Of a stretch of 64,000 nt of DNA, positions 1 to 64,000 are shown piece after piece. The stretch is from Cladophialophora immunda (taxonomy: Eukaryota > Ascomycota > Eurotiomycetes > Chaetothyriales > Herpotrichiellaceae): contig NW_015622542.1 in assembly GCF_000835495.1 (NCBI RefSeq), positions 4,486,485-4,550,484 of the forward strand, given 5' to 3'. The translations under genes and the position numbers were made by a program. Each line of letters starts with the position of its first letter. Position 1 is the stretch's first letter. Below the pieces are notes generated by a model, which had not been told where the DNA came from, ran no database searches, and saw only the letters and a program-made list of their open reading frames with translations.

Positions 1-1722
1 CAACTAGAAGCTGGTCGGCTTAAGCTAGGCGACCCTGCACTGATTGTGACCATAGCAGAAGCTCTGCAGAAAGGGTCACGAGGAATGTAAGTATTCACCC
101 CTTCCCTTCGGATGATCGTGCACGACTTAAACACCCGGCTCGTTGCCTCCACCAGTGACATGTCCTAAGAACTGATTTGCTTTTATATGCGTAGGTTCCT
201 TTGGACTCGATTGATGATTGATGAGATTTGCGAACAAACAAATGACAACGCTATCAGGCGTGCCCTTGAGGATCTTCCACTACAGCTTTCAGACATCTTT
301 GACCGGAAGCTTTCCCGTATCGCTCAATCAACTCGCTCTAAACTCTGTACCAAGCTGCTTCAATTCTGTGGTGTGACAAAAAGACCGTTGAATCTGGAAG
401 AGTTTCGGGAACTTCTCGGTATCGAGGTTGGCCAAGTAACTTTGGACAGGGGCAATCTTCCCAACGATATCGCGGGCGTTGTCGCCAGTTGTCACGGATT
501 GGTCTACGCCGATGAGGAGCATTTCACAGTCCATTATGTCCACTACAGTGTGGAACAACACCTTTTTGAATCTCCAAATCCACGATCTGCCGACTTCGAT
601 CGCGCCGCCATTGATACACATGTCGGGGTCTTGTGTATGACATATCTCAACTTCAAAGAACTCAGCGCCCAGGTGGACAAGGTTGGAAAGTCGATTCCCA
701 TTGACCCGGTTTTGATGGGACGGATTGCATTCGACGCAAAGTCAGACCTCACCAGCCGACTTGCACAGCAGATCCTCAGCAGAAACAAAGCGCTGTCATC
801 TATGAGTTCGAAAGATCTAAAACGGGGCATTCAAGGCATCGTCGGCACAAGGGAACCATCTAAGGGGCAACAACATTTCCATCTCCTTCCATATGCTAAA
901 CAAAACTGGATCCATCATTTCCGGCACCTGGAACGATTCGAGAGAAAGGAGGATGAGAAACTTTTCTTCAAGTGTGTCACTGGGGATGTTCGTGAGGCTA
1001 ACCGCCCATGGCAAACGGACCCGGATGAGAGGACAGACTCAAAATTGGTGTCCCTGTGGGAAGATATTGGCCCGCTCTTCTTATGGGCGACGTCCCAGAG
1101 TCATGTGGCGCTAGTATCGACAGCGATCGATCGATACCCGCACGCATTCTGGCGTAAAGTGGAATTCGCGAGCGATGAACGTTCGAAGGCGGCTCTGGAA
1201 ATCATCGCCAACAACCCCCTCCTATTCGACCCCAAGACTTTAGGTTACGCACTCATGGTGGTCATAGATAAGGGTCTCACGGAGCTCATAGAGCCGTACC
1301 TCAATACAAACCTCGATATCCAGTACCTCAAGACAAACCTCGATATTCAGTCCCTCCGGACACCGGGCCATGGAGCATATCCAATAGGTCCCTTGGAACT
1401 CGCAGCTACCAAAGGCTCAATCGAAACAGTCAACCTTCTCCTTGCCCATGACAAAGAATTGGTTTTGGGTCCAATAAGTTGTCCATTAGGCGAAGATGCA
1501 CTCACGACAGCAGCCAGGTGGGGCCACAAGGAGGTGGTCCAGAGGCTTCTACAAGCATATGTCGACCTTGAAACCGTCCCTGATCAGCCCACAGCTCTTT
1601 CTGCAGTCTATGCAGCCAGAAACAATGGATTCACGGAGATCATGGAACTGCTCTTGGGGAAACCGCGCGACACCGAAGTCACTCGGTACATCAGGGACGT
1701 CTGTGTCTCGGACATAACATAA
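1..1722 (+). CDS. NACHT-ankyrin NOD-like receptor, 3' part (5' end outside window)
   Basis: Exons 1-86 and 195-1722 join in frame across an intron (87-194, GTAAGT...TAG) to give QKGSRGM-FLWTRLMIDEIC. This is the strand after the NACHT nucleotide-binding core of fungal STAND receptors. The Walker A part must lie upstream of the window. Next comes the typical alpha-helical/winged-helix segment, ending in the family signature FTVHYVHYSVEQHLF. The C-terminal third holds weak ankyrin-type repeats (PLELAATKGSIETVNLLLAH, ALTTAARWGHKEVVQRLLQA, SAVYAARNNGFTEIMELLLG). Such receptors are thought to sense non-self through the repeats and to signal through an N-terminal effector domain, not visible here. 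A 27-bp duplication at 1297-1350 doubles a nine-residue block. The NACHT-ankyrin call is firm; the ligand and effector are unknown. Confidence 0.8.
1297..1350 (+). repeat. 27-bp in-frame tandem duplication inside the NACHT-ankyrin gene
   Basis: Two 27-bp copies (1297-1323 and 1324-1350) differ at two positions. They encode YLNTNLDIQ followed by YLKTNLDIQ just before the ankyrin block. The copies keep the frame, so the duplication lengthens a linker and does not break the gene. Confidence 0.85.
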
Positions 1723-2271
1723 CAACTGTCGCCATGAGCCAGCGAAGCAAGGCACGGAAAAAAGGAGAGCTGGACTAGCCCATGGTCTTCCCGGAGAGGG
1801 CGTCGCATGTAGGCATTTTCCGAGCTTGCCTCTGGCTTGGGATACAGGTGATGGAGAAACTGATATCCTTATCGATCCCGACTTGGTCAAATAGACACAT
1901 TGCCACTACTAGTGTGGACGGAGCGCCGGAATCCTTCCTCCCGATCGCCTCCCGTTCGGACACTCCATTTTTCAGCCTTGTAAGATCTTGCCGCAGCACG
2001 CGGTCAGCGGCGCCACCGGTTGCTTCGATCCATGCCATGTCGGCATAATTCCAAGGCCGTGGGAGTGCATCATTGCTCAGAGAAGGGTCTAGGACCCCGT
2101 AAAAGGTATCTTTCTCGATATGATCGTTTTCCTATCGCTAGCCGTTCTCATCCAGATGGTGGGGAAGGTCGAGAGGAATCCACACCTTTGCATAAACACA
2201 AAGCTCAGCTCAGGCATTCGTACAATGGTAATTATCCAAGAGTCAAGGCCCATTGACCAAGAAGAGCATGT
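1723..2271. other. intergenic, no gene seen
   Basis: This stretch lies between the convergent ends of the NACHT-ankyrin gene and the coiled-coil gene. It holds only short open frames without family signatures or intron signals. I see no repeat or RNA gene. Confidence 0.5.
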
Positions 2272-3087
2272 CTACCTCGCCCCTCGACCCTGCCCCTGAT
2301 TTCTACATGCCGCATACTCCGCGAACTGGATTAGTTTACCTCCAACGGTATAACCCCCCTGCCTCTTCGTCTTCGATAGTGGGAGAGACGACGGTTTCGG
2401 TTGCAGAGCCTCATTCTCCACGTTCTCCTTCGGGTCAATATCCTTTGGCGCAGCGTTGCGCTCTCTCTGCATATTCCGGTTCTCCCGTCTCATATCCCAG
2501 TTCTCCTTCTCGAGCTCGTCGATCCTGACTCTCGACTGCCCCAGCGCCTTGCGCAGCGCCGCGCATTCGTCCTGAGCCTGGTCCAGCTGTCCCATCAGAC
2601 GGTCTCTTATCTGTTCTCGCGTCCGAAACTCGGCCTCGTCGCCTGCGCCTGTCGCGACCTTGAGTTCGCGCCTGGCGTCTTTGAGGGCCCTCTCCAAGTC
2701 GTCCCTTCTGGCCTCGGCGTCTTTCAATTTCTCCTCGCACTGTGCATGCTGTTCCTTTTCACTCCTCAGGTCCTCTTCCAGCCTTGAGATGGTGAGTGTC
2801 AGGGATCGCCCGGTAGAAGAATTGTCGTCGTGAGACGGTGAGTCGGGGCCAGACACGTCGCTCTGGTGCGAGGGTAAAGGCGACTGTGTCGAGACTGGCC
2901 TTGGAGGATTATGCACTTTGGCACCCGCTCTTTTCCCACCTGATAGAACTCCTGCAGTTTGTTTCTCGACCTCTTGATGTGACATCGCTCGCTCCTCTTG
3001 TGCCGCTGCTTCTTTCTCAGCCTCATCAGCTTTGCGGCGAGCCATCCATTTTCCCGTCACTGTCATTGTTCCTTGAGTGGAAGACAT
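2272..3087 (-). CDS. coiled-coil protein of unknown function
   Basis: The open frame extends upstream to 3120 from a TTG codon; the first ATG (at 3087) gives MSSTQGTMTV and a 271-residue protein. Residues about 97-214 are heptad-rich and strongly charged (LEEDLRSEKEQHAQCEEK, LEKENWDMRRENRNMQRER), predicting a long coiled coil. The flanks are low-complexity and rich in Ser, Pro and Lys. There is no signal peptide or membrane segment. I do not recognise a family. A GTAAAC near the 3' end could start a very short terminal intron, so the last 15 residues are uncertain. It ends convergently with the NACHT-ankyrin gene. A cytoskeletal or scaffolding role is possible but is inference. Confidence 0.55.
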   Translation of the reverse strand: MSSTQGTMTVTGKWMARRKADEAEKEAAAQEERAMSHQEVEKQTAGVLSGGKRAGAKVHNPPRPVSTQSPLPSHQSDVSGPDSPSHDDNSSTGRSLTLTISRLEEDLRSEKEQHAQCEEKLKDAEARRDDLERALKDARRELKVATGAGDEAEFRTREQIRDRLMGQLDQAQDECAALRKALGQSRVRIDELEKENWDMRRENRNMQRERNAAPKDIDPKENVENEALQPKPSSLPLSKTKRQGGYTVGGKLIQFAEYAACRNQGQGRGAR

Positions 3088-4611
3088 TGCCAAGCAATCG
3101 GGGTGTATAAGGTAAACCAAAAGGCACGCAGGAGACCAATGTTGGAGGATGTAAGTTATCTCAAACTCTGAGTGACTCTGAACAGTTCCTTCTCAGACTC
3201 TACGAAGAGACCAGCAGGTGCAGGCTGAGCAGCGTTTTCCCTTTCCAACCGCGGCAGAGCCGCAGGCTCGAGCTGAAATGCCCCCTGGTCAACACATTCC
3301 TGGCTCGGTTTGGTCCCTACATCCCTCCCCTCTCTGCTCGTGCAGCAATTCATCAGCGCATCATGCCGCTGAGTTGTCAGCTCGTGATTGGATGTCTCTA
3401 CACCCACACGATCATCCACTGCTTCTGCTCCAGCATTAGGCCGGATGCCTTGCAGACTCGAAATTCATGCTCGAGAACCATTCGAGTTGCCTGTACGGGG
3501 ACCAATTGGAGAACTGGCAGACCGTCCTTTGCAGGATGCCCTTTGTCAGTATTCGCTACTGCTCCGCCTAGTGTGGACGAACGAGAGATGTTGGTCAATC
3601 GCCTTGTCATTCTTGCATTGTCCTTTGCGCCTCTAGTGCCTTCTATTCTTGGTTTTGGTTTAGTCAACTGGCTTTCCTGGGGAGAGACCGGATAAGCCTC
3701 AACTGGGCCCAAGGCCTCTTCCGTCGTTGGGTTGACACAGATACAAGCCGAGAGTCAGCGTCTGGACTCACGAGTTCCGCTACAGAGCCTATGTCCCCGG
3801 TAATGAATTCCTCGTAGACTAACGCTGCGCTTTAAATAGTGACATCCGCCCCGGCATCCAGCAGAGCGGCCGGTCAGATATACAGACCAAGTCAAATGCA
3901 TCATCTCGAAGCTAATTTTCCAATATGTCTAGGGGGGAATCTTGACTCAGATTGCCCTTCACTCGGACGGAGCCAGACAAGAAGTGCAGCATCCTCCGCG
4001 GGTGAATCAGTCTACCGTGCTACCTCACCAGCTTCACGACCTTGCGCCCAAGAATGGGAGAAGATAGCGACGGGATCGTCTCAACGAAGCCCAAAGAGCA
4101 GACAGTCGACGCAAGGTTCGTATCCTTGGAAAATGCGAGTATGGGGGATTTGTCAGCTGAGGATGACATTTGAGCCTTCTAGGTATCGAGACAGGATATT
4201 GTATATGTCTTGTTCAAGAAGGATCAACGCAGAATCCAGAATGCCAAGATCAGACAGGTCTGGAGTCTGCAGGTTGGCTGGCTTCAAATGGGCTGGGGAG
4301 AGATATTTGAGTGATTGTTGTTGAAGTTGAAAGTCAAAGGAACGGATACAGAGGAAGGATCGATGATGGCATCATATCATGCAACTGCATTTGCTCAAGA
4401 TCGATAACGACATGATGCATGATACTGGAAGACAGCAGCCAGCATGATATAGCCTGCGATCAGCCAAATGGTGACGAGCCCCGGCCACACCCTAGATCTG
4501 CCGGTGCTCGCTTAGCAGCTTGGTTTCTTGTGGCAAGCGTATCTTCTATCATCCGGGAGGTCTCAACGACTTGTGAACCACACATTTCGTTTTTAATTTC
4601 GCCTGTTGCGA
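3088..4611. other. 1.5-kb stretch without a supportable gene
   Basis: Minus-strand open frames at 3156-3419 and 3398-3712 and a plus-strand frame at 3839-4324 have no recognisable domain and no good start. The first two could be decayed or unspliced 5' exons of the coiled-coil gene, but I found no convincing splice path. Confidence 0.35.
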
Positions 4612-7147
4612 CTAGATTCTGAAAGGGGGAGTGAACTTAGGCCTGGCTCGCTTCCGTTTGGCGTTGTCATCCTTAGCTAGGGCTGTTGTGTTAGTGCACA
4701 TAATTCAGCTTTCCACGACGTATAGGTAGTTCAACTTACTTAGCGTAGGCCTGGGACCATTGGGACAGTTTCCTTCGACTGATTCGGCAATCGTTTTCAA
4801 ACTTTCCTCGTCAAGCGACATGTTCAGACTGGAATGCTCGTGATAGAGTGCCCGATCAATGCTCCATGCGAGAGAAGATAAGTAGAACGAATCTCCTGGG
4901 AAAATAAGTAAATGTCACAGGTTGGGCAAGACAGCCGAAGAGTCGAGAGTAATGAAGGACCATCAAAGAGGGACTTACTATAATGGCAAAATTTGCAGTT
5001 GATGGCATTTCCAGTGCTCGTATTGACTGTGAAATTCATGGATACATATTCTCGCAAATAATGATCCTCTTGGTTGTAGGTGTCTTGTTCTTTGCATGTG
5101 GAGCAGATTGTTTGACTCCAGTTGTCTTTGATTGCACAGACCTTGCAAACATATGTTTCCTCTTCGACAGTAATGGCTATTCGAATTTCGAGATCAGTGG
5201 CTATCCTAGTAACTTTGACGAAATGCTCGATACTCACCCCTGTTGCACTTCTCGCAGTGCGTTACAGCCGAGTGCTTTCTACAGTCGCAGCTCCTAGCGT
5301 TGTAAGTAGTCTCCTTGGGCACCGACCAATGACGAGGTCGGATAACCACAGCAGGCCAGAGAACCGGCAGGAAGAAATGAAGATACCGTCCGATGGAGTC
5401 GATGCATCCCTTGCAGAGGTAAAACTTTTGATGGTAAGACTGCAGCCGGCACCGGACTTGTCGACCGCATCGCGAACATCTGACTTTCTCTTCTTCGACT
5501 CCTTTTGCCACATCCGGGCAAATACATCAAGACAATATCTGCTGTGCGAAATGTGGCGATTGTCAGCGCAGCGCCAACACAATGGTAGTAGGCATTTGCA
5601 GCAGAAAGCATATGGATCTCGGAATTTGATCCCTGTAATCTTTATTAGGAATGCTCAGATGCCAGATATGAGAAGAGAATAGTTCCTATACCTTCATGGC
5701 AAAAACTGCAAGTGATCGAGTATTCAGTTCCATGTAAATCGGGCTCGACTGGAGGTTTTAGGACAGGCTTTAGCACTGACTTGGAAGGATTGTAATAAGG
5801 AGCCGGGACAGCATGAACCTACATTACATCTTCTCCTTGATTCTCTTCACACATCTCGTCACCATGTTAGCTACCATAGGCTTGTGTAGGTATGCCAATG
5901 TCGCTTCTACAATGGTGTTCATATTTTTGGCCTCATCCAATTGTATATCCTGGAGACCCTGGGTCACGTTGAATCGAAAGAAGAGCTCCTCTTTGATCAA
6001 ATGGTGATGGTCCTCGCTGAATTCGTCGGCGGTTCGTTCTGTTTCTGTCGCCAGTTTAATCAAAGCCTTGGTAATTTTGTTGAGGCCTCCGCTTAACTTA
6101 GCATCAGAAGATACTCCGGTGCCGATGCTAAGCAGGAACAGTTCATATTCATCGAGAGGCCAGAAATAATGGGCCTGGTTCCAGACTGTATGGATCGGAT
6201 TATTACTGACAACGCCGCTGTCGACGTAGCCCATCTTCAAGTTGCTGCTGCGTATTTCCATCGCAGGAAAGAACGATGTGGCAGCCGACGTGGCCCTTGC
6301 AGCCTCCCAAACTTTCAGGCCTCTGGGCTGGTCTTCAAATGTGTGAGGTGATTCGTAGTCGCTGAGGATTGCCAGAGACGCATTGCCTTGATGGACGGTG
6401 CATACAAAACTTGAGAAATGCTTAGCGTTATATCTGAAATAACAACTTCATGTACGTTTTGCAGTCATGCTTTCTTGCTCCATGCTCTTCGAGAGAGCCA
6501 TTTTCTGGCGCTGTAGCGCGATACTCTAATAATCTGCACTCAGGGCTATTGCCGGATCTTGAGATTGTCTCTTTAATTGCTTTCGTGAGTGCCTTTCCAC
6601 TGAATCGTGCCCGGAAGGTGAAGAAATCAAGAATCCGCCTCGGATCGAAGGGGTAACGGCTCGACCTGAATGCTTCTTGTGAAATATCGATGTAAGCTTC
6701 CTTTACTTCATCGATTGTCATCCGAAGCCGCCCAAGCATAAGGGCAATCAACCTGAGAAACCTTAGGACTCATCCCCATCAGTTCGCGTTGCCTGATGAA
6801 CAAACTTACCCCCCCGTACTTGTTCCTCCAATCATACTGAATACTTGGTAAGGTTGCAATGGTATCGTTCGATCTTTGTTAAATTCAGCCATGATCCGTT
6901 CGAGGATGATTATGGACGACAAGCCTCGAATACCTCCACCGTCTAAAGACAGTAGCAGGATAGGCTGGCGTTCGGGGATACGATCCACCGGCTGAACCGT
7001 GTCCATATTTGGTGGTAGTGAATCGGAATCTGAGCTTCCGTGCTCGTCGTGATGATCGTGACCAGCATCGCCAGATGCTGGCGCTGTGCCTTTGCGTTCA
7101 TTTTCTTCCGTTTCTAAGGGAGAGCACGAAAGTGGACACGATTCCAT
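4612..7147 (-). CDS. patatin-like phospholipase with C-terminal cysteine-rich (zinc-ribbon-like) modules
   Basis: Predicted lipid acyl hydrolase. The first good ATG is at 7147; exon 1 runs to 6810, exon 2 is 6752-6456 and exon 3 starts at 6409. Joined, they give the patatin oxyanion motif DGGGIRG, the nucleophile elbow GTSTGG (Ser) followed by LIALMLGRLRM, and the catalytic Asp in VDSGVVSNNP (DSG instead of the usual DGG/DGA). Exon 3 has an in-frame TAA at 5824. Downstream exons carry repeated CxxC clusters: CSFCHEG, CCKC/CWRC, CSRC/CKGC, CDC/CEKC, CKVC/CSTC and CKFCH. They have matching splice phases and end at a stop at 4612 after a basic KRKRARP tail. I infer one gene with the intron near 5,790-5,860 skipping the TAA. 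The exact joins near 5,850 and 5,540 are unresolved. Fungal patatins of this kind occur as immune or cell-death effectors. Confidence 0.7.
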
Positions 7148-7981
7148 CTTCGAGGTGTCCACGAGTACAAAGACGAACGTCAATATTGTTGGGAAAGTAG
7201 AGAATAACGCAGATGGGGTTCTCTTTATGGCATCGTCGGAGAGTTAATAACCTCGTTTATCCTAGCAAACGAAGGATGATTAAAAGCGTCGTCCCATAAG
7301 GCTTTGAGTAACATACTCATGAGTGGCAATGCCTATTTCATCAAGCCATGCTTGAAGTGAGGCAAATGGCATGCTTGCAATGGAACTCACGCCATATTTG
7401 CACGTCCACACCATATTTTCACACTCACACCATATTTGAACTTGTAGAGCCCAATTGAAACACGGATACGAAGGGAGAAGAAGGGTGACCAGACCACTCA
7501 AAAGTCATCAGAGATGCGGGGTTGATTCAGCTCTGCTGGCATCTTCTGCAAGCGAGCACGAAGTGGTTTCTTGAGCCATGAGCGCCGAGAATGGAGGGGA
7601 CTGTCCTCTCGAATCGCCTCTGAAGCTGGTTGCCAAGATTGTTCAGCCGGCGTGCTAGTCAGGATGGTCAGAAGGGTCGACCTCGATCGCTCGTTGTGCT
7701 ATCTTCTACAGATCTTCCCGAAACGTAGACACATTAGCAATTTTCCCCACTCTATGCCAAGGACACTAATAGCTACGCTTCCCCAAATCTGCCATAGCGA
7801 GTTCCACAATAACCACCAATCACTCATGGGCGTATTTTCAACTCGTACGGCAAATACCGCACGGCCACATGGGCAGGAACTTACTATTTTACACCAAGAC
7901 GTAAGAACAGTGGTAAAGATTCGACCAAGTCGTGGTCCCGAGCAGACTCGATCAATACACTGGAGCCTGCCTGCCCGCAAT
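7148..7981. other. intergenic region upstream of the patatin gene
   Basis: Apart from the 19-bp repeats I see no coding signature. This stretch holds the patatin 5' region and the 3' flank of the gasdermin-like gene, both on the minus strand. Confidence 0.5.
7388..7444. repeat. three 19-bp tandem repeats upstream of the patatin gene
   Basis: Three consecutive 19-bp units (7388-7406, 7407-7425, 7426-7444) share the core CAC-RCCATATTT-. They lie about 240 bp upstream of the patatin start codon in otherwise non-coding DNA, so they could be clustered protein-binding sites or a minisatellite. The two explanations cannot be told apart from one sequence. Confidence 0.7.
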
Positions 7982-8992
7982 TCAGCTGAAGGCCACCTCG
8001 ATCCCATCCTCGACTGACAAAGCAGGATCCTCCTCGTACGGCACGATGCAAACGTCATCCTCCTCATCAGTTGGGATGTCCTCCTTGACGAGGCCTCGCC
8101 ACTTATCCAAATCCACCTGGTCTGTCAAAGCTCGTTGGATTCAAATCCTTTTGTGTGTGAGAGAGAAGGGGGGCAGGGGCGGGTGCCTTACGAAGCGCCA
8201 GGCTTGTTACTCACCATCTACGGACTGCGACACGTTATCTCCAGCATAAACCACTGTTCCGTCGGAATACTTCGTCACAGGCCCTCCGGTGATGTTGGGG
8301 AAGTGATCTCTGAACACGTTCCGCATTATGAAGCCTCTCCGGCTCACTTCGCGGTAGCGGACGGCAAACACCACTTCTCCAAAAAGTTGGCCGGTCTGAA
8401 CGAGGTATGTCGATGTGTCCACTCCAATATCGATCAAGGCGTCGAGCCAGGGTGGTACAGGCACACCTGCGGCAGCCAGAAGCTCCAGTGCTTCTCTGAT
8501 GGAAACACTGAGCCTGCCTTTTAGCGTGTGTTGTTCGAGGTAGCCAATGTCAGCGTTTATACAACTCTTGAAGCCGACAATCATGTAGAGCTTGCGAGGA
8601 TTCCACCAGCCCATCACGCGCTTGATTCTTCTCCGTGTTTCGTCGTCTGCCCACATCTTGGCCAGTACTTCCTCCTGCTGTAGGAGCTTGAACGTCCGGA
8701 TGGATTGAGCCGAGATGGTGATGCCCTTCTTAACACCCTCTTGGAGCAGGCCATCGAACACTCTTCCCAGGCGGGCTCGAGCCTTGCTATCGGCGATGCC
8801 TTCTGCAACGGCTTTTGAGTTTGCCAGCGAAATAACCGAGGGTGGCTCCTCATAGAAGACCGTGGGATCTTCAATGGCGAAATCGCCGAGTGGCTGGTCT
8901 GGGTTGGTGCATAGTTGTCCCAGGAGACTGGGGATTCGGTCAGGCTCCAGTAAGTCGCCCTCTCCCAATATCAGGAACGAAGGAACTGGCAT
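7982..8992 (-). CDS. gasdermin-like pore-forming protein candidate (RCD-1/HET-Q1 type)
   Basis: Exon 1 (8992-8215) and exon 2 (8121-7982) join over a 93-bp intron (GTGAGT...GACAG) to give 305 residues from ATG MPVPSF. There is no signal peptide or membrane helix. The middle has the alternating strand pattern of gasdermin N-domains: a hydrophobic strand (KLYMIVGFKSC), a charged turn, and later a strand pair around GEVVFAVRYREV. The C-terminal 45 residues are highly acidic (PTDEEDDVC), as expected of a short inhibitory tail removed by cleavage. Known biology: fungal gasdermins often sit beside a subtilisin or CHAT protease gene that activates them. Here a CHAT gene lies 687 bp away on the opposite strand. 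The family call rests on pattern, size and context, not on an alignment. It could instead be an unnamed fungal beta-rich effector. Confidence 0.5.
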
Positions 8993-9678
8993 CTTGATGA
9001 TAGAGATTCAGCTGTTGTGAGACTGGACTGCTGATTGATGATTTTGAGTGGGTGGTGTTCCATTGAAGATGTTGGTTGCAGTTCGGGTTTAATTAGGTAG
9101 TTAACAGGGAGGCAAGGGAGACACTAGACCTTATTAGACGTGAATAGAATACTAGTCTGGAGCTCAGGAGGCAAAATCACGCCTTTACGCTTGATCATCG
9201 CCAGGAATTGCTAAAAGCAGCCTAGGTTTTGGCATATCGGCAACAGATGATCATGAGAATATGGCGTACTGTTTGAAGATGTTTGGAGGTCCAGATTGGC
9301 AGAAAGAGGTCAGATTATCATCTGCTGATCTCTCACCCTGTCAGGTGCTTGTTGCATTTCGCCATGCTTTGAAGCACTGTTGGCGTTCTGGGTGCATCAC
9401 TAGCGCAGCCGTCGAGCAATTTCACTGGCTGATTGTCCAAGCCGGTAGGTGCAAAGGTCATGGAATCGAGCCTTGTGCTCTCTCCCCATTTGAAGCTCCC
9501 CGGCGAAAACGTTGTCGCTTGCTCTGACTTCTCCAGAGTGCGCAACATTTCACACAGTCTGCGTGCTGTTCAATCTATCAACGCCAGACCTTTCCGGAAA
9601 TCTATTTCTTCCCCCAAGTCTGGCCCGATCGCAAACCAACGTCCACACCCAACCTGAACAGCCAAAGAACCCCTTACA
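8993..9678. other. shared divergent promoter region of the gasdermin-like and CHAT genes
   Basis: These 686 bp separate two start codons facing away from each other, so both genes probably share regulatory DNA. No coding signature or clear TATA box is evident. Confidence 0.5.
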
Positions 9679-12600
9679 ATGTCTCAGACACAGTTCATGG
9701 TTATTGTCGAAGAAGCACCGTCGAGTGAAGAAGGAAAATCACACAACGTTCGGGTTGGCTGCAAAGTGTACTCCAAAAGCGGAGAGCAGCTCTCCCAGGG
9801 ATCCATCATTAGAAATCTTCCGATCTCACCCCTGCTCTTGAGCCAGGAAATATCATGGGCCATTCAGGGATACGTCAAAGACCCATTCCAATCGCATCGA
9901 GCCGAGTTGGCGTTCAAGAATTTTAAGGAGCACGGGAAGTTCTTGACCAAGAAGTTGAACCTCGTCGGTTGCTTGGAAGAGACTTGCGGCCCGGTACTAA
10001 ATGTCACCGAAGTTGACATCCAGCTCAACATCGTCGATAGCACTACTGACACAAACGGAAATCAAGTGTCCAACTCTCTGCAAGGAATCCCGTGGGAGAT
10101 GTTGGAGTCGCCGCAGATCGCCTCAGCTGGTCCCAGGATCCACGTCCGCAGAGTCTTGGACGGGAGTTCAACCGGCAAAACCCACACTATTGAGAAACTC
10201 AACGTCCTTCTCGTCACATCACGCTCCTCCGAAAGAGCAGACATTCCGCACCGTGTTGTGTCGCTCCCCTTATTCTCGATTCTGCACCAACTCGATAATC
10301 GTTTCGTCGACGTGCGGCTCCTCCGTCCAGGTACACTTGATGCATTTTCTCATGCTCTGAAAGTCGGCAAATATGACATGGTGCACTTTGACTTGCACGG
10401 GAAGGTGGCTGACTTTGGGCACGGCCAACGGTGTGTGTGGATATCCCTTTCCCTTTCTTTCTCTTCAATGATGGCTGATCAAGTCACTAATTCTTCCCAA
10501 ATAACAGCCCATATCTCTTTTTCGATGGGCAGGCTGTCGAAGGAGCGGTCGTGGCGACTCTTCTCAAGAGCCGAGAAGTCCGTTTGGTTACCCTCAACGC
10601 CTGTCAAAGTGCCTTCCTCCAGGGAGATTGTCAGACCAATCTTGCAGCCATGCTGATGGGCGATTCTGTCGAGGCCGTTGTCGCCATGTCGCACGAGATA
10701 ACGCCAGCTGCAGTAGGCATTTTTCTGAGATCATTTTACCAAAGCTTGCTTGTCGATGGCCAAGACATGGTAATCGCCGTCACCAAGGCCAGACGTGCCC
10801 TCGAAGTTTCCAAACAGCGCGACTCGGCTTTTGGTTTCCCGGTCTGTCTGGACGACTACACGGTACCACTGCTCTACCAGGCATCGGCTGGGGAGATTCG
10901 AGTGAGGGTACCCAAGAAAGAACCTGCAACAAATCGATCGAACACTGTCTCTTCACTCCTTTCCGATCAGTCGGTTTTCGGAAGGGATCAGCAGATTTTG
11001 TTGCTGGAGAGCTACCTCATCAAGTCAAAGGTCGCTGCACTCACGGCCTTTGAAGGGGAGGGCAGGGCAACCCTGCTGTCTTGTCTAAAGCCGTGGTGGA
11101 TTATCACAAACTTCGTCCAAGGGGTCCTCCACATCGACTTTCGAACCACCCCGTCATGCTGGGCCGGCGGCGGTTCGGAACCACCAACCATCGAGACCAT
11201 CTGTCAAGGTCTTGTGGAATTCCGACCTGGCCTGGCCGAGAAACCCACGCCAGCGGAGCTGACGATTGATTTCCTCCGAAATAACCGTTATCTCGTGTTG
11301 CTGGAAAACACCGACTACCTCAAACCTCGCCCTACCGCCAAATCCAAGCTTGGAAAGGCACTAAACGGCTTCACGTCCGCTTTCTTTGACCCCGATTTTG
11401 CAAGCCTCCTCCTCATCACGTCGACATCGACCGAAGCCTGGGCGAGCTGCAGGGTCCGAGAAGCAAGAAGAAAACCCCGGTACCATTCGCTCACCACCGA
11501 CTACTTCGACCAGATGAAGGTTGCCACTGGGATACTGGGATGGGGTGGACCTGAAATCCATGGCAGCAGTGGATTCCGCTACCTCCATCACATTATCCAG
11601 CTCTGCTCATATCACCCGCTCGCAATGAGAACCCTCCTGCCGCGCCTGTTCGCCACAGGCTCGTCCGCAAGGGATCTCTTCTGGAAGCTTCAGATATCCC
11701 CAATGCACCTCGATTGGGACTCTGGGGATCTTTCCAAGCTGTGTGTGCGCTTTGCAGGTGCTTGTGAGGAGCTCGGGGCCTTTCTCAGCATATTCATTCC
11801 CATCCACAGCGCCTGTACCACGGATTATATCCGCCTACATATCCACCGCAACCTTGACACTATTCCGTGGGCTTCCCGACCGGAACTGGAGTCCGAGCAG
11901 CGAGTCAGCTGCGCGATGGAGTATCTGCTCATGACACTTCGCGACTGTGGCATCGCTCGCTTTAGCGACTGGGCCTACGCCGAGAAGATCCAGCTCCATC
12001 CCCTTTTCTGCATCTACTTGCGGGACCGAGTGTTTTCATCCTCACAGTGTCAGCAATCTTTCAGGAGCCTCGCCATGTACCACCACAACTGCGCACGCCG
12101 CTGGGCTCAGGAGGATATGGTCAGCCCTGTTCAGGCGCCGGACTGTTACGCTCACCAATATCTCGCCCACTTCGGTGCGCTGCACTTCATCTTGAAGCAC
12201 CCCGAGCTGTCCGAGGCGGACCGGCGAACGTTTGATCTGCCGTGGATCATGGCCACTGTCTACTGTGGCAAGACGCGCGAGGCGCTGTGGGAAGAAGAGG
12301 AGGTAGTGAGCGACCTCGCTCACCAGGCCTTGCCGTTCTTTGTGCCCGGATTGAAGTGGGTGGAAAACAAAGGGTGCCATATCCTGAATGCCGCGCTTCT
12401 CCACAGCAGGAGCCGAATCATGCCCCTTGAGGACTGCCTCCTCGTGCTCCAGCTGCTGCAGTGGGTAACACTGCACTATTTCAGACTGAGCACGCCAACC
12501 GCTAGGCATGCCAACTCCTATATCAGTCTGATCCTCGAAAATAAAAGCCTGCTGGCAGGGGAAGCAGACGAGGGATCTGCGCTGCTTCGCTTCATCAAGG

Positions 12601-13953
12601 CTGTCTCCGGGCTGGCGGAAGCTGAGATGGGTGGATCCAGGTTGAACTGGGCGCAAGCGGACTACGGTGCTGTGTACGAAGCACTCCAGCACACCGACGA
12701 ACTCGGAATCGACCCGGTCCAGCTTCTCTTCCTACAAACCTGGGATCAGGACTTCCGGTTCAGGTTGAATTGGTATCAGCTTGACATCCAGACGGCGAAG
12801 GAGAACATCTCCGTAAGTTGAACCGACCACACTGATTCTTTCACCCTGCCCTTTTTGTTCTCAAACATGCGGGACGCTAACTGCTGCTCAAGAATTGGCA
12901 ACACACCGAATATTTCGTAAAATCTGCCTTGGATGAAAGGCTAGTGGCATTAAACGACGACTCAGCATACATTAAAGCGATCCAACATCTACGAGACAGG
13001 AGACCCGACCTGTATCAAGACGAGAGATCAGCCCTGCTACGTACCATGCGCGATTCAAGCGAGAGGAGTGAAGTAGATCGACTCCTTCACACACTCTATT
13101 GCCTCCTTAGTGTGAGCAACAATCCCCCTATTTCTCCCCCACCACGACCTCGACCTCGCTGACCTATGCCGGTCTTGCTTGCTACCAGATGAGTGAAGAG
13201 GAAAAGGACTGGAAAGCGTGCCTTGATTTCCTCGACCGCATAGAGACTACCGAGCTGGACATCAGGAACAAGCCGGGATACGTCGAAGGAGATCGGGAGA
13301 AACACTCTTCCGAGGCGTGGCGATGCAGGATCCGTGCACGGTGCTACCGCAACCTCGGCGATGACAACAGATCCGAAAAGTACAAATGCCAGTCCATGGC
13401 CGCCGCAGATCATGCCAACCGACTTAGGACCGAGCATGACAGATTCCTAGAGTCCCAGCAGGCCAACCGCCAGAGACTTCTATTTGACTGGTCCATCAAC
13501 TCCACACAAGACCGTCCGAGGGAAATAAACGACTTCTTCACCCGCCCAGACGTCAGAGATGTTCCTATACCGCAAGAGGACCTCGAAGAGGACCGGGAGT
13601 ATGACCGAGGGCTGGACCATCTCCTTCGGGCAGTCGAGCCGCTCGGCGGCTCAGGGCCGATGAGAAGGATACCGGTAAACCCACAGCCATTGAATTCGTC
13701 GTACCTTCAGCGACCGTTTCTCATAGCTGCTCGATGGCTGACGGTGAGTCGCTACCTTTGTGTTGTGACAGGGAGAGAGGAGAGTCCAACGCATCGGCTG
13801 CCAAGCTTCGATCGCATTGGCACAGGAATGGATTTGTTGCTGGACCTGGAGTCAATGCAGGTGAGGGTGTTGGTCCAAGACCTAAAGTCCAACGGCTTCG
13901 ATCCCAAGAACTTGACCACGACGCAGTTTTTGAAGATGATGGGACTGGACTAA
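9679..13953 (+). CDS. CHAT-protease / degenerate STAND-like NTPase / helical-repeat protein
   Basis: Four exons (9679-10430, 10508-12812, 12893-13111, 13189-13953) join in phase to 1,346 residues from ATG MSQTQF. The N-terminal third is a caspase-related CHAT domain: VHFDLHGK supplies the His (about residue 240) and LNACQSAF the Cys (about 283). The His-Gly and NAC.S surroundings are typical of HetF-associated proteases. An NTPase-like module follows near residues 415-560 (VFGRDQQ, AFEGEGRATLL, YLVLLENTDYL, LLLITSTSTEAW). Its P-loop has Arg where Lys is expected, so ATP binding may be lost or altered. The rest is helical, perhaps TPR-like, with charged ends. I infer a receptor whose CHAT domain cleaves a partner; the divergent gasdermin-like gene is the obvious candidate substrate. 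Confidence 0.75.
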
Positions 13954-14351
13954 GCAGAAATCTGTGATAGCCATGGTGTAGCCAGCACGTATCTCATGAT
14001 TCCCACTTTCATAGGCCTTGGGCGAAGAGCGAGAGGACGTTTCCGGCTTTTCCGGAAGATTAGCCTTGAGAACCGCGTTCAAGTTGCCAATGTCATGGAC
14101 GACTTGAACCCGAAAACATGTGAAGAACTGGCTATGGGCAGTGAGCATGGCAAGCAGCAGAGCGTGACAACCTTATGATCTGCTGAACCCCCATGTGCAT
14201 GATCAGACCACTGGAGGGACTGAGGCGACATAACTGGGCAGCTTGGGTCCGTGCTATATCTGCTGCAAAACTCGCATCACACTTCTGGGGCGTTTGACTC
14301 CCCAAGGTCGAATACAATCTTCGACATTACCGCATCCTGAGCCCAAAAGCA
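13954..14351. other. intergenic, no gene seen
   Basis: Short spacer between the CHAT gene and the ankyrin gene. It presumably carries the CHAT 3' end and the ankyrin promoter; nothing else is recognisable. Confidence 0.5.
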
Positions 14352-16360
14352 ATGGATCACTCGGAGCTCTTTGACCTTGGTTCGTTCGACATCTGGCGCT
14401 CCTTGCGCAGGAAGCTCGCTGAGCTGTCTCACCAGGAGTCACAGCCTAACGTCGACGCTCGCGTGAGCCACCCCTTCAACTCCAAACGCAAAAAGGTGTA
14501 AGAGAATTCGTGGTGGAGTGTGAACTGATCGGATCATGTCTAAACAAGGCTCTCGATATCCAGTCTCCAGATTCCCCTAAAGCTCGCACGGCGGAACTCA
14601 TGGCGATCCTCAATCGAAGCTTCGAGGCCATCAGCGACGAGCTCGACCTCTATGCCCTGGAGTCGCTGCCCCAAGAGAGAGCCGAAATCTTTCTGACCTA
14701 CGCGGCCTGCGCAGCGTTCAAGGACAAGCTCCACAAGTATCCCCTGCACATGCTCGCCGCATTTGGCGATACGTCCGACCTCAAGGCCATGCTCGACACA
14801 GGGGCCCACGACATCAACCAGCGGGACGAAGACGAACAAACTCCGCTCAAGAACGCTGTCGATGCGCACCACTACGGTCAAGTCCAGCTCCTGCTTCGGC
14901 AGCCCAACATTGAGGTGGACCCCCTCGACTCGCAACGCTGGACCCCGTTGCACGACGCCTGTCGACTCGGTTTCCTTGACATTGTCCGCCTGCTCTGCGA
15001 CACCGGTCACGCCAACATCGAAGCAGCCAACGGCGAGGGCTTCACGCCACTGCAGATTGCCGCGTTCGGTGGCCACGCCCGGATCCTCTCGTTCCTCCTC
15101 GATCGCGGCGCCGACCCCACCGCGACCGGCCACGACGAGCTCACCGCGCTCCATCGCGCCGTCACCAACAATCACGCCAAGGCTGTCGAGGTCCTCGTGC
15201 GCGCAAAGGTGGATGTCAACCCGGCGAGTCCGCACGGGGCCACGCCGCTCCTAAGAGCCGTCGAGTCGGCCGATCCACGTATCGTGCGCATGCTCCTCGA
15301 TGCCGGGGCGGACGCAAACCCGAGGAACTGCGATGGTATCACTGTCCTCGAGATGGCCTTGCTCCGAGGGGATGAGCCTATTCTCCGCATGCTGCTACGT
15401 CGCGGCGCCACGGGATGCGACGCGAGCGTGATTTGTAACGCTTTAACTAAGAATCCAAGAATCGCGCTTGTCTTGCTCAACCATACGACGACCTCTCTCC
15501 CCGCGACGATGGGAACATCAGATAGGGGTGAGGATGCACGTGAGAGCGGACCACCGCCCTTCCTCCTCGCCGCGCTCGGAGCAGGATCGGACGCTGCTCC
15601 CCGAGATGCAACGCTGGCGCTTGCCCTCGCGACCAGGCTCTTACAGCTCGGGGCAGACTGCAACGCCCACCATGTTACCGGCGCACCAAAACCCCTCCAC
15701 TTAGCGGCACTGCGCGGATGGACTGAGGTGACGCGGCTGCTGCTCGGGCAGCCGAGTATCGCCGTGGACGCACGCGGAGGAACTAACGGCAGCACACCAT
15801 TGTGGGCAGCGGCGGCGGCGGGGAACACGGATATCATCAAGGCGCTGACCGAGGCTGGGGCCGATGTCAACGCGACCGCCGACGACGGGACGACACCGCT
15901 GATGATAGCAACATCGGAGGGAAAGCGCGCGGCTGTGAGGATGCTGGTGGACGTGGGTGCTAGCTGTGGTGCGAGAGATCAACGTGGACGGACCGCCCTC
16001 GTCATCGCTAGTCAAAATGGCCACAGCAATCTCGCGGCCTTCCTCGCGGAGAGAATGTCACGACGGGGCACCGCGTCCGACAGGCGACCCGCGGAGCCGA
16101 ATCGCGGACGAGCCGAGCACCGCACAACGCCTGTCTCGGCCGCCTGGCTGACCTTGGAAGCCCTTGCAGGAGACGAGATGCCTGATCCTACAGGCGATCG
16201 GGAGCCTGGGTGGTTGAGGGAGCGTGTAGTCAGAGAACGGGAGCGAGTGGTCACGGGTGAGCAGCCTCGGCAGAGTCCCCTCACGCACGTTTACGCTGAA
16301 CGGGAATTACCACCCCTACTTTTTCCTACGCCTCCAGCGGCCCAGGAGACGCGGGGTTAA
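14352..16360 (+). CDS. ankyrin-repeat protein
   Basis: Exon 1 (14352-14462, ATG MDHSELFDLG) joins exon 2 (14549-16360) over an intron with GTGAGC donor, CTAAAC branch-like site and AAG acceptor, giving 640 residues. This splice keeps phase 0, which a shorter intron ending near 14507 does not. From about residue 110 there are ten or more ankyrin units, several near consensus (TPLHDACRLGFLDIVRLL, TPLQIAAFGGHARILSFLLD, TPLLRAVESADPRIVRMLLD, TPLWAAAAAGNTDIIKALTE). The first 100 residues are helical without a known domain, and the C-terminus is Arg/Glu-rich. No catalytic domain or membrane segment is seen. Ankyrin proteins bind partners. Position beside the CHAT/gasdermin-like pair suggests a sensor or adaptor, but that is inference. 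Confidence 0.8.
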
Positions 16361-16639
16361 TTTCAGGCGGCTTGGTCGAGCCAGCGGCAGTGGAAGGGAA
16401 TGGGGGAAGGGGGGTAGGCGGGAGTTTATAACTTCAATACAGTTCAACCCCTGAAAAACGTTAAGATGTTAACTTAAAGCACGGGAAAGAACTTTTACTA
16501 AGGCTGCGGGTACTTTATCCCCCCCTTCATCTAGTGTGTTTTTGTTAAATATCCCGTTGGCTGACACGACATGGGCGAGATCGGCAACGCGCGCATATTT
16601 GAGCTTCGCGGATCCTTGATGAGATGGCCATATCTTCGC

Positions 16640-16995
16640 AGTATTTATAATTCTCTACCCTTTGCAGTATTTGCAAGAGCAGGCAATACAAAACTCGCTG
16701 ACGCAATATCGGAATTCAACCGATTGTTATCTCGACTTCCCTGGGTGTAATGCCAACATCGGGTTTGCTTTCGATGCGAAGATCCTCCGCCGCATGGAAC
16801 CAATAAAGCCCAGTCGATGGGCGAGCAATACTCCTCCTCATACGTCCAGGCTCTCGACCACCAAGGGTCGGCCAAGATCCGCTGTAGTAGACAGATGATC
16901 TTCTGAGCCGTCCGTAGGCGTATCGATTCCTTCAAGCTCACTCAATGCTTGTCTTTCGCTCAGGTGGATGAAGTCAGATTTAAGAAGCCTGGATA
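16640..16995 (-). pseudogene. decayed HET-domain fragment
   Basis: On the minus strand the block LLQRILADPWWSRAWTYEEE followed by YC matches the conserved HET-family segment before the catalytic-like core end. The preceding family segment (DFIHLSERQALSEL) is in a different frame, so a frameshift lies near 16,900. Downstream of YC the similarity fades with further frame changes. No start or full domain exists. I read this as the remains of a heterokaryon-incompatibility gene. Confidence 0.6.
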
Positions 16996-18094
16996 GGAGG
17001 GGCAGCTCCCTCACACTCCAAATCCTGATGGGTGAATAAGTGTGCGGCCTCGATTACGAGCAGACATCATATCATGTAGGCATCCTAGCGACGATACTAC
17101 GAAACTAAGGGAAGTACAAGGAGGCGGAATCGATGAATCGACGGGTACCGGTAGGGAAGGAGAAGGTGCCAGAGGGTACTCCGTAGACAATCCCGCTACG
17201 TTGACGAGCGTCGACTGCCTTGCCTATGGGTCTCTATCAACGTGCCATTTCGGGTTACAATAGGGTCCTCGGGGCCAACCATCCCACTCCGGCGGCTTGT
17301 CAAGAACATTTGTCGTCACTATTGAGGAAGATGGAGCGGTTTCCCCTGGGATCGGCTTCTTTTTAAAGCCAGCCTGCATCCACAAAGACTTCTACAATCG
17401 GACGGAGAGACGAAGCCTTCGCGTCGAAATAGTTTTCTTCAGCTCTGCAGATCTGCACAACATACCCCGACATGCACTTTAGGAGGTTAATTGGCTTGGG
17501 GAATTGCCACTCACACGTCTCGTTGCAGTACTGCGTACATATGGGGGCAGGGGGTTTTCCATAGCACCAGACGCTTTGCGTAGGCGACACGGTATTGGGT
17601 CCGCAGGGTAGAAACGTTTCGGGAAGCTCTGTAATCTACTGCCCAGTATGATCCCAAAGAACAGAAGATTCCACGGCCAAAACTAGGTTACAAGTTCTTC
17701 GCAGTCTTGAGAAGCTTCAGTAGCAGATTTGGCCGAGGACCGATTGGGGGACTAGGGTCCTTAGAAAGGCCCCATGGGAGCCCAAATCTGCAGTCACCAG
17801 CCTTTGCATATCGCCCCCCAATTCCTTGCTAGATGGTGTCGAAGCCCGCATTCTGTGCCCTCTCTTCCGCTCCCACTCTCACTGTCTCTCCCATTCCTTT
17901 AGCTCTAGGCGTAGCTCGGTTTGAGTCTTCTCTTCCGTGTTCTATGCTCCCTAAGCTCGTGCCCCTCGATAGCCGAGTCCATTCAGCCATCAGCCCTTGT
18001 ATCTAGTCTAGGGCCCTGTTTGGCTCGACAGCGCTTTTGACTCCCAAAAGCGCTTGTGGTAGAACAGACCAAAGAGGGGTGAGCTGGGTGTTAA
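16996..18094. other. intergenic, no gene seen
   Basis: Short open frames at 17042-17590 show no family signature. The right end carries a perfect hairpin (18030-18054) downstream of the flavoprotein gene. Confidence 0.4.
18030..18054. repeat. perfect 10-bp inverted repeat (possible 3'-end hairpin or element remnant)
   Basis: Arms AGCGCTTTTG and CAAAAGCGCT flank a 5-base loop, 41 bp beyond the stop codon of the minus-strand flavoprotein gene. It may shape that mRNA's 3' end. The nearby GGGCCCTGTTTGG resembles ends of hAT-type elements, but no partner end or target duplication was found. Confidence 0.4.
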
Positions 18095-19615
18095 TTACCT
18101 CGCCTTGGCAGCGTTTTGACCTGCAATACGCCCAAACACGACGCATTCCAGTAGACTGCTTCCACCCAGTCGATTCTCTCCGTGGATGCCGCCTGTGGAC
18201 TCTCCAGCCGCCCACAACCCCTTGATAGGCTTTCCGCTGCCATCCAGAACTTCCGCCTGGGGCGAGAATATGGCTCCTCCCATGGTATAGTGCACGACCG
18301 GAGTGACGGTGCCGACATAGACCGTTGATTCCGGCGTCGGATCCTGGAGTCCCCAGTGTCCGAATGCCGATCGACCCAGTGGATCGGGGTCTGTGCCTTG
18401 GACAGTTGCCGCATATTGCTTCAGAGTCTCCAGAACCAGATCTGAATGCGCCAGCTCTGATACTGTTGTCTTCCGCATCAGTCCCTTCCAGATGTAGAAG
18501 TCGACGTGTGCCTTTGCGGCCTCATACGTGGCCTCGTCCAACAAGATCTGGATGTCCCACTGCTTGGTCGGCTGGACGTCTTTGGGAGGCTGTGCCATGA
18601 TGGCATCTGTGACATTCTTCCTCAGTTTCAACTCATTGATGAACCTCTGGCCCTGTCTGAGGAGGATGCCACCTTCGCCCCTCAACATTTCGGCTGCCAG
18701 GAACTTGGTCCGCTTGAACGGCTCCTTGGGATCCACGAATCCCGTCGGGTGGACCTGGACCTGTTCCATGTCGACCAGGTGCGCGCCAACATCGGTCAAC
18801 AAGGTCTGAGATCCCGGAAGCGCTTCGTTGGTGGACGGAAACCCCTCGAGATCCGGTCGATACTGGGCCAGAAGACCTGTCGAGTCGCCTGCGAACCCGC
18901 CAGCCGTGAATACCACCGGCCCGTCGACGGTCTCCGGCGTGCCGTCGCGGGAGACTTGCACGCCCACAACCTCCCCGTCCGACTTCAGAATCTTGGTGAC
19001 GGTCGCGCCGGTTTGAAGAGTCACAAGAGGGCTCGCTTGGAGCTGTTTCAGCAGCGTCAAGACAATGCTGGCTCCGGGCGGGGTCGGGCCGGCCCCTCGA
19101 TGCGTTCGAGGATGGCTATGGCCGCCCAGCTGTGCGACGCGAGACAAATCAACCCCCTTTTCGTCGACGAGCCAATTGATCGCCGACGCGGAGGAATCAG
19201 TGAGCTCGGCAATCAGCTTCTGCCTCGCCTCCGTCTTGGAGGCCCGGAAACTCGCGCCCGCCGACCTCAGCGTGTCGTTGTAGAACTCCGCCACGGTGTC
19301 TGACCCGGGGGCTTGGAACCGGGTCGGGACGCCATTGATGCCACTCGAGGCCTTGATCGAGTTCCCGCCGGGCTTCGGCTGGCGCTCGAGAATGTGGACG
19401 GCAACGCCCCGGGCGACGAGCTCGGAAGAGGCGCTCAGGCCCGCGAGGCCCGAGCCAACGACAATGACCCGGAAAGGCACGGCGGGCGCGGCGGCAGCTG
19501 GGGGGGTTTGAGGGATCGACGACGGCATCCGGAAACGGCCAGCGAGCATGGACAGGAGAGCTGCAAGGATGGAGAATACGAGGACTAGACCGAGTCTATT
19601 CCAGTACCACTTCAT
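18095..19615 (-). CDS. FAD-dependent fumarate reductase / flavocytochrome-c-type flavoprotein
   Basis: An uninterrupted 506-residue frame from ATG MKWYWNRLG (19615); upstream in-frame codons lack a further ATG. A hydrophobic segment (LVLVFSILAALLSMLAG) acts as signal anchor, so the protein is probably in the secretory or another membrane-bound compartment. The dinucleotide fold is VVGSGLAGLSA. Other family motifs are HPTGF, the substrate-side GEGGILL and RFINEL segments, and the C-terminal FAD loop GGIHGENRLGGSSLLE. These match the yeast soluble fumarate reductases (FRD1/OSM1 type), which reduce fumarate to succinate and reoxidise flavins for anaerobic protein folding. No cytochrome b5 or FMN domain is fused. 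Function by family is firm; substrate and compartment are inferred. Confidence 0.85.
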   Translation of the reverse strand: MKWYWNRLGLVLVFSILAALLSMLAGRFRMPSSIPQTPPAAAAPAVPFRVIVVGSGLAGLSASSELVARGVAVHILERQPKPGGNSIKASSGINGVPTRFQAPGSDTVAEFYNDTLRSAGASFRASKTEARQKLIAELTDSSASAINWLVDEKGVDLSRVAQLGGHSHPRTHRGAGPTPPGASIVLTLLKQLQASPLVTLQTGATVTKILKSDGEVVGVQVSRDGTPETVDGPVVFTAGGFAGDSTGLLAQYRPDLEGFPSTNEALPGSQTLLTDVGAHLVDMEQVQVHPTGFVDPKEPFKRTKFLAAEMLRGEGGILLRQGQRFINELKLRKNVTDAIMAQPPKDVQPTKQWDIQILLDEATYEAAKAHVDFYIWKGLMRKTTVSELAHSDLVLETLKQYAATVQGTDPDPLGRSAFGHWGLQDPTPESTVYVGTVTPVVHYTMGGAIFSPQAEVLDGSGKPIKGLWAAGESTGGIHGENRLGGSSLLECVVFGRIAGQNAAKAR

Positions 19616-21026
19616 ATGATGGTAGCGTAGGAGGGTGGGTGGTGCCAAACCAGGACGATTTCAATACGCGGGCGTGCGGGAGGGAGGTTTCCAGCGAGCC
19701 CTTTTATTTGCGGTTTTTGGCTTATGATGTGCCTAGGTACCGGCATTTGCAATGTAGGGCATATAGAAACGTCGGGTATCCATGATTTGCGTTGTGGGAG
19801 CGCGAGTTTTGGGTGTTTCGTCACGCCACGGCTCACGCGTGTGGCTGACATGTCACTCCACAAACGAGGCTTTAACCGAGACCCCAGATCTGAATGTCAG
19901 GGGTGCATCTGGAAAATTAGAGGAGGCACCGGTATCCAAGTACTTGTACAAATTCAGAGATGAAGAGTATTATTGCCCGGGTAATAATCCAGGTTCTTAA
20001 GCTCCCCTTTTATGCATGTTGTCTTCCTCAGCCCCGTAGGCCTTGAGGCTAGCCGAGAGTAAAAAGTGCTCGCGCCTCACCCTGCTTCGGGCCATGTGAT
20101 GCCGCTCTGTGCTGACCCCTCGTGGGGTCCATCGATCAGGTATCCCTAGCAGGAGTTCAATCTCCCCGTGCTGGCTGCAGAACCTGGCATTGTGTACAAA
20201 TAGCGCACTTTAATTCCACATCTCACCTTCAGAAATGGGAGAGGTGGGTGCTTCGACTTGCCCAGGCAAGGACTCGCGACAGCTACTTCGAGGAGTTCAA
20301 GCTCTTTCCTCTTTCCCACTGACACTGCCAGACCGGCACAGGTTTCTACGTGTGTGGGAGCTAGAATTGAAGCTGGATCCATGCAGGGCATTCAATGCAA
20401 TGACTTTTGGGACCATAAATTGAACGATCGGCTGAACATTGTCCCCAGAAAAGCAACGTGTTTTTCAATCCGAGCACAAGAATTGCACTGCCCCAAAAGG
20501 CGGCTGAAAGAACGAGTTGGTCAACCCCGTTCCATGCGCAATGATTTGGCTGCCTTCTGAGGCATCCAGGCAGTTTTGCCGAGCGCGTTCATGACTTCCA
20601 GGGGCAGGGGTGCGAAAAAGCCGTGTGAAGGACTAACTAAATCTATCGTAACGAGGCGCTCCTTTAAGCCAATAGCAAGACTGCTAAGGAGGCTGCGATG
20701 AGCCTCCCAGACAGCTTGCGGCTGAGCGCTCATGTCGACGCAGTTGATTCAAGGCTGAAATTGAGCCCAGGCGTACGTTCACATTTCTTGCGTTTCGTCC
20801 AAGATCCCTTTATATCTCATTCATTCATTTTCCCCCCTAGCACAGTCGAACAGCATTTTCCCCGTCCCTGGAAGCCTCTCGCAGGCAGGATTCGTTCGAC
20901 AGGCTAGGCGCAAAGTCTGCTCACATCGCCCGAACCCTTGGACGGGACCCCCATTCCGCGCAGGCCGCCTCTGCTCGAGAGGCCGTTCTTTATCATCTCG
21001 AGGCCTAAAGTCCACCCTGACCCAAT
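19616..21026. other. 1.4-kb intergenic stretch between divergent genes
   Basis: It separates the flavoprotein and the ubiquitin-tailed receptor, which are transcribed away from each other. I see only short open frames and pyrimidine-rich sequence (CATTCATTTTCCCCCC near 20,820) typical of fungal promoters close to the receptor start. Confidence 0.45.
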
Positions 21027-24000
21027 ATGCCGAAGAAATTGACCCACAGCGCCTATGAGGTGGGGTGGATCTGCCCGATGCTCTTAGAGCAGATCCCGGC
21101 GTTGCAGATGTTGGACGAGGAACATGAACGGCTGGCTCAGCCTGCGGGAGATCACAATGTATATACTTTGGGAAGCATCCATGGCCACAACGTTGTCATT
21201 GCGGGACTTCCCGACAACGACAACCCCTCTGCTGCCGTCGTGCTCACCCAGATGAAGATGACGTTCCCCAAACTCAAGTTTGGCCTTTTGGTTGGCATCG
21301 GGGGAGGTGTCCCCGTGAAAACTGACACCGGAATGATCAGGCTGGGGGACGTGGTGGTCAGCAAACCAGATGGTCCTAATTCCGGCGTGGTGCAATACGA
21401 CCGCGGAAAGGCCAAAGCTGGCGACTTTGAGCGTACCGGCGCTCTGGACCGGCCGCCGCAAGCGCTCCTCAATGCTGCACAGGATCTGGACTCGAAGCGC
21501 GCGAGTCTGCGGACAGATCCTGTCGCGGAGAACCTGAAACGGATCGATACCACCATCCCAGGGCTTCGCAAGTACAGATACCCTGGTGCGGCGCAAGACC
21601 TGCTTTTCGAAGCTGAGTATGAGCACGAAAGGAAAGGAAAGACTTGCGACGAGTGCGGATGCCACAAATCTCGGCTGATTCCATTTCCTGCTGACAACGA
21701 GGCGGGTGGTGGAAATGAAGCATTTGTTGTGGTGCACCGAGGGACAATTGCCTCCGGAGGGTTGGTGATGAGAAACGCCATTCTGAGAGATGAGCTCGCA
21801 AGGCAGTCCAATGCGTTGTGCTTCGAAACTGAGGCAGCCGGAGCCCTGAAGGGCTTTCCGGCCATGGTCATCCGAGGCATCTCAGACTACTCTGACTCCC
21901 ACAAGAACGATGTGTGGCATGGATACGCCGCGGCGGTGGCAGCTGCCTATGCACGGCAGCTGTTTTTCCACATGCCGATCGAGGCCATTAGTGGGTGAGT
22001 TGATCTTCTTAGGTAGCTGAATGATAGCATGGCGGCTGATTCATTGCAAGAGATCCACTAGATTTCGAGATGACGCGCCTGTGGAACACGCCGGACCCGG
22101 TCCCTCATTTTGTCGGTCGAGACATTCTCCTGACGCAGATTGCTTCGTATTTTGACAACGCTGGTGAACTCGGCACTCGTAAGCTTCCTTTAGTGCTGGC
22201 CGGCCTGGGTGGTGTGGGCAAGTCTCAGGCCGCGCTGGCATATGCACATCGCTACGCCGAACGATACATGCTCTGTTTCCAGATCGATGCTACAACCGAA
22301 CAGACCATCCTCGAAAGCTTGGCCGAAATTGCGGACATGTTCGATACAGAAGCCAGCGTTAGACAGCCCGGCAGGAATTCTCCCGCGAACAGGAAACTAG
22401 TGCCATACGTCAAGCTCCAGCTGGAACAGTGCAAGTCGAGGTGGCTGTTGATTTTCGACAATTACGACAATCCTGCGGCGGTGAGGTTGGCCCCCTTTCT
22501 CCCGAGATCACTCTTGGGAGACATCATTGTCACCTCCCGGAGGTCAGATGCCTGTGCACTTGGGCACTCGATTCCTGTCGAACCGATGGAAGATGACGAG
22601 GCGGAGGAGCTTCTGCTCAGGCTCGCGGGATACACCGTGGCTAACACGACGGCCACCGACCTAGTGTGCGCCCAAGTCGTTTCAGAATACGTGGGCAAGC
22701 TTCCCCTTGGGTTGGAGCTTGCCGCGGCCTACGCCAAACAAATCGGAGCTGGCGGCTTAAGGATGTATGCAAGCCTTGTCGAACGACAAGATGAGACAGT
22801 GCTGTATGACTCCCTGAGAGCTGGCCCAGCAGACCGTTTCCTCTCCGACTACCAACTCGGCGTTTTCGACACCTGGAGGCGTTCGTTCCGGATGATATCG
22901 GAGAGAAATCCCAATGCAGCAAAATTTCTACGATTGTGCGCCTTCTTTGACCGCTCTCAGCTGAATGCACAGCTATTCCGACACGCTGTCCGCAGAAAAT
23001 CGTTCTGGAATTCAATTGGCAGATTGGAAAGTCTCAAGCCAACTGATGCTGGAGTACCCGCTTGGCTAGTCTCGGCATGCACGAGTGGTGGTTCTTGGGA
23101 CGAAATGAAGTTCGTCAGCCTCCTGATAGAACTGAAAAACTTTTCTTTCCTCAAATGGAACACCTCTTCAAGAAGGCCCTGGAATCGGGCTGCCATGGAA
23201 GCTTCTTCTGCCGAGGCAGAAGCCCCACGAGCAGCGGATGAGGATGATCATAAAGACGAGGACGACCCTTACGACCTGTGGATTCATCCATTAGTGCATG
23301 AGTGGGCAAAGGAAAGCATGGAGGCGGAGACAAAGTCAAGCGCTGCCCTGGAAGCAGTGTGGGTTTTCATACACAGCATTGAGGATGACGCACGAGAAGC
23401 TGACGACGACCTCCTTGGGTTCAACCTCCTGCGCTCTTTTAAAGGGCCAAGACAGCGACTGCTTCTGGATTCTCATCCTAATCATCAGGATTTGAGGAAT
23501 GCGATCATGCTTGATGAGGTTCAGAGATTGGGTGGGGCTCTGGCCGGGCCGAAGGCTATGAGGAACATTTTCAGAGCTGGCCAATTCCAAACTGGTGGTG
23601 GCGGGATGGTAGACTCGTTTCTGGATCTCATGGCCATCCTCCAGGGATTCCGGACGTTTCTTGATCGGTGTCACTGTCTGGAGATGGACCCGAACGGGTC
23701 CTACTGGGTACTGCCACACTCTGCTTTTGAAGACACATATGCGATTTTAATTGCGTTCCAGGAGCGGAAGCTGCGCGCCTCCGAATGCAATATTGCGGGC
23801 GAAATATTCACCACGGCCCAACGTTTCTTGAGACAGGAGTCTGAATATGCTCACGCCTTGATATTAAATGCGACGGTGGTCAACGACGCCTCGTTCTGGG
23901 AAAAATTGGTTGAGCACGCGCCGGTGGTTAACAAGCTGATCCAAAAGCTTGAGGCTCCTCGCCTGGACAAAGAATTTTCAATCCTCACCGTTGCTGCCTG

Positions 24001-25302
24001 CGCGCAACTTTCAATTTCTTACGCTTATGCCGTGGGTGTGTCCCATCACAATAACACGAACCCCCTGGCGGACCCGATGAATTGGTTGGATGATGATCGC
24101 CATCGAGCAATCCGAGTCATCTCGTCCGTCGGCCAGACCGCGCTACGCAACTTGGAGATGATCAAATCATATCAAGACGCGTTCGAAGGCAAGATCCGCA
24201 TTTCCGAACGGACAATCTCCAAAAGTGTTCAGTGGCCACTCCAGATGAGCTATGCCTTCGCCTGCCTGCGGGAAGGACGCCCCAATGAGGCTGGACCGAT
24301 CTTCGAGGCAGGAATTTCGAACACTCAGTCGCTCCATGGCCCCCGGGCGGCCTTGGCTTTCGCCACCGAAGTTGGGCTGGCGATGGACGTACAGTTGAAA
24401 ATAGGCGCCGAGCAATTGGCTTTTCGTTCACACTACGTCGAAGCTGTTGGCACGGACATTTCTCATGACGACCGAAATCACTGGCTCGACTTTTTCGACT
24501 TGGCCGCAGAGATAGATCCGTCACTCGTCGAAAAGTTTTCAAGGGACAACAGAGCTCCAAGAGATAAGGTCAACAAATGGTCCAGTATTGCACTGCAAGG
24601 GAGAAAGCGTCTCGGGGAAGGACCTGCGGCAGCAGATCACACCGAGAAAAGCTCCTTTGATGAAGACCGTCAACCGCAGCCGTCCACCTGGGGCTCTCGG
24701 GGCATCGAACTAGAACCGCGTATAGGTCGCCTCAACTGGCCAACGCGATCGCTGGACGATGACATTGCCAAGTCGTCGGCAATGCTGAAGCAAAAGTATA
24801 CGCAGTTCAAATCCAGCGTGCCAACGTACGCGACCGCCACTTTAGCCACCGAACTCGTCAGCGACCTGGATAATAAAACTTTACCACCACGAGCATCAGC
24901 ATCTACTTCCGAGCCGAACACGGCAGCAATCGAGGAGCGAAGGGCCGAGTTCACTTCCACCCTTTATCCCACGAGCAACAGAACGCAGGTCGACCCGCGC
25001 AGTAACCAGGTCTTTGTGGAGACACTGACTGGAAAGACCATCGTCCTTCCCTTTGACCCGTTTGAGACGGTCAGTGCATTCAAAGACAGAATAACCGACA
25101 GAGAAGGCATCCCGGCGGATATGCAGCGCATCATTTTTGCCGGCAAGCAACTTGAGGACGGCCGAACATTGTCAGATTACAATGTGTACGTGGCACAAGA
25201 TCCTCGCTCCCTTCGCTGCTTGGTTTTGCTAACGATGAAATGTTTGTGTGTAGCCAACGAAACAACACCCTTCACCTCGTGCTGAGGTTGAGGGGAGGTT
25301 AA
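21027..25302 (+). CDS. PNP-UDP phosphorylase-like / NB-ARC receptor with C-terminal ubiquitin domain
   Basis: Three exons (21027-21994, 22051-25185, 25254-25302) join in phase to 1,383 residues. Residues 1-322 are a PNP_UDP_1 nucleoside-phosphorylase-like domain ([47 protein letters not shown]), a frequent N-terminal effector or sensor in fungal NLRs. NB-ARC follows: P-loop GLGGVGKS near 374, Walker [10 protein letters not shown] near 455, [10 protein letters not shown] near 540. A helical, perhaps TPR-like, region runs to about 1,200. The last 76 residues are ubiquitin: 52 of 76 positions identical by eye to the canonical sequence. Hydrophobic-patch Leu8, Ile44 and Val70 and Lys11, 27 and 48 are kept; Lys6, 29, 33 and 63 are replaced. 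Spliced exon 3 ends in LRLRGG directly before TAA. The ubiquitin fusion is seen; its role is unknown. Confidence 0.85.
25186..25253 (+). other. 68-bp intron inside the ubiquitin domain
   Basis: Donor GTACGT after the codons for DYN, branch-like GCTAAC, acceptor TGTAG. Removal restores the ubiquitin C-terminal strand and GlyGly. Retention would instead give 33 unrelated residues and a stop at 25285, so the splice decides whether the protein has a conjugation-type tail. Confidence 0.8.
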
Positions 25303-26517
25303 AGTGGGTTGCTTAGCATTCGAAACATACCACACGGCTTTCGCAGGAGACGTACTACAACTTTTGACAGAGTTACCGTTTGGACATTGGACATGGTCTG
25401 GAGCGGGCTCTTTATGAGGCCGAAAGGAGCCTGTTGAGATCATCATCAACCTGATGGATGTCGGCGACATCACGAAGGCCAAATACCTCAACGTTGCCGT
25501 TGAAATGGCCACTGCGCAAATTGTGCGATTTTTTTCACGGCACTCGTGCCGACACCCTAACCTTGCAGCTGCGACGTGATGTGAAGTCATATCATATTCT
25601 ACCTATCCAAATCACAACGCCTCACGACTGCATAACCTCATCAGGATCTCTGATCGACCGAGATCGACCGAAGTGTGGAGATTCGACCTGACCTCGAAAA
25701 ATGAGCACGGCGATGGATCAGGCACACTACAGTCAGCAAGAGCAAAGGGTACTAAGAAGCGGTCTGGGCCATCAGGTCGAAGTGGTCAGAAAACGGGCAA
25801 CTGCCAAGGATCCTTACAAGATCCAAATGAGATTGTGATCCGATTCACAAGATTTATTCGAGAAAGCTTTGCCATGTTGAGTCTGCAACTCAGGAAGAGA
25901 AAGTACAAGTATGTACAAGTGCTGACCTCCCATTTCCCGCTGATTGTGGTCGAGTGTCCCAAGGCTTCAGCTGCTGTCCCAACCGAGATGACGGCGTATC
26001 AGACCGTCACAGCTGTGAGGCCCAGATTGTGAAACAGTGTCGTGAGGTGCTGAGCGACATTATCCTTCTTTGATCAAACCCGTCTTCTTGTCCAGGACGA
26101 GGAAATCAGTACCATTGTAAGTGACGGAGTCGCCTTGCCTCAACGTGCTACCCAATCTCAATGTCAGTCGGTTTTCTTTTCGTGAAAACAGGAGCCCGCC
26201 GTACCAAGTTCCAAAAAGCCCTCGGGTCTCAGTTGGATTTCAAGGCAAATCTTCGGCCTTCGATACGAAGCTCGTCGCGGCCGGCGCTTTATTTCTCTAA
26301 CGTCTACTTGTACAAGTATGAATGGAAGTTAAGGTGAACCTCCCTAAACCGTTTCAAGATCCCAGCGGAGAGTCCGAGGGTGAGGGGTGATAAAGCGGCA
26401 CGGTTGGGGAGAGTCGCACGTGAGCTCCGAGTACTTTTTACTCATCTTTTACCGCCAAGATGTTGACATTCCCTGGCCAAGGAAGCCTCATCCGCTAATA
26501 TGTATGGCCTCATCCCG
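25303..26517. other. intergenic, no gene seen
   Basis: A 1.2-kb gap between convergent genes. The open frame at 25673-26032 has no signature, and I see no repeat or relic that I can name. Confidence 0.45.
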
Positions 26518-27204
26518 CTAATGTTCTGGCCTCCTCCTCGCAACAGAACGTCGTTTCGATGCACGAGTCCATTGGGGATCGTCGCTGGTATCTCGTTGTT
26601 CTCCACTCGTGGGCAAGAGATCTTCGAAGCCCAAGGTCTTCTGTTGCTCCACTGAACCTGGTGCTGATGCTGTTGTATTGGGCATACCCACGCGCGTATC
26701 CTGACGGGTAGGCGATGTATCTGGAGAGCGACGCTCGACTTCTAAGAAAGAGTTAGCTGCCACCCTCCTATCAACATCGGCTCTTGCATGGACCTCACCC
26801 GGGACCAGGACCTTTCTTTTAGGAGCTTGTCGAGTCTTTTGGGGCACATAGGCTTTAAAGGCGAAACGATGTTGCTGAGAATTGGGCATTGTGGCTTCCT
26901 TGCCAGCCGCTCTTTCCGTGGTTAATGAGGCCGAGGTTTGAGGCGTTGGAAGAGGCGGAATGGTGGCTGGCTTGACGGTCGCCAGGCTCTCTGTCTCACC
27001 CTCGTCCCTCTGCTGCTCCTCTCCCTCAGCGACATCGGTGAGATCAACGCAATTTTTGAACCGTCTCTCTGCGTCATCCTTCCGTCGGTCCATGTCCAAC
27101 CTCCATTTCTTCAGCTCCCATTCTTCCTGCTTCAATTCCCATTCGCGCTCCTCAAATTCCATTGACCGGTCGAAGTCCGCTTGCCACTGCGTTCTGGGGT
27201 CCAT
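26518..27204 (-). CDS. hypothetical charged protein with N-terminal helix
   Basis: The open frame extends upstream without ATG; the first ATG at 27204 (MDPRTQWQADF) gives 228 residues. Residues 10-50 are a strongly charged single helix or coiled coil (EFEEREWELKQEEWELKKW). The rest is disordered, rich in Pro, Ser, Thr and Arg, and ends in an Arg-rich tail (KRRSVARRRPEH) that could be a nuclear signal. No enzyme, membrane or secretion signal is seen. I do not recognise it. Biased composition in one frame supports a gene over chance, but only moderately. Confidence 0.45.
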   Translation of the reverse strand: MDPRTQWQADFDRSMEFEEREWELKQEEWELKKWRLDMDRRKDDAERRFKNCVDLTDVAEGEEQQRDEGETESLATVKPATIPPLPTPQTSASLTTERAAGKEATMPNSQQHRFAFKAYVPQKTRQAPKRKVLVPGEVHARADVDRRVAANSFLEVERRSPDTSPTRQDTRVGMPNTTASAPGSVEQQKTLGFEDLLPTSGEQRDTSDDPQWTRASKRRSVARRRPEH

Positions 27205-28102
27205 TTGTGCTTCTGGTGAATATTCCTTCCAAATTTGGAGAGTGTTTGGCAGAGATAAGTGGCAGGCTGTGCGAGTCAATATGGGTAAGTGGCACGGGGT
27301 TGCAGACGAGCTCGTTGAGAAGAGCGAAAGGAATAAAAATCAAAGATATCAGCCAGGTGTTTGGCTTTTAAGTGTAAACGCGGGGCATCCACCTCAGAAG
27401 ACTATGGGCTTCTTCTTCTGGCGGTCTGCAGTCTCCCTTCTTTTCCTCTTTCTCTTACCTGACGGTATATCCTGTTTATTCTCGTGGTTGGCTAGGTGCG
27501 CAGGCTTCCCGACTGCATGGGCATTCGAAGGGCCGGTGCACCGAAGGCTGAGTCCATTTACATGTGAATCCTGTGATTGCTAGACGGCAACAGTGACGCA
27601 CTTGTGAGGTTGACTGCAGTTGTGGTGCGGCTTCCCATGGTTAGTCTGAGCGCAGGCTATACTGCACGGGTTCAGACTTGCAGGGGATGTGTTTGCGAGA
27701 TCTGAACAAGGAGAATGTGATGGGTAGAGAGAGCAGCAGGGTGCGGTGGAAGCCGCGCGTAGAATGAGCAGTGGCCACGATTGATTGCCACGCCAACCGT
27801 GAAGCGTAAACAATGACGCCCAACATCTCCACAATTCACTCGCCGCTCACTCGTCGCTCTGAGTCGCTGCCCTTCTCGTATTGTGCCAGCTGGAGCCTGG
27901 AGTCTGATTGTACCACGACATCTCGCTGCCAGCTCATCCCGCGCGCAGCCTGAATCTCTCGTCACCTGCTCTGTTCTCGCGCTTTGGATCTGAATCATCG
28001 TCTTCACGCCGACAATGTCATCCCCAAGTCTCGAGTGACCATAGTCAGTCCTTCGCACACCATCACACCGACTGCACCGCCTGATCAGCTTGTTGCACGA
28101 AA
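27205..28102. other. divergent intergenic region
   Basis: About 0.9 kb between the charged protein and the 540-residue protein. It is pyrimidine-rich toward the right-hand start. No gene is evident. Confidence 0.45.
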
Positions 28103-29725
28103 ATGGCTGCGATGATGGAACATTCAGGCGGGTTTCCAGGCTCCTATCTGCCCGAGAACAAGATTTCACTCCACTGTGCGCGATTCAAAGCCTCTCCGTT
28201 TCTGCCACCCTCCGAAAGCAATCCTACTCCCGACTCTTCGTCTGCCTGGTCGCAACCACGGGCCTTGAGACCACTAGCGACGGGAAACGGCCTTCACACA
28301 CCAGACGACGATCAACTACACAGCCGCAAGCGACCGCGGCTAGACACAAAATCCGTCTGCGATGACTCCTACACCACATCAGAGACCGCCTTCTGGCGAG
28401 AAGCCCTCAGCCCTCCACCACTCGTCAACACCAACTACCGTATCGCAGGTGGCTTGGATACGCCTACCGCCCTAGACATCCAGAAAGAAGAGGACGCCCA
28501 CGAGTTCGACTATGAGATCGACTGCAGACCGAACAGGTACAACAGCCAAAATCCATTCCCGCCTTCCACGTCATACTGTCCGCAGACACCAGCCCCAGAT
28601 CGGTCCCGAAGAAATAAACGGAGGTTGTCGCCTCCGGCGCCACCGATGAAGAGCTGGGGAAAGACAGTATGGGCTTTGACCGGTGGGTTGGCAGGTAAAG
28701 TCTTCAATTTCTGTTGGAACACTACCTTCAAGGGCTTTTACGCCGGCGGGGGCAACGGTTACCAGTTCGACATTGGACCCGCGGACGTGGGATCGTCTAG
28801 CATTTGGACGGAAGTCGATTCCAAAAGTGATTTGTTCCGTAATAATGACACTGTTGGCGACTCGAGACGATTTGACCGAGAGCGGACCCCGGTTCCAGGT
28901 GGATTCCCTGGAGACACTCCCGAATTCATCGAGGACTACATGTCTAGACTGTCTGTTCAACCCAGGCAGGAGAACAATGTAACCCCGACCATCATACCAG
29001 ATCAAGATTCTCCATCAATCTCCCGCTACAACAGCTGGGTAGTCGTTGATGATGCCAACCCCCTGTCGCCCTCAACGGAATCTAGTCCTGTCCGCAAGAA
29101 ATCGCGAGCAAGCACGGCAAATCTTCATGCATCCCGCCCGTCGTCGGCTCCCCGACACTCAAGTCACCCTGTATCTCGTCCTCGCTTAACACCTCGATCA
29201 TCGACGACAAGGTCGTCAGCTTCATATGCGTCGCCGCGGGTATCAATGTGCGCCAGCACCAGCACCATCGGCTCAGCACAGCAGCAATCGTGGATCTCTA
29301 TTCCCGCACCTTCCACCATCGACCAGCACCACAATTCAGACAAACCTTCAAAGCGCCCAAGTGGTATTTCCAGCGTCCACAGAGCCTCGCTCTCCACCTC
29401 TCGGCGGCTGTCATCTGCTTCAGTCACCACATCACCGAAGCAGTCTCCCGAGATCCGCAAATTCGAACAGAAACTTCGTCGGAAAGAAGCCAAGCAAGAT
29501 GCCACGATGAATCGTTTTAACATGCAATTGCAAGCGATGATAAAGGAAGGGCAGGCAGCTTTGGGGAGTCGGATTGAGGTTGAAGTTGAAGATTACCAGA
29601 ATAACGGGGATGTGGATGAGGGATACTTCGACGACGGGCTGCTCGATAGAGATGCGTTGAAGGAGTCGAGGGACTGGGACAGAGGCGATGGAAGGACAAC
29701 CTCTGGTCTAGGAGCTTGGTCGTAG
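28103..29725 (+). CDS. conserved-looking disordered protein with a WGKTVWALTGG block
   Basis: A single 540-residue frame from ATG MAAMMEHSGG. Most is low-complexity (Ser, Pro, Arg) and predicted disordered. A compact Trp/Gly/aromatic block at about residues 184-216 (WGKTVWALTGGLAGKVFNFC and following GFYAGGGNGY) looks folded or membrane-associating. Basic clusters (RSRRNKRR, SRKRPRLD) could be nuclear signals, and a short charged helix precedes the acidic C-terminus. I recall this pattern from unnamed proteins in Pezizomycotina but cannot attach a function. An open frame in another phase (through 29769-30149), Arg-rich, directly follows the stop, so a missed intron or frame change near the 3' end is possible. 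Confidence 0.7.
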   Translation: MAAMMEHSGGFPGSYLPENKISLHCARFKASPFLPPSESNPTPDSSSAWSQPRALRPLATGNGLHTPDDDQLHSRKRPRLDTKSVCDDSYTTSETAFWREALSPPPLVNTNYRIAGGLDTPTALDIQKEEDAHEFDYEIDCRPNRYNSQNPFPPSTSYCPQTPAPDRSRRNKRRLSPPAPPMKSWGKTVWALTGGLAGKVFNFCWNTTFKGFYAGGGNGYQFDIGPADVGSSSIWTEVDSKSDLFRNNDTVGDSRRFDRERTPVPGGFPGDTPEFIEDYMSRLSVQPRQENNVTPTIIPDQDSPSISRYNSWVVVDDANPLSPSTESSPVRKKSRASTANLHASRPSSAPRHSSHPVSRPRLTPRSSTTRSSASYASPRVSMCASTSTIGSAQQQSWISIPAPSTIDQHHNSDKPSKRPSGISSVHRASLSTSRRLSSASVTTSPKQSPEIRKFEQKLRRKEAKQDATMNRFNMQLQAMIKEGQAALGSRIEVEVEDYQNNGDVDEGYFDDGLLDRDALKESRDWDRGDGRTTSGLGAWS

Positions 29726-30365
29726 TGCGATTCGCTTCTGGAAGCCAAGTGGGAGGTCGAGATCCAAGATGGCTACGAGACAGAGTGCGAGGACTGGTGC
29801 GAGATCTCGGCTGCTGGATCGGTCTAGATTCATTGGAGAGTCGGAACGTTGTGCGACTGCAACGCCAAGGTCGAGAGATGTTGTGAGCAAGAGTCTTGCC
29901 CGACGAGAACCCTCGAAACCAGCCAGACGGAGAACTGACAGGTGCACGGGCAGCTCACAACATTCCGGGGTGTTTGCGGAGCGAAGGGAGGCAGAGAGGT
30001 CAGTCCCTGCCCCTTTCGCTTTTCTTGTTCATATTGCCTTCAGTGCCATCTCTTTTCCTTTCTTGAGACGTGTCAGACATGATACCCCCAACGATAAATC
30101 CCCAATTGAACGATTTCCACATTTTGTGTGCATTTACTATATCGCGTGATGGGATGTAACGTAGCTTCAAAGTCAGAGGGGAGACTGGCATGGCGGAGCC
30201 ATGGCTGGTTGGACTGGCGTAGAGTCCAGTCTTAATTCTTAAAAGTTGGCAACGCTGTGTTTATTGCTCAAAGGACACGTCCTGAGTTAGCAACAAACGA
30301 GATGAGTGATAGCTGGGAAGTCGGTCGGTGTAGTGGCAATCTCACCCTCTGTGAGGACAAGCCCG
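29726..30365. other. intergenic, with an Arg-rich open frame of doubtful status
   Basis: The plus-strand frame at 29769-30149 starts with ATG (MATRQSARTGARSR) and is Arg/Ser-rich for about 65 residues. It may be an alternative C-terminus of the preceding gene, or chance. Confidence 0.3.
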
Positions 30366-31589
30366 TCAAGTCAATACAAGATCTTGGTGCCGGTTGAACT
30401 GCGGCTTTGGGCGATTCGAAAAGTTGCTCGCGTGGGGATGAGATTCAGCTTTTCCCAAGATTGTCTCTGCAGAGTACGGCGTAGGCAAGCTCGCTGTCTG
30501 TCCCATCTCGTTTGTTGTTCCAGAGGCGGAGAGTAGAGAATGGCGTATGGCTGTGAGACGCGCGATTCGTGCCTGATGTTGAGACACCAAAGATTGCAGT
30601 TGGCGCATTGGCTGATCGGGGTCGTCTTCTGCATCGGCCACCCTGGCCGCCAACGGTACGATGCCCCTGTTGTCGGGTGCAGACTGGCAGGGTTCTCCAA
30701 AAGGCCATTCTGGGAGGTCTCGGGCAGAAGCTGGATTTGTCGAAGGTGGGACGCCCTCGAAGATATACCTTGCCCAGCGACGATCACCTGCGAATGCAAG
30801 ATTAATCCGTTCACTGAGCAGCTTGTACTCCGTTGCAGATAGAACGTTCTCGGTGTCATCTGGGGCGGACTTGTGCAGGGATATGTCGTGCAAACCGCTT
30901 GTAACGTCCTTCCGTATCTGTGCTAACATTCGCGTATAAGCTGTCGCCTTCTCGTCGAGTTCCTGGCGTTTGCGGAGCGAGCGCTGCAGAGAGACACGAT
31001 GGGCAAGAATCAAGGGTACCAAGGAGTCCGCATCTTGGTGCGTGCCTGCCGCGGTGCTCCTGTTCGGGCGCGCAACAGCATGTGTGTTCTGGTTGACTTG
31101 TCTGTTGTTGACTCCGCTCTGGTCCTGCGCCATCGTTTTCCTGACCACAAGCATTGCAAACCTCGCAATCAATTCCTCAAACTTGTCACCTTTGCATTCA
31201 TCCAGCATTGTCTTTCGTAGCACCGTTTCTCTCGGCAACGCGCCGCTCTGCTTCAACTCCGTAAGCCATTTGTATAACCCAGCTCTCAAATCCCTCGACT
31301 GGATCGGCGTTGCAGGAGGAAAGCACGACGAGAGTCTCGAGGCCGCCTCGGAGGGGGAATAAAGGCGGAATAGGTGGTAGAGTGCCCATTCTAAGGATTT
31401 TGTGCGGTTCTGGGGTAGGGCTGGTGTTGTGCTTGTATTGGTGGAGGCTTTTGTGGGAGGAAGGAATATCGATTCGGAGATGTTGGGCCAGTCTGAGAGG
31501 AGGTCGAGGTTAAGGAGGTGCAAGGCATGGACAAAGATTGCACTGTTGTTTCGAGGATGCCATTGGGTTTGTGACGAGGAGGGATCCAT
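30366..31589 (-). CDS. HAUS augmin-like complex subunit 6 N-terminal domain protein
   Basis: A 407-residue uninterrupted frame from ATG MDPSSSQTQW. The first 150 residues match the HAUS6 N-terminal domain: SLEWALYHLFRLYSP, then LRAGLYKWLTELKQSG and the signature ETVLRKTMLDECKGDKFEEL followed by IARFAMLVVRK. The remainder is helical with coiled-coil character. Augmin recruits gamma-tubulin to existing microtubules for branching nucleation in the spindle; filamentous ascomycetes have augmin-type subunits. The protein is shorter than animal HAUS6, as usual for fungal forms. It acts at the spindle or cytoplasmic microtubules by family inference. Confidence 0.8.
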   Translation of the reverse strand: MDPSSSQTQWHPRNNSAIFVHALHLLNLDLLSDWPNISESIFLPPTKASTNTSTTPALPQNRTKSLEWALYHLFRLYSPSEAASRLSSCFPPATPIQSRDLRAGLYKWLTELKQSGALPRETVLRKTMLDECKGDKFEELIARFAMLVVRKTMAQDQSGVNNRQVNQNTHAVARPNRSTAAGTHQDADSLVPLILAHRVSLQRSLRKRQELDEKATAYTRMLAQIRKDVTSGLHDISLHKSAPDDTENVLSATEYKLLSERINLAFAGDRRWARYIFEGVPPSTNPASARDLPEWPFGEPCQSAPDNRGIVPLAARVADAEDDPDQPMRQLQSLVSQHQARIARLTAIRHSLLSASGTTNEMGQTASLPTPYSAETILGKAESHPHASNFSNRPKPQFNRHQDLVLT

Positions 31590-32049
31590 GTCAAATCAAG
31601 GCAGTTGAACACGAGGGGCATGGTTTATTGCAAGCGATTGGTGTGACTGCGAGGCACTCGGCCCCAAGTTCCCCTTGGGCTGGTGAGGCAGCCTCGCCAG
31701 GCAATTTACCCCGTGTTTAGGCGAGCCTTGCCCAGAAACCCCCTTTTCTGCTCGTAGCTCCTAGGGGTCAGGATGAGGTAGTGATACACTCTGCCTGCAC
31801 TTTCTCAGACTGTGAGACTGAGACACCCAAAGACCAATCAGTCATCTCTTGGGAGCTTCAGGCGGCCTATATCGATACGAGGTTCTCGTTTCAGAGTGGT
31901 AACAATACGAGGTTGCTACGATATAACTCTCACTGTCTGCCCGATCATTTTCAGCACCGCCCAGTTTTCCTCCTGTAGATCCAAGCATTCCTTAACAGAC
32001 ATAGTTCGGGTATTGTTCGCCACGGCGTTGGCGAATATCTGCCGTGACC
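31590..32049. other. divergent intergenic region
   Basis: Separates the HAUS6-like and HET genes, which point away from each other. No coding signature. Confidence 0.5.
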
Positions 32050-34264
32050 ATGGCTCACAGCTTCGGAATTCACTTCGAAAAGCACCCTATGGTAGCCCCT
32101 ATCTGGGACCGTTTAGAGGGCATCGAACAACAGCTAGACCGGCTCGACCTCGCAGTGAACACTATACTGAAGCATTTGAACATTTCTATACCTGGTGAGG
32201 CCGAGCCAAAAAGTGGAGGGCCAGACCTCGTTTCCTCGACTTCTCAGCCTGAAGGTGCTCCATTATCGCCCGTCTCCGAGGAACCATATACATACAAACC
32301 GCTCAGCTTCGAAAAAGCCGAGATTCGTTTGCTCGCTCTGCACAATGCAGACGATGACTCGGAAGAGATCAGAGGCTCCCTGGTCCACGTGAGTCTGGAG
32401 GAGAGTCAAGCTGCGCGACTGAAGCAGTACACTGCAATGTCATACTGCTGGGGCGAACCCAAGATGGATGGGCGGGTTGTCGTCGACGGTCACGTCTTTC
32501 CGGTCACACCGAATTTGGAGAGTGCATTGCGCCAGATGAGGAAGAGAGCTACAAAGGAAGCGGCGACAGCCAGGATACCATCTCCAAAGACATTCTGGTG
32601 GATTGACCAAATCTGTAAGCAATATCTCTCTGCATTTAGGTGCCAGTGGAGACTAAGCTGACTTGTTGGAGGCATCAATCAAGAGGATATTGAAGAAAGA
32701 GGCAATCAAGTCTCCTTGATGCGCCGCATCTATAGAGGTGCCCAGTCAGTTCATGTCTGGCTAGGCGATTCCATCGAGGGGTCTGCACTCGCCATGGATG
32801 TTGTGGGCAAGATTGGTCGGCCACCCACCCGGGGTCCTGGGGAGAAGGAAGTCAAATACCCAGAGCTTTCTGAAGAGGAGGTGCGCAAAACCTGGCACGC
32901 TCTCCGTCTGTTGCTAGGTCAACCTTGGTGGGAACGAAGCTGTAAGTCCTTTTTGTCTGAAAAGCACGCATGCGGTACGGAATTAACGGAGCTGTGCAGG
33001 GATCCGTCAAGAGGTTTCTTTGGGATCTCGCACACAGGTCAGTTGGGGTGACCACAGTATCAGTTTCGATGTGATATCGCAAGCTGTCATGGCTATCGAG
33101 TACATTGATAGCCTTGGCCACCAAATACCCAGTTCGTGTTCTGATACCGAAGACCAGCGGACGGCAGACAGCATGGTCGGGTTCAGTTTCTACCACCAAG
33201 CACGGAGCCTTCGTGCCTTGAGGAAAGCCTCTCACGCAGGCCGCTCGTTTTTACCTCTCCATGAGCTACTCCTTCACTCCCGTCACTGCAATTCCACAGA
33301 CCTCAGAGACAAGGTCTACTCGATGTTAGGACTGGCAGACCCCGAAATCTACCTGCTCCGAGCAGATTATCGACTCTCCCTTCCGGAAGTGTTGAAATCG
33401 GCAGCCCGGGCGATCTTGCCTCAGAAAAAAGGTCTACGCCTCTTAGGTACATGTCAAAACCACGAACGCCGCCACGACCTGCCATCATGGGTGCCCAACC
33501 TGATCGACGACTGGAAGTATCGGCCCTTCGAAGCTGACGATGCGAGACACTTTATCTCCACCGCAGAACCCAGCATTGAGTTCGACCAGGACGCGCTGCT
33601 TGTAAAGGGATTTGTCTTCGACTCTGTGACCACAGTCTACGACACCGTGGTTCCACGCGGCGCAAGCACGGGAGAAATCGACGAGGTGTACCGGGCATGG
33701 CAGCAGTTCGCCGAGGAGGCTCAAGAAGCTGGACATATCGACGTCGACGGGCGCCAACACGGGGCAAAGTACGGGCTCCACGAGAAAAAGGAGATCTTCT
33801 GGGTCAACTTCCTGTCAACCGACCGTATGGCCAGCAGGTATCTTCGCTACTCACAGGACGATAACACTACCCTTCTCTCCGAACGCGAAGACGGGCTGAA
33901 AATGCAATACATCGGCCTGAATTTGAAATTGACGCAAAGCTACCTGCTTCCTTCATCGTCTGAGCCGAGTTTGCATCCGCTGCGACCTATTAGAGCCGCG
34001 TTGAAAAAGTACGGCGTTGGCCGACGACTGGGAATCTGCGCGGGACAGAAGACGCCAGTGCTCCTGCCCGGAGATGCCCTGCCAGGTGATGCCATCGCTG
34101 TCTTCAGGGGGGCCACCTTCCCATATGCCCTGCGAAAGCTCCCGGGGGACGAAGGAGCGCCTGAGCAGTATGTGCTGGTTGGTGAGGCGTTTCTGCCAGA
34201 GACGGCATCTAACAAGGCGATAGCGTATGCTCCCACGACAATGGATGCCCTACGCATTGTCTGA
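32050..34264 (+). CDS. HET-domain (heterokaryon incompatibility) protein
   Basis: Exons 32050-32614, 32672-32941 and 33000-34264 join in phase to 699 residues from ATG MAHSFGIHFE; an upstream GTG is not used. The three HET blocks are present: YTAMSYCWGEP, FWWIDQI-CINQEDIEERGNQ (restored by intron 1), and YRGAQSVHVWLGD. Then come LLLGQPWWERS-WIRQEV (restored by intron 2) and the downstream RDKVYSMLGLADP and YRLSLPEVLKSAA. HET domains trigger programmed cell death on recognition of a different allele; the fold relates to TIR. There is a short N-terminal helix but no NACHT or repeat domain, so this is the common stand-alone HET form. It looks intact. Confidence 0.9.
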
Positions 34265-34805
34265 GTGTTGAGTGGAAGACACATTGACATCTTTCTTGCC
34301 GTCGGCCACGCTTTCGGGCAGAGACGGTAATCGTTTGCGGGGCCCCCATGTGTGGAACCCTCCTTTTGTACATATTAGGCGATGGCGCATTGGGCTTGTT
34401 TGACTAGATGATCCAGCTGGACTAGGGTCATCAGACACGGGTAGTGTGCCGTGAGTCTTGCCGTGGAACAAACACGAAAAAGGATGCTGAGTACAGTTCG
34501 TTCAGAGCAATGTTCCACATTTGGTACGAGTGCTAAACGTTGTCCATAGACATTCCACAAATCAACTCAAGTTGTAGATAGATACCTCCCCTTTTCGTCT
34601 TTCTCTATCTATTTATTTGTTTCAAACAAATAATCTTCCCGCAAAACGGCACAGTGGTGGCACCGGGCCACCTCTGTTCGTACTGACTGGCGCTGATCTG
34701 TCTGCGCCAGGTATCTCGCCATTCAGTGCCGATGTAGACGGCAAACCCCCTCCTCTTAGTCAGTCCCAAGATGGGCTCGTATCGCAGGCCGATGAGGACT
34801 GGAAA
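34265..34805. other. convergent intergenic region
   Basis: Contains the 3' ends of the HET and cytochrome b561 genes. No gene is seen. Confidence 0.5.
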
Positions 34806-35687
34806 CTACATCTGGTCAACTGCGACGCCGGGAAGCGATTTCCTTTCCAGATCTGCATGTCCTCCCAGCGCCATGTCTTGACGAGCTTCTTCACGGTTCT
34901 GCCTGCTCCTGTTCCAGTACCAAAGCAGAAGGATCACGATGTAGACCACGCCGACGATCCCAGCCGCAGCACTGTAGCCTTTCTCGCCGCCAGGAGTGTT
35001 ATTGGCCAGCACGATGCCTGTGGCGCCGTTCACAATGGCCGCGACCATCAACAGTCGTCCCAGCCAGATATGGAAGCTGCGTATCCAAGGTTTGGCTTTT
35101 CGACTTGTCGATTTGTACAGGTAGTGATGCCATTGCCCTATGAGTGGCTGGAGGATAAAGAGGGCCATGAGGATGGTGCCGAGGATCACATGGCCCCATG
35201 CATCGTTGTACACCTATAGCCGCGGGTCGGTTAGTCTCATGGCCAAGCATGGGGCAACGTGGGTGAAGCATGAGCATGCTGAAAAGATGCCGTCCACACA
35301 GTAGGACAATGGTCCACCAACCCGGCTTTCCGGACTCACCTCGTTGTGGATAATGCAGACCCAAACCCCCAGGCCGAATCCGACGATGAGCATCGATAGG
35401 GCCAACAGCTGGCAGCATACGTGGATTTTGAGAAGCGTTCTTCCACTAACAAGGCGGTCCAGCAGTCTCCAAGAGATCGAGGCGAATGGGAAGAGAATGA
35501 TAACCGTAACACCCATAATGATGCCGTGGACCTTGTCAGAGCGATGTTTTGTTGCCGGTGGTACAGATCGTGGCAGAAGCAAACTTTCCGTGGTGGCAGC
35601 CACCTCGGATCCTGACGTGGCTAAGACATGGCAAGCTCCGGCAAGGAGAAGGAGAAGCAGAGAGAAAACCCTTTGTTGTGGCTGCAT
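34806..35687 (-). CDS. cytochrome b561-domain membrane protein
   Basis: Exons 35687-35340 and 35213-34806 join in phase 0 to 251 residues. The first ATG with a signal peptide (MQPQQRVFSLLLLLLAGA) was chosen over an upstream non-ATG extension. After a short lumenal stretch there are five membrane segments beginning at HGIIMGVTVIILFPF, KIHVCCQLLALSMLIVGF, HVILGTILMALFIL, FHIWLGRLLMVAAIV and GIVGVVYIVILLLWYW. His residues at the ends of four of them are the expected axial ligands for two hemes. The C-terminus is cytosolic and charged. The family moves electrons across membranes, often for ferric reduction. No DOMON domain is fused, so the electron partner is unknown. Confidence 0.85.
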
Positions 35688-37240
35688 ACTGGCCGACAGA
35701 GGCGAAGTGTTGAGACTTGAAATCGTGACGTGAATTTCGAAGTGAATCGTGTGGGAGTACGTCGAGAAGGAAAGTTGAATCAGAGAGTCAATGCTGCTCC
35801 TTTTGTGCCACTCAGACCACGCCAAAGGAAAAATTGAAAGACTCCATTATGGTGTCAAGGACAGTCCACCCGCTGAAGAGTTCCATAGCACCGCAGAAGT
35901 ATACTCCTCAGAGCCAATGGGTCTGGCGGTTCAAGAGGGCACTGGTAACATTTCCGAAGTAAGCATAGAAGATTTTCGTCAACAAATCAGAGCAAACCTT
36001 TCAAAGAGGAAGAGTTCTCCTTCTTGCTTCGACGACCAGGCAATTGGCCGCAATTTGCAAGCGGTATCGGACATGACATTCCAAATTTGTATCGAGGCAT
36101 GCAGCTGTTCGACCTGGAACGGTTGGTAGCGGAGCTGGATGGAGTTCGTCGGGACTTATCAGATTAGATGATCAAATAAGATCTGATTAGATTGGACAGC
36201 TTCCAGTCTAGAAAATGAGATAAGGTCTCCTCAGTTGTAGCGCTGACCCAGCTTCCGAACATTTTCCTCGGGCATTCTCCGAAGCACCAACCACCGGATA
36301 GCCAAACACGAGAAGGCGTGAAAAAAATCCCTGCGCAAACAAACGTTGTCCGGTCTTGACGCTCCTTGCGCCACAGTCAAAGGCCAGAGATACTGGCAGG
36401 AAGAGGCGATGGATTCTGGAGGGTAGAAACCAATATATGTAGGACTCGATCTGTGTCTATGCACAAGGACAGGGATCGGTATTCCATGCATTGCAGTCTG
36501 CAAGATAAGAGTATATATAGAACAAGGTGCAGAGCGTACGAACTTGGCATCTTTTCCAGCTTTCAGAACCATACGGAGTAATAGTTGCCGACCAGGTTCG
36601 AAACGGGGGCATCGGAACGTATTTTGATCAAACTGGCGGGTGCGGTTTGTCGCTGTTTGACCTAATGTGCCCAAGGTTTGATGATAATGAAAAACGGAGT
36701 GTGGCTTGCAGAACCATGCACTCCATCAGTTGAAATATTTGCGCTCAAGGCCCAGATCATGCTCATTTCGCTCTGCTGGGGTCGAGACAAGCGTTGGTCC
36801 AAGCAATTGACTCGGTTCCAAGAAAAGTAGCTCCAGCCTTGCCAGCAGCACCAACAAGGCTGCTAGTATCGGGAAACTTTCTACTTTAGAGGCAAATGCA
36901 GAGCAGCACCACTTTCTTTCCCAAATGGTATAAATTTACGCGCTGCTTTGTGTCCTTGGCACTTGCGGGAGGGACGGGCAGCCTCCTTTTGTTTGGCGGG
37001 GGAGCGTCGCTTGGTAAACAACCAAGTCTCATTTGGTGTTTGCTCAACAAACATTTCGGCACCTTTCAGCGTCGTCTTTGTCCTGCAAGTTTGGTCTGTA
37101 TATTCAAGCATTAGAGGCACGGCGATATAAAGTGGGTGGTGTATCTAGATTTCTGTTTCCGTTGTCTTGATCTTTCCGTTATCCGTATCTCCCGCCTCCC
37201 CCATCGTGCCGACAATCGCATCACTTTGCGCTGCAGCAAA
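35688..37240. other. 1.5-kb divergent intergenic region
   Basis: Lies between the cytochrome b561 and HD-domain genes. The 112-codon frame at 35791-36129 and others have no domain signature, and I see no relic or RNA gene. Confidence 0.45.
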
Positions 37241-38130
37241 ATGGCTTCAGAAAGACCTGAGAGTATGTGGTTCTCCCCAAAACCATATTACAACACTGAC
37301 AACTTCTAGTTCCACCTACTCAACCTTCATTCACCCTCAGAAACTCTCACACATCCCTGCTACCCAAGCCAAACCCATGGTCCGTACGTGCTGTGCTACG
37401 CGACCTCCCCAATCCACCGTCCGAAGGCTCCTCCTCTCCCATACCCTTCTTCCACTACCTTGAACGCCTGAAGATCGAGAAGCGCGAAGGATGGCGAAGA
37501 TTTGGTATCTCAACCGGCGAATCCATAGCAGACCACATGTACCGCATGTCGATGATCACCATGCTCGCTCCGCCAGAACTGAGTTCACGACTGGACATCC
37601 CGAGATGCACGAAGATGGCACTGGTACATGACATGGCCGAAGGGCTCGTTGGGGACTTGACGCCGGTTGATGGTGTACCGAAAGTGGAAAAGAACAGACG
37701 TGAGGCTGAGACCATGGACTGGGTTGCCCAGTCATTACTTGGGAAGGTCCATGGTGGCATTGCAGGACAGGATCTTCGCGCAGTCTGGCAAGAATACGAG
37801 GACAGCGAGACTTTGGAGTCGAAATTCGTTCATGATGTGGACAAGTTGGAGCTGATATTACAGATGGTGGAGTACGAGCGTGCCAACAACTGCGCCATTG
37901 ACCTGAGTGAATTCAGCTGGGTGGCGAGGAGAATCAGTCTGGACGAGATGAAGGTGTGGGCCCAGGAGATCCTGGATGAAAGAGCCGAGCTGTGGAAGAG
38001 CAAAGATATGGCACCTCGAGAACCCACGAAAGCGGCGACAATCAAGGAGCAACAAGACCAATACTACAGCAACGGGGAGGGCACGGTGTTGGGCAACGGA
38101 GTGGCCGAGATGAACGGACATGCGAAATGA
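37241..38130 (+). CDS. HD-domain 5'-deoxynucleotidase-like protein (HDDC2/YGL101W family)
   Basis: Exon 1 is 37241-37262 (MASERPE plus one base); an intron GTATGT...TTCTAG joins exon 2 at 37310-38130, giving 280 residues. Metal-binding HD motifs: DHMYRMSM, ALVHDMAEGLVGDLTP (His-Asp pair and the following Glu/Asp) and the distal Asp in HDVDKLELILQ. Conserved EKNRREAETMDW and ESKFVHDVDK place it in the family of YfbR-like nucleotidases, which dephosphorylate deoxynucleoside monophosphates. The C-terminal 45 residues are a variable tail. It is cytosolic by lack of signals. It converges with the HIT gene 247 bp away. Confidence 0.87.
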
Positions 38131-38377
38131 TAACGGGAATGAGTGACGCGATGTGCATTGCAACAGAAGTGCGATTTGCTGGAAAGCGCCTTGGAAGCCA
38201 TGAAGACCAATCAATGATACCCAGAAAGCAATTAGACGCGTGTTTGGACCTTTGCTCTTTTCCCGTGGCTGACAATCTGCCCGGATTCTAGCGCACAGTG
38301 ACTCTATCTCTATGCACGAGCAGTTAGCTGAATTGTTGATACATTAATCGATCGTGGCAGAAACCTCCAAGTCGCCA

Positions 38378-39013
38378 TCACTCCTCATCCTGGGCGCGTG
38401 AACGATCCTTTTCAATCTCCTCCCTCAGCCACTCTGCCTCCTTCCGCATCTCCTCCTCACTCCTGGGCTCCCTGGTGCTGTCGGGTCCGCCCAGGGCCTC
38501 CCTTCCCGACTCTGACCTCTCGCCTCTCCTTCTCCGCATCTCGAGGAACGCCTTGCCCAGATCCCCTTCCTCGCCGTCCATGGCATCGTAAATCCTGTCG
38601 CCACCGCCCTTGTCGTCGTAATCGCCCCTCTGGCGCGGAATCACATGCACATGCACGTGCGGCACGGACTGGCCGGCGTCGACTCCGTCCTGGACCGCGA
38701 CGTTGAAAGCACTGGCGTGGTACACGCGCTGGAGCGTCACCGAGACAATGCGGACGGTGTTGAATAAATCGGCCGTTTCCGCGCCGGAGAGCTGCGAGAG
38801 CCGCGGAACGCCGCGTACCGGGCAGATCAGGATGTGGCCTGGCAGCAGGGGTTTGAGGTTGACCAAGCCGTAGGACAGGCGCGATGGCGAGAGGTGGAAG
38901 ACCTGTGATGCTACCGAAAAGGGGCCGAATTTCAGGTTTGGTGGCAGTTGGAGTGGAGGCATGGCGGACTCTGAGGAGGAGGCTGCTGCTACTGGCGGTT
39001 GGTCCTCAGTCAT
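38378..39013 (-). CDS. HIT-family dinucleoside triphosphate hydrolase (FHIT/HNT2-like)
   Basis: A 211-residue frame from ATG MTEDQPPVAA. The histidine triad is PHVHVHVIPRQ, with upstream FGPFSVASQVFHLS, NLKPLLPGHILICPVRGVPR and FNVAVQDGVDAGQSVPH in the order seen in FHIT proteins. The enzyme cleaves Ap3A to AMP and ADP through a His-AMP intermediate. After the triad there is the longer variable Gly/Asp and Glu/Arg-rich tail common in fungal members. No targeting signal. Confidence 0.9.
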   Translation of the reverse strand: MTEDQPPVAAASSSESAMPPLQLPPNLKFGPFSVASQVFHLSPSRLSYGLVNLKPLLPGHILICPVRGVPRLSQLSGAETADLFNTVRIVSVTLQRVYHASAFNVAVQDGVDAGQSVPHVHVHVIPRQRGDYDDKGGGDRIYDAMDGEEGDLGKAFLEMRRRRGERSESGREALGGPDSTREPRSEEEMRKEAEWLREEIEKDRSRAQDEE

Positions 39014-39429
39014 GATCCGGCGGGTGACGAAGACCTAATAATACCCCAGGTACCGACGAGTAGATAGGTGCGTACAGCGATGGTCGCAGAATTTACTATT
39101 CACCCGATGTTGCACATCAGACTGGAGCGAGACCTCGGCAGTCAATCGTCTCCAGCACAGCGCCATTTTTTCGACAAACTCCTACAAATTCCTACAAATT
39201 GATACCTCACTCTGGAGGTCTGAAACAGCCCAATCGCATGACACCCAGTCAGCCGAACTAGCCAGGGAGGACATGTAAGTGATACAAGTTGTGGTTAGCT
39301 TGAACTCACTGTCTTACATACATTTTCGCCTAGGCCTTGTTGCTTTTATCAGCACTTGCAGGACTCTGACGCCACGAGACTGCGGTTTCTATCCAGTCTG
39401 TCTGTCACTTGTGGTATTCGTGAAAGAGG
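39014..39429. other. intergenic, no gene seen
   Basis: Spacer between the HIT gene start and the 3' end of the Zn2Cys6 regulator. It includes a perfect 10-bp direct repeat at 39181-39200; nothing else is notable. Confidence 0.5.
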
Positions 39430-41862
39430 CTATACGGCATTAAAGAACTCATCCGAGAACACCGTAGACAGAAACTCGGTGTCCTCAATGTTCCAGTATA
39501 TGGGTGCTGGGGTGGTTCCTACGCCGACATGGATGTCCGACTCCGACGCCCCCAGATCCCGAAACTCCCTCGGCTCCTGGTCTCTCTGACCTTCCAGATC
39601 CAGAGGATCCTCCTGGGGCACGCGAGACGACGTCCGGGGTCTTTTCGACGGTGCCTGCGGATAGCTCTCGGCGTAGCGCTTCGACGCGGACTGGTGGCTT
39701 CGAAGCCGCTCCATGAGTTGCTCGAAGAGATGGAGCGTCCAGGCCGCCACCGGCCAGTTCTCTTGCAGCTTCTCCAAGCCGAGCATGCAGAGGCGGATTC
39801 GGTATTCGAGGATCTCGGACTGTATGGTCTGCGACAGTTCGCGGTGCAGAATGCACCGGACGTGGATGGTGAGCGCGGCAAATAGACTCGAGATTCTTTC
39901 CCTTTTCGTTAGCACGGCACAGCCATGGCACCGATGGTGATGCTGAGAAAGTTACGTACATGCTGATTGGAGCAAAATGCAACAGATTCGAGTACAGCAG
40001 ATCCTCCAGGAGCCTTGTGATTTTGGTTGCCGAAACGATGCTTGCGGCGTCGTCTGTCAGGTTGACGTCCGACAAGTCGTTAGACCGATAGAGAAGGATG
40101 AGGTAGTTGCTGTGAAAGATTAGTGGCGTCACACACGAAAGAGATAGAAACGGAACGTACTGATATGTGATGTGTAATATGGTTGCCCAAAACTCAGAGA
40201 GGGCGATCTCCCCCTTGGGACAAGCCATCGACGAGGGAAGTGCGTCCATCCAGCCTTTTAGATCCCTTGACAGCAGGCTAGGATCGGGCATTCGTCCTGG
40301 ATCGTCGCTCCCGGGTGCAAACCTGTGAATCAGGATTTTGCTCACAAAAGGCACAAAGTCAGGCTGACGAAGAATTCAAGACGTCTAGAGAACTCACTGT
40401 GCACCGCCAGCTTCGAGGATTGCACGAAGTATGCCACACTGGAAGTGGAATCTTGTCCTACTAGTTCGCAGCTCACGGTACTAACGTCGTGGAAATCCTC
40501 GTCCTCAACACATTCCACATCACAGAACACATTGTTGATATGTGGAGGCCGCCCAAGTGCGGCGGCAGCATGGATATCCCGAATCTGCGTTGTGTCAGCA
40601 AGTCTGTCCACAGGTCAAGCTAGGAACGTCCTAACTGACGTAAAGGGACCACCAGATTCTTTTCCACAGTCGCTGGTGGCATTGGTCGATGTTCGAATAT
40701 CGCATGCTGAGACGGTCAGCTAATAACATGTGGTATACCTTACGCATGCTGAGCTTACCATCGATGCATCCCCAGTGACTGTGCAATGCCCACAGCAACC
40801 CCAAGCCAATGCCATGTATCCTTCTGATCGAGTGGTCCACCGCACCACAGGGTCAAAAGACAGAGCGCTTGGACCGTGGCAACCGGGTTGGCCTCGTAAT
40901 CTGCGTCAAAGAGCGCCTGCGCTCTACGATAAAAGGCCAGCCTTGCTGCATGGCGTGAGGGGAATCCTACATCGTGAAGGAGCGAGATGTCGCAATGCGT
41001 GGCTGCGGCGAAAAAGATAGCCTGTAGGACAAGCAACGACGCCTTCCCGGCTTCATATGATGAGAGGAAATCTCGTCGGTCGAAGATTGGGAAGACCGGG
41101 AAAATCCATCGGAAGAAGGTCTGGATCAAAGCATCGCTGAGGCCTTTTGGCGGTACCGTCAGGGCTCCCTTCCTGACCAAGGTCTCTCTTTCTTCGGTCT
41201 CGAAACGGAGGTCACGGGGGACGTTTCTGGCACGAATCTCGATGTTCTCGGGAACGAAGTAATGTAGTTGTTTTGGTCGTGTTTCTTGTTCTGCTGCTGC
41301 GTCTGCAAGTCCACACGGACGGGCTAGGTGATGCATCACATAGTTGAGATTGTATGACTCGCCCAGGTAAACCACCTTGCTATCGTGGCGGTGAGACAAA
41401 TCGTGTTTGTTGGTGGGGGAATCAACCAATCTGGCGAAGAGCATATCTGATCCTTCAGAAGGACTTGGGTCTTCACCACCGGTGGCTGATGCCATTGTCG
41501 TGGATGTGTTGGCCACATGAGGATGAGATATGCGAGTGGTACCATCTCGGGGCTCATGAGACCTTTGCAACGTCAGATTCACACGAGGATCGCTATCGGT
41601 TGCTAGGACTGACCTCTCCGAGTGCATGTATGGCTGCTGTTTGTGGGAAGATCTTTCATAGCTAAAATTGCTTGAGCATCTTGACGCACAATGCAGGACT
41701 GATCGAGGCGTACCGGCCGCGTCTGGATGCGATAGGTTCACAAATATGACCTGCCAGACTACATGTCGTGCACGCTGTGGCATCTGTGCGGTCGCATTTC
41801 ACACGCCGCAGGTTGCAAAGCTTGCAGGCGACCTTGACTCGTTGACTAGGAGCTGCCGACAT
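39430..41862 (-). CDS. Zn2Cys6 fungal transcription factor
   Basis: Start ATG at 41862 (MSAAPSQRVKVACKLC) with a binuclear zinc cluster CKLCNLRRVKCD...CTTCSLAGHIC. Intron 1 (41713-41662) joins it to the long exon 41661 to about 40762, which enters the fungal_trans domain (FFRWIFPVFPIFDRRDFL). Later introns restore KRIWWSLY-IRDIHAAAALGRPPHIN, the hallmark helix of the domain. The last exon (from 39.9 kb) ends EFFNAV at 39430. One join, near 40,320-40,400 between SSKLAV and the ILIHRFAPGS segment, has no in-phase consensus splice; it may be an unusual intron or a frame change. The protein should bind CGG-type sites. It is the only regulator next to the dehydrogenase and transketolase genes and may control them. 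Confidence 0.8.
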
Positions 41863-42257
41863 GGCGATTTGCGGACAACGCTCGTATAGGACCCAAGCCA
41901 GCAAATCTGTGCATGGCCAAGAATAGTCTGTCTGGGGAGGGACGACAAGCCCATTTAACAAACTCTTCCTATGGGGGCAGCGCGGGGTACAGTAGTGGCT
42001 GGGGGACCATTTCCCAAGCTGCCTCTAGGAGTATAGAGACTTGCTCACTAGACCGAGGCTAGAGAGGCTTCCAGGGGCGGTCGATCTAAGGCCAGAGCGG
42101 AGAAGGACATGAAGCTACAATACTTCCCCAACCGCAGTTGAAGAGGAGGAACCTACTCCTCTCTTGATTAAGAATATAGAGTGCAGACAGTGACCAGAGA
42201 ATTTGCGGAAGTCTTATATTTATCAACCTTGGGCACCCTCGGAAGCCTCGAGACTTC
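41863..42257. other. intergenic, promoter of the Zn2Cys6 gene
   Basis: About 400 bp between two minus-strand genes. No coding signature is seen. Confidence 0.5.
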
Positions 42258-43148
42258 TTATCGTCCTAATATGCCACCATCCACCACTATGGTTGTGCCG
42301 GATACATAGTCGCTTGCTGAACTGGCCAGAAAAATGGCAGCACCACAGAGATCGAACGGCTTCCCCCATCGTCCTGCTGGAGTTCGTTGGATGATGTGCT
42401 CCTCGAACCCATCGGCTCTTCGCAGGTCAACGGTCAATGGTGTCTCAAAGTACCTGCAAACAATCAGATTTGTCTCCATTGCCAGGTGAGACCTGACTTA
42501 CCCGGGACAGATGCAATTGACTTGTATGCCTTTGCTGGCCCACTCGTTGCTAAACGCTTTCGTCATCTGCACGACAGCACCTTTGGACGCTGCGTAGGCC
42601 GCGACGTTGACACCGGCGAGGAATGCTGTGAGGGAGCCGATGTTGATGATTTTACCAGGTCTTTGCAGCTCCAATAGCCTCTTCCCGAACTCCTGGGAGG
42701 CGACATAGCAAGCTTTCTGATTGACGGCGAAGATCTTCAAAAACAAAGAGGTTAGAAGTGAGTATCATGGTGCCGCAGGATTGTGAAATCAACATACGAG
42801 GTCAATCTGTTCGTCCGTTATGTCCTCGATCTTTCCCCTTCGGTTCAATCCCGCACAGTTGAGCAGAACATCTGGCACCACTCCGTCTTCCCACATGTGG
42901 GTGAAGACTGCACGAAGTGCTCCCGAATCAGCAAGGTTGCATGGATAGTTTCGGAATCCAACACCATGCTTCTCTACTTGGTTTTGAAGCTCTGTTATGG
43001 CTTGGTCGTTTGACAGATGAAGAACAACGAGATTGGCTCCGGCAGCTGCTAAAGCAAGACACATCTCAGATCCCAGCCCGCCGGTGGCACCCGTCGCAAT
43101 GACGGTTTTGCCCTCGAGCGAGAACAGCTTCTCGATTATCGGAGTCAT
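42258..43148 (-). CDS. short-chain dehydrogenase/reductase (KduD/3-oxoacyl-reductase type)
   Basis: Three exons (43148-42798, 42734-42502, 42453-42258) join in phase to 259 residues from [18 protein letters not shown]. It is a classical SDR: cofactor motif [14 protein letters not shown], catalytic Ser in [14 protein letters not shown] for Tyr and Lys, then NCICPG-YFETPLT and the end [13 protein letters not shown]. The order and spacing fit 2-deoxy-D-gluconate 3-dehydrogenase or gluconate 5-dehydrogenase-like sugar-acid oxidoreductases, with NAD(P) as cofactor. No targeting signal. It lies on the same strand as a transketolase and a Zn2Cys6 factor, which suggests a small sugar-metabolism group; the substrate is not determined. 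Confidence 0.88.
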
Positions 43149-44081
43149 TTTTGATGTGAAAGGAGCTTGTGAAGAAAGAGAGGGTGCTCATAGATGTGTA
43201 GGAGATTCTCTACCAGTTCTTGGGGGCTCCAGCCCAAGAACACAAGACTCACCCCGAAGGTCTACCGCGCCCGAGGCTATCCCCTTCCACGAAACGGGCA
43301 CCATGTTGAAGACGAGTGGGGATGATTGAGCTTTCGAAGGTACATGGCAGGCTGAAGACTATTTGCACCCAACAAGCCCTATGAGACGGCGACTTGGTGG
43401 AAGCGGGATCAAGAAGCCGACTTCGGTCAGCTGCCCGTTGGGGAATAACGTCACCCGTCACCTTTCACTTTCACTAAAAAGCAAGTAGTCCTCGTCGTGC
43501 GTTTCTACGTAAATAGCGAAACGTTGGATTGGTTCATCCTCCTTCCAAGACTAGTCCCATTGATGTACGCATTCTGTTGCATGGTAATAAGGACACTCAA
43601 ATCTGTGGATCTAGCCCCCATGTTAGTAGTCAGAACCTTTGCAGAAATCTGCTGCTCCAGTACACCCTCATTGTCTGTCAAGAGTCTCAGGAACCTTTCC
43701 AACCTATAGTGATTCTAGCGCAGATAGGTTTACATTCTGGCTCTCGATTCAGAGACCTGTGGTCCACCCCTTCTCCATGGCCAACCGGGTGTCATAGTAG
43801 GACGTTTTATAGAGTAATTACGGAAGCATTCGAGGAGTATATGCAAACACACATAAGCATATGGAGATTTTAGGGGACTCAACGTGCCAGAAAATTTTTC
43901 CCTCGAGGCATTTCAGGGAACAGAGAAATGACAACGTTGTTTCCTTCCCCACCACTTGTGCTTTCGATTCCCGTGGGTGTATCATGCTCTGTAGCATCGA
44001 TTCCTCTGTACCGGGTATTGACAGTGTGGAAAGACTTGTTTCAACAAAGAACTTTGAAGAATGAATGTTCGGCCTGCTGCT
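43149..44081. other. intergenic, no gene seen
   Basis: The 0.93-kb region upstream of the dehydrogenase holds only short frames. It should contain the dehydrogenase promoter and the transketolase 3' end. Confidence 0.45.
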
Positions 44082-46261
44082 TCACCGCTCTCTATTGGAC
44101 AGTCCTTTGGCCTGGTCCTCGGCGTTGGCGAGGATTTTCCACTTCACTGCACGTCTGCTCCGACCTTCAGTCGAGTCTTGGAGATGCCGAAGGACCTTTC
44201 CGGTGACGCTCGGTCCGTCCAGGCCATATCGTGCATAATTGCTTGTGCCAGAAGCTGAAAACCCAAACGTCTCCGTTCCTATTGATGCAGTGCAATAACG
44301 GGCCCATATCAAGGGCACATAAGGCTCGATGGATATGACGTGTGGAGAGGATGATATGACTTGCTCCTTGTATGCGTCCGTCTGCTTCTCGAAGAGCTCG
44401 ATACAGGGCATACTAACAACGCGAGTCGGGATACCTCGCGCGGATAGCTCCCGCGCAGCTTCAACGGCAAATTGGAGTTCTGAACCCGTCGAAATCAGCG
44501 TCACCTGGGCGTTGTCGGCCTCCAGGATAACATAGCCACCCTGCCCGACCTTGTGCCGGTTGGTGTTTGGAACGCGAGTCTGCGGCCCTTCTCGAGCCAC
44601 GGATATAATAGACGACTTGGTCCTCTCACCCAATGCCACCATCCAGGCACCTATCACCTCCTCAGCATCGCACGGCCGGATGTAGAGTAGTGAGGGCATT
44701 GCGCGATAGAGCGAATCCAACTCGACCGGCTGGTGGGTCGGGCCATTTTTTCCCTCATTCAGAGAATCATGGGTGGCGATGTGGATTACCTGAAGACGGT
44801 TAAGTGCCCCCATTCGGACGCCGGCGGCGGCGTAGAGATAGAACATGAAGAATGTGGCGGTCACAGGGACGAATGCATTTCGCGAGTACGCCGCAATTCC
44901 GTTGGAGATAGCTGCCATCGCGTGCTCGCGTATTCCATACCGTATAACGCGCCCTTGTCGATTGTTCCTGTCGAAGATGAGATCCGAGCAGTCGGCCAAT
45001 TTGTTCGGACCCCAGACATCGGCGCCTCCAGCGAAGATACCTTCTAGCCTGTGAATAAGCTGACCGAAAACCCAGCCATTTGACTCTCTAGTGGCAGGGA
45101 GATGATGCGGTGCTTCCATGGTTTCGAGCATTTCCTGGTAGTCCAGTTGTCCTTCCATACGCCTTCTCAGCGCGGCCGCTTGCTCCGGGTACTTTTGACT
45201 ATAATCTTGGAGTTTAGAAGCCCATAAAGAAGCTTCAATGTTCCCTCGGTCAGCAGCTGAAGCAAGATATTGCTTTGTGGCCTCGGTGGGAGAATGTGGT
45301 GGCTGGTTCGGATAAAGGGCAAAGTGCTCAGCGTCAGCCTGATCGTACATTCCATGGTGAGACTCCGAAGTGCCCGCGCTGGATGTACCATAACCAATGG
45401 TGGTTCTTATGTTGATGAACGTCGGCTTTCCTTTGCAGGATCTAGCCAAGTTGAGCGCCGAGACAATGTCGTCCACTGAGTTGTCGCCGTCAAAGACATC
45501 AATCACATTCCAGCCGCACGATTGCATCTTGAGATTGACATCCTCCGAATCGATCCAACTCAATGGTCCGTCGCAAGTAATTGCATTGTTGTCATAGAGT
45601 AACACCAAATTATCGAGCCCCAGACTGGATTCTTGTCAGTATTCAGAGGAGGGAGAGTAACAGACTAGACTTACTGGCCGGCGATGGAAATCGCCTCAAG
45701 AGCCACTCCTTCTTGTAAGCAGGCATCTCCGGTGGTACAGTAGATGCGGCTTGAGATCATTTTGTACGCTGGCCTGTTGAATTGCGCGGCTTGTTGTTTT
45801 GACACAATCGCCATGCCGACAGCGTTCGCAATCCCCTGTCCAAGAGGGCCTGTGGTCACCTCAATCCCGGGAACGTGGTTCTCCGGATGACCAGAGCAGT
45901 TGGTTTGAGGCGCTGTTCTCGATTCTCTGTCGTACGGCAACGGACTTGCGTAAAGCTTGAGGTCGTCCATGGTCACGGAAGAATAGCCAGCAAAGTACAG
46001 CATAACGTAGAGGATAATAGCCGTGTGACCATTGGAAAGTACGAACCGATCACGATCGTACCACTCTGGGTCATTGTTGCTGTACCGCATCTCATGCGCC
46101 CAGAGAGCAACAGCCATAGGAGCCATGCCTATAGCACCCCCTCCATGACCCAAAACATACTGCCGACAGCAATCAATGATCAATTTCCTGATATCAGCGA
46201 CAGCCCTGGCGTCCTCAGACGGCTCTTTGAGACCAAATCGAGTAGGCTCAATGGACCCCAT
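44082..46261 (-). CDS. transketolase-family enzyme (transketolase or dihydroxyacetone-synthase-like)
   Basis: Exons 46261-45675 and 45624-44082 join in phase 2 to 709 residues from ATG MGSIEPTRFG. The TPP domain has RFVLSNGHTAIILY, GPLGQGIANAVG and TGDACLQEGVALEA...AG-HLGLDNLVLLYDNN, where GDA replaces the usual GDG. The pyrimidine domain has RYGIREHAMAAISNG and LNEGKNGPTHQPVE, and the C-terminal domain ends with SIGTETFGFSASG. It should transfer two-carbon ketol units between sugar phosphates. The sequence differs enough from housekeeping transketolase motifs (SNGHT, GDA) to suggest a paralogue, perhaps acting on dihydroxyacetone/formaldehyde as in peroxisomal dihydroxyacetone synthase. However, the C-terminus (NRER) is not a peroxisomal signal. 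Confidence 0.88.
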
Positions 46262-48652
46262 TGCGAAATTAGAATCCGCTGTAAGCAGAAATGCTCTTTG
46301 CAGAATTGCTGTACACTGTCTAGGTATTCTGTATATAAATGACCAGTTCCCAATCTTGGCTCTGACATTGCCGCTGCCGGAGCCTAGTAGCCGACTTCTA
46401 GATAATATGCCTATAATTGCTCGGCGTTTCCTACTTAGCGAGCTAGTAGTCGGCGACTTGATGTCCGCTGGCTGGACTGGTCTTTTACGGCCTAGCTTTG
46501 ACCTAACTTCCCAGACCGGCCAATCATCTCTGCGAGTTGTGGTGGGGCTATGGGAGAACAGCCTTGGAGGAAATCGCTGTCTCCCGGTCGATGAGCAAAT
46601 CTACATGCTTGTACAGCGGCACTGAGGCGACCAACGGCAACGTTACAGACAAATTCAAAGGTCGTCAAGTAAGCACAGAATGAATAGTCTGACCCAGAAA
46701 ACAGGCGAGGGATTTGTGCAGTAATGTTCGCATTGGCAAAGCTGGTAATTTTTGGTTAAGACGCCGATCTGAAACAAAAGCCATTCCCTTTATAAGTGAT
46801 GGACTGTGTCCCAACCAGAAAGTACAAGCGTGGTATCACAAGCGCATTGTTTCCCCTGATTTAACGCAAAAGATTTGTCGAGAACATGGTGAGACAAAAG
46901 CCCATCTGCCCAGTCTTCGATAGTCCAGAGTATTCTTCTGCAGATTCCACAGTTTTCCAGTGGGCATTCCCCGTCACGACGATGCTAATGGATGCATAAT
47001 ATAGCCTTGCGTTGCCAATGGCTTGTCCTGGGGATCTGTTTGCCGGATATTGCGGACAAGACGCTCACCTGATTTAGTCAGGGGTGTTTCCTCGTCGGAA
47101 TCTCGACGCCCTTCCTTCGTATCCCACGTAACTTGGCGCTGCTTTTGCTCAGGCTGGCTCTTGCCCCGGCTCAACTTCGGCTCAGGGCCGGCTCGGCCAG
47201 CTCACCCTGGTTACCATCTTTCGAAGTTCTTTGAGAACTCTTTTGAGGTCTCGCCTGGGTCGCGACATGACATCGGTCGTGGTGCCTTCCTCATTGTTGA
47301 CCGTGCAGAGCTCAATAGGAGGAACCAAATTGTCAAAGATGGCGCTCTTCCTCCTTCTATTAAATTCAACGCTATTAAAACTGTGAATTACTTGCACAGT
47401 AATTCTGCCTTGTCTTCTGCCTCGTTCATGATTGGAAAGGCAATGACTACCTAACGTCAATTGGCAGCTGGAGCAGGGCGGATGGTGGCAGTTGATTGAT
47501 TGAAAAGCTTGGTGAGTGCCTCCTGACGATGTAAGGCTCGAAGACTAGCCTTCCCGTCTCAATCCATTTACCTGTGTTATACTTCTCAGGGGGTCTTACG
47601 CACGCACACTATCTTCCACAGGCCTATAATCGGGCATTCGCGGATCTGCCAATCTCATCCCTAATGGACGGGAAGTCAGATGGCGCTCCATCATCAGCTA
47701 CGGTGCACAATACCAGTGGCAGTTGGATGGCGTACAACCCGCCGGAATTCGCATAGGTGGCGTTTTCAGTTTGTGGTCGCAATACGACCGCGAAGAGAAA
47801 ACGCCTGTTGGGCTGCTCTGCCTTTTCCCTGGTATTGTGCAAACCTATGGGCGTTGTCCGGATTGCTTGGAAAAGGAAACAGCTGTGCATCCCCTTTGAG
47901 TCAGACGTATGGACCACGGAATATCAACTCTTCCCCATCTTCCAGCTCCATCTAACCTCTGCAGAAGGCAGTAACGTTCGCAGACGGGCCGAGAATCCCC
48001 ACAAGCTCATTTCAATTTCCGTGATCACAGCCTGGAATGAGGGGTTCTGGGTTATGCACAAGGGTAAACTCTGCCCTACAGCCTGTCTCTGTCACTTGTG
48101 AATCGCCGGCTCTACCCCACAAACAGCCACCAGCTCACGCCTGTAGGGTATGTGCTTCAGGATCCTCAACCTCCACCACACGCGGCTGTTCACCTTTCAT
48201 TTCCAGATCATGATGGGCTTCTTGCTCCTGCATCTCATGAAGTCTTTGCAACGGCTCAGGAGAGATGGGCTGTGCTCCGAAATCCTCCACATTGCTAAAC
48301 GCAAGACTCGCCGTTGAGCCTCGATCCGTAGCCAAAACTTCCTCGTCCCTTCCCGATGTAGTAATACTAAATGATATATTAATATATTACATATTTCTTG
48401 GTACCGCTATCACGTGTGGTTCTGGATGTATGCCTCTTATTGGTTCGTCCAACCTCCCCGCTCGTTGGGCTTTTCTGACCTATTATTTGTCAGCCAGGTT
48501 CGTAAAATGTAGGCATCAGTGACGTGGCAGAAATAGAGGCAGGACATTCCATAGCCTGATATAGCCTGAGGATAAACTCCTTCCGTATCTATTAAAGCTC
48601 AACTTTTATCATCATCAATATCTCGCAGGACTAAAGCCAGACCGCGTATAAG
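46262..48652. other. 2.4-kb stretch without an intact gene
   Basis: The largest gene-poor stretch of the window. It includes a frame open from 47574 to 48101 except for one TAG, listed separately, and AT-rich DNA near 48,370-48,395. I recognise no transposon or RNA gene. Confidence 0.4.
47574..48101 (+). pseudogene. possible broken gene: one frame interrupted by a single TAG
   Basis: The frame is open for 60 codons, stops at TAG 47754-47756, and is open again for 114 codons. The translation is not low-complexity (HNTSGSWMAYNPPEFA, stop, VAFSVCGRNTTAKRKRLLGC; later RIAWKRKQLCIPFESDVW). I do not recognise a family. It may be a recently decayed gene, a misread intron, or chance. Confidence 0.3.
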
Positions 48653-51600
48653 ATGTCCGGGACGCCACAGGACCAGGCTGAGTGTGTTCTTGATACTTGC
48701 CACGTTGCAAAGCCGACGATGTTGTCGGGCATCGCTAACTTCGCATATTATGACAGTGTCGATGCCGTCCTCGCGACATTTGGTGATACGTGCGAGGCAT
48801 TTATCCAAGAGCTCGACGACAAAGAAAGAGCTGAAATCCTTAGGTTCACCTCTGCTGAAGACATGCTTCAGTCGATCAATCAGCTTTCTGAGACTCATTT
48901 CCTTCACCGATCTCGGTTTACGGCTTGCGCAAAACGGATACGCCGGTTCAGCGACAAGTTTGGTCCATACTTCGAGGTAATAAACATCTTCGTTCAGACC
49001 AATCCAGAATACTCTGGGCTGGTATGGGGGATACTACGACTGGTATTCCAACTCGGTACTCATTATGTGACCTTCTTGGAAAAGATCAGCCTTACTTTCG
49101 AACAGATATCTGTTCAACTGCCAATATACGAGCATGGTGTCAAATCACTGAAATCTCTGAAAGACGAGCATGATAAGCGACTGGATCGCCGACTTTTGGT
49201 ATCCCTTTCTTGGATATACAGCGATGTCATGGAATACTGCTTTGAAGCTTACAGGTTATTGTCGAGGGGCAAGTCTTTTCGGGAGAAGGCCAGATTGATC
49301 TGGAAACTCTCGTGGCAACCGTTTGATGATCGTTTCGGCCACGTACTCAAACGATTGCGATGGCACAAGGACCTTTTCAACCAAGAAGTGCGCGTTGCTC
49401 AGATGGAATTAGGTGCAACCCAACTTCGGCAAATGAGGAATCAGCGCGACCAGTTGGATCGACTGTATGCGTCTTTCGAAAAAGAAATGATTGAGGCGCA
49501 GAGAATTAGGGCCACCCAGGAACGGAAATGGGAAAGTGAACAGGAATCTTTGAAATGTGAGTAATCTGGTGCAAGATATTCTGCTCGTGTACCTTTATGA
49601 TAACGTTCCTGTACAGCGCAGGTTATCCAGAGGCTGAAAGACTGGATAAATGCCCCAAATTGGGAAGAATCTCACGAGTCAGCTTCTTCCCGAAGGCATG
49701 CTGGAAGCACAACGTGGTTCTTTTCGGAGCCAGTGCTCAGTAGCTGGCGGTCTGGAATAAACGAGTCGTGGGAATTGAACCAGAAGGCCGAGTGCAACAT
49801 TCTGCTTGTTCAAGGTACGCTGAGATCGAGTCATTCGAGCCCCAAGGTTCACTGTTAGTAGGCAAGCCAGGGTTTGGCAAGACACACTTGTGCTCCAGTT
49901 TCATTGATCGTCTCCGTTCTGGGAGCTTCGAGCACCCAGAAAATCCTCTTACAGACAGCACTATTTCCGGAATTTTCTACTACTATTTCGACGCTTTGAA
50001 GCCATGGACACAGGGTGCTTCGGGAGCTTTTCGAGCCATTCTCACCCAGGCGTTGCACAACTACCGCAATGACAATGATGCGCTCGATGCTGCATGCTTG
50101 ATGATGTACCATGGAGTTTCTGGTCAAAGAATAGCGAGCGAAGATGAGATTGTGACTCTGCTCCATTGGTACCTTCGACGATACCGGAATGTGGTGCTGG
50201 CATTCGATGGCCTCGACGAAGCCGATGATCTCAAACACTTTTTCAAGTGCCTTCAACTTTGTTTGTCGGAGTTTGACTTGACAAACCTGGACACAAGATT
50301 GTCCTTCGACTCATTTACAACACCTAATGTCACTTCGACGACGAATGACCCCGGGCCCGCTGTCATACTTTTCAGCCGCCCCAGTATTGTCGTTCCGAAG
50401 TCTTTGCTAGAACGGACTCGCCTCCTGTCGCTTCGTAAAGACCAGAATCAGATTGACATAGCAGCTTTCATCTACTCCACTCTCGAGCAGCTCGTGGCCA
50501 ATGGCATGATAGACGAAGACCAACAAACAGAGGAGCTTGCAGAGAAGGCTGCATCTCATGCAGGTGGCATGTTCCTGTGGGCGAGGTTACTCGATAGCTA
50601 TCTCAACACAGATGGCCTCACCGTACAGGAAAGACTGGATGCGCTAGGTGATCTTGTGTACCTTGAAGGCTTAGACAATTTGTACAACGCGATCTTCTGG
50701 CGATTGCAGACAAATTTGCCTTCGCAGGTGAGAACCAGGGTCAGAAAGGCGTTTCAATGGATTTACGGTGCTCGAAGACCTCTATTCGTTGACGAACTGA
50801 GCGAAGCAGTCAATTTACCGGCAGATAGCACCGCTCACATCGCTCAGATTCCGAAATTTCGAGAGGCCATACCACGGATTTCCGGTAGCTTGCTGGAAGT
50901 TACTGCAGATGATACTGTGAGCTTCATACATAGCTCTCTCTCTGAGTACTTGCAACACAGTCTGCAGAGGGATTCAACCACTGAGGAGAATCACGTTCGC
51001 TTGATTCAGCCTCTTCAGACGGCAACTCACTTGGCAGCTTCTTGCGTGTCATACCTAGCTAAATACATTCCCCCAGAGCCTCTGAGCGGCTCCACGAACA
51101 CCACTGCAGACCTTAAGATTCAGACACAGCGGTTTCCGTTACTTCCATATATACTGCAAAACTGGACCTTTCACGTTATTTCAGCCATGAAATATGGCAG
51201 TTCCAAGGGGAACGCCGCTGTTGACCTGGAGCCGGAGCAAGTCTTAGGGCTCACGCAGCTCCTGAATGAAATCCACAGCTTCATCCTCGACAAGAGGGCT
51301 GTTATGACCTGGATAGAAGCTTCTTGGTTGTTTGGAGCGCCGCCTCAGCTTGACGGCATGGCAGTTTTCTCCAGGAAGAATGTCTCTGTTCGCCGCTGTT
51401 CGACCGGAGCCGATTCACAGAGTCTCGGAAACTTCTTTCAGGACATCTCTAACTTTTCACGAGACCTCAAACGCCTCAACACCGACTGGGGCCACGTGCT
51501 ACGCAAAACATCAAATGAGATCTGGGAGCCCAGCATCCGATCTCTTTGTCGGTCACAATTCTGGTTGGGAACAGAAGAGGCCACACTAGATTCTCTGGAA

Positions 51601-53329
51601 GCAAGTGCTAAACATCAGGGTCACAGAATCTCGCTCGGATCCAGAGTTTCTTCGAACGGTCTTGAGGTTGGATTAGTCAGTCTCATAGCACCAAGGTGAG
51701 TAGTTTGAACCAGCTCATCAGTATCGACCCGTGCGATTAACTCTACACCTTCTCCTTCAGCTTTTCGTGGGAAGCTGGATGTGAAGACTGCCTGAAGTTT
51801 CACCTTGGTCAAATCGAGCTCGGCAAGGCAAAAGGAAATCTCCCGCCGTGGAAGCTCTGCTTCGAGGTTTGGGATTTAACCTCGAAGGTCACGAAGTTCA
51901 AGGTCTATTCCACCATCAGTTGTCATGACTCGGAGTCCGAATTTCATCACTGTCTCAGCGGTCACTACCTTCCTACAACCAATCTGAAAGTTACCTTTGG
52001 TATTTCAGGTGATCTGCGCAAGGTTCAAGTCATGTCCGACCTCATCATCATCAGGAGCCTCGACCCGTCGTTCCAAGACGAAAATGGATGGGGATGCACT
52101 TACGACTGCGCCGTTCTCGGAAGGCCACGGATATTGGACAATCCGACCAGTGTTCACTCAATGTCGATATGGGGTATCGTTTTCTCGGACGATGGGAGAT
52201 ACTTACTCTTCGCTCCGAAGTATTCGGCTCTCCGCGTGTTCGCATTCTCTAATCCTGAAGAGAAGCCACAGCCTGTAGCGAAGACAAGCCCAACTGGACT
52301 GCTCTTTGCTTGTAGTGTCTTGGGCTATATAGCATGCTTCCATCCATTCCTGCCGGCGCTTGCACTTGCACGTGAGAACGAAACGGTAATTTGGAACTTT
52401 ACTTCAGGTATCTATTGCATCCCCATGTCTTAGGTGCAGGGTTCAAATCAGACAAAGCTAACTGAATGCGTCTAGTATCGGGTCAAGGTTATGTCAAGGT
52501 CTCATCGACTGTGCTTGTAAAGTTGAGATTTTCGAACTGTGGAAATTATATCATGGGCTACGACCATTACCAGCGATCTCAGCGGCTAGATTTTGTGAAT
52601 TGTCATGATGCAATCAACACGCTGTTTCCAAGCCGTAGGCTTGAAACGGACGCAGCAGAGGCCTCGCCCGCACAAGAGATTTCTCTTCCGGGCCAGAGAC
52701 ACATTCCATTCAATGAAGCCAGGAACGCCCGTCATCATGCAGCCAGCATTCAGCCCATGGATACCATAACTTTCAGCTCTGGTGGACTGACAGACGAAGC
52801 GGCCGTGTCTGTATTGCGGCAATTCCTCTATGAGGGAGCGTTACAGCTCACAACTCTTCGAAAGGATGGCACGGCGACAATAGAAACAATCGCCCGGATC
52901 CCCAAAAATCTCGACTTCTCCAACGCAGTTATGTTACGTACACGGTCTTCGAGCTCTAGAGAGACTATTTCATCCGATAATGATGAGAAAGTTCGTCTGG
53001 TACTGAACATACGTCAAAGACAGCACTATACTCTTTCTCTTGCCGATCACGAGCAGCCGATGCCAATTATCTTTGAGAGGAGGAAGCATACGATTCCTGC
53101 GTCCAATGTAATGATACAGGGCACCATACAATCTTCTCTGGACTCAACCATTCCAGGAGCTCTAAAATCAAGAGGCATTATTCCTTTACGAATGAAACAG
53201 ATGAATTTCGACAACGAGGGAGTATCAGGAAGAGCACCAGTGGTTTGCGAAGGACAAGCTGGCAATGCGAGAAGATCTGATCGATTGCATATCAAGAAGC
53301 AGATCAACAACACGAAACCGTCCGTTTAG
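48653..53329 (+). CDS. NACHT receptor with DUF7708-like N-domain and propeller-like C-terminus
   Basis: Five exons (48653-49556, 49617-49814, 49859-51695, 51761-52407, 52476-53329) join in phase to 1,479 residues from ATG MSGTPQDQ. Residues 60-300 are the helical domain that precedes NACHT in many fungal STAND proteins (FSDKFGPYFEVINIFVQTNP, LVWGILRLVFQLG). NACHT: P-loop VGKPGFGKTHL near 368, Walker B VVLAFDGLDEADD near 482, and the winged-helix end TVSFIHSSLSEYL. The C-terminal third has WD-like strands (IWGIVFSDDGRYLLFAPK, ACFHPFLPALALARENETVI, VKLRFSNCGNYIMGYD), i.e. a degenerate beta-propeller sensor. Intron 2 is only 44 bp and sits directly before the P-loop. It appears intact and is likely a non-self sensor; the N-domain's action is unknown. 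Confidence 0.85.
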
Positions 53330-53875
53330 GGCTGCAATGGTGATAATTGGAGCATATCCCCAACAAACATGATTGGACCCTGCTCCAGAGGCGAGGTAAT
53401 GTTTGGTCTTCTGGAGAGCAACAGGCTCTTCGATTGTTCCCAGAAGCTCGAAAAGATCCATGCCACGGTGTTCAACATCGTCGACAGTTGCCGGAGCGTC
53501 CACTTTGAGCACCCACTCGAATATTTCCAAGCAGCCACTGACACAGCTCTGCTCGATTGGGGATATACCATTCTCCTTAGCGCGGTGTTGAAGGTAAATT
53601 GGACCTGACCCGGGTATGGGTACAATTGATCCGTTGCCCGGGCCGAATTGACATGATATCAGTGACGTGCCGGACTTGCTCAGGTTGAAGCGGCGAGCGT
53701 CAAGTCGTTCCCAGGCCCAGAGGTGGAAATAGAAAGTACCCTTGTCAAGATTCCGACGTCGAATTGCCTGTTTCCAACGAAAGTGTATCGCTTGTGCCTG
53801 GAAAGAGTCGCAATCGTGGATTAAATTGAGTCCATTCACTAATTTTCCTGGTCTCTCATTTGTCGGTTGCCTGCC
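53225..53875 (-). pseudogene. truncated ankyrin-type gene, antisense to the NACHT gene's 3' end
   Basis: The minus-strand frame (open from about 53,875, no ATG) reads NGLNLIHDCDSFQAQAIHFR, then FYFHLWAWERLDARRFNLS, a segment I associate with fungal ankyrin-type proteins, and after it VVDLLLDMQS of one ankyrin unit. It stops at 53225 after a single repeat, and no upstream start exon is recognisable. About 105 bp overlap the last coding exon of the NACHT gene on the other strand. I read it as a truncated or decaying ankyrin gene; an unrecognised 5' exon remains possible. Confidence 0.5.
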
Positions 53876-54636
53876 GTATGAAGTGGACAGCCTTTATCGG
53901 CGCTTTAACTAGGATAATCCGCTGTATTGCGGAGAAGAATGAACATTGAACAGGGTGTATCGAGCAAAAAGCCTCATAACCTAGAGCTTTTCTTATTGCA
54001 AGGCTGCCCCAATACCCATGTCCTGGCTTTTACATATCCCAGAAGGACCATGGAGGAGACATCAGATCCCTTGAAAGGGCCAATAAATCTTTCTCTCAAG
54101 CACCACGCCTCGTTCAAGAATGGCCCCGTTTCTCTATGCCGTCCGATACAACAATGCCAACAGCTCTGATCTGGACGTCTGTCAAATCAGACCGGCACTT
54201 CGCTGACGAAAACTCAACATCAAAACTTCCCAAGCTCGGCCGTATGACTGGGAAGACTATTGCACCGTTTCCTCGGCAGAAGGCTTCTTTCCTGTCCTTT
54301 CGGGTATTCTCACAGCCCGGGACATCGCTTCGATGGGTGAAAGATTCGGCTTCTGGGGACCGCACCGTCTCGTTTTCGCGAAGCCTGCCCATCCAAGTGC
54401 TGAAAATAAGTTGATTCAGGCATACTTCGATGCCCTAGTGAGTAATCGGATTCCTTCCCGATGAATCGGAAATATACACCGCTGGAAAACTGTGGGGCGA
54501 AGTCGCCGACTCGATACCCCGGATCCGAGGTCTGATGTGGTCAATTGGGCAGAGTGGAAAACTATTTGAATGAGTTGAACATACCATTTCATCCAGCTCC
54601 TTGCCTGTAAGGAATCATTCGGGTTCGACAACAAGT
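53876..54636. other. intergenic, no gene seen
   Basis: Holds short frames on both strands without family signatures; it should include the transporter promoter. Confidence 0.4.
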
Positions 54637-56634
54637 ATGGCGAGCCATCAAGATCACACTTGGTTCAACCTTCTGGTAAGACTCACACCCAAGGTCTCCC
54701 CGCTCAATAGATCATGACTGACCCTTTCAGATCGTGCTAGCCCTCTGTTTTGGCAGCTTGACATATGGCTATAACTTCAGTGTGCTCACGAATACGCTGG
54801 GCCAGCCCAATTTCTACTCTTACTTCGGCCTCACGCAGGACAAAGCGGATGCAGGGAAATATGCCTATACGAATCGAATCATCGGCGCGTGCAACGGAGT
54901 CTTTTCGGCCGGCGGCTTCCTGGGCGCCGTGTTGATGGGCTGGTGGTGCGAGGCACGAGGACGAAAAGAGGCCTTGGCCGGGTCGACAGTGGTCTCTCTT
55001 GTCGGAGGTGCCCTCTCAGCAGGCTCGGTCCATATTGGCATGTTCCTTGCCGCACGCACAATCACGGGTATAGGTGTCGGTATGAAGAAACCTAAAGATA
55101 CTGCCCGTGCTGTACACTAATGGTCTTCAAAAGGCATGTTTGTCACTTTGGTGCCGATCTTTCAATCCGAGATTGCACCTCCTGCCACGCGAGGATTTCT
55201 CGTTGCTCAACACGGTTGGTAGCCAATGCCGAGAGTAAATGGACCTGCGACTAACTGTTTCTAGGTTTCATTCTTGTTATGGGATATGCAATTGCGGGCT
55301 GGGTGGGATACGCGACCTATTTTGCCGACAGCCCTCCCTTTCAATGGCGTTTCCCACTGGCTCTTCAAACTCTTTGGCCTATGTGTTTGGGATGTCTCTT
55401 ACCATGGATACCGGAGTCTCCCCGATGGTGTATGGTCATCCCGTTTGTTTTTACAATTCTCTCAAGCAGCCTGGTCTTGGTTGATTCACGCTAACAATGT
55501 CACAGTGCTGGAGCAAGAACGAAATCAGGAGGCATGGGATATTGTCCTTAAACTCCACAAGCGACCAGGAGACAGCCAAGACACGTTTGCCAGAGAGGAG
55601 TTCTATCAGATAGCTGAGCAGGTCAAGGCCGACAAATCCGCCTCAGTATCCTTCCTTGATATGTTCCGCCAGCCCCATTACCGCAAAAGAATGATCTGTG
55701 GAGGAATCACCATGTGGGCTGCAGAGGCCAGCGGCAACCTTGTTATCTACAGTAAGTCAGTCTCGCCACCGGACAGCTTGTCGACTAACCTTGGACAAGA
55801 CTTCAGCGTCATCCTTTACGAGGGACTTGGCTTCACAGGCAGCATTCCTCTGCTTCTTTCGGCGATATACGTACTCTATGCGGCCTGCTTGAACTATGTC
55901 TGCTCTCTGCTTATCGACCGCGTTGGACGCGTGAGGTTGATGCGTGAGTACGGTCGTCTTTTTCAGGTCATTTCCATGCTGACGGAAAGAAGTCATCGGG
56001 TTCACCGGTTGCCTCATCTGCCTTTGCTGTGAGACGGCGATGGACGCTTCGTTTTCCAACACCACGAACAGAGCAGGACTTAGAGCAGGAGTTTTCTTCC
56101 TGTTCTTCTTTGTGACGTTGTATGTTGAGCATTGATCTTCCGGACCCTTACAAAAGCTAAAGTTTTCCAGCTATGGTGGATGCTGCGACGCAACGACTTT
56201 CGTCTATTGCGCAGAGATCTTCCCGACCCAAATTCGCTCTAAGGGGATGGCGTGGTGTATTTCTGTTCTCTTTCTGGCGACGATACCATTCCTCGAGGCA
56301 GCGCCTACAGCCTTCGCCGAAGTCGGATGGAAATATTATCTGCTGTTCATCTTCCTCACCACGATCAACATCATAATAATGTACTTCTATTTCCCGGAGG
56401 TATGTCTCCCCTCTGACAGGATCTGACGGAGTTCATGCTCACGCGGTACAGACCAAAGGCCTTTCCCTTGAGGAGATCAATACCCTTTTCGGGGACACCG
56501 TTGTCGTCCAAATCACACGAATCACCGAAGAGCAGAAAGAGGCCCTCGACCGATCTATTATGCTGTTTAACCCTGGAGCTGCCGATGAAAAGACGAGCGT
56601 GGCTGAAGTTTCCAACATAGAAGCGAATAGCTAG
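54637..56634 (+). CDS. MFS sugar-type transporter
   Basis: Nine exons (54637-54675, 54731-55079, 55134-55214, 55265-55429, 55506-55751, 55800-55943, 55993-56119, 56171-56399, 56452-56634) all join in phase to 520 residues from ATG MASHQDHTWFN. There are twelve predicted membrane segments. Sugar-porter marks: ARGRKEALAG between TM2 and 3, PESPRW at the end of TM6, LLIDRVGRVRLM between TM8 and 9, AEIFPTQIRSKGMA, and FPETKGLSLEEIN after TM12. It belongs to the proton-linked sugar porter family, which imports hexoses, disaccharides or similar polyols at the plasma membrane. The specific substrate cannot be told from these motifs. No neighbouring sugar hydrolase is present. Confidence 0.9.
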
Positions 56635-57709
56635 GGGGTTGTTGAGCGTGATAACAGCAGCATCGAGAAATTGCGTTGGTTCATCTTTCCGCCAGTGTTG
56701 TCTCTGCGAGAGATTCTATCGGCGTTGGTATACAAATTCCGATCTACTCAAGGGGCCTGATATACGTCCTTGTACACCTCCAAGACAAGCCATTGTCTCA
56801 AATAATTCACTCTGATTGATTGTTTTGATACAAACCTTGACTCAACATGAACTTCTAACTATGGAGACAAGAAGGGTGTCCTGCATTTGGTGGATCAGGA
56901 ATGGCGGGCTGTGCCCCTGAAACGGCTGGGAGGCGCAGTCATTAATATGCAACTCGTCCGTCTCGGCCAGGCCTTAAGATCTTCGTGATCTTCCCACTGG
57001 CCCCAGCCGGCAGGGTCTAAGCCTCGTGCCGTGCCATTCACCCGCCCAGACTGACTGTGCACACGTTAAGGTTACGGACGAAGTTGATATTTATTTGTAA
57101 CAGACTGAATTAGGTCTCCGAAGGGCCTTACATCGTGATAGCCGCATGTCATAAGTCCTCCTTATTTTTTCCTTTTTCAGTAGAAGTACCGAAATGAAGC
57201 GAGAAGGAGTCTCGCCCAGATGCAGGATGCTCTGGGATATTGGGTCAAGTCTTCGCCTTTGACCAGGAGGCACCAAAATTTCTGCTTTAACTCATGCAGA
57301 ACTTATAATATGGCGTACCAGTATTAGCGTCGACAATGGCTGGAAATGGGGGCTGCTGAGGCTGAGGTAACGCCACCAGCGCCTAAGGAGGGGAGCAAGA
57401 CGAGGAAACTAGGAAGACACTCACCCGCCAAGTGACAGCCTCACCATCCCACGCCAAAAACCCCGGGTACAGTATTTCAACGACCAACCACACAACTACC
57501 TTATAAATCAGACTCCTGTTGATGTGCTGAGGGGGCGGAGGGCGCCAATGGGCTACCCAGCCTTACAATGTAACAATCAAGAGAGCTGCCGGGCACATAT
57601 AGACGCCACCAGGGCCTCAAATTCCACGGCACCCCTCGGTCTCTCATTTACACTGTCTCGGTCAATCATGCACTTGACTGCGACAGACCTGCTTATTGTA
57701 TAGAGCAGG
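56635..57709. other. intergenic, no gene seen
   Basis: A 1.1-kb gap between the transporter and the HeLo-like gene. No coding signature or repeat is seen. Confidence 0.45.
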
Positions 57710-59732
57710 ATGGTTCTCGACCCTCTCAGTGCCGTCAGCCTGGTGGTAAACATCTTCGACCTGATCAACCAGAGTATCAATGTTATCTCCAAGGCGCGCG
57801 AAGTCCATCGATCTGGGGCAGACAACGAAGCCGTGGACGTTGAGGCGACGACCAAGGATCTCGCGGAGCTGACAGCAAAGCTTCAGCCTAATAAACCTCC
57901 GGACGGAAGCGCGCAGCTGCCGGAATCGAGCGATCCGGCTCTCGACAGCATTTGCCATGGTTGCAGGGATGTCGCACAGGAGCTTCTCGATGCCCTCGCT
58001 AAGGTGACGGTGGAAGGGAAGAGCAGCAAATGGAAAAGCACGAGGAAGGCTCTACGGAGTGTATGGAGCAAAGAGAAAATATATGCCATTGAGAAGCGGC
58101 TGAATACATATCGAGACGAGATCAACCTCCGGCTGGTTGCGGATCTTAGGTATGTCAAGTATCCCTCTGCGGCGGTCAGATTGCAGACGAGACTGTGATC
58201 ACCTTTCCAATACCGAAAGTGGCAACAACCAACATCTAATTGTTGTTTTGTACAGAGAACGCGTCGATCTCCTGGCGCTCCAGCAACTCTGCCTTTCCGA
58301 CCTTCAGCGCGACAACACCAAGATAATCGTCGATGCTATGATCAATGACCGGCACATCTTGCAACGGGCATTACAGTCGCAGAACGCTGACACCAGAAAA
58401 GCAATAGCAGAGGAGCAGGCCAAAACCAGCGTCACGATGGTTGGCGCCGTGCAGGCGGCCCAGATTAACAGCCAGGAAGAACAAAGGCTCATCTTCCGGC
58501 AGATTCTCGAGGTGAAAGGAGCTATAGAACAGATTAAGAATGACATGCGCAAGAAGGACGAGGAATTTAAAGAGACAGTACTGGCATATATCGCTTCCCA
58601 CAGCCCGAAAAAGCGAAAAGCGTTGAGGGAGAAAAGCAATCTAATATCTTCTGCATTGATGTCACTGGAAACCATATACAGAAGTTTACAGGTGAGGTTG
58701 GCCTTTCCAACAGAGCCAGTGATATTACCACCTCTCGAGTCTAACCTTGAGATGCAGGTCCTCCTTGCAAACCTACAAGGAAGAGTCAAGTCTCTCCTTG
58801 CCCCGCTCAACACTTGTCAGCTCTGGAATGCCGTACCATTTCCAGCGCCCGCATTCCCTCCAGGCTCGGGAACCACCCAGACCGCCGAGACGGCGCGGAT
58901 GCTGTACTACGCTTACTATTACCTCAGCCTTGTGCGCGGAGACCTGGTGCGAACGGACATACACACCATCTGGCCTCTGCAGCGGGACCGATACGACGAG
59001 CTGGTCTCAGACAGTGCTCCAAACAGGATGTATGCAATCGAGGCCGCAGACTGGTTGCGCCTGAAGGACACTGGCCCGCTCAACCCGTCCTCCGGCATGT
59101 CATGGACCTGGCGGATCGACGGACGATTGCGAGAGCTGTCGCCCGGCTCTTTGGCATATAACTTTGTCTGGGGAATGGCTGTAATCGCAGCTACCATATC
59201 AGAGTGCATCGATCAGACGAAGGCTTGTCCGTCTTCCTCGTCACTCCCCTCTCAGGGCGTCGAGGCTGAGGCTGAGGCTGAGGCTGAGGTTGACGTCCAA
59301 CTCTCCATCTTTGCGCGCCTCTTCGACGAACGTTATCGCGCATCGGAGCAAAAGTTCACGCATGCATCTATCTCGGCCCCACACCTCCTCAAAGACGTCA
59401 AAGTATGGCAATCCGTTGGGGAGATGACCCATCTCCGGTCTAAAGTTGCGGAGTGGCTGGACGAGGAGATAAGCGTGTTCGCCCAAGAACGCAGGCTGAC
59501 CCCCGACCGACGGCGGGTGGTCCTGGACATGGAAGAGATACAAGAGCTTATCAACGTCCTGATCCTCTTGACGGATAGGCACCCAGACCAGCGCGGCATC
59601 ACGCTGAGTTCAGTCAAGGTGTGCGCGGTCACCAACGTGCTGGCGAGGTGTGGTATCAATGTACCATTGAAAAGCGGCGGAGTCACCCCACTGATTGCGC
59701 ATCCGGATCGGTATGCGGATATATTGCTTTAG
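57710..59732 (+). CDS. stand-alone HeLo-like / STAND N-terminal-domain protein
   Basis: Exons 57710-58149 and 58256-59732 join in phase (AG|A) to 638 residues from ATG MVLDPLSAVSLVV. The start DPLSAVSLVVNIFDLINQSI followed by charged helices is typical of the fungal N-terminal domain of STAND proteins (HeLo-like), a four-helix membrane-attacking or signalling module. Normally NACHT or NB-ARC follows; here no P-loop exists. Instead there is a long helical stretch (LREKSNLISSALMSLETIYR) and an unfamiliar C-terminal domain with conserved-looking aromatic stretches (SGMSWTWRIDGRLRELSP, SLAYNFVWGMAVIAATI). A hexamer repeat encodes an EA run. It may be an effector served by a separate NTPase, or a decayed receptor that lost its motor. 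Confidence 0.65.
59263..59289 (+). repeat. GAGGCT hexamer repeat encoding Glu-Ala run
   Basis: Four perfect GAGGCT units and one partial unit lie in the coding sequence of the HeLo-like gene and encode an alternating Glu-Ala run. Length changes here would keep the frame. Confidence 0.85.
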
Positions 59733-60087
59733 TCCTGAAGAGAAGCGCAACGATGTTAGACGATCACGTTTAATGGGGTGTAATGAATTATAATGAGCAC
59801 ATAATGGGAGCAGTTTGTCGTTAATAACTTATCTTCTCAACTCGGCCGGACGGCGGGGGATCAGTTTTTCGGCCCAAGTTGTTCCACTTTCCTCGGCCGG
59901 CAAGGCCATATCAACGTTCGCCGTGGAGCTTTTGAAATGGACCACGTTTTGTGCCACCGGACTGTCTGGACCACTAACGCATTACGTCAAAGCTGCAGAG
60001 AGACGTGGCATTCAGGTTGAATACAAATACTCTCCTCTCAGCCGCCAGAGATGTAAGTATGATAACCACAAACTCGCTCAACAAAAC
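59733..60087. other. intergenic / uncertain 5' part of the BAHD gene
   Basis: The BAHD reading frame stays open upstream to 59815 but without an ATG. A 5' exon of that gene could lie here; I did not find one I trust. Confidence 0.4.
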
Positions 60088-61473
60088 ATGGAAGACGTCG
60101 CAGACCAACTGGATATTTTCGGCCAACAGCAAGGGCTGTACAAGCTTTACACCCAACTATGCCTGTGCTTTCGGATGGGCAGTGGTGTATCACAGTCAGA
60201 GATTGTTGGCACACTGACGGAAGGACTCGAGAGACTAACTGCCAGATTTCCATGGGTCGCAGGCCAGGTCTCTCGCGAAGATGCCCGTGATGGCACCCGG
60301 AGTCTCTACAGAATCAAACCCTTCGAGAAGACGCCTCGGCTGGTGGTCAAGGATTTCAAAGATGGATCGTCGATACTGACGATGGATATCCTGCGTCAGG
60401 CCAACTTTCCGTTCAGCATGTTAGACGAGTCCATCATTGCACCCATCAACACCCTGGCGGCAGGCACAGACGGACCAGCGCCGGTTTTTGTGTTGCAGGC
60501 CAATTTCATCCCGGGCGGGCTCCTGCTCACATTTGTGACACAGCATAATACCATGGACATGACGGGTATGGCTCAAATCATGCATCTCCTCTCAAAGGCC
60601 TGCCGCAACGATCCATTCACGGCCGAGGAAATTTCCAACGGCAACCTCGACCGACGCAACCTCATCCCACTCCTGGACGAGGCGTATAGGCCAGGACCCG
60701 AACTCTCTCATCAGATCGGCAGGCCTCCTGCGCATGAGGGTGCCACAAAAGCCGCCGAAGGCCAGTCTGAGCAGCCCGGGCCTGAACCTCCAAAGTGCAG
60801 TTGGGCCTACTTTGTATTCTCGGCCGCGTCTCTTGCCAGTCTGAAATCGCAGGCCATGCAATTCCTCGCCAACAACGTAGCCTATGTCTCGACCGACGAC
60901 GTTCTGAGCGCCTTCATCTGGTCCTCTGTGTCCCGAGCCCGCCGTCCTCGCCTGGACCCTGCCCGAGAGGTCACCTTTGCACGAGCGATCGACCCCCGGC
61001 GATACCTGGGAATTCCGGCTACGTACCCGGGACTCGTCCAGAACATGACGTACACCACATACCCTCTCGACGCGCTCCTCGCTGCACGTCTGGGTAGCGT
61101 CGCCTCGAAACTCCGAGAAGCCGTCGACCCCAAGACTTCGAACCTGGCCTACGCGACCCGTGCACTTGCGACGTGGCTTCACCACGCACCGGAGGACAAC
61201 AACGTCAATGTGACGGCGACGCTGGACCTGTCTGTGGACATCATGCTGAGCTCCTGGGCCAAGTATGACTGCTACGACCTCGACTTCAACCTGGGACTGG
61301 GGAAGCCAGAGGCTGTCCGCAGGCCACAGTTTGTGCCGGTGGAGAGTCTGTTCTACTTGATGCCCAAGAGCCCCGACGGCGAGATTGCAGCGGCGCTGTG
61401 CCTGAGGGAGGAGGACCTGGACCGGCTGAGGAAGGTCGAGGAGTTCATGAAGTATGCGGTCTACGTCGGATGA
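60088..61473 (+). CDS. BAHD-family acyltransferase (TRI101-like)
   Basis: 461 residues from ATG MEDVADQLDIFGQQ (60088). The frame is open further upstream but only from a TTG; the chosen ATG fits the family's usual N-terminus (LGQQPGLYKLYTQL-like). The catalytic His and Asp are in QHNTMDMTG (H153, D157). The structural Asp-Phe-Gly-type motif is DFNLGLGKPEAV near 398. Family members transfer acetyl or other acyl groups from CoA to alcohol or amine groups of small molecules. The closest pattern I recognise is fungal trichothecene 3-O-acetyltransferase-like enzymes, many of which act on other substrates. No other trichothecene pathway gene is in the window, so this name describes similarity, not function. 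Confidence 0.82.
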   Translation: MEDVADQLDIFGQQQGLYKLYTQLCLCFRMGSGVSQSEIVGTLTEGLERLTARFPWVAGQVSREDARDGTRSLYRIKPFEKTPRLVVKDFKDGSSILTMDILRQANFPFSMLDESIIAPINTLAAGTDGPAPVFVLQANFIPGGLLLTFVTQHNTMDMTGMAQIMHLLSKACRNDPFTAEEISNGNLDRRNLIPLLDEAYRPGPELSHQIGRPPAHEGATKAAEGQSEQPGPEPPKCSWAYFVFSAASLASLKSQAMQFLANNVAYVSTDDVLSAFIWSSVSRARRPRLDPAREVTFARAIDPRRYLGIPATYPGLVQNMTYTTYPLDALLAARLGSVASKLREAVDPKTSNLAYATRALATWLHHAPEDNNVNVTATLDLSVDIMLSSWAKYDCYDLDFNLGLGKPEAVRRPQFVPVESLFYLMPKSPDGEIAAALCLREEDLDRLRKVEEFMKYAVYVG

Positions 61474-62300
61474 AGTGGCTTGCACGGGTGAGTAGCTTGT
61501 CAGCTACATCCGCCGTGATCATGATTGACGAGTTCATCATAACGCCGTAGACATATCCCATGAATTGAAGGCAGTGACTGACTTGGATGAGGAATGTACT
61601 AAGGAACATTCCAGTGCCACCCATGATGCCGCTCTCCATCCATCCTCGCCGTTCATGGTCCTGGGCCAATCAGGTCCAGTCTCGCCCGCAGCCTTGCGCT
61701 GTGCTTTATGTCATCAATCGCGGCCTCGAAAGTCGCGACGGAATTTCTAGTCCAGATCGAAAAATCGCACATCTCCATCTCGCACCTTCGCTAGTCCTTT
61801 CACTTGTCGCTAGTCATCCCGTCTCGATCTTTATTCACTTCCTTCTTAAAAACAATCGCCCTCCCTTAGACTGTGTTGTTCTATCGTGAATCTGTGAATC
61901 CTTTGTGACAACATATTAGCGCGATTAGAAAGTTAAGGTACAGACGTATATTCACTTCTCCTTACGATAGATCGAGCGAAGTCACCGATACGACTATTCA
62001 TCCATCAGTCCAGACTGATATCCCCGCCCTATCTTTACACATTTCACTCGGTCGGTTGCAGACGACTTGCATATTACGGATCTGACATCGTTCATCCCGC
62101 TCATTGAGGTATCACCGTCCTAGATATTGTCGATCTACGTTTTATGAATTGGCAGTCAGACCTAAAGCTGGAACAAGAGCCACTTTGAGATCAGGATAGT
62201 GTACAGATCAGACGCACTTACGAAGGCTACGACTTTTACTCTATCGGTCCTGGTGATCACTTCAAGCTAGAAGGGAGACGACGTCCAAAGTTAGGACACC
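61474..62300. other. intergenic, no gene seen
   Basis: Includes pyrimidine-rich DNA upstream of the cyclotransferase gene. No coding signature is seen. Confidence 0.5.
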
Positions 62301-63116
62301 ATGTCTCCAGAGCAAGTCGTCCACCACCCCCACTCGACCTCGTCCAAGACGGGCACCTTCTACTTCGCCTACGGGTCCAACCTCTCGGCGTACCAAATGT
62401 CGCTTCGGCTGCAGCACTCGCCCGCCTCGAGCGAACCCGTTGGAATCGCACGTCTGGACTCGCACGCCTGGATAATCTGTGAACGCGGGTACGCCAACGT
62501 GGTTGCCCTTCCCGAGTCCAACGCCGCCTCGGACCACAACACTGTATGGGGTGTACTGTACAACATGCACCCTGTGGACGAGGCCCGGCTGGACATGTAC
62601 GAGGGCCACAACGAGGCGAGGAACCCGATACCGGAAATCAACCCGGATCCGGAGACGCAGATAATCAAGCGGCACCTTCAGGGGGGTTGGGATTATAACA
62701 AGCATTACCTGCCCATCACGGTAACGAAGTGGTTGAGGGATCCAACCGAGTACGGCATCAGCGTGTCCAACTCATTTCTGTCCTCTTCTCACATGGTTAA
62801 CGGCACCGCCCATGAGCATACATTAGCATCGCACCCACCCACAACGATCCGAGCGCTAGTGTACGTCGACGAGTTCCGCACCACCCCCGGCAAAATCGTG
62901 CAGGAGTACATCGGGCGGATGAACAGGGGAATCGACGAGTCGGTGCAGCTCGGTGTCCCGCACGGCTGGGTGAACAATATCATGAGGACATTCATCCCGG
63001 AGGGAATCTATGTCGATGAGGAAGGCTACGTTGGCACAGACGAGGGTTATGTCGAGGCAGAGGCGACAGAGGCGGACGACCATCTGAAGGAGAATATGCT
63101 CAAGAACATGAATTGA
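62301..63116 (+). CDS. gamma-glutamylcyclotransferase-like protein
   Basis: 271 residues from ATG MSPEQVVHHP. The substrate-binding signature is FAYGSNLSAYQM (Y24-G-S-N), followed by the beta-barrel strands VWGVLYNMHPVDEARLDMYEG, in which Glu101 is at the position of the catalytic acid. Family enzymes cyclise gamma-glutamyl amines or dipeptides to 5-oxoproline. The protein is longer than the about 190-residue animal enzyme because of an insertion near 110-160 and an acidic C-terminal tail. It is cytosolic by absence of signals. No glutathione gene is adjacent. Confidence 0.82.
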   Translation: MSPEQVVHHPHSTSSKTGTFYFAYGSNLSAYQMSLRLQHSPASSEPVGIARLDSHAWIICERGYANVVALPESNAASDHNTVWGVLYNMHPVDEARLDMYEGHNEARNPIPEINPDPETQIIKRHLQGGWDYNKHYLPITVTKWLRDPTEYGISVSNSFLSSSHMVNGTAHEHTLASHPPTTIRALVYVDEFRTTPGKIVQEYIGRMNRGIDESVQLGVPHGWVNNIMRTFIPEGIYVDEEGYVGTDEGYVEAEATEADDHLKENMLKNMN

Positions 63117-63797
63117 GACGAGAGGGATATTTTTCCGCATAGCCACAACTGACGGAAGGAGTGGACAACGAACCTTCCTATGAGAGTTCATCCAGGCGCA
63201 GAATTTGGCTCTTTGTATAGACCATAGAAACCGTGTACTCTTACCCGCTCGCCCCGCGCCGAAGAATATCTGTCTGTGCTGTGGATCACATGGATCGAAG
63301 AAAGATGAAAGGAAGCAATCGACTTTGAGGCTGTCCTTGAGCCCAAGCGTCGAAACGTCTGTGGAGCTTTGGAGTCTGGGCGCTTCAGCACTGACCACCG
63401 AGCAAGTGCTAGCTGCGAGGGGAAGGTAGCCAGGCTAAGCCTCAACCGCAACTCGTTAAAGACTCTCCCCGCCTCGTAAACGACAAACCACAAATGTCGA
63501 CCCTCCAGGCAATGTGCAACCATATTATGAAAGCCTGATCATGGCGCTGCAAGCGACCCCAATCCGAAGCGCTGCGCCTCATCAGCGCCTCATCAGCCTC
63601 CAGCCTGGTCCTCTCTTTCATCCCCCCTTGACACTACGACCACCCTCCCAAAAGAAACTGTGCAACGGCTAAACCAATGACCTACGCTCGCTCCTCACAA
63701 CCGTGTCTGATAGCCTCACTGAGTCCCTCACGCGTTCACTCTCTCGAGGACGATCCTTTTCGTATATGGCATTGTTCCACAACTGAAAACGGCCGTT
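63117..63797. other. intergenic, promoter of the second PNP-UDP gene
   Basis: No gene is seen. An 11-bp perfect direct repeat (63574-63595, unit GCGCCTCATCA) lies about 200 bp before the next start codon. Confidence 0.45.
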
Positions 63798-64000
63798 ATG
63801 GCCCGCCCAACACACAATGAATATCACATCGGATGGATATGCGCCTTGAGCGTGGAGATGGTGGCAGCGACAGCAATGCTGGATGAAGACTATGGCATCG
63901 TCAAGGGAAAAAGTCGAGATCAAAACACTTACCATGCTGGACGTGTACACGATCACAATGTCGTTATTGCTGGTCTCCCTGCAGGCATTGACGGCCTTGT
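63798..64000 (+). CDS. PNP-UDP phosphorylase-like domain, probable NLR N-terminus (cut by window edge)
   Basis: From ATG MARPTHNEYHIGWICALSVE the 67 visible residues match the start of fungal PNP_UDP_1 domains: YHIGWICALSVEMVAATAML, then [20 protein letters not shown]. Such domains usually open NB-ARC, ankyrin or TPR receptors, but the rest lies beyond 64,000. The order of motifs mirrors the N-terminus of the receptor at 21,027. This is therefore a second gene of the same class, and the sequence differs too much for a recent duplicate. Confidence 0.8.
   Translation, partial: MARPTHNEYHIGWICALSVEMVAATAMLDEDYGIVKGKSRDQNTYHAGRVHDHNVVIAGLPAGIDGL

What the first reader, a model, noticed from the sequence alone, without database searches (positions are those of the whole stretch)
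21027..25302. NOD-like receptor that ends in a near-canonical ubiquitin with free GlyGly
Seen: PNP-UDP domain, NB-ARC with intact P-loop, and a last 76-residue ubiquitin (52/76 identical by eye) ending LRLRGG directly before the stop. Leu8, Ile44 and Val70 and Lys11/27/48 are kept; Lys6, 29, 33 and 63 are changed, including Lys63 to Arg. Known: ubiquitin's C-terminal Gly carries conjugation, and its hydrophobic patch recruits ubiquitin readers. Inference: the receptor could be conjugated to targets through its own tail, act as a built-in ubiquitin signal, or be cut by a deubiquitinase to regulate it. I do not know of a well-described fungal NLR of this layout.
Basis: partly seen in the sequence, partly recalled or inferred. 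Interest (0 to 1): 0.92.

Follow-up and report, generated by a model that had tools for sequence, protein, structure and literature searches.

The report
Fungal immune receptor ending in ubiquitin
A black yeast carries a NOD-like immune receptor gene whose protein ends in a built-in ubiquitin, and relatives in two other fungal lineages and in unnamed sequence entries keep the same unusual fusion, so it is a real inherited design whose job is still to be tested.

Summary
Confirmed. Window 21027-25302 encodes one three-exon gene (1383 aa), matching CLAIMM_08718 of Cladophialophora immunda except at two residues: PNP-like domain, NB-ARC, helical C-terminal domain (CTD), variable linker, and a ubiquitin ending LRLRGG* (52/76 identical to human). 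The fusion is no artefact: a CTD search found 17 clusters, 15 with ubiquitin, including Elaphomyces granulatus and Pseudogymnoascus. The ubiquitin is the best-conserved part (66% mean identity; CTD 50, NB-ARC 48, linker 27). The Pseudogymnoascus member has an alpha/beta-hydrolase-like domain instead of PNP, so the ubiquitin goes with the NOD-CTD half. Leu8, Arg42 and Lys48 are invariant in 15 of 15 while Lys6, Lys29 and Lys33 drift. GlyGly is not general: of three complete tails one ends GG, two GA. Nothing follows Gly76, so ordinary deubiquitinases have no bond to cut. Best reading (inferred): a permanent ubiquitin presenting the Ile44/Lys48 face to readers or chain-extending ligases to regulate the receptor. 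Conjugation through its own tail is unproven but open. My searches showed no published description of this layout.

The parts
21027..21994 (+). Exon 1: residues 1-322 and part of 323; nucleoside-phosphorylase-like (PNP_UDP) N-terminal domain with motifs ETEAAG (267) and RGISDYSD (283)
   Evidence: Pfam PNP_UDP_1 E 6e-4, 19.7 bits, under the 25.1 cut-off; relative P0002 over the cut-off (30.9 bits) and 50% identical here; 59-69% identity over 21-24% of the query to many listed PNP-NACHT proteins such as P0045, P0047, P0065
21995..22050 (+). Intron 1, 56 nt, GT..AG
   Evidence: same product as CLAIMM_08718 apart from two residues
22051..25185 (+). Exon 2: short connector after PNP, NB-ARC, C-terminal helical domain, variable linker, first 60 2/3 residues of the ubiquitin
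22070..23287 (+). NB-ARC nucleotide-binding region, about residues 330-735; P-loop GLGGVGKS at 22202-22225; HPLVHEW motif near its end
23288..24577 (+). C-terminal domain (CTD), about residues 736-1165, all-helical, no Pfam family; signature QFQTGGGG at 23582-23605
   Evidence: signature QF[QR]TG[GA]GG in 17 of 17 clusters found; AF2 helical, pLDDT 68.9; no Foldseek match at E <= 0.001
24578..25003 (+). Variable linker, about residues 1166-1307, with a pre-ubiquitin motif IExRRxxFxxxLYP (24929-24970) kept in most relatives
   Evidence: 27% mean identity across 15 relatives, measured on residues 1151-1305; motif rows; stretches of pLDDT under 50
25004..25299 (+). Ubiquitin domain, residues 1308-1383, interrupted by intron 2, ending LRLRGG; Lys48 codon 25145-25147
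   Evidence: Pfam PF00240 E 4.7e-23; residue table
25186..25253 (+). Intron 2, 68 nt, phase 2 in ubiquitin codon 61, CTAAC branch-site-like motif
   Evidence: 10 of 12 ubiquitin-bearing unnamed ORFs stop exactly at this residue
25254..25302 (+). Exon 3: end of codon 61, last 15 residues of the ubiquitin and the stop codon

Best explanation
This is a fungal NLR of a small, widely scattered family in which the NB-ARC and a distinctive helical CTD are followed, over a loose linker, by a permanently attached ubiquitin (shown). The ubiquitin works as a fixed proximal ubiquitin on the regulatory half of the receptor (inferred): its Leu8/Ile44/Val70 face docks ubiquitin readers, and its invariant Lys48 can accept a chain. 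The receptor's level or oligomeric state is thus controlled by the ubiquitin system (for example extension by a UFD-type ligase and proteasomal removal when idle) without needing to be ubiquitinated first and without a bond after Gly76 for deubiquitinases to cut. On sensing through the CTD, the NB-ARC would oligomerise and free the exchangeable N-terminal enzyme, PNP-type here and hydrolase-like in Pseudogymnoascus. The stated confidence is for this mechanism; for the architecture itself it is about 0.97.
For: 15 of 17 CTD clusters carry the ubiquitin, and it is the best-conserved segment (66% mean identity, n=14; linker 27%, n=15). Leu8, Gln41, Arg42, Gly47 and Lys48 are 15 of 15 and position 44 is Ile or Leu in 14 of 15; by contrast Lys6 is 7, Lys29 is 6 and Lys33 is 9 of 15. 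In 516 distinct polyubiquitin repeats of similar divergence (55-85% identical to canonical) the same sites stand at Leu8 340, Arg42 313, Lys48 304, Lys6 386, Lys29 405, Lys33 415, the opposite pattern. Gly76 is lost in 2 of 3 complete tails, which favours an acceptor or reader-docking role over a donor role. The N-terminal part differs (PNP in P0001 and P0002; alpha/beta-hydrolase-like, DUF676 E 5.4e-4, just under its cut-off, in P0206) while NB-ARC, CTD and ubiquitin stay together.
Against: No binding, ubiquitination or turnover data. Arg72, Arg74, Gly75 and the exact stop at residue 76 are kept in 3 of 3 complete tails, which a pure docking module would not need. His68 and Val70 are known in only 3 sequences. 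P0189 has Ser at position 44. Invariant Lys27 and mostly kept Lys11 (12 of 15) do not stand out from the polyubiquitin repeats (488 and 393 of 516). The sequences are related, so k of n counts are not independent events, and the comparison repeats were fetched by word matches to this protein, not at random.
Confidence: 0.45

Rival explanations
1. The ubiquitin is an integrated bait: invaders or rival strains deliver enzymes that modify or bind ubiquitin, and change or binding at the receptor's own copy triggers the NLR.
For: It sits at the sensing end of the protein and stays there while the N-terminal part differs; its ubiquitin-like surface is kept; the gene lies in a region with other STAND-like or ankyrin ORFs.
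Against: No candidate attacking enzyme is known to me for these fungi; the ubiquitin is conserved rather than diversified; the one search for integrated decoys with a ubiquitin domain returned 0 papers.
Confidence: 0.2
2. The receptor is itself a ubiquitin-type modifier: E1/E2 charge its tail and the whole receptor is joined to a target; GA-tailed relatives would give conjugates that resist deubiquitinases.
For: LRLRGG followed directly by the stop codon in the window; Arg72 (recalled: the residue by which E1 tells ubiquitin from NEDD8), Arg74 and Gly75 kept and the chain ends at residue 76 in 3 of 3 complete tails. A G76A linkage is reported as more resistant to isopeptidases (PMC5298413, passages).
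Against: Gly76 is Ala in 2 of 3; only three complete tails are known; no target or ligase known.
Confidence: 0.12
3. The domain is a ubiquitin-like interaction module that no longer takes part in ubiquitin signalling, for example packing on the CTD to hold the receptor shut.
For: Changes V17F and V26L are family-specific (13 of 15 have both; 0 of 769 polyubiquitin repeats have both); only 0.71 mean identity to canonical over positions 2-61.
Against: The signalling face is what stayed; the linker is long and poorly conserved.
Confidence: 0.18
4. Gene-model or assembly artefact, or a chance read-through into a stray ubiquitin pseudogene.
For: The last exon is only about 15 codons long; no transcript was seen directly.
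Against: Full-length relatives in two other fungal lineages and 12 further ubiquitin-bearing ORFs, with the intron position implied to be shared (10 of 12 ORFs stop exactly there).
Confidence: 0.02

Closest known systems
Fungal NB-ARC/NACHT NLRs with PNP_UDP or sesB-like N-terminal domains (Dyrka 2014, PMC4986451; Sordariales survey 2025, PMC12258605)
   Same: Effector-NOD-C-terminal layout, NB-ARC fold, N-terminal domain from the known repertoire and exchangeable between relatives
   Different: The C terminus shows no WD, ANK, TPR or HEAT family over cut-off but a family-specific helical domain plus ubiquitin; 'ubiquitin' occurs 0 times in the 2014 main text and once, in a reference, in the 2025 text; supplements not seen
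[quoted passage not shown]
   Same: A ubiquitin-fold domain in a fungal NLR
   Different: There it is an N-terminal effector of the Crinkler family (passages); here it is a true ubiquitin at the extreme C terminus
Metazoan TRADD-N immune proteins carrying Ub and Ub-ligase domains (PMC8195603)
   Same: An immunity-related multidomain protein with a Ub domain
   Different: Metazoa, discussed with marine invertebrates, different architecture; seen only as passages
Ubiquitin precursors (Ub-L40e, Ub-S27a) and the UFD pathway
   Same: Ubiquitin made as a fusion; UFD treats a fixed ubiquitin as a chain acceptor (recalled)
   Different: In precursors ubiquitin is N-terminal and is cut off; here it is last and has nothing after it. 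The genome's own Ub-L40e intron lies after Lys63 and the Ub-S27a intron in codon 32, not in codon 61 (read by eye; gene names recalled)

Membership tests
Fungal NLR / NB-ARC STAND receptor | NB-ARC nucleotide-binding domain with intact P-loop | tested here: met
Fungal NLR / NB-ARC STAND receptor | N-terminal effector domain of the known fungal repertoire | tested here: met
   PNP_UDP by homology; Pfam on the window itself below cut-off
Fungal NLR / NB-ARC STAND receptor | C-terminal superstructure-forming repeats | tested here: inconclusive
   No repeat family over cut-off; weak TPR_14 in three relatives; no direct DNA repeats of 20 bases or more in exon 2 to the stop; helical model of modest confidence with no clear fold match
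Fungal NLR / NB-ARC STAND receptor | Triggers immune response or cell death | not testable with these tools
   No expression or phenotype data at hand
Ubiquitin (proper) | 76-residue beta-grasp with Leu8-Ile44-Val70 patch | tested here: met
   PF00240 E 4.7e-23; all three residues kept in the window; the first 61 residues in the model match ubiquitin chains at Foldseek E 0.009
Ubiquitin (proper) | C-terminal LRLRGG able to be activated by E1 | tested here: inconclusive
   Sequence present in the window; GG in 1 of 3 complete tails; activation not testable
Ubiquitin precursor fusion | Ubiquitin N-terminal to partner with a scissile bond after Gly76 | tested here: not met
   Ubiquitin is the last domain; stop codon follows directly
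NLR with integrated decoy | Integrated domain imitates a host target of an attacker | not testable with these tools
   No attacker or target known

The most novel reading that the evidence does not exclude
An immune receptor that is its own ubiquitin-type modifier: once activated, its C-terminal ubiquitin is charged by E1/E2 and the receptor, carrying a nucleoside-cleaving or hydrolase enzyme at the other end, is covalently planted on a target; lineages with a GA tail would make that attachment resistant to removal.
Probability: 0.1. Interest if true: 0.96.

Novelty: new variant of a known kind. Interest (0 to 1): 0.74.

Why it matters
In animals and plants, ubiquitination is a common way of setting immune-receptor levels and signalling (recalled). 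Here a family of fungal receptors seems to carry the mark in its gene. If the fixed ubiquitin controls turnover or assembly, one can test what a single ubiquitin does to an NLR without a first ligation step or its removal confusing the result. If it is a bait, it would point to enzymes that attack ubiquitin during conflicts between fungi and their invaders. If it is a donor, it would be a new class of ubiquitin-like modifier.

Tried and rejected
Read-through of the exon-2 ORF past 25185 (frame open to 25285) was rejected: it gives a non-ubiquitin tail and breaks the domain.

Capture of the ubiquitin with its intron from Ub-L40e or Ub-S27a of the same genome: intron positions differ, so not supported.

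Paralogue in the genome: the search found one locus with the CTD and otherwise ubiquitin genes (it scores only the best candidates). Relatives in the prokaryote collection: 13 loci, all matching only the end of the query (within residues 724-812 of 812, that is the ubiquitin and up to 28 residues before it). Phages: no match. Viral contigs: 5 stretches matched a pattern, none a relative.

Results against my reading. For one of 15 fused ubiquitins (P0002) the nearest sequence is a polyubiquitin repeat and for one (P0209) there is a tie at two decimals; for 13 it is another NLR ubiquitin. The deposited P0002 protein lacks the segment that aligns with ETEAAG of the window's PNP domain, so its enzyme may be broken or its gene model wrong; not resolved.

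The two ubiquitin-less clusters P0211 and P0239 are sisters of ubiquitin-bearing P0179 and P0195; their DNA could not be read, so truncation by an intron, a frameshift or true loss cannot be told apart. P0240's ubiquitin is broken after about residue 52 and its branch is long (1.65-1.82).

First attempt at the polyubiquitin control misread the alignment columns and was redone. One search ended in a file-name error after printing the protein. One search printed only a test word.
Full report
WHAT IS THERE. A script tested splice sites and found one open gene model: 21027-21994, 22051-25185, 25254-25302, 1383 residues. Of five acceptors tried for intron 1, only the one at 22051 gave a single stop, at the end. 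The product has the same length as the deposited protein CLAIMM_08718 of Cladophialophora immunda (P0001) and differs from it at residues 373 and 629 only, so the window comes from a C. immunda strain or something very close. Intron 2 carries a CTAAC motif starting 25 nt before its 3' end. The paper describing the C. immunda annotation says that Trinity and Cufflinks transcripts were merged with PASA and combined with Augustus through EvidenceModeler (PMC5595782, passages); I did not see read support for this locus.

THE FAMILY. A whole-protein search listed 120 of 3064 matches; 2 of these 120 (P0001, P0002) show PF00240 in their domain lists (one list, P0045, is cut off), and the rest, mostly TPR or NACHT/ankyrin proteins, cover 11-57% of the query. 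A search with residues 640-1383 listed 120 of 328 and was swamped by polyubiquitin. A search with residues 640-1300, without ubiquitin, found 17 clusters at E <= 0.001, the weakest at 2.5e-86; only the 7992 candidates sharing most words were scored, so some may be missed. Pfam ubiquitin is annotated in 15 of the 17. Named members: C. immunda (Chaetothyriales), Elaphomyces granulatus (Eurotiales) and Pseudogymnoascus sp. VKM F-4520 (genus in Thelebolales, Leotiomycetes). In a tree of residues 560-1150 the two clusters without ubiquitin, P0211 and P0239, are sisters of clusters with it, and both keep the motif just upstream.

ONE SHARED FUSION. Ten of the 12 unnamed ubiquitin-bearing ORFs stop exactly at ubiquitin residue 61 (DYNV or DYNM), where the window gene has its phase-2 intron; an eleventh (P0234) stops two residues later and P0240 is broken earlier. 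This is what a bacterial-style gene caller would give at a shared intron (inference). Fourteen of 15 fused ubiquitins have Phe17, 14 of 15 have Leu26 and 13 of 15 have both; none of 769 distinct near-full repeats from the 105 non-family proteins has both (1 has Phe17, 31 have Leu26). Against this, for P0002 the nearest sequence is a polyubiquitin repeat and for P0209 there is a tie; in 13 of 15 the nearest is another NLR ubiquitin. One origin, followed by loss or sparse sampling, is the simplest reading, but it is not proven.

SELECTION. Mean identity to P0001, counting relatives that cover more than half of each part, is 66% in the ubiquitin (residues 1308-1368, n=14), 50% in the CTD (641-1150, n=16), 48% in NB-ARC (330-640, n=14) and 27% in the linker (1151-1305, n=15); these boundaries are those of that script and differ somewhat from the domain limits in the parts list. 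Leu8, Gln41, Arg42, Gly47 and Lys48 are unchanged in 15 of 15, as are Lys27 and several others; Lys11 is kept in 12, Lys33 in 9, Lys6 in 7 and Lys29 in 6 of 15. In 516 polyubiquitin repeats 55-85% identical to canonical ubiquitin, Lys48 is kept in 304, Leu8 in 340 and Arg42 in 313, whereas Lys6, Lys29 and Lys33 are kept in 386, 405 and 415, Lys11 in 393 and Lys27 in 488. So the fused ubiquitin protects the Ile44/Lys48 face and lets Lys6, Lys29 and Lys33 go. The comparison repeats were fetched by word matches to this protein and are not a random sample, and the 15 are related.

THE TAIL. Only three members have a known last exon. All end exactly at residue 76, and all keep Arg72, Arg74 and Gly75; the window ends GG, Elaphomyces and Pseudogymnoascus end GA. 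One paper says that a G76A linkage was more resistant to isopeptidases (PMC5298413, passages). A 1994 study of G76A and E1 appears in reference lists; from memory it found that G76A ubiquitin is still activated, more slowly. So GA does not close the donor question, but the free GlyGly is not a family feature.

THE OTHER END. P0206 (Pseudogymnoascus) has an alpha/beta-hydrolase-like stretch (DUF676 E 5.4e-4, 20.0 bits against 20.3; Abhydrolase_6 E 0.0015, 19.7 against 26.3; both under cut-off) where the window has PNP, and only 14% identity to it over that part. Exchange of N-terminal domains is known in fungal NLRs (PMC4986451, passages). The ubiquitin stays with NB-ARC and CTD, so it is more likely regulatory or sensory than part of the weapon (inference). 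PNP domains in fungal NLRs are linked in reviews to immune ATP nucleosidases (PMC10197012 and PMC12881547, passages).

MECHANISM. Shown: architecture, conservation of the face, and loss of Gly76 in two of three complete tails. Inferred: the domain acts as a permanent proximal ubiquitin that readers bind and ligases can extend at Lys48. Nothing follows residue 76, so ordinary deubiquitinases have no bond there to cut. Rivals: bait for enzymes that attack ubiquitin; donor for self-conjugation; plain interaction module. Confidence values are in the fields.

LITERATURE. In searches I saw no listing or passage describing a fungal NLR with a C-terminal ubiquitin. In the main texts searched, PMC4986451 has 0 occurrences of ubiquitin, PMC12258605 has 1 (a reference), PMC9815663 has 2 (a heading and the N-terminal Crinkler domain), PMC10197012 and PMC12881547 have 0, and PMC3689799 has 1, on ubiquitin-based degradation domains among genes induced in incompatibility. 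PMC7159879 has 11; the passages shown concern prokaryotic Ubl systems and references. Metazoan TRADD-N proteins with Ub domains are mentioned in PMC8195603 (passages). Subscription papers and supplements were not seen, so prior mention there cannot be excluded.

SURROUNDINGS. The window holds other STAND-like or ankyrin ORFs: an ankyrin ORF at 169-1719, a CHAT ORF at 10491-12818 with an ankyrin ORF at 14450-16357, and DUF7708 plus NACHT-like ORFs at 48635-51696. Of 36 large ORFs, two being the receptor's own exons, I scanned 20; none matched a ubiquitin-pathway family and 8 of the 20 matched nothing at E 0.01.

Noticed in passing
window 10491-12818 and 14450-16357 (+): A CHAT-domain ORF (PF12770, E 3.3e-8) followed by an ankyrin-repeat ORF, possibly one gene; a caspase-like candidate some 8 kb upstream of the receptor.
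   Followed up: partly
window 48635-51696 (+): DUF7708 ORF followed by a NACHT/NPHP3_N-like ORF, a second STAND gene in the window.
   Followed up: partly
window 169-1719 (+): Ankyrin-repeat ORF that may be the tail of another NLR.
   Followed up: no
G000:C2:4550918-4551169, 434 bases past the window end: Another PNP_UDP-type match in a 349-codon open frame, so a further NLR-like gene may sit just outside.
   Followed up: no
G000:C5:1364984-1365352 (-): Polyubiquitin-like copy with an in-frame TAG, apparently a decaying polyubiquitin pseudogene.
   Followed up: no
L031, L032, L034: Ubiquitin-like sequences (58-60% identical to the ubiquitin part of P0174) in named Flavobacterium and Pedobacter genomes turned up in the relative search.
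   Followed up: no
P0174, P0195, P0234 (database entries): A source names these members of the receptor family L40e or ubiquitin, a name that fits only the tail.
   Followed up: partly
P0002 (Elaphomyces), PNP domain upstream of RGICDYAD: The deposited protein lacks the segment aligned with ETEAAG of the PNP domain; gene-model fault or a decayed enzyme.
   Followed up: no
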